DNA of 21,983 nt, taken from positions 1-21,983 of the IMG/VR virus record IMGVR_UViG_3300027760_001108. One strand, given 5' to 3'. Both the position numbers and the translations under genes were made by a program. Below are positions 1 through 21,983 of this stretch, one piece after another (the first letter of the stretch is position 1; each line of letters opens with the position of its first letter). Below the pieces are notes generated by a model. It had not been told where the DNA came from. It saw only the letters and a list, made by a program, of their open reading frames with translations, and searched no databases. Origin of the DNA: a virus.

Positions 1-87
1 AGCGCTTTAAGGAAAGAATCTAAAGAAAATATAGAAAAAGTATTACTTGAAACTATTCTTATTTTAGAAGAAAAAAATAAGAAATAA
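1..87 (+). CDS. 3' end of an unidentified plus-strand gene
   Basis: Frame 1 is open from the first base to a TAA at 85-87 and encodes 28 residues rich in Lys, Glu and Leu (it ends LILEEKNKK). The charged, leucine-spaced composition suggests a C-terminal helix. The window cuts off the start, so family and function cannot be named. The stop abuts the stop of the convergent gene at 88 with no spacer, which is typical of compact phage genomes and argues that this is a real gene end rather than a chance open frame. Confidence 0.5.
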   Translation, partial: SALRKESKENIEKVLLETILILEEKNKK

Positions 88-744
88 TTATTTTAATTTC
101 GCGTTAAACAGGTTGTATACCTTAGGATCAAACTTACCGACAATTTGTGTTACATACTGCTTTCTTAAAGCTTCATTAGCCACTTTATACATATTTCTTA
201 ATTCTGTAGCGCTTGTAATATTTTTTTGACCGAGCTTAAATTGTAAAGTTCCCGGAGCATAAATGTAGCCGTGGCCGTTCTTTTCACTAAAAGGAACCAT
301 TTCACTTAAGCTTTTAAATGGTTGAAAGTAAGGCGGGGTTCCGTCTTTTTTTGGTTTAAAAGAAAATCTAGGATCATCTTGCATATCTTTTTCCCCTACT
401 ATGTATATTACCTTTGAAAATTCAGGATCATATTTTTCAAGAATTTCTAAAGGTTTATAAGGCTGCTGAACTTTGACTATTTCTTTTTCCGGTATACCGG
501 CAGCAATCATTATTTGCTTCTTTTCGTCAAAAGTAAACGGATATCTGCTTGGATCCTTTTCTAAACCTTTTTGCGATATATCAGAAGAAGCTATATAAAA
601 ATCAGCTCCAGGAAATTTTTGTTTAGCAATATCATAAAGCTTTTTATGCCCAACGTGAAACGGCTGAAAGCGTCCCGGGAAAATAACAATTAAGTTATTC
701 TTTTGCTTTTGCAAAATTTGATTAACCATTGTATCGAATTTCAT
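88..744 (-). CDS. HxGH-type nucleotidyltransferase, NMN adenylyltransferase-like
   Basis: This 218-residue protein belongs to the HIGH-motif nucleotidyltransferase superfamily, which transfers a nucleotide from an NTP to a phosphorylated acceptor. Residues about 20-34 carry GRFQPFHVGHKKL, the N-terminal Rossmann strand plus HxGH ATP-binding motif. Near residue 178, ITSATELR matches the C-terminal ISSTxxR signature. The GRFQPxHxGH form is typical of NMN adenylyltransferases (NadM/NadR type), so NAD synthesis or salvage is possible, but cytidylyltransferase-like relatives are also annotated in T4-like phages and the acceptor is not evident. A roughly 16-residue helical extension precedes the Rossmann strand. 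The start overlaps the stop of the upstream gene by 4 bases (ATGA), implying coupled translation in the minus-strand operon. The fold is secure; the substrate is not. Confidence 0.85.
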   Translation of the reverse strand: MKFDTMVNQILQKQKNNLIVIFPGRFQPFHVGHKKLYDIAKQKFPGADFYIASSDISQKGLEKDPSRYPFTFDEKKQIMIAAGIPEKEIVKVQQPYKPLEILEKYDPEFSKVIYIVGEKDMQDDPRFSFKPKKDGTPPYFQPFKSLSEMVPFSEKNGHGYIYAPGTLQFKLGQKNITSATELRNMYKVANEALRKQYVTQIVGKFDPKVYNLFNAKLK

Positions 745-1955
745 ATAGGCATATCCGGTGTTAATCTTCCCTGCAAAATATCCTTACTATAAGGAGGAGC
801 TGTTTGATAGTTAAAAGATTTATTAACTCTATCTGCATTATTTAGCTGTCCCCGTATACCATATTCTTCATTTTCACCTCTTTTTGCAAATTTACCAGCT
901 TCTTTTCCTGTTATAAAGCTCCCCGTAATTTTAACAGGGTTAGCCGATATTGTATTATCTCTGACAACTATACCTTCTTGGTTACCGATATTACCAAGTT
1001 TTGAATTAGCAGCTTGCTTAATCTTATCACCCATTTTTAGTGTTGTATGGTAAAATAACGCACCATTAATAGCTTTTTCAATATCCTTTTTATTATCTCC
1101 AATATAGGTATGCATTGGAACGCCACTAGTAATATTTTTAAAATTTTCTAGACTCATAGCACTAATAGACTTACCGGAAGCTAGCTTTATCTTATCTGCG
1201 CGAGGATTGACTGCTTTAGATAGCCATTCTTTTAGAGGCTTTGTTACAATATTTTTAGTATCATAATTGACAGTGAACGGTGAATTGAGTACATCATTAA
1301 AATCGACATTACCCTGTTCAACAGCAAATTCATGCTCCACATCAAAGCCAGACTTCTTAGCAATAGGATTAACTTTAACTATTAAAGACAATAATGCTTT
1401 TTTATCATAAGAAATTTCTCTTGAAGCTCTACTAATACTACCACGTACCGGGCTTTTAACTTCTACAATTTCATTTAAACCATGAATAGCTAAAAAGTTA
1501 TTCGCATACCCGATTACATTTGTTGCGCCTTTAACAAACTCCATATTAAAAAGTATTTTTGGATTGTCCCACATTTTAAGTTTCTTAAGCTCTGGCTCTA
1601 TGCTAGGAATAGCTGTATTAAAAATATTTAATACCGTCTTGCCGGTCTCTATCATACCATGACCCTCAGGGAAACGAGATGTGAGCTTAGAAATTGTTAC
1701 ACCTTCTACATCTTCCGGTCTATTTGAGCCTCTATCCATAGCAAACTCTTTATTACCTTCTGCATTAGTAATTAATTTAATAGAAGCATTTACACCGTCA
1801 ATCTTAACAGAGGAAGGTTTTTTCTTAAGACTATTAACAAGCTTATTAAAAATATTAATTAGATCTTTTCCTGTACGTGCATTAGGAAGATCAAAAGGAT
1901 GTGCCATATGGCCAGCTACCCCGCCTTCTAGTAAAAATTGCTTAAAGGTTATCAT
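741..1955 (-). CDS. Covalent nucleotidyltransferase of the RNA/DNA ligase superfamily with a capsid-targeting-like leader
   Basis: No close family name is recognised, but the motifs of the ligase/capping superfamily appear in order over 404 residues. Motif I is KIDGVNASI (K51 as candidate adenylated lysine), followed by DRGS near 74-77. A motif III-like strand ILFNMEF lies at about 134-140, motif IV is EGIVVRD (327-333), and motif V is around VKITG (341-345). KIDGxNxSI most resembles the RNA ligase 2-like branch. The N-terminus MITFKQFLLE|GG closely resembles the T4 internal protein leader MKTYQEFIAE|A and ends in a gp21-type (L/I)-x-E cleavage site, so packaging in the head is plausible (inference). 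An AAGAG Shine-Dalgarno sits about 7 bases before the ATG. It overlaps both neighbours by 4 bases. The substrate, RNA or DNA, is unknown. Confidence 0.75.
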   Translation of the reverse strand: MITFKQFLLEGGVAGHMAHPFDLPNARTGKDLINIFNKLVNSLKKKPSSVKIDGVNASIKLITNAEGNKEFAMDRGSNRPEDVEGVTISKLTSRFPEGHGMIETGKTVLNIFNTAIPSIEPELKKLKMWDNPKILFNMEFVKGATNVIGYANNFLAIHGLNEIVEVKSPVRGSISRASREISYDKKALLSLIVKVNPIAKKSGFDVEHEFAVEQGNVDFNDVLNSPFTVNYDTKNIVTKPLKEWLSKAVNPRADKIKLASGKSISAMSLENFKNITSGVPMHTYIGDNKKDIEKAINGALFYHTTLKMGDKIKQAANSKLGNIGNQEGIVVRDNTISANPVKITGSFITGKEAGKFAKRGENEEYGIRGQLNNADRVNKSFNYQTAPPYSKDILQGRLTPDMPI

Positions 1956-3256
1956 TTGACTCTTATTTTTAATCCCTTTTGTGTTAACTCAGATATATAG
2001 ACATATTTCTGTAAATCATTTTTTACAATATAAAAATAGCCTTGAGGGTGAACGATAAATAGCCCGGTTAAATTAGCTGGAAATAAGGATAAAATAGCTT
2101 GTTCATCGAATCGTAACTGTTCAATAGCATTAAAAGTATTGCCCATTTTTAAGCTTTTAATCGCTTTATAAAAATCTTCTATCGTTTTACAATTCTCTCC
2201 ACCGGTGGCTACGCATTTTTTTCTTGTTAATGAGCGATCAATATTTTCAGCTTCTTTATCCAGCATACTAACATATTTTTCATCTTCTGCAGGTAAATAA
2301 TATTTCTTTAAAACAGTCTGTAGCTCAGATAAGCTAGGGCTAGCAGTATTCGGTTCTTCTGTTTTAAGTGATTGGTTAGCTAATGTTTCGAGAGTTAATA
2401 ATAATTTAGGTATATTAACAATAAGATATTTCGCCCTTTCCGGATTCTTTCTATACATATTAGGGTTAATCTCTTTATTAATGTCAAATAAATTGCTAGG
2501 AAACTCTTGAATAGTTTTATCTTCACCCATAGAAACATCAAAAATTGCATTTATATACCCCGCTAACGACCATTGTGTTTTTCTTTGATAGTCTGCTAAC
2601 TGACTTTGATATTCTTTTGATTTAATAAGCTGGCCTCTCTTCCCTGTAAGCTGGGTTGGTTCTGCTAAACCGGAAAAAATAGCATTTACGATTGTACTGT
2701 CAAGTTGTTTTTTAGCGCTTTCATCCATAGCCAGGTATTCATTTTCCATATCTTTAAAAATTCTTGTTATGCCCGCTATAATTTGATTAGCTGTTTTTGC
2801 ACCTTCTTTTCCAATTCTTACACTTCCCAGAAACCTTCCGTCTCTTACAGTAAACTCTTTAACTTCAAACGTAGATCGGTCTACTACAACGTCAAACGAC
2901 GATTCTTGACCCTGGATATATTTTTCTAATTTAGTTATATCTGTTTCACCAGTAATTAAGCTCGCAACGCTCTTTTCACCTCTTCCCTCACCTTTTTTTG
3001 TAACTTTATCAAATAAAGATTGCTGTGCAGGCGTCCAGTTATTTCTAGAACTAGCACTTTGATTAAATTGAACTGGCTGTTGTGGTTGTGCTTGTTGCGG
3101 TTCTTGTGTAGGTTGCTGCTGCGTAGGCGCTTCTGCTACTTCTGGTTGTTCAATTAAAAATATCTTCTGCCTTGGTAGTTCAGGGACTAGCTTAGCAAAC
3201 GATTCATTAATGTATATCTCATCAAGAGATTTGTATGGCTTTTTAAGCTTACGCAT
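1952..3256 (-). CDS. Candidate PD-(D/E)XK nuclease-fold protein with leader and Pro/Gln-rich linker
   Basis: This protein of about 434 residues is not in a family I can name. From the ATG at 3256 it has a basic leader ending IYINE|S (cleavage would follow E18), then FLIE|Q, then a Pro/Gln-rich linker (about 45-65). A region follows that fits a restriction-endonuclease-like core: GRGEKSVASL (E94), FDVVVD (D122) and FEVKEF (E131, K133), the GxGE...D...ExK arrangement of many PD-(D/E)XK proteins. The remaining roughly 300 residues are unassigned and contain Cys-x8-Cys (KKCVATGGENCK). A GTG at 3286 would add 10 residues and overlap the upstream gene by 29 bases; I prefer the ATG at 3256, which lies one base after the upstream stop. 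Nuclease function is an inference from motif pattern; a structural role is the alternative. Confidence 0.7.
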   Translation of the reverse strand: MRKLKKPYKSLDEIYINESFAKLVPELPRQKIFLIEQPEVAEAPTQQQPTQEPQQAQPQQPVQFNQSASSRNNWTPAQQSLFDKVTKKGEGRGEKSVASLITGETDITKLEKYIQGQESSFDVVVDRSTFEVKEFTVRDGRFLGSVRIGKEGAKTANQIIAGITRIFKDMENEYLAMDESAKKQLDSTIVNAIFSGLAEPTQLTGKRGQLIKSKEYQSQLADYQRKTQWSLAGYINAIFDVSMGEDKTIQEFPSNLFDINKEINPNMYRKNPERAKYLIVNIPKLLLTLETLANQSLKTEEPNTASPSLSELQTVLKKYYLPAEDEKYVSMLDKEAENIDRSLTRKKCVATGGENCKTIEDFYKAIKSLKMGNTFNAIEQLRFDEQAILSLFPANLTGLFIVHPQGYFYIVKNDLQKYVYISELTQKGLKIRVK

Positions 3257-3257
3257 A

Positions 3258-3713
3258 TCATTTTGTTTTAAGATTGGGATCGTCACTGTAACGCTTCATT
3301 ATATTAAGAATCTCCTTGTACTTTGCCATAAAATTATTTTCATTTATAGATTGCTCAAACTGTCTAAAATGAGGGTTAGTTAATTTGTTAGGATTGTCTT
3401 CATAATTTTCATTTTGTGCTATAGCTTGCTGTAAGGCTTCTCTAACATCCGTAGCTGTTTCTCTGTTAATAGGCTTGGTAAAAAGGGTATCTATAGAACC
3501 GGGAGGTATGTTCATAACCAAAGCTTTTGCAAGCATACGAACTATATCAACATAACCTTCAGGTGGTAGAGCATCCGGCTCTTCTTTTGCTTGCGGCTGT
3601 GGTGTTACTGGATCAGGAATAGCAGTTTGAGCTTGAGGCATTGCTGCATCTTGAGGTTGATCTTGTTCATTAAAGAGATTCATATACTTAGATATTTTGT
3701 CGTTAAAGCTCAT
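3258..3713 (-). CDS. Hypothetical phage protein with helical leader and Pro/Gln-rich linker
   Basis: This 151-residue protein is not recognised. It begins with an amphipathic segment MSFNDKISKYMNLFNE, followed by a Pro/Ala/Gln-rich low-complexity stretch (about 18-50) and a folded, mostly helical C-terminal half containing PPEGYVDIVRMLAKALVMNIPPGS. The layout (short helix, acidic end, flexible linker, domain) matches the downstream gene and others in this block, although FNE|Q does not fit the strict (L/I)-x-E protease consensus. A candidate late promoter box, AATAAATA, lies 5 bases before the ATG, so this is probably the first gene of the late operon 88-3713. A head-internal or structural role is inferred from context only. 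Confidence 0.75.
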   Translation of the reverse strand: MSFNDKISKYMNLFNEQDQPQDAAMPQAQTAIPDPVTPQPQAKEEPDALPPEGYVDIVRMLAKALVMNIPPGSIDTLFTKPINRETATDVREALQQAIAQNENYEDNPNKLTNPHFRQFEQSINENNFMAKYKEILNIMKRYSDDPNLKTK

Positions 3714-3718
3714 ATAGT

Positions 3719-3726
3719 TATTTATT
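3719..3726 (-). promoter_or_regulatory. Candidate T4-type late promoter box AATAAATA
   Basis: On the minus strand AATAAATA ends 5 bases before the ATG at 3713. It differs by one base from the T4 late consensus TATAAATA and fits the looser NATAAATA form of marine T4-like phages. The window encodes its own gp55 late sigma factor. The placement would start transcription at or inside the start codon, implying a leaderless or nearly leaderless message. AT-rich DNA makes chance matches likely, so this is moderate evidence. Confidence 0.4.
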
Positions 3727-3729
3727 GTT

Positions 3730-4293
3730 TTAAACTATGAGAAGTTGTTTAGTCTTAAGCTGATTAAAGTATTCTTTATTAAGAAATACTAAATCGTTCT
3801 TCTTTGTAAACGCCTTTACATATGCAAATGTATAGTTTTCTATATTAACGCTATCTACATAATTTCTTATAGAATTTATAACTTCTACACCTCTACCATC
3901 ATGCTTAGATAGCAAATGTGTAAGAAAATCAAAAGATATATTAGATGCATATATTTTAATAGGTAAGAGCTTTTTTATTTTCTGAAGTACAGTGGTTAAT
4001 ACTTTTAAAACATCTTCTTCTTTAAAGTATTTTAAAATATGAAACTGATCTATTTGTGTATTATTAAAATATATAACTGTTTTTTCAATAGTATTAGCAT
4101 TTAATAGTTCCTCACATAATGTATGAATAATGTGATGATAAAAAAACTTCTTTGCATTTGTACTGATTCTGTCTTTTAATAGACCAAATCTATGAAGGTC
4201 GTTAATTATGTTAACTTCTATTTTTCTAGAGAAAATATAATTAAAGTTAAGAAGTCTTAAGTTATATTGGCTAAATTCTATTTTCTTTATCAC
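3730..4293 (-). CDS. Hypothetical phage protein
   Basis: This 187-residue protein, rich in Ile, Asn, Lys and Phe, shows no catalytic motif, signal peptide or membrane segment I can identify. Predicted secondary structure by eye is mixed alpha/beta (for example TVIYFNNT, KIYASNISFDFL, TFAYVKAF), so a globular soluble protein is likely. The only available start is a GTG at 4291-4293, with AAGG almost touching it, so the exact start is uncertain. It lies 16 bases upstream of the late-type operon at 3713 and on the same strand, after the GIY-YIG gene. Function unknown. Confidence 0.65.
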   Translation of the reverse strand: MIKKIEFSQYNLRLLNFNYIFSRKIEVNIINDLHRFGLLKDRISTNAKKFFYHHIIHTLCEELLNANTIEKTVIYFNNTQIDQFHILKYFKEEDVLKVLTTVLQKIKKLLPIKIYASNISFDFLTHLLSKHDGRGVEVINSIRNYVDSVNIENYTFAYVKAFTKKNDLVFLNKEYFNQLKTKQLLIV

Positions 4294-4318
4294 ACCTTAT
4301 TATGAATGAAATAACAAG

Positions 4319-4732
4319 CTATTCAAGAAACTTTTTTGGAGGGCGTCCGATTCGGACATTAATAATACCGTTATAATAGTCGTCCCGCAGTAAAACGTTC
4401 TTAGCAATTTGTTCAGAAATTTCAAAATAAGCCAGCTCCCATTTTGAACCACACGTCTTTATTATTTTAAATATAAACTTTTCTTTTCCAAATTTCTTAA
4501 TATCTTCATTTAGTTCATTAGAAGAGCTGGTATACTCTTTCCAATCTGACTCCTTAATTTCTATTCTTTTATTCTTTCGGCCTTTAAGAGGTTTTCTTTT
4601 TAATTTTGATTTACACTGTTTTTTACCAATATATTTTTTACTATTTGCTGTATTAGTAATCTCGTATATAAAACCAAACGTGTCATTATTAATGGTGACG
4701 TTTTCGGCTAAAAGCCAGTGACCTAAATCCAT
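4319..4732 (-). CDS. GIY-YIG family endonuclease
   Basis: The 137-residue protein carries a GIY-YIG nuclease core: GFIYEITN (about 20-27) and KKYIGKKQ (about 32-39) form the two-strand signature, in which the first motif is a FIY variant. Further conserved-looking elements are DWKEYTSSSNEL, KFGKEKFIFKII, and E103 in the helix LAYFEISEQIA, a plausible metal-binding glutamate. It ends with DYYNGIINVRIG. It is a single-domain protein about the size of T4 endonuclease II (DenA, 136 aa), but resembles the free-standing phage GIY-YIG proteins more than DenA itself. It could be a homing-type endonuclease or a host/competitor DNA nuclease. It sits between two hypothetical genes on the same strand with short spacers. 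Confidence 0.8.
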   Translation of the reverse strand: MDLGHWLLAENVTINNDTFGFIYEITNTANSKKYIGKKQCKSKLKRKPLKGRKNKRIEIKESDWKEYTSSSNELNEDIKKFGKEKFIFKIIKTCGSKWELAYFEISEQIAKNVLLRDDYYNGIINVRIGRPPKKFLE

Positions 4733-4739
4733 AAAGTAA

Positions 4740-5000
4740 TTAAGATGACTTTAACATTAATCCAGGAAGCGGACGTCTCTGTATAAAAGGCTTTTTATCT
4801 TTTTTCTTTCTTCCTAAAACCTTAGGAATTCTCGAATCCCCGGGAGCGTATGCATTATCATTTTGAGAAGGAAATTGGTTACCAGCATTACCTATTGACT
4901 GAGAGGTACCCGATCCAAATACACTACTCGCTCCTCCCGACATCATATCTTCATTTAAAGCCTTGAGAAACGCTTCTTCGAATATACTAATTGATTTCAT
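4740..5000 (-). CDS. Small hypothetical protein with head-targeting-like leader
   Basis: This 86-residue protein begins MKSISIFEEAFLKALNE|DMMSGG, an amphipathic helix ending in L-N-E, consistent with the (L/I)-x-E gp21 processing site. The middle is Gly/Ser/Asn-rich and low complexity, and the C-terminus is basic (GRKKKDKKPFIQRRPLPG), which could bind DNA. Small size, acidic leader and basic tail resemble T4 internal head proteins or a small scaffold component, but no homolog is recognised, so this is inference. It is divergent from uvsY with only 26 bases between starts. The minus-strand 10-mer TTAAATAATA upstream (5013-5022) recurs upstream of the adhesin gene at 18346. Confidence 0.65.
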   Translation of the reverse strand: MKSISIFEEAFLKALNEDMMSGGASSVFGSGTSQSIGNAGNQFPSQNDNAYAPGDSRIPKVLGRKKKDKKPFIQRRPLPGLMLKSS

Positions 5001-5026
5001 ATAACTATATACTATTATTTAAGTTA

Positions 5027-5419
5027 ATGCTGCTAGAAGATTACATAAAAGAGCTAGAAAACGACTTAAAAATCGATGAGCTTACTTTAAAAGAATACCA
5101 GCTTAAGCTGCCTGGTATTAAGCATAAATGGGCAGGCAGGTATATTCGTCATAAGTTAGAACTTAACGATTTAAAGAAGAAAAGAGAAAGAATTAAAAAA
5201 GCGGTAGTTGATCAAGTACAAGAACAAAGCCCCGTAAAATTAGCTTTACCGGTTATAGAAAGAACTGCAGAAAAGCATAGTGAAATTGTAGAGATTGATA
5301 GTCAAATGAAGCAGGTCGAGCTTACGGTAGAGCTTTTAGAAAAAGCAGAAAAAACTCTTAGCTCTGCCTCATACGATATAAAAAATCTCATCGAGATTAT
5401 TAAACTAGAAACCACATGA
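5027..5419 (+). CDS. uvsY: UvsY-like recombination mediator
   Basis: UvsY loads the UvsX recombinase onto gp32-coated single-stranded DNA. The protein from the ATG at 5027 is 130 residues (T4 UvsY is 137) and starts MLLEDYIKELENDLKIDE, similar to T4's MRLEDLQEELKKD. It is almost entirely helical, with a basic central part (KHKWAGRYIRHKLELNDLKKKRERIKK) at the place of the T4 DNA-binding helix. A TTG at 4991 would add 12 residues but breaks this alignment and overlaps the divergent gene, so the ATG is preferred. The stop overlaps the uvsW start by 4 bases (ATGA). Neighbouring uvsW supports the call, as T4-like phages keep uvsY and uvsW together. Confidence 0.85.
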   Translation: MLLEDYIKELENDLKIDELTLKEYQLKLPGIKHKWAGRYIRHKLELNDLKKKRERIKKAVVDQVQEQSPVKLALPVIERTAEKHSEIVEIDSQMKQVELTVELLEKAEKTLSSASYDIKNLIEIIKLETT

Positions 5420-6876
5420 TTCAATTTTCTTATGACCCTAAAAAGGGTACAGGTCTCCTATCTGGAGATCTATTCGAGGATATTAGAGAAGCTTTTTCTG
5501 TTAAAAACGAAGCAGCATTTTTTGTACGCAAGAGATACGGGAGATTTCTACCCCAACGTCTTTATTCTATTACACCTACCGGTAGATTTGAGCCTGGCTT
5601 ATATTTTGAGATAAGAAAATATCTTACCACAAAACAATATGTAGGCGATGTCAAGACTGATGATTTGTTGTATGATGTTATTAAGCCTTCTAAAAAATGG
5701 GAAAAAAATACTCAGTATAATACAGAAGTTGTACCTCTTGCTCTCCCTCTAAGAGATTATCAAGAGGAGATAGTTAAAAAAGCATTAAGCATTGGTAGGG
5801 GTACTATAGTACTTGCAACGGCAGGTGGAAAGACACTTACTGCAGCTTCTCTACTTACAAAACTGTTCTTATTACACGGTTCTTCTTTTAAATGCTTATA
5901 TATCGTTCCTGATTTAGGATTGGTAGAACAAACAACAGGCGACTTCAAGAGCTATAATGTTCCTTTTTCTGTCTCAAAATGGACAGGTAATAATCCTCTA
6001 GATGATAACCCGGGGAACGTTATTGTTGCAAATTTAGGAATACTTCAAAGTAAAAATACAGACTTATCGTGGATAGCAAATATTGACGCATTAGTAGTTG
6101 ACGAAGTACATAAAATAAGAAAAGGTAACGAGGTTAATAAAATCATTAAGCTTATTAAGACACCTATTCGCTTTGGATTTACGGGAACTATGCCTGAGAG
6201 TTTCATGGATCAATGGAATATTATAGGTAAGATAGGTCCTATTATTTACGAGAAGCATAGTCATGAATTGCGATTAGAAAACTATGTTAGTAATGTACAG
6301 GTTCAAATTTTAAAGCTTAGATACAGTGAAGATCCTTTTAAAGATACGACTGTATCGTCAGCTAATCTTTATAGAGAAGAGCAGAGATTTTTAATGCGTA
6401 GTCGATTTAGAAACAATGTTATTGGTAAGCTTTCTTGCAAGCTTACTAACAATACTCTTATTTTGGTAGACTACATTGAGCACGGTGAAACACTTTATAA
6501 AACAATTAAACAATTATGTCCTAACAAACAAATTTATTTTATTAGAGGAGAAGTAGAAGTAACTGAAAGAGAGAAGATTAGAGCGCTTATAGAAAATAGG
6601 ACAGATGTAGTAGTTGTTGCGATATCCAAAATATTTTCAACCGGAATCAATATCAAAAATTTACACTTTATTGTTTTTGCATGCGGCGGAAAAGCAAAAA
6701 TTAAAATTGTGCAATCAATAGGTAGAGGCCTTCGCTTGCATAAGGATAAAGATAAGCTTATAATATTCGACATCGCAGATGAATTTAAATATAGCACCGC
6801 GCATATGGAAAAGCGAATAAACCTTTATGAAAAAGAAAAAATACAGTACAGCATTAAAGAAATCCAAGAAGCCTAA
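5416..6876 (+). CDS. uvsW: UvsW-like RNA-DNA and DNA helicase (SF2)
   Basis: UvsW is an ATP-dependent SF2 helicase that unwinds R-loops and branched recombination intermediates and helps shift T4 from origin- to recombination-dependent replication. The 486 residues (T4: about 500) show an N-terminal substrate-recognition domain (1-100), the Q-like motif LRDYQEE (112-118), Walker A ATAGGKT (134-140), DEVH box (229-232), motif III FTGTMP (255-260), and motif VI QSIGRGLR (433-440). All helicase motifs are intact. It starts inside the end of uvsY (ATGA) and its 3' end overlaps gene 55 by 50 bases in another frame, so the three genes are probably co-translated. Confidence 0.96.
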   Translation: MIQFSYDPKKGTGLLSGDLFEDIREAFSVKNEAAFFVRKRYGRFLPQRLYSITPTGRFEPGLYFEIRKYLTTKQYVGDVKTDDLLYDVIKPSKKWEKNTQYNTEVVPLALPLRDYQEEIVKKALSIGRGTIVLATAGGKTLTAASLLTKLFLLHGSSFKCLYIVPDLGLVEQTTGDFKSYNVPFSVSKWTGNNPLDDNPGNVIVANLGILQSKNTDLSWIANIDALVVDEVHKIRKGNEVNKIIKLIKTPIRFGFTGTMPESFMDQWNIIGKIGPIIYEKHSHELRLENYVSNVQVQILKLRYSEDPFKDTTVSSANLYREEQRFLMRSRFRNNVIGKLSCKLTNNTLILVDYIEHGETLYKTIKQLCPNKQIYFIRGEVEVTEREKIRALIENRTDVVVVAISKIFSTGINIKNLHFIVFACGGKAKIKIVQSIGRGLRLHKDKDKLIIFDIADEFKYSTAHMEKRINLYEKEKIQYSIKEIQEA

Positions 6877-7426
6877 GATAGAAAAGGTAGAGCTTGAAAA
6901 GGATGCGGTCGAAAACGATCCAGATCTTAAGAAGATTCTAACTCAAAGTGCTCTACCTACACCAGAGGTTACACCTACAGGTAAAAAATTAAAACCTAAA
7001 GAAAAGGTTCATTATGTAAATGGTAAAGAATTTGAAGAAGAGATTCGTTCATATTATAAAACCGGTGTAGTGACTCAGAAGCTTGGTGAAAGTCTTACTA
7101 AAATAGCAAACGGACTCTCATATGCGCCTAATTTTATCAATTACTCATACAAGGATGATATGATCGGTGATGCTATTGTTAAGATGTTTTCAGCTTTAAG
7201 AAATAAAAAGTTTAGACTAGATACAGGATTTAGCCCGTTTTCATATTTTACTACTATTGCGTTTCATGCATTTATTAATCGTATTAAGAAAGAGAATAAA
7301 CACCATGCAGTGTTAAATGAATATCGCGATAAAGTATATACCGATTTAATGCTCAATCCGGAAGAGAACGGAAACGTACATATTTACGTTGAACCGAGCG
7401 ATGACGATTATAATAAAACCGAGTGA
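6827..7426 (+). CDS. 55: gp55-like late-transcription sigma factor
   Basis: T4 gp55 directs host RNA polymerase to late promoters (TATAAATA). The 199-residue protein (T4: 185) has a lysine-rich N-terminus (1-60) and a sigma region 2-like core at about 105-158, DDMIGDAIVKMFSAL...FSPFSYFTTIAFHAFINRIKKE, which matches the T4 gp55 segment DMIGDGIENC...FAYFTQIIYFAFLRRIQKE. The C-terminus is acidic (EPSDDDYNKTE) but lacks the obvious hydrophobic clamp-binding end known from T4 gp55. The start lies 50 bases inside uvsW and there is no other Met before residue 110. It ends in a GTGA overlap with gene 47, the arrangement expected for this conserved cluster. Confidence 0.93.
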   Translation: MKKKKYSTALKKSKKPKIEKVELEKDAVENDPDLKKILTQSALPTPEVTPTGKKLKPKEKVHYVNGKEFEEEIRSYYKTGVVTQKLGESLTKIANGLSYAPNFINYSYKDDMIGDAIVKMFSALRNKKFRLDTGFSPFSYFTTIAFHAFINRIKKENKHHAVLNEYRDKVYTDLMLNPEENGNVHIYVEPSDDDYNKTE

Positions 7427-8496
7427 ACGCAGATAAAGAATTAAACTTAAGTTCAAATAAAGTCTGTTGTATAGCCGATCTTCATATTGGTGTACATCAG
7501 AATAGTATTTTTTGGCATGAAACTGCTTTAAAATGGGCAGAGTGGCTTAAAACTGAACTACAAAAGAAAAAAATAAAAGATATCTTTATTTTAGGCGATT
7601 TGTATCACTATAGAGATGAAATTGCAGTTAATACTATACATGTCGTAAATCAAATACTTAAATTATGGAAAGACTTTAATATAGTAATTTTAGTCGGTAA
7701 TCACGATGCGTTTTATAAAGATAGATCAGATATCAATTCGCTATCTATTCTGAATGGGTGGAAGAATATTACTGTCATTAGCGAACCTACAGTCTATACA
7801 GTATTAGGGAAGCAAGCAACATTTTTACCTTGGGGTGCAGATATCAAATCAGTAGCAAAAAGCGATATTTTGTTTGGTCATCTAGAAATTGAAAGTTTTA
7901 GAATGAATAGCCATAAAGCTTGTGATCATGGTACTAAGTCTTCTGATTTATTATCTAAAGCTGATTTAATTATGACTGGTCATTTTCATTTAAGAGATGA
8001 AAGAAAATATAATGATAAAACTATTATCTACGTAGGTAATCCTTTCGAAATGGATTTCGGTGATACCGGTTCAACGAAAGGTTATTATATTCTTGATTTT
8101 AATACGCTTTCTTACGAGTTTTTTGAAAATACTTTATCACCTAAACATAAAAAGATATCTCTTAATGATCTTACTGCGTTAAAGTCGATTAGCGCTACAG
8201 AAGTAAAACAGACAGTAGAAAATAATATTATTAAAATTGTTGTCGATAAAAAAATAACTACAGACAATATAGATCTATTAATACAAAAAATATCTACATA
8301 CAAGCCGTTTACTTTATCTGTTGACTATTCACTTTATAATGACTCTATTACGGTTAATGAAGAACAATCTTACGATTTATCGGGAGTTGATATGGGTAAG
8401 GCTATTGAAGAATTTGTTGAATTATTAGATATCGAGAAAAAAACCGATGTATCGCGGCATTGCTTAGATCTTTATAAGAGGGCTTGTAGTACATGA
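7423..8496 (+). CDS. 47: gp47-like nuclease subunit (Mre11/SbcD family)
   Basis: gp47 is the metallophosphoesterase partner of gp46. Together they resect DNA ends for recombination-dependent replication and degrade host DNA. The 357 residues (T4: 339) contain the full phosphoesterase motif set: DLHIG (19-23), GDLYHYRDE (58-66), GNHD (92-95), GHLEIE (152-157) and GHFH (186-189). The C-terminal third is a capping/partner-binding region. The start is GTG, overlapping the gene 55 stop as GTGA. The stop overlaps the gene 46 start as ATGA, consistent with equal production of two subunits of one complex. Confidence 0.96.
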   Translation: MNADKELNLSSNKVCCIADLHIGVHQNSIFWHETALKWAEWLKTELQKKKIKDIFILGDLYHYRDEIAVNTIHVVNQILKLWKDFNIVILVGNHDAFYKDRSDINSLSILNGWKNITVISEPTVYTVLGKQATFLPWGADIKSVAKSDILFGHLEIESFRMNSHKACDHGTKSSDLLSKADLIMTGHFHLRDERKYNDKTIIYVGNPFEMDFGDTGSTKGYYILDFNTLSYEFFENTLSPKHKKISLNDLTALKSISATEVKQTVENNIIKIVVDKKITTDNIDLLIQKISTYKPFTLSVDYSLYNDSITVNEEQSYDLSGVDMGKAIEEFVELLDIEKKTDVSRHCLDLYKRACST

Positions 8497-10304
8497 GAAA
8501 TATTCTTTTTAATAAGATAAGTATTAAAAATTTCCTGTCTGTAGGTAATGTACCGGTCACCGTCGACTTTAAGCGCGGGTTACATATTATCACAGGCATT
8601 AATAAGGATAAAGAAGATCGACGTAACGGGGTCGGTAAATCGACGGTTGCAGATGCTATTTATTTTGCGGTATTTGGCGAGACACTACGTGATCTTAAAA
8701 AAGAAAATATTATTAATAATGTTAATAGAAAAAATTGCGAAGTAATTCTCGATCTCACGATACAAAATTTAGATAAAAAAGAAGAAATTCAAATCATTAG
8801 AACCCTAGAGCCTTCAAAGTGCTTTATCTATGTTAATGGTGAGGATAAAACTAGAGATAGTATATCGAATACTAATTCTGCTATAATGTCGAAATTTAAT
8901 AGTACGCCAGAAGTCTTTCAAAACTGTGTTATTATGACCATAAACAATACTATACCGTTTATGGCGAAAAAGAAGTTAGAAAAAAGAAAGTTTATTGAAG
9001 ACATTTTTAATTTAGGTATTTTTAGTGGTATGTTAAATCTGCTCAAGGCAGATATAACTGAAAAGAAGAAATCTTTTGACATTGAAGCTACTAAGCACGA
9101 CGAGGTGCAAAAGACTATACTTTCATACGAAAAGCAAAAAGAATCTTCAGCTGTTGAAAGACAGAAGAAAAAAGAAAAATATGTCTCAAGACAAGAGAGT
9201 AATACAAAAGAAATTAAGCAGATTAACAAACTACTTAAGGAATTTAAATTACCTGACATCGATACTATAAAGAAAGATATAGAAGAGCAAGAAGGAAACA
9301 GTACTAAAGTAGATAAAAAATTACAAGAGATAAGACATTCTATTTCCGAAAATACTACATTAATAGCGCAATTAAATAAAAAGATTTCATCTGTCGGGAC
9401 AGATAAGGATGTATGTCCTACTTGCTTACGTTCAATTCAAGATGTAGATAGAAATCATATTAAAGAAGAAAAGAAAAAGATAAATGGTGATATAGAGAGT
9501 CATGAAACTACTATTACTAAGCTTAAGACAGAAGAAAAGCAGTATCTTTCTTTGCAATCAAAACTCGAAGAGAAAATACAAACACTTCGCGATAATTTAA
9601 ATAATTATAAGCATAAGGTTAAAGAAAAGCAAAATCTAGAAGATCGCCTCAAACAACTTACACAATGGCAAACAGAACTAGAGCAAGATCTTAAAGATAT
9701 AGAAAACGATTCGAATACGTTTGATTCGCTTATTAAAGAACAAACCGATCGATTAGACGTCGTTAAGGGTCAGATCGATACTATTAAACAAACGCTTAAT
9801 ACGCTTGATGTAGTTAAGTTTGTAGTATCTGAAGAAGGTGTAAAATCTTACATAGTTAAAAAAATATTACAACTGTTTAATAGTAAGCTGGCTTATTATC
9901 TTAAGAAAATGGATGCAAATTGTATTTGTACATTCAACGAATACTTTGAAGAAGAAATTGTAGATAACAAAGGTAAAGAATGTTCATATTTTAATTTTAG
10001 CGGTGCAGAGCGCAAGAATATTGATCTTGCTTGTTTATTTACATTTATGGATATCAGAAGACTTCAGGGCGATGTATCGTTTAACTTCAGTATCTATGAT
10101 GAATTATTTGATTCGAGTTTAGATGAACGGGGTGTAGAGCTTGTAATTAATATATTAAAAGAGCGTGTTGAGAAGTATAATGAGTGTATAATGGTTATAA
10201 GTCATAGAAAAGAAAGCATTAAAGCTGCAACTGGCGATATTATCTTCTTAGAGAAGAGTAACGGTATCACTCGTAGAGTTGATTATAAAGAATACAAGGG
10301 TTAA
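8493..10304 (+). CDS. 46: gp46-like nuclease subunit (Rad50/SbcC ATPase)
   Basis: gp46 is the Rad50-type ATPase that pairs with gp47. In 603 residues (T4: 560) it shows Walker A as GINKDKEDRRNGVGKST (35-51), a central coiled coil (about 180-440) interrupted by the zinc hook CPTC (308-311), the ABC signature NFSGAER (501-507), Walker B with catalytic acidic residue in FSIYDELFD (532-540), the D-loop SSLDERG, and the H-loop ISHR (569-572). The insertion between the first G and the GVGKST of Walker A is typical of T4-like gp46. AGGG lies about 11 bases before the ATG. All key residues are present. Confidence 0.97.
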   Translation: MRNILFNKISIKNFLSVGNVPVTVDFKRGLHIITGINKDKEDRRNGVGKSTVADAIYFAVFGETLRDLKKENIINNVNRKNCEVILDLTIQNLDKKEEIQIIRTLEPSKCFIYVNGEDKTRDSISNTNSAIMSKFNSTPEVFQNCVIMTINNTIPFMAKKKLEKRKFIEDIFNLGIFSGMLNLLKADITEKKKSFDIEATKHDEVQKTILSYEKQKESSAVERQKKKEKYVSRQESNTKEIKQINKLLKEFKLPDIDTIKKDIEEQEGNSTKVDKKLQEIRHSISENTTLIAQLNKKISSVGTDKDVCPTCLRSIQDVDRNHIKEEKKKINGDIESHETTITKLKTEEKQYLSLQSKLEEKIQTLRDNLNNYKHKVKEKQNLEDRLKQLTQWQTELEQDLKDIENDSNTFDSLIKEQTDRLDVVKGQIDTIKQTLNTLDVVKFVVSEEGVKSYIVKKILQLFNSKLAYYLKKMDANCICTFNEYFEEEIVDNKGKECSYFNFSGAERKNIDLACLFTFMDIRRLQGDVSFNFSIYDELFDSSLDERGVELVINILKERVEKYNECIMVISHRKESIKAATGDIIFLEKSNGITRRVDYKEYKG

Positions 10305-10311
10305 ATACATC

Positions 10312-11544
10312 ATGCATCAAACACCTTCCTTTGTTTCGCCCTTCGCTTCGCCATTTGTTTCACCGTTTGCGTCGCCTTTTCCTAATATGCCTTCACATAC
10401 AAATGCGCAACGTGATGCCGTTCCTCGTCCACCCGAAATGGATCTAGCTAGGTGTTTAAATTATTATGCTGATTATAGCGGCTGTGGGTTTTGGAGAATG
10501 ATATGGCCAGAGCATATGCTAAATGCTAATCAGCGCCTTATTGTTCATGGAAGTACGGTGATGTGTTTTGATCCAAATTACTATAGAGGTGTAAAGACAG
10601 TCCGTATACAAAGACAAGCCACGCCACATCAGCTTAAGTTTATACAATTCTTAAAAGAGCTAAGTCAAAAAGTAGGATTTAAGATCGTGTATGAAATCGA
10701 TGACTTAGTGTTTATAGAGGATATTCCTGAATATAATAAATTTAAACCAGCATTCGCTGACCCCGAGATTAGAAAAACATCACAGACTATTATGGAGCTA
10801 TGTGATGAAATTACTGTGACATGCGATTTCATGAAGGACTATTACATGGGTAAAACTAGTAATAAGAACGTTACTGTTATTCCGAACTTTCCTCCGAAGT
10901 TCTGGATGGGACGTTTTTATAACGAAAAGCGAATTTCTGATAATTATGATGAATTTTCTGCTCGCCCTAGAATATTGTATGCAGGATCAGGCGCTCATTT
11001 TGATGTAGACAACCGTGTAAATCAAGATGATGATTTTGCTCATGTAAATGAGATGATTATTAAGACCCGTCACAAATATAAATGGGTTTTTCTAGGTGCA
11101 TTCCCCTTACCGCTCAGACCATATGTTGCAAACGGTGATATCGAATTCCATACTTGGCAGTCGCTTTATGATTACCCGGAGAAGATTTATAATTTAAAGA
11201 TTAATATGATGGTTGCTCCTTTGCAGAACAATACTTTTAATAAAGCTAAAAGTGACTTAAAATATATTGAAGCTTGTAGCTTCGGTCTCCCAATTGCTTG
11301 TCAAGATATTGTAACATATAAAGACGCGTCTATTAAGTTTAAGACAAGCGAAGAGATGATAGGCTGTATTGAAGATGCATTAGCTAAGAAAGGTAAGTAT
11401 ATGAATAATTGCGCAAAATTTAGAAAAGTTGCAGAGAGTAGATGGTTAGAGAATGAGGAAAATTTAGCAGCCTATGTTGAACTATATACTCTGCCTTACG
11501 GTGATAGTAATAGAAAAATACTAAACAAAATAAATGGCCTATAA
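10312..11544 (+). CDS. GT-B type glycosyltransferase
   Basis: This 410-residue protein resembles group 1 (GT4-like) glycosyltransferases. The N-domain holds KIVYEIDDLVF and DEITVTCDFMKDYY. The C-domain starts at PRILYAGSGAH and has KWVFLGAFP, IEFHTW, INMMVAPLQNN and the donor-binding region AKSDLKYIEACSFGLPI, whose Glu fits the conserved ExxxxxxxE area. The first 25 residues are an unusual Ser-Pro-Phe repeat (SPFASPFVSPFASPF) that precedes the catalytic fold. The ATG at 10312 follows the gene 46 stop by 7 bases with AAGG in front; an in-frame TTG at 10279 would lie within gene 46 and is rejected. The acceptor, such as phage DNA, virion protein or host glycan, is unknown. It is the only non-replication gene between 46 and 43. 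Confidence 0.85.
   Translation: MHQTPSFVSPFASPFVSPFASPFPNMPSHTNAQRDAVPRPPEMDLARCLNYYADYSGCGFWRMIWPEHMLNANQRLIVHGSTVMCFDPNYYRGVKTVRIQRQATPHQLKFIQFLKELSQKVGFKIVYEIDDLVFIEDIPEYNKFKPAFADPEIRKTSQTIMELCDEITVTCDFMKDYYMGKTSNKNVTVIPNFPPKFWMGRFYNEKRISDNYDEFSARPRILYAGSGAHFDVDNRVNQDDDFAHVNEMIIKTRHKYKWVFLGAFPLPLRPYVANGDIEFHTWQSLYDYPEKIYNLKINMMVAPLQNNTFNKAKSDLKYIEACSFGLPIACQDIVTYKDASIKFKTSEEMIGCIEDALAKKGKYMNNCAKFRKVAESRWLENEENLAAYVELYTLPYGDSNRKILNKINGL
10330..10377 (+). repeat. In-gene tandem repeat, two 24-base units (VSPFASPF)
   Basis: Two consecutive 24-base units (10330-10353 and 10354-10377), diverged at a few mostly third-codon positions, encode FVSPFASP twice, then a further PF. Each unit is itself two imperfect 12-base halves. 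Divergence at silent positions suggests the peptide, not the DNA, is selected. It sits at the very N-terminus of the glycosyltransferase. Confidence 0.75.
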
Positions 11545-11590
11545 AAAAGCTGTTCCGTATTTTTTAACTTTTATTTCTACTATTTGATAC

Positions 11591-11596
11591 TATAAT
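11591..11596 (+). promoter_or_regulatory. TATAAT box directly before gene 43
   Basis: A perfect TATAAT lies 6 bases before the GTG start of the polymerase gene in the only sizeable gap (58 bases) between genes 46/GT and 43. No convincing -35 is seen at 16-18 bases. If used as a -10 box, transcription would begin at about the start codon. AT-rich context lowers certainty. Confidence 0.3.
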
Positions 11597-11602
11597 AGTA
11601 TT

Positions 11603-14191
11603 GTGTATAGAAACGTTGCATATATACCTAAAAGCCAACTCATGCGGCTTTTTACGTGGGATAGTGAGGGAAAGCGTATAGCTGTCGATACGACTTTTGA
11701 GCCTTACATTTATTTAGAAACAAATAACACACCCGATTGCACAAGTATATTTAATACTAAGCTAAAAAAGAAGAAATTCCGTAACCAAGCAGAGCGATCG
11801 CGTTATTTAAAAGACAATAAAATTACAAGAATATTTGAAAACTTAAATATTCAACAGCAGTACTTAATTGATAGCTTTTGGGAAGAAAGTGAGAAGCCCG
11901 AATTTAATAATCACCCAATTAGAGTTTTGTTTATTGATATTGAGACATATAGTCCAGATGAATTCCCTAAACCGGAAGATCCTACACACCCTATTAATGT
12001 TATAACGGTATATGATACTGTACGCAAACATTTCGTTACCTGGGGGTTAAAAGCTTATCATGTTAAAAAAGAACATACGACATATATTCACTGTAGGTCT
12101 GAAAAAGAACTGCTTAGTAGGTTTTTGAACTTTTTTATTTCCGATTATCCAGATATTTTATCTGGTTGGAATAGTGAGTTTTTCGATGTACCCTATATTA
12201 TTAATAGGATAACTCGTATTCTCGGTGAAGATGAAACAAAGAAACTGTCCCCGGTTGGTTATATCCGACCTATTGTCTTTAAAGGTAGATTTGGTAGAGA
12301 GCAAGTTCATTGGCATATTGAAGGTGTTTCTTGTGTGGATTATCTTGACATTTACAAAAGGTTTTGCCCTGTTCTTCGCGAGTCATATAAACTAGATGCG
12401 ATCGGTCAAGTTGAATTAGGAGAGAAAAAAATCGATTATGGTGATACGAACTTAGCCAGTTTAGCTGATGATAATTGGGAATTGTTTATTGATTATAACA
12501 TACAAGACGTTAACTTGCTTGTAAGACTTGAGGAAAAATTACAGTATTTAAAATTATTACGTATGATAGCGTATGCAGGTCTTACTACGTTTGAAGGCGC
12601 TCTAGGATCACTGTCTGTTATTACCGGCCTATGCGCAATTAGAGCTAGAACACGCAATCAAAGAATCCCTACCTTCAATAAAGAGGTACATAGTGATGAG
12701 CAAAATGCTGGTGCTTATGTTGGTGAGCCGCTAAAAGGGTTTCAGAAGAATGTTGTATCGTTTGATGCTAATAGTCTATACCCTAACGTTATGATAACAC
12801 TCAATTTATCGCCAGAAACTAAAGTAGGTGTTATAGTCGATAAGACAGATAAGGAAATAACTATTCAACATGTAAACGGTCAAACATTTAAATTATCTAA
12901 TCATCACTTTGTTGAGTTTGTTAAAAAAGAAAAAATAGCTATATCAAAAGCTAAGGTTTTATTTACGCAGAAAGAAAAAGGCGTTATTCCTGAAACCGTG
13001 GATCACTTTTATAAAAAGAGGGTAGAAATTAAGAGACAGCTCAAAATTCTTCAGAAGAAGCTTGTAACATTAGAAAAGGGCTCAGAAGAGTATAATAAGC
13101 TCAAGCTTCAGGTAGATAATTTAAATATTACACAACATACTATAAAAATTTTAATTAATACAATTTACGGATACTTTGGCAATAAGCATAGCCCGTTAGG
13201 TGATGATGAACTTGCTGAGTCAATTACATTAACAGGTCAAGCTGTTATCAAGGAATCAAATAGACTGCTCGAAGAATATATTAAAAGTAAAGCAGGCCTA
13301 ACAGACGAAGACATTAAAACAGATACACCGATTATCTATAATGATACAGACAGCTCATATGTATCTATCAAGCATATTGTTGAGAAAACAGGGTTAAAAA
13401 TGCTCAACGAAAAGGGTAAAATTACACCCGAATATTACAAACAAGTACAAGAGATTGAAGAGTATTTAAATGAAAAAATTGCTCTCTGGGGTAAGAGTGC
13501 TCTAGGATCAGAAGATTGTAGATTAAACTTTAAGCGTGAAGCTATAGCTGATGTAGGATTATTTCTACAGAAAAAGAGATATGTTTTGCATGTTCTTGAC
13601 GAAGAAGGAATACCTTGTGATAAGTTCAAGTATACAGGTGTTGAAGTAGTTCGGACAACAATGCCTGCACCCATCAAGCCGTATGTAAAAAAGATTATTG
13701 AAACAATGTTATTGACAAGAGATTTCAATCAAACTAATAAAATCTTTAATGAGACCTATGACATATTTAAAAACCTACCGGTAGAGGATATAGCTTTTGT
13801 TATGGGTATTAAAGGCTACGAAAAGTATTCCGCCTTATGTGATGGGTTTAAAACTACCAAACATATGCCCATTCATGTTAAAGCTGCCTATTTCTACAAT
13901 ATATTGCTAGATAGATTTAACACAGGTAAAAAATATGAAAAAATCTCTTCTGGTGATAAGGTGAGATATTTCTATGCAAAACAACCTAATAGGTTTGGCA
14001 TCTCTACAATAGGGTACAAATATGCTTTTCCAAAAGAATTTATTGAATACTTTATACCTGATCACGAGCTAATGTTTACAAAAATTATCTTTTCAGTAAT
14101 TGAAAGGTTTTACGAAGCTGTAAATTGGAAATTACAAACACCTGGAAGTCAAGTACAGACTGATTTATTTGATCTATTAAAAGTTGATTAA
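11603..14191 (+). CDS. 43: Family B DNA polymerase, T4 gp43-like
   Basis: This is the replicative polymerase, 862 residues (T4 gp43: 898). The exonuclease domain has ExoI DIET (112-115), ExoII around LSGWNSEFFDVPY (186-198) and ExoIII YNIQDV (298-303). The polymerase domain has motif A SFDANSLYPNV (386-396, D388), motif B KILINTIYGYFGN (515-527) and motif C YNDTDSS (579-585). The C-terminus QTDLFDLLKVD is a clamp-binding motif like T4's LFDMF, predicting a gp45 clamp elsewhere. All catalytic acidic residues are present. The start is GTG at 11603 with no Shine-Dalgarno; no intron or split gene is seen. The sequence before ExoI is shorter than in T4. Confidence 0.98.
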   Translation: MYRNVAYIPKSQLMRLFTWDSEGKRIAVDTTFEPYIYLETNNTPDCTSIFNTKLKKKKFRNQAERSRYLKDNKITRIFENLNIQQQYLIDSFWEESEKPEFNNHPIRVLFIDIETYSPDEFPKPEDPTHPINVITVYDTVRKHFVTWGLKAYHVKKEHTTYIHCRSEKELLSRFLNFFISDYPDILSGWNSEFFDVPYIINRITRILGEDETKKLSPVGYIRPIVFKGRFGREQVHWHIEGVSCVDYLDIYKRFCPVLRESYKLDAIGQVELGEKKIDYGDTNLASLADDNWELFIDYNIQDVNLLVRLEEKLQYLKLLRMIAYAGLTTFEGALGSLSVITGLCAIRARTRNQRIPTFNKEVHSDEQNAGAYVGEPLKGFQKNVVSFDANSLYPNVMITLNLSPETKVGVIVDKTDKEITIQHVNGQTFKLSNHHFVEFVKKEKIAISKAKVLFTQKEKGVIPETVDHFYKKRVEIKRQLKILQKKLVTLEKGSEEYNKLKLQVDNLNITQHTIKILINTIYGYFGNKHSPLGDDELAESITLTGQAVIKESNRLLEEYIKSKAGLTDEDIKTDTPIIYNDTDSSYVSIKHIVEKTGLKMLNEKGKITPEYYKQVQEIEEYLNEKIALWGKSALGSEDCRLNFKREAIADVGLFLQKKRYVLHVLDEEGIPCDKFKYTGVEVVRTTMPAPIKPYVKKIIETMLLTRDFNQTNKIFNETYDIFKNLPVEDIAFVMGIKGYEKYSALCDGFKTTKHMPIHVKAAYFYNILLDRFNTGKKYEKISSGDKVRYFYAKQPNRFGISTIGYKYAFPKEFIEYFIPDHELMFTKIIFSVIERFYEAVNWKLQTPGSQVQTDLFDLLKVD

Positions 14192-14200
14192 TTTACATAT

Positions 14201-14206
14201 TATAAT
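14201..14206 (+). promoter_or_regulatory. TATAAT box before the small ORF between 43 and uvsX
   Basis: A perfect TATAAT lies 11 bases before the ATG at 14218, within the 26-base gap after gene 43. There is no good -35 at the correct distance, so it could be a weak promoter or a chance AT-rich match. Confidence 0.25.
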
Positions 14207-14217
14207 AAAATAACTAC

Positions 14218-14574
14218 ATGAGCGAACAAAATCTTATTACATTTATTGACCATATTGGTAGAACAATTATTGCAACAGTTGACAGCCAGGATAAGACTAC
14301 ATTGTCTGTAAAGAATCCTGCTATTGTACATGTACAGCCTACACAGCAAGGCCAACTCAATGTACAAACAATTCCTCTTTATTTTAGAGAGTTTCTTGGT
14401 GAAAAGAGCAAAAACACCGGAACAATTTGGAAGTTTAATCTTAATAGTATTGTGCTAGGTATTGATATCGATAACGATCCCCGCTTGGTTGATCAATATA
14501 ATAAGTTGTTTACCTCTGTCCCGGTTGGCACTGTACAGCAGACCGATCGAGTAATTAAGTTGTTTGACGAGTAA
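14218..14574 (+). CDS. Conserved small phage protein, possibly SH3/LSm-like barrel
   Basis: This 118-residue protein is unnamed. It looks all-beta: LITFIDHIGRTIIATV, LSVKNPAIVHVQ, then QLNVQTIPLYFREFL, followed by a basic/hydrophobic strand TIWKFNLNSIVLGID and a short acidic C-terminal helix. The strand-Gly-Arg-strand, NPAIV and LxxIPL pattern is reminiscent of Sm-like barrels, which would suggest RNA or nucleic-acid binding, but this is a guess from pattern. A small ORF in this place between polymerase and recombinase is usual in marine T4-like phages, so a role in DNA replication or its control is plausible. Confidence 0.8.
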   Translation: MSEQNLITFIDHIGRTIIATVDSQDKTTLSVKNPAIVHVQPTQQGQLNVQTIPLYFREFLGEKSKNTGTIWKFNLNSIVLGIDIDNDPRLVDQYNKLFTSVPVGTVQQTDRVIKLFDE

Positions 14575-14599
14575 TTTTTTACTTGTTTTTAAAATTACT
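14570..14599 (+). promoter_or_regulatory. AT-only inverted repeat upstream of uvsX
   Basis: AGTAATTTT (14570-14578) and AAAATTACT (14591-14599) form a perfect 9-base-pair inverted repeat with a 12-base loop. The left arm includes the stop codon of the preceding gene. Only two G-C pairs would form, and no T-run follows, so it is a weak stem. It overlaps the candidate uvsX promoter and could be an operator or merely AT-rich coincidence. Confidence 0.25.
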
Positions 14600-14610
14600 T
14601 CATTTATACT
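14583..14610 (+). promoter_or_regulatory. Candidate sigma-70-type promoter of uvsX
   Basis: TTGTTT (14583-14588) and TATACT (14605-14610) are separated by 16 bases. Transcription would begin about 7 bases later, at the ATG at 14617, implying a leaderless uvsX transcript. No Shine-Dalgarno precedes the ATG, which agrees with this. The -35 is poor. Confidence 0.35.
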
Positions 14611-14616
14611 AGATCT

Positions 14617-15735
14617 ATGAGTAAAGATCTTAATAAAATATTCGCGTCGCTAGACAAGCTTAATAGCGAGGCATCAATGTTAAATGAAAATGCACTTAGT
14701 AAAGTTGATGAGTGGTTTGATACTGGATGTTACGCTCTTAACGCTATTCTCGGCGGTAGTTGTCGTAGTGGTGGCGTACCTAAGGGAAGAATAACCGGTT
14801 TTTCAGGACCTAGCCAGACAGGCAAGACATTTATTGTAAATAAAATTCTCGCTACTGCTCAGAAGAAAGGTCTTACTCCAGTTATATTTGATACTGAAAT
14901 CGCTATTGACGAAAACAGTACAAAAGGAGTCGGGTTAGACCCAGAAGGTACAAAATATGTACCGGTAGATACTATTGATCAATGTCGTAATCAAATTAGT
15001 GCCTTTCTTGATAGCGTAATCGAAAATAACGCAAGAGGTAAGTTTATTATTAGTATTGATAGTCTCGGTAACCTCGCCTCACAGAAAGAGCTCGATGACG
15101 TGGCTAAAGACAAATCCGCATCAGATATGGGCCTTCGTGCAAAGTCTTTGAAGAGTATGTTCCGTACATTAACATTTAAAGCTGCTAAAGCTGGTGTTAC
15201 GATTCTATTTACAAATCATACTTACGAAGACCCTGCTTCGATGTTTCCAAGTCTTGTAAAAAATCAGGCTGGAGGCTCAGGCCCGGTGTATATGGCTAGT
15301 ATTCTTGTACAGCTTGCCAAGCGTCATGAGAAGGAAGGTGAAGGTGATTCTATGGATGCTGATGATAAGAAGCTAGCAGAAGCTAATAAGTATAGCGGTA
15401 CAACGCTCCGTGCGCTAACTGTAAAAAATCGCTTCCTTCCACCGTTTTTAGAGACAGAAATGTATCTTTCTTTCAAGACTGGTCTTAACAAGTATAGTGG
15501 TTTGCTTGGTATGGCGACTGCAAGAGGTATCGTTGAACAAAATGGGGCTACGTATACCGTCGGTATTACTAGCGGTAAGTATAAGAAAGGTGATAAACTG
15601 GGTTATGCAAAGACTTTTGCAAAAGACCCCGCTTTCTACGAGGAGTTTATTATTCCAGAACTCGACAAGCGCTTAACAGAGGAATACAAATACAATATAA
15701 ATGAAGCGCCAAGCGAAGAAGAGCCCATCACGTAA
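14617..15735 (+). CDS. uvsX: UvsX recombinase (RecA-like)
   Basis: UvsX forms filaments on single-stranded DNA and catalyses strand exchange for repair and recombination-dependent replication. The 372 residues (T4: 391) show Walker A GPSQTGKT (64-71), the catalytic region FDTEIAIDE (91-99), Walker B KFIISIDSL (142-150), SQKELDD and TILFTNHTYEDP as the RecA-type allosteric region. DNA-binding loop 2 lies around KNQAGGSGP. The C-terminus is acidic (EAPSEEEPIT), as in T4 UvsX and RecA. The last 35 bases overlap the start of queC in another frame, so queC is co-transcribed with a core recombination gene. Confidence 0.97.
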   Translation: MSKDLNKIFASLDKLNSEASMLNENALSKVDEWFDTGCYALNAILGGSCRSGGVPKGRITGFSGPSQTGKTFIVNKILATAQKKGLTPVIFDTEIAIDENSTKGVGLDPEGTKYVPVDTIDQCRNQISAFLDSVIENNARGKFIISIDSLGNLASQKELDDVAKDKSASDMGLRAKSLKSMFRTLTFKAAKAGVTILFTNHTYEDPASMFPSLVKNQAGGSGPVYMASILVQLAKRHEKEGEGDSMDADDKKLAEANKYSGTTLRALTVKNRFLPPFLETEMYLSFKTGLNKYSGLLGMATARGIVEQNGATYTVGITSGKYKKGDKLGYAKTFAKDPAFYEEFIIPELDKRLTEEYKYNINEAPSEEEPIT

Positions 15736-16450
15736 AGCAGTTGTTCCTATTTCCGGCGGAATGGACAGTTCTGTGCTGTTACATTTAGCTGCAAGCGAGT
15801 ATGATAAAGTAATTACGGTTAACTATGACTATGGGCAGAAGCACCGTGATAAAGAAATAAACTGTGCGTCATTTCAGATCGAATCGGTTGATATGCCAGT
15901 CGATAGTTTACACATAAAATTACCGTTTTTTAAAGATATATGTCAAGTTTCTTCACTTCTTAATAACAAGGTTGCAGTAGCTAAGGCCAAGGATGTAATG
16001 GGCGATCCGCAGACGGTAAACTATGTTCCCTATAGGAACTTAATGCTGCTTAGTATTTCACTTGCAATAGCAGAAAACTACGGGGCTAGCACTGTTTTTC
16101 ATGGAGCTGCACAGGCCGATAGCGTTGCAGGGTTCTGGGATGGTAGTGAAGAATTTTTGGAGCAAATTAATAATGTATCAGCTTTGAACCGTAGAAATAA
16201 AATTACAGTACAAGCGCCGTTAATCGATAAATCTAAAGAGGAAATTATTAAACTGGGTATAAAACTTGGGGTAGATTTTAGCCAGACTTGGACTTGTTAT
16301 GAGGGAGAAGAGCAAGCTTGCGGTGAATGCACTGCGTGCTCTTTGAGAATAAAAGGCTTCATGGATGCAAGGTACATAGACCCTTTAAACTATAAGATTT
16401 CGTTACCTTGGGAAAAATATCACTGCAAAGTGATCAACAAACAACAGTAA
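15701..16450 (+). CDS. queC: QueC, 7-cyano-7-deazaguanine (preQ0) synthase
   Basis: QueC converts 7-carboxy-7-deazaguanine to preQ0 with ATP and ammonia. The 249-residue protein has the PP-loop SGGMDSS (18-24), the YDYGQKHRDKE region, VPYRN (109-113) and a C-terminal zinc site formed by C199, C207, C210 and C213 (CYEGEEQACGECTAC). The family Cys after GY.D is replaced by Gly (GFWDGSEEF). In phages QueC usually feeds 7-deazaguanine modification of DNA, or host queuosine tRNA modification. No FolE, QueD, QueE or DpdA lies in this window, so the pathway must be completed elsewhere or by the host. The start lies 35 bases inside uvsX; the 3' end overlaps the convergent adhesin gene by 17 bases. 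Confidence 0.95.
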   Translation: MKRQAKKSPSRKAVVPISGGMDSSVLLHLAASEYDKVITVNYDYGQKHRDKEINCASFQIESVDMPVDSLHIKLPFFKDICQVSSLLNNKVAVAKAKDVMGDPQTVNYVPYRNLMLLSISLAIAENYGASTVFHGAAQADSVAGFWDGSEEFLEQINNVSALNRRNKITVQAPLIDKSKEEIIKLGIKLGVDFSQTWTCYEGEEQACGECTACSLRIKGFMDARYIDPLNYKISLPWEKYHCKVINKQQ

Positions 16451-17186
16451 GAGTTCCTTCAAAACCATCAAAAAGTACCCCTGCTGGTGGATATACTGCT
16501 ACCCATTGAAATTGTGAAACAGATTTTATGTTAGTCCTAAATATACCTGCATATTCCACACCTACGTCATCATTGTTATCTCTTGTTGTCATACTCACTG
16601 CATAATTGGCATGAGGCATGTTTGTAGTAAATGTTGCTGTCCAGTTACCGGTACTATTTCTTAACACACTTGAAACATTGCCGCTTGCTTTTATAAACCT
16701 AGGTGTATTATTTAAATTTGTAGCACCAGTACTATCCCTTTGTGGATCAAAACAAACCCATGCTCTTACACCAAAAAAAGGTATACCGTTATTATTAATA
16801 TTACCATTTACATTATGCGCGCTTAAATTTGCATCATATGACCATACAATATTACCACCTAAGCCAGCATCATTAAGTTGTCTCAAGGTTATGCTAGACT
16901 TAACTCCAGGTGAATTATTATTATTATTGATAACTAGATTCCATTTTCTATAATTAGGAACCCCGTTCAACTGTTCCCATATTTGCTCATATGATTCACC
17001 GGTAGTTGCCAAATGCAATTGTCTGATGGGATTTGTAGTACCAATACCTAGGCGACTAGCTAGTTCAAAATTTTGAAATATGGCACTCACTGGTGTTGCA
17101 AGTGTATTGTTCCCCGTGCTGTATGGCAGCAAATGACCTGGAGAAGGGTTAGCCTGTGTTAATTGAGATATTGTTGTATCAGCCAT
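16434..17186 (-). CDS. Tail-fibre/adhesin-type structural protein
   Basis: This 250-residue protein begins MADTTISQLTQA and shares its N-terminal module, including PVSAI near residue 35, with the gene directly upstream; that module probably anchors both to the virion. LGIGTTNPIRQLHL (about 46-59) is a motif common in phage fibre proteins. The C-terminal part contains FGVRAWVCFDP, FIKASGNVSSVLRNSTGNWTATF and HANYAVSMTTRDN, a beta-rich pattern repeatedly found in structural proteins of marine T4-like phages. No chaperone or peptidase domain is present. It starts by TAATG overlap (1 base) with the upstream adhesin gene, so the two are co-translated. The receptor is unknown. Confidence 0.8.
   Translation of the reverse strand: MADTTISQLTQANPSPGHLLPYSTGNNTLATPVSAIFQNFELASRLGIGTTNPIRQLHLATTGESYEQIWEQLNGVPNYRKWNLVINNNNNSPGVKSSITLRQLNDAGLGGNIVWSYDANLSAHNVNGNINNNGIPFFGVRAWVCFDPQRDSTGATNLNNTPRFIKASGNVSSVLRNSTGNWTATFTTNMPHANYAVSMTTRDNNDDVGVEYAGIFRTNIKSVSQFQWVAVYPPAGVLFDGFEGTLTVVC
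17166..17186 (-). repeat. 21-base direct repeat, copy 1, at the adhesin gene start
   Basis: The first 21 coding bases of the gene at 17186 are identical to those of the gene at 18346 (copy at 18326-18346) and encode MADTTIS. Perfect identity, including third-codon positions, in otherwise diverged paralogs suggests recent duplication, or recombination maintaining the module. Confidence 0.85.
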
Positions 17187-18346
17187 TATATTTGATATCT
17201 GACAACAACAATGCCAGACCCCCCATTACCGCCTAAACCAGTAGTTGCTGCTCCCGTAGACGACCCGCCGCCACCTCCTCCACCTGTATTTGATGTACCG
17301 CTTAATCCTGGACCTGCTTCTTTATTTCCTCCTGCTCCGCCGCCACATGTAGCTGTACCTGGATTGGAACCAATGTTAGCACCATAACTACCACCTCCAC
17401 CCCCACCTGCATAACACGCGAGCGTACCGGTAATGTCAAAAGATACACCGGGACCACCATCGCCTGTCGCCGCTGCCCCGCTTTGTGTTGTAACGCCTAC
17501 ACCACCAGCTCCTCCTCCACCCCCTCCTGTACGCGCGCCAGTACTTGTTAAATTAGAACTACCTCTACCACCGTTGTTAGCATAAGCAGTAAACCCGGCA
17601 TATGATTGTTGTGATGACGTTCCAAAACTCGTTCCCGCTGCGGACCCACCGCCAGATCCACCATTCTTCCCTGCTTGTGATGAAACACCTCCCCCACCGC
17701 CACCGCCACCGGAGGCAGTATATGTTGAAAAAGATGTACTATTTCCGTTATTTCCAGAAATTATTGAGCTATTACCACCGCTTCCGCCAGAACCTATAAC
17801 AACAGGAAATGCACCGGGTGTTATGCTGAAATTAGCTGCATACAATAAACTACCCGCTCCTGCTCCTGCAGCTCCATAAGACGACGCTCCTGCATAACCA
17901 CCACCACCGCCTCCACCTATAATTAAAATATCTGCTACTGCTAAACCAAAAGTTGACTCAACATTAAAAGAGTCTGTACCTATATTTGTAAAAGTATGAA
18001 CTTTAAATAATTTACCTCCTGACATGTAAGTGTAGGTTGTACCGCCTGTTGCGGTTATACTGTAGGACGGGCTAGTTCCAGTTTGAGGTCTTACCCAACC
18101 CTGCGAGGTATAATATTCCACTGCATCAGCATTAGAGTTGTATCTCATACTGCCCAATGCTGTTGATACTCTTTGCGCTGTCGTCCCTGTTGGAAGCTGA
18201 AATGCATCTGTACCCATGCTACCTGAAGCCGTAACAATTGCGCTTACAGGAATACCATAAGTAACCCCTGCAATAGTAATAGGTATTATAGCTCCTGTAT
18301 TAGTAGTTATTGCGCGCGCTAAATCAGATATTGTTGTATCAGCCAT
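17186..18346 (-). CDS. Glycine-rich receptor-binding/tail-fibre-type protein
   Basis: The 386 residues fall into a conserved N-terminal module (MADTTISDLARA ... PVSAI, 1-38), a short beta region with SALGSMRYNSNADAVEYYTSQGW (about 62-84), and a long glycine-rich domain from about 140 to the end. The last contains repeated poly-Gly blocks (LIIGGGGGGG, GGGGGGSYG) and ends SGIVVVRYQI. Similar glycine-rich domains with poly-Gly sandwiches occur in receptor-binding adhesins of T4-like phages (gp38 of T2/S16 type) and in marine phage tail proteins. The domain is locally much more GC-rich because of GGN codons. Host attachment is the likely role, inferred from composition and context. Confidence 0.82.
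   Translation of the reverse strand: MADTTISDLARAITTNTGAIIPITIAGVTYGIPVSAIVTASGSMGTDAFQLPTGTTAQRVSTALGSMRYNSNADAVEYYTSQGWVRPQTGTSPSYSITATGGTTYTYMSGGKLFKVHTFTNIGTDSFNVESTFGLAVADILIIGGGGGGGYAGASSYGAAGAGAGSLLYAANFSITPGAFPVVIGSGGSGGNSSIISGNNGNSTSFSTYTASGGGGGGGGVSSQAGKNGGSGGGSAAGTSFGTSSQQSYAGFTAYANNGGRGSSNLTSTGARTGGGGGGAGGVGVTTQSGAAATGDGGPGVSFDITGTLACYAGGGGGGSYGANIGSNPGTATCGGGAGGNKEAGPGLSGTSNTGGGGGGGSSTGAATTGLGGNGGSGIVVVRYQI
18326..18346 (-). repeat. 21-base direct repeat, copy 2, at the adhesin gene start
   Basis: This is identical over 21 bases to 17166-17186 and encodes the shared MADTTIS start of the two adhesin-type proteins, spaced 1160 bases apart on the same strand. Confidence 0.85.
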
Positions 18347-18356
18347 AGATATACAA

Positions 18357-18366
18357 TATTATTTAA
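18357..18366 (-). promoter_or_regulatory. TTAAATAATA element upstream of the adhesin operon
   Basis: This minus-strand 10-mer lies 10 bases before the ATG at 18346, in the 32-base gap after glf. The identical 10-mer lies 12 bases before the ATG of the minus-strand gene at 5000. Both contain the TAAATA core of late promoters but differ from TATAAATA at two positions, so it may be a divergent late promoter or chance. Confidence 0.25.
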
Positions 18367-18378
18367 TGTTTTTTTAGT

Positions 18379-19362
18379 TTAAAATAAAACTTTTTGCATA
18401 GCTTGTTTTACAGCCATCCACATATCTAGATACTTATAGGTAGCTAGACGTCCTAAGAATATGACGTCACGCTCTTTTTGTGCTAATTCACTGTATTTCT
18501 TGTAAATCTCTACACCCTCACCGAACGGCATAGGGTAAAAAGGTATATTATTTTCTGTATGGTCAATTGAATATTCTTTAGTTATAATTGTTGGACCCTT
18601 ATGATCTTTAGTAAAATAACTATGATCGTAAACACGGGTATAAGGTATATCAGCTCTATTTTGATTAATAAGAAAAGTATTCATTTTTTCATAGCTCATT
18701 GTATGTTCAAACCTAAGAGACCTATACGGTAAGCTACCGTAACAGAAATTAAAATATTCATCAATTTTACCGGTGTATACAGTTAAATCACATTTGGTAG
18801 ACTTCCAATCCGTATTATTAGTATTAACATTGACATGAATACCGGTAAGCATGTTTTCAAACATTTTCGTATAACCGTGTAGTGGTACACATTGATATTT
18901 CTGTCCTTCAAACCATGTAGGGTTTTCTTTATCTGCTACTTTTGGTATTCTGCTCAAAATACTATTAGATATTTTTTCTAATGGCATTCCCCATTGTTTT
19001 TCAGAGTATCCTCTAAAAATATACTTTAAAATTTCTTCTTGTGAAAGCTCTCTTCCTAGCTCTCTTACTGTAGTCTTACTGTAAGGAAGCGATATTAAAC
19101 CAAGCTCTGTATTACCTTTTGGCCTAAGTTCAAAAGGATACCAGTCAGTATAACGACTTAAAAAAGAAAATACTTCCTCATCATCAGTATGAAATGAATG
19201 AGGACCGTAACTATGTACAAGAGTACCTGCCAGGTTAGTATCATGACAGTTACCGCCGATGTGATTTCTCGATTCAAATATCTCTACATTATGGCCTTTT
19301 TCTTTTAGTAATACTGCAGCTGTAATACCAGAGATACCACTTCCAATAATGTTAACTTTCAC
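18379..19362 (-). CDS. glf: UDP-galactopyranose mutase
   Basis: This flavoenzyme interconverts UDP-galactopyranose and UDP-galactofuranose, the donor for galactofuranose-containing glycans. The 327 residues begin with the FAD-binding GSGISG (7-12), FESRNHIGGNCHD and GPHSFHTDDEEVF. They continue with the family hallmark FRGYSEKQWG (near 135-144), the arginine-containing PYRSLRFEHT, PYTRVYDHSYF, and the C-terminal FAD site GRLATYKYLDM. It is somewhat shorter than typical bacterial Glf (about 360-390), but the N- and C-terminal motifs are intact. The start is GTG at 19360-19362 without a Shine-Dalgarno. It lies next to adhesins, with two glycosyltransferases elsewhere in the window. Its product could decorate the virion or remodel host surface glycan. 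Confidence 0.93.
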   Translation of the reverse strand: MKVNIIGSGISGITAAVLLKEKGHNVEIFESRNHIGGNCHDTNLAGTLVHSYGPHSFHTDDEEVFSFLSRYTDWYPFELRPKGNTELGLISLPYSKTTVRELGRELSQEEILKYIFRGYSEKQWGMPLEKISNSILSRIPKVADKENPTWFEGQKYQCVPLHGYTKMFENMLTGIHVNVNTNNTDWKSTKCDLTVYTGKIDEYFNFCYGSLPYRSLRFEHTMSYEKMNTFLINQNRADIPYTRVYDHSYFTKDHKGPTIITKEYSIDHTENNIPFYPMPFGEGVEIYKKYSELAQKERDVIFLGRLATYKYLDMWMAVKQAMQKVLF

Positions 19363-19401
19363 TTATTTACTTATTAACCAAGATATTAAAACAACAGTTA
19401 A

Positions 19402-20310
19402 TTAATCACCGTAACTAAACCCGCCCGCGTCATAGCCGCGACGATTGTCAATAGCACCCATCGATCTCAATTCACTAGTAGCGGCATCATCTTCTGGATA
19501 TTCTTCTACAGTTTCAACTTCACCCGAGCCCTCACCTTCTTTCTTCTCTGAAGAAGGTACATAGCTATTTTTAAATTTTAATGAATCGATAAAGTCTTGT
19601 ACAACCTCTTTATCACTTGCCATTTTTTGATCATATGCACGTGTAATAGCTTCAATTACTTCATTCCTTAATTCAGGTGAATCATAAATGTCACCTTCTT
19701 CAACATTTATTTCATCTGGAAGTTCGACAAAAATAGGCTGCCATTCTTTAATAAATCGAGCATTAGAATTTTTTACAAATGAATTAGCTGCAGCGGGCGT
19801 TTCAGGTGAAGGTGATGTTCCTGGAGTACCCGGAGCTACAACAGCTTTACCTTGTATACCCGCATCTACCGCTTGCTTGACTTGACGCGGGCTAGCAGCT
19901 GTACCACCTTCTGCATCTACTCTAACTACATTTAAAAGATTATCGACTACGCGAGCTGTATACTTAGCAAGCGTACCACCTATCTTGAGTTCATTTTTAA
20001 TTAAATTCTCTAATTCTGTTCTAAATTTCATCTTTGATCCCGGGTAATATAGATCATATTCTTTACCATCTACAACGTGCTTTGCAGGTTTAAATAGCTT
20101 GGTTTTAATAGCTTGTAAAACTCTGTTAGCTATTTCAGTCTTTGTTTTACCCTCTTTTGCGGCTACTTGACCAATTCCATAACCTTTACCTGGTGCTGAT
20201 TCTACATCGCTTGAATAGCCTAAATCACCCATTCCATAGATAGGAGCTTCTGAAATAACTTGTTTTTTAGCGTTATATGCTTCAAATATTAACTTACAGT
20301 CCTTATTCAT
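19402..20310 (-). CDS. Hypothetical protein with two possible gp21-type sites at the N-terminus
   Basis: This 302-residue protein is not recognised. From the ATG at 20310 it starts MNKDCKLIFE|AYNAKKQVISE|APIYG, containing two perfect (L/I)-x-E|A sites like those cut in T4 head maturation. A globular part follows (about 40-145, with TELENLIKNELKIGGTLAKYTARVVDNLLNVV, possibly DNA-binding-like helices), then a Pro/Ala linker (about 160-175), a second domain and an acidic tail. A candidate late box AATAAATA lies 7 bases before this ATG. An upstream in-frame ATG at 20370 would add 20 residues but would overlap the divergent amidotransferase start and lose the promoter placement. A role as packaged head protein is inferred. 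Confidence 0.75.
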   Translation of the reverse strand: MNKDCKLIFEAYNAKKQVISEAPIYGMGDLGYSSDVESAPGKGYGIGQVAAKEGKTKTEIANRVLQAIKTKLFKPAKHVVDGKEYDLYYPGSKMKFRTELENLIKNELKIGGTLAKYTARVVDNLLNVVRVDAEGGTAASPRQVKQAVDAGIQGKAVVAPGTPGTSPSPETPAAANSFVKNSNARFIKEWQPIFVELPDEINVEEGDIYDSPELRNEVIEAITRAYDQKMASDKEVVQDFIDSLKFKNSYVPSSEKKEGEGSGEVETVEEYPEDDAATSELRSMGAIDNRRGYDAGGFSYGD

Positions 20311-20311
20311 C

Positions 20312-20339
20312 TTGAAATATTTATTCTTTGAATTATAAT
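20312..20339 (+). promoter_or_regulatory. Near-consensus sigma-70 promoter for the amidotransferase-GT-41 unit
   Basis: TTGAAA (20312-20317) and a perfect TATAAT (20334-20339) are separated by 16 bases, the best host-type promoter I find in the window. Predicted initiation near 20346 gives a very short leader that still contains GGAGG. It would drive the amidotransferase, the glycosyltransferase and possibly gene 41 early in infection. A minus-strand late box lies inside its spacer. Confidence 0.6.
20318..20325 (-). promoter_or_regulatory. Candidate late promoter box AATAAATA, divergent from the early promoter
   Basis: This minus-strand AATAAATA lies 7 bases before the ATG at 20310 and sits entirely within the spacer between the -35 and -10 of the plus-strand promoter. 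It is one mismatch from T4 TATAAATA. Early and late transcription from this site should exclude each other. Confidence 0.45.
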
Positions 20340-20344
20340 AATTT

Positions 20345-20350
20345 AGGAGG
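20345..20350 (+). promoter_or_regulatory. Perfect Shine-Dalgarno AGGAGG that fixes an ATT start
   Basis: AGGAGG ends 9 bases before the ATT at 20360. Most other genes of the window lack such a site. Upstream in frame there is a TAG at 20354-20356, then CAT, ATT, TGC. A strong Shine-Dalgarno is what a non-AUG start would need. Confidence 0.7.
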
Positions 20351-20359
20351 TTATAGCAT

Positions 20360-21043
20360 ATTTGCGGCATATTCGGCGCTAAAGAATTTACAAACTACGT
20401 AAATCTTTATAAGAGTAACAAGAAAAGGGGTACTTTTTCTTATGGTGGACTATTGATTGGTAATCAAATACACGCTATTCTGAAGAGTCCGGGTATAGCT
20501 CAACTTAGTAAGAAGCTTATAATTGAGTACGGTAAAAAGAGAAGACATATTACAGATTTTAATTATTTTTTAGGACACACTCAAGCACCTACCTCTGCAA
20601 AGAGATCGTTCTCGGCAGCTACCTCTCACCCCTTTCAATATAAAAATTGGATTATTGCACATAATGGTGTGTTAACTAACGATAAGCAGCTTAAAGCTAA
20701 TATAAAGGATAAAAAGGCTTATAATGTAGTAGACTCTTCTGTTATTGCGCCGCTAATAGAGCTTCATTATAAAAACTCGGGTGATGAAGTCACAGCAATA
20801 TGTAAAGCACTCTCACTATTACAAGGTACGTTTGGGCTATGGATATACAATCAAAAAACAGCTAATATATATCTTGCAAGGTCTGGTAGTACCTTATACT
20901 GTAACTTTCTTAATAACGAATTCTCTTCACTACCTGAAGATGAGTTCGTTCCTCTAGAAGAAGGTTTATTATATCTCCTAACAAAAGAAGGTGTAACATG
21001 TGTTGGTAAATTTACACCAAATTCGCCGTTCTTTACATCATGA
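20360..21043 (+). CDS. Class II glutamine amidotransferase, stand-alone, apparent ATT start
   Basis: Class II (N-terminal nucleophile) amidotransferases release ammonia from glutamine using an N-terminal Cys. From the ATT at 20360 the protein is 227 residues starting M-C-G-I-F-G, placing the catalytic Cys directly after the initiator as in GlmS, PurF and AsnB. GHTQAPT (72-78) corresponds to GlmS GHTRWAT, HPF and AHNGVLTN (101-108) to the oxyanion Asn-Gly, and VVDSSVIA (D125) to the GlmS Asp near 123. GlmS Arg73, which holds the glutamine carboxylate, is replaced by Gln. It lacks a synthase or SIS domain, so a partner must use the ammonia. A TTG at 20453 would remove the Cys. Candidates for the partner are QueC (deoxyarchaeosine) or a sugar enzyme. 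The stop overlaps the next start by 4 bases. Confidence 0.88.
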   Translation: MCGIFGAKEFTNYVNLYKSNKKRGTFSYGGLLIGNQIHAILKSPGIAQLSKKLIIEYGKKRRHITDFNYFLGHTQAPTSAKRSFSAATSHPFQYKNWIIAHNGVLTNDKQLKANIKDKKAYNVVDSSVIAPLIELHYKNSGDEVTAICKALSLLQGTFGLWIYNQKTANIYLARSGSTLYCNFLNNEFSSLPEDEFVPLEEGLLYLLTKEGVTCVGKFTPNSPFFTS

Positions 21044-21714
21044 AAATTGCTTTTTATTTTGCAACCAGAAGTAAGGAATTTACTGAAACCTCTGCATATA
21101 AATCTTTATCTAGATTAAAAGATAAAATTACTATTCTTCATGATTCAGAAAACACTTTAGGGTTAAGTGAGAGATATAATCAAATTATTTCTACGTATAA
21201 AAACGATTTCGATAATATTGTGTTTGTTCATGATGATGTATACGTAGATGATTTGTATGTTTGTGAAAAACTAGAAAGAGCTCATAAAGATTTTGATATT
21301 GTAGGTCTTGCGGGCGGAGTTAACCCTAAAATTCAAAAGCTAGCATTATGGCATTTAATGTGTGGTGGTTTTAATAGTAATAATCTTAGAGGGGCGGTTG
21401 CACATCCTATAAATGAAAGTGGTCAAATATTTATGACTAGCTTTGGCCCTACACCCGCGCGTGTAGCTTTACTTGATGGATTGTTTTTAAGTGTTAATGT
21501 ACGCAAAGCTAATTCTGTAGGCTGGAAGTTTAACGAAAATTATACTTTCCATCATTATGACATAGCTAGTAGTATAGATGCCAATATTAGAAAGCTTAAA
21601 CTTGGCGTTGCCCCTATTTGGGTTGTTCATAAATCACCAGGCCTTTTAAATACAAATGATAAATTATTTCTCGACAGCCAAGATAAGTTCATTAAAGAAT
21701 ATAGCAAGCATTGA
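21040..21714 (+). CDS. GT-A fold glycosyltransferase
   Basis: This 224-residue protein resembles small family 2-like glycosyltransferases. It starts with a strand MKIAFYFATRS, has SLGL-type LGLSERYN (about 41-48), then the metal/nucleotide-sugar motif VFVHDDVYVDD (61-71) with an HDD/DxD core. DIVGLAGGVNPK follows, and LLDGLFLSVN, FHHYDIASS and VVHKSPG lie in the acceptor/C-terminal half. The nucleotide-sugar donor and acceptor are not determinable from sequence. It overlaps the amidotransferase by ATGA and precedes gene 41 by 33 bases, so it is expressed with both. Sugar modification of phage DNA, virion proteins or host surface are alternatives; glf in the same island suggests galactofuranose chemistry as one option. 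Confidence 0.82.
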   Translation: MKIAFYFATRSKEFTETSAYKSLSRLKDKITILHDSENTLGLSERYNQIISTYKNDFDNIVFVHDDVYVDDLYVCEKLERAHKDFDIVGLAGGVNPKIQKLALWHLMCGGFNSNNLRGAVAHPINESGQIFMTSFGPTPARVALLDGLFLSVNVRKANSVGWKFNENYTFHHYDIASSIDANIRKLKLGVAPIWVVHKSPGLLNTNDKLFLDSQDKFIKEYSKH

Positions 21715-21747
21715 TTATAGTAAAACTTACTATATTATTGTAATGTA

Positions 21748-21983
21748 ATGGCTAAGCTAGATTTAGATTATTTTGAAACTATAATTACTTACAAATCTCT
21801 TACCGATGAGATGTATCTTGCTTCAATTATTGATTACATAAAGCCTATCTACTTTAAAAATAAAGATATAAAAGTCGTTTTTACTATTATTCGCGACTTT
21901 TACGAAAAGCATAGCAAATGTCCAACTATTACTGAAGTTAAAGCGTATCTTACTACAGATGAATTAAAGAATTCACTAAAGAC
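21748..21983 (+). CDS. 41: 5' end of gp41-like replicative helicase (DnaB family)
   Basis: The frame starting ATG GCT AAG is open to the window end (78 codons) and encodes MAKLDLDYFETIITYKSL, then EMYLASIIDYIKPIYF, FTIIRDFYEKHSKCPTI and TEVKAYL. This follows the pattern of the N-terminal domain of T4 gp41 (strand-less helical bundle; FKLIKSHVNEYHSVPSINAL in T4). The ATPase domain lies beyond the window. In related phages gene 41 follows uvsX closely; here about 6 kb separates them. No Shine-Dalgarno is visible. A TATATT at 21731-21736 precedes the ATG by 11 bases. Confidence 0.82.
   Translation, partial: MAKLDLDYFETIITYKSLTDEMYLASIIDYIKPIYFKNKDIKVVFTIIRDFYEKHSKCPTITEVKAYLTTDELKNSLK

Follow-up and report, generated by a model that had tools for sequence, protein, structure and literature searches.

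An AUU Start Codon with a Strong Shine-Dalgarno Sequence in a Phage Amidotransferase Gene: A Probable Cassette-Borne Start Module

The Amidotransferase Locus

The window, a viral record of 21,983 bases from a T4-like phage, encodes a class II glutamine amidotransferase (GATase) of 227 amino acids on the plus strand (20360-21043), in a reading frame open for 227 codons up to the stop at 21041-21043. The protein matches PF13522 (E 2.7e-10) and PF13537 (1.3e-6), both exceeding the cut-off, its nearest solved structures are the glutaminase domains of GFAT (1xff; 4e-10), and Cys2 (the nucleophile), the HNG motif (H101, N102, G103) and Asp125 are invariant in the alignment (A1). These profiles, structure matches and residues bear out the original prediction of a class II enzyme with an N-terminal Cys. 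As in GFAT and other class II amidotransferases, the Cys comes right after the initiator and the HNG and Asp motifs accompany a PF13522 match; unlike them, the phage protein is a stand-alone domain, encoded in a phage operon and AUU-initiated. Glutaminase activity with an exposed N-terminal Cys is predicted from family membership.

The next gene on the plus strand (21040-21714) is glycosyltransferase-like: its match to PF13712 falls slightly under the cut-off in the window and over it in a relative (L002). Its start overlaps the GATase stop as ATGA, and it is likely to be translationally coupled to GATase. The 5′ part of a gene for a DnaB-like replicative helicase follows (21748-21981, plus strand), truncated by the window end; in relatives, a gene of ~95 aa, a bS21 gene and a conserved gene of ~215 aa lie beyond the helicase, the last in the position of a primase subunit and without a match in Pfam. 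On the left, the start region is bordered by a divergent gene of 302 aa on the minus strand (19402-20310, ATG at 20310; MNKDCKLIFEAYN).

The Start Region

Read 5′ to 3′ on the plus strand, the start region comprises a predicted -35-like hexamer TTGAAA (20312-20317; TTGAA[AT] is kept across the whole clade and the AUG sister clades), a conserved -10 element TATAAT 16 nt further on (20334-20339), a Shine-Dalgarno (SD) sequence AGGAGG (20345-20350), an in-frame TAG (20354-20356) that shuts the frame 5′ of the start, CAT (20357-20359) and ATT (20360-20362), with a spacer of 9 nt between SD and ATT. From 20363 the frame continues as TGC GGC ATA TTC GGC (Cys-Gly-Ile-Phe-Gly), and no ATG, GTG or TTG is in frame from TAG to the Cys codon; this arrangement of AGGAGG, stop, ATT and Cys is just what the original prediction had described. 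The transcript is predicted to start at ~20345-20347, a position calibrated by the genome-wide peak of TATAAT at -12 of ATG genes, which would place the SD at the extreme 5′ end of the mRNA. A search for open reading frames with canonical starts begins the gene 31 codons late, at TTG 20453, and the catalytic Cys is lost; gene callers miss AUU starts. To our knowledge, conserved AUU starts other than that of infC are scarcely documented.

Conservation of AUU

ATT occupies the start codon in 35/35 close family members (viral contigs, window included), which disposes of sequencing error and supports the claim that AUU is the start codon. AGGAGG (GGGAGG in two) lies 8-10 nt 5′ of it, and the spacer varies in both length and sequence. 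An alignment of homologues had been proposed to settle the identity of the start, with ATG in close relatives as the sign of a mistake; ATG appears instead in more distant clades, nearly always without an SD and with TATAAT positioned as in a leaderless mRNA.

Among 30 distinct DNAs of the family, on average 53% of codons differ in their third position and 73 of the 79 residue-invariant columns employ more than one codon, yet the start is ATT in 30/30. Silent sites being saturated, an unconstrained third base of the start should have changed, ATG included; comparison of the genes supports AUU as the start codon, from which the gene would be translated in the cell. Codons 4, 8 and 10 use one codon each across the 30 distinct genes, suggesting that the initiation region overall is somewhat constrained.

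AUU with an SD Versus AUG without One

Across the wider family, a census of 141 distinct leader/gene combinations (loci) was taken, a strong SD being defined by an anti-SD duplex energy of -7 kcal/mol or lower. All 48 ATT genes have a strong SD (median anti-SD energy at ATT loci, -11.5 kcal/mol) versus 3/92 ATG genes (L262, L263, L269), giving a Fisher p of 2e-34 that ignores relatedness. A search with a protein seed that left out the N-terminus retrieved three ATT genes, each with a strong SD, and 75 ATG genes, all lacking one. The strong SD accompanies AUU as expected if it compensates for the rare codon, a relation that the original prediction had proposed from one gene. Distant family members start with ATG and mostly lack an SD, and TATAAT often lies 9-15 nt 5′ of their ATG.

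Mapped onto a tree of 81 proteins, the start codon has to change between ATG and ATT seven times, at least five of them forced by well-supported branches; long-branch warnings attach to this tree, and it does not fix how many origins there were. The comparison indicates that AUU with an SD and AUG without one were swapped for one another repeatedly. The leaders of L262 and L263 pair ATG with an SD-like stretch at poor spacing that resembles the cassette leader (see below) of their relative L255; loss of the endonuclease followed by reversion to ATG is possible in these two.

An SD-Poor Genome with Leaderless-Looking Starts

The background against which this SD stands was surveyed in ten related contigs of ~950 kb (G000, G002, G005, G008, G009, G011-G015). 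Hardly any gene but the amidotransferase has AGGAGG at SD distance: of 717 ATG-start genes, none is preceded by AGGAGG and one by GGAGG, so the SD is indeed unusually strong for this genome, as originally claimed. On the amidotransferase strand, the first base of TATAAT peaks at -12 from ATG (30 genes versus a mean of 1.0 per position). A TATAAT at -12 puts the predicted transcription start at the A of ATG, and many genes look leaderless as a result; this suggests that leaderless mRNAs are widespread in these T4-like phages. In the same contigs, TATAAATA peaks at -13/-14 of ATG starts.

AUU initiation as a general habit of these phages was considered and discarded. A screen of conserved open reading frames in the ten contigs, left unrefined, flagged many; by eye, the amidotransferase is the sole recognisable gene with a conserved ATT start and without a canonical one, and the others look like antisense frames or genes behind conserved promoter sequence.

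A Putative Endonuclease Cassette at the Start Codon of Sister Loci

An endonuclease gene with GIY-YIG features lies on the opposite strand directly 5′ of several ATT genes. Its match to PF01541 (GIY-YIG) is marginal: 22.9 bits in L297 against a cut-off of 22.6, 21.2 bits in L224, and in L324 just a weak SegE match. Close homologues (≥43% identity) occur in nine contigs, and 9/9 are divergent from an ATT amidotransferase gene with an SD; none was found adjoining ATG genes among the family loci examined.

Two near-identical pairs resolve the junction. In L333/L335 and L336/L337, the ATT allele corresponds to the ATG allele with a 711-bp insertion at the exact start codon, which swaps ATG for endonuclease, leader, AGGAG and ATT. 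Up to the start codon, L336 and L337 are colinear and 94.3% identical over 1129 bp; from it onward they are again colinear and 96.7% identical over 4169 bp, and within the first 50 coding bases they differ solely at the third base of the start codon. L333 and L335, with an insertion of identical type, are 99.2% identical before it and 99.7% after, bases 3 and 6 being the sole differences in the first 150. The SD is supplied by the cassette leader, aaacagaaaggagacacgtt. The element is present or absent at one site in near-identical genomes, and it is a putative free-standing homing endonuclease cassette, predicted to cut the empty allele site-specifically and to be mobile.

Another cassette type has a near-identical leader in L236, L238 and L255, three lineages with differing downstream genes, and the shared stretch stops at ATT; in L238, a remnant of the endonuclease (first codons only) is kept with the SD+ATT leader. 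The left boundary of the cassette varies (about -1, -12, -33), while the right boundary is the start codon every time. The longer leader of L224, L236, L238 and L255 contains a small open reading frame (MNNIYSNRRGG* or near variants) that ends four bases 5′ of ATT, and reinitiation at AUU after this SD-overlapping frame is conceivable. The endonuclease start (M[YF]YYIYK) of L224, L324 and L325 reads TATAAT on its antisense strand, in the direction of the amidotransferase; these first codons may supply a promoter for the displaced gene.

The free-standing GIY-YIG homing endonucleases of T4-like phages are the seg genes (review PMC2988022). Like them, the cassette is an intergenic endonuclease gene in a T4-like genome, is present or absent between near-identical phages and may carry a promoter or leader to its neighbour. 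It differs from them in that its right boundary is the neighbour's start codon, turned into ATT, in that it supplies an SD along with AUU, and in its marginal domain match. No comparable start-codon-replacing cassette turned up in the literature searched (open-licence papers). The window has a SegE-like GIY-YIG endonuclease gene of its own at 4319-4732 on the minus strand (PF19835, E 7e-31), from another endonuclease family than the start-codon cassette.

A Start Module Probably Delivered by a Cassette

These observations are best accounted for, with somewhat better than even confidence, by a start module of AUU and SD that was brought by a homing cassette and in which the SD renders AUU usable. 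Initiator tRNA would decode AUU as fMet, and removal of Met would bare Cys2, the catalytic nucleophile. A strong SD 8-10 nt 5′ would enable AUU, in phages whose starts are otherwise mostly SD-less and often leaderless AUG. The AUU+SD leader would be an alternative module that displaced the family's SD-less AUG start several times and, in the best-resolved cases, is the part of a free-standing GIY-YIG-like cassette that adjoins the gene, the cassette having inserted exactly at the start codon. Since the cassette would provide leader, SD and ATT as ATG is lost, the target gene would remain expressed. The altered start region probably keeps the endonuclease off its own allele; against such immunity, free-standing endonucleases of T4 usually cleave DNA a long way from where they are inserted (PMC2988022).

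In the window and every member of its clade, no endonuclease or remnant adjoins the start (upstream 1.1 kb), and two further ATT genes (L225, L278) have no adjacent endonuclease. An endonuclease origin for the window's own clade is therefore argued by analogy with the sister loci, and its module would most likely be an insertion remnant or have been gained by recombination.

Immunity alone does not explain why the codon is invariably ATT and never GTG or TTG. ATA in place of ATT would yield an out-of-frame ATG (ATATG), while ATT yields a canonical out-of-frame TTG overlapping ATT-TGY. In E. coli, start codons that overlap (AUGUG, GUGUG) can be read ambiguously (PMC9841429), and some mis-initiation is accordingly to be expected at ATT-TGY too, where the out-of-frame TTG should compete with AUU.

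A stronger form of the cassette reading, which we put forward tentatively and as falling somewhat short of an even chance, is that an endonuclease family is specialised on the start codon, and that AUU in endonuclease-free phages is a lasting immune footprint. Such an element would insert at the AUG of one phage gene, bearing its own SD and AUU; its own allele would be uncuttable and the target gene would stay on. If the endonuclease link holds, a selfish element hits a start codon and mends the damage with a non-canonical one. The near-identical natural ATG/ATT allele pairs make the efficiency and retention of AUU with a strong SD directly testable.

Alternative Explanations

The original prediction tied the gene to initiation-factor status. 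In E. coli and Streptomyces, initiation at AUU and other non-canonical codons is repressed by IF3 (infC, sigR; PMC5472188), and leaderless mRNAs are affected by IF3 (PMC9031893). IF3 repression might be what keeps AUU, with GATase and its coupled neighbour made when stringency drops, e.g., during infection. Such regulation is favoured by the strong conservation of AUU and by the action of IF3 as repressor both of AUU in E. coli and of the GUC start of Streptomyces sigR (PMC5472188); yet no IF3 homologue was found among 15 related phage contigs, orthologues that start with AUG in the same operon manage without it, and in the clean pairs a mobile cassette brings AUU. The proposed tie is consequently not supported, and regulation of this type is unlikely. 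Like infC (AUU) and sigR (GTC), the phage gene is a real gene with a conserved non-canonical start codon; in contrast to them, it encodes neither an initiation factor nor a sigma factor, and its AUU always goes with a strong SD, in a genome otherwise poor in SDs, IF3 control being a conjecture. The biochemistry of infC and sigR makes sensitivity of the window's AUU to IF3 likely, as a consequence more than a demonstrated purpose.

Less likely again is a sensor of ribosome state, an idea attractive initially, in which the lone SD with AUU, in an SD-blind host, would be read chiefly by bS21-lacking ribosomes with an exposed anti-SD, which would couple this bS21-encoding operon to the composition of the ribosome, in the manner of Flavobacterium rpsU. 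The amidotransferase SD is virtually the only strong SD in the contigs, the bS21 gene lies 2.4-3.1 kb downstream in the helicase operon of each of the 14 AUU contigs tested (e.g., L121:4056-4262, G011:84906-85037, G013:48822-48959), with one contig slightly below the family cut-off, and F. johnsoniae ribosomes without bS21 favour strong SDs (PMC9976891). Phages with bS21 that are predicted to infect Bacteroidetes are known (PMC9723584). A single strong SD, an SD-poor genome and a bS21 operon are shared with Flavobacterium rpsU (PMC9976891), where autoregulation involves a strong SD on the bS21 gene; the phage SD is on the amidotransferase gene, with an AUU start, and no SD is present at the bS21 starts. 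The idea is weakened by sister phages with the same operon that have AUG and no SD and still keep bS21, and the genome contigs searched for a host gave distant amidotransferases only, from which no host can be named.

Improbable too, and ranked after the sensor, is a ceiling on expression: too much protein would be made from AUG behind a well-placed strong SD, AUU would be an attenuator and the endonuclease link incidental. AUG with a well-placed strong SD is nearly missing from the family, the SD-like stretches of L262 and L263 being poorly spaced, but a ceiling leaves unaccounted for both the insertion at the exact start codon in the natural pairs and the lack of GTG or TTG.

An artefact or a wrong start, with initiation at an upstream or overlapping codon, is hardly credible: the overlapping out-of-frame TTG and the in-frame upstream ATG (L224/L226) or TTG (three loci) could be cited for it, but the records with ATT are independent, a stop is the first in-frame signal met upstream in 42/48 ATT loci, which closes most frames to an N-terminal extension, the L224/L226 ATG is not retained in sister cassettes (L236/L237), and Cys2 is invariant.

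Other Features of the Genome

No tRNA genes were found within the window, and named phages share at most ~34% identity with the phage's polymerase and UvsX. A QueC gene is present at 15701-16450, and in most relatives too one lies shortly upstream of the amidotransferase gene. The N-terminal part of PHROG 10428 matches the amidotransferase and its C-terminal part matches QueC; the two may function as a split Gat-QueC pair in 7-deazaguanine modification.
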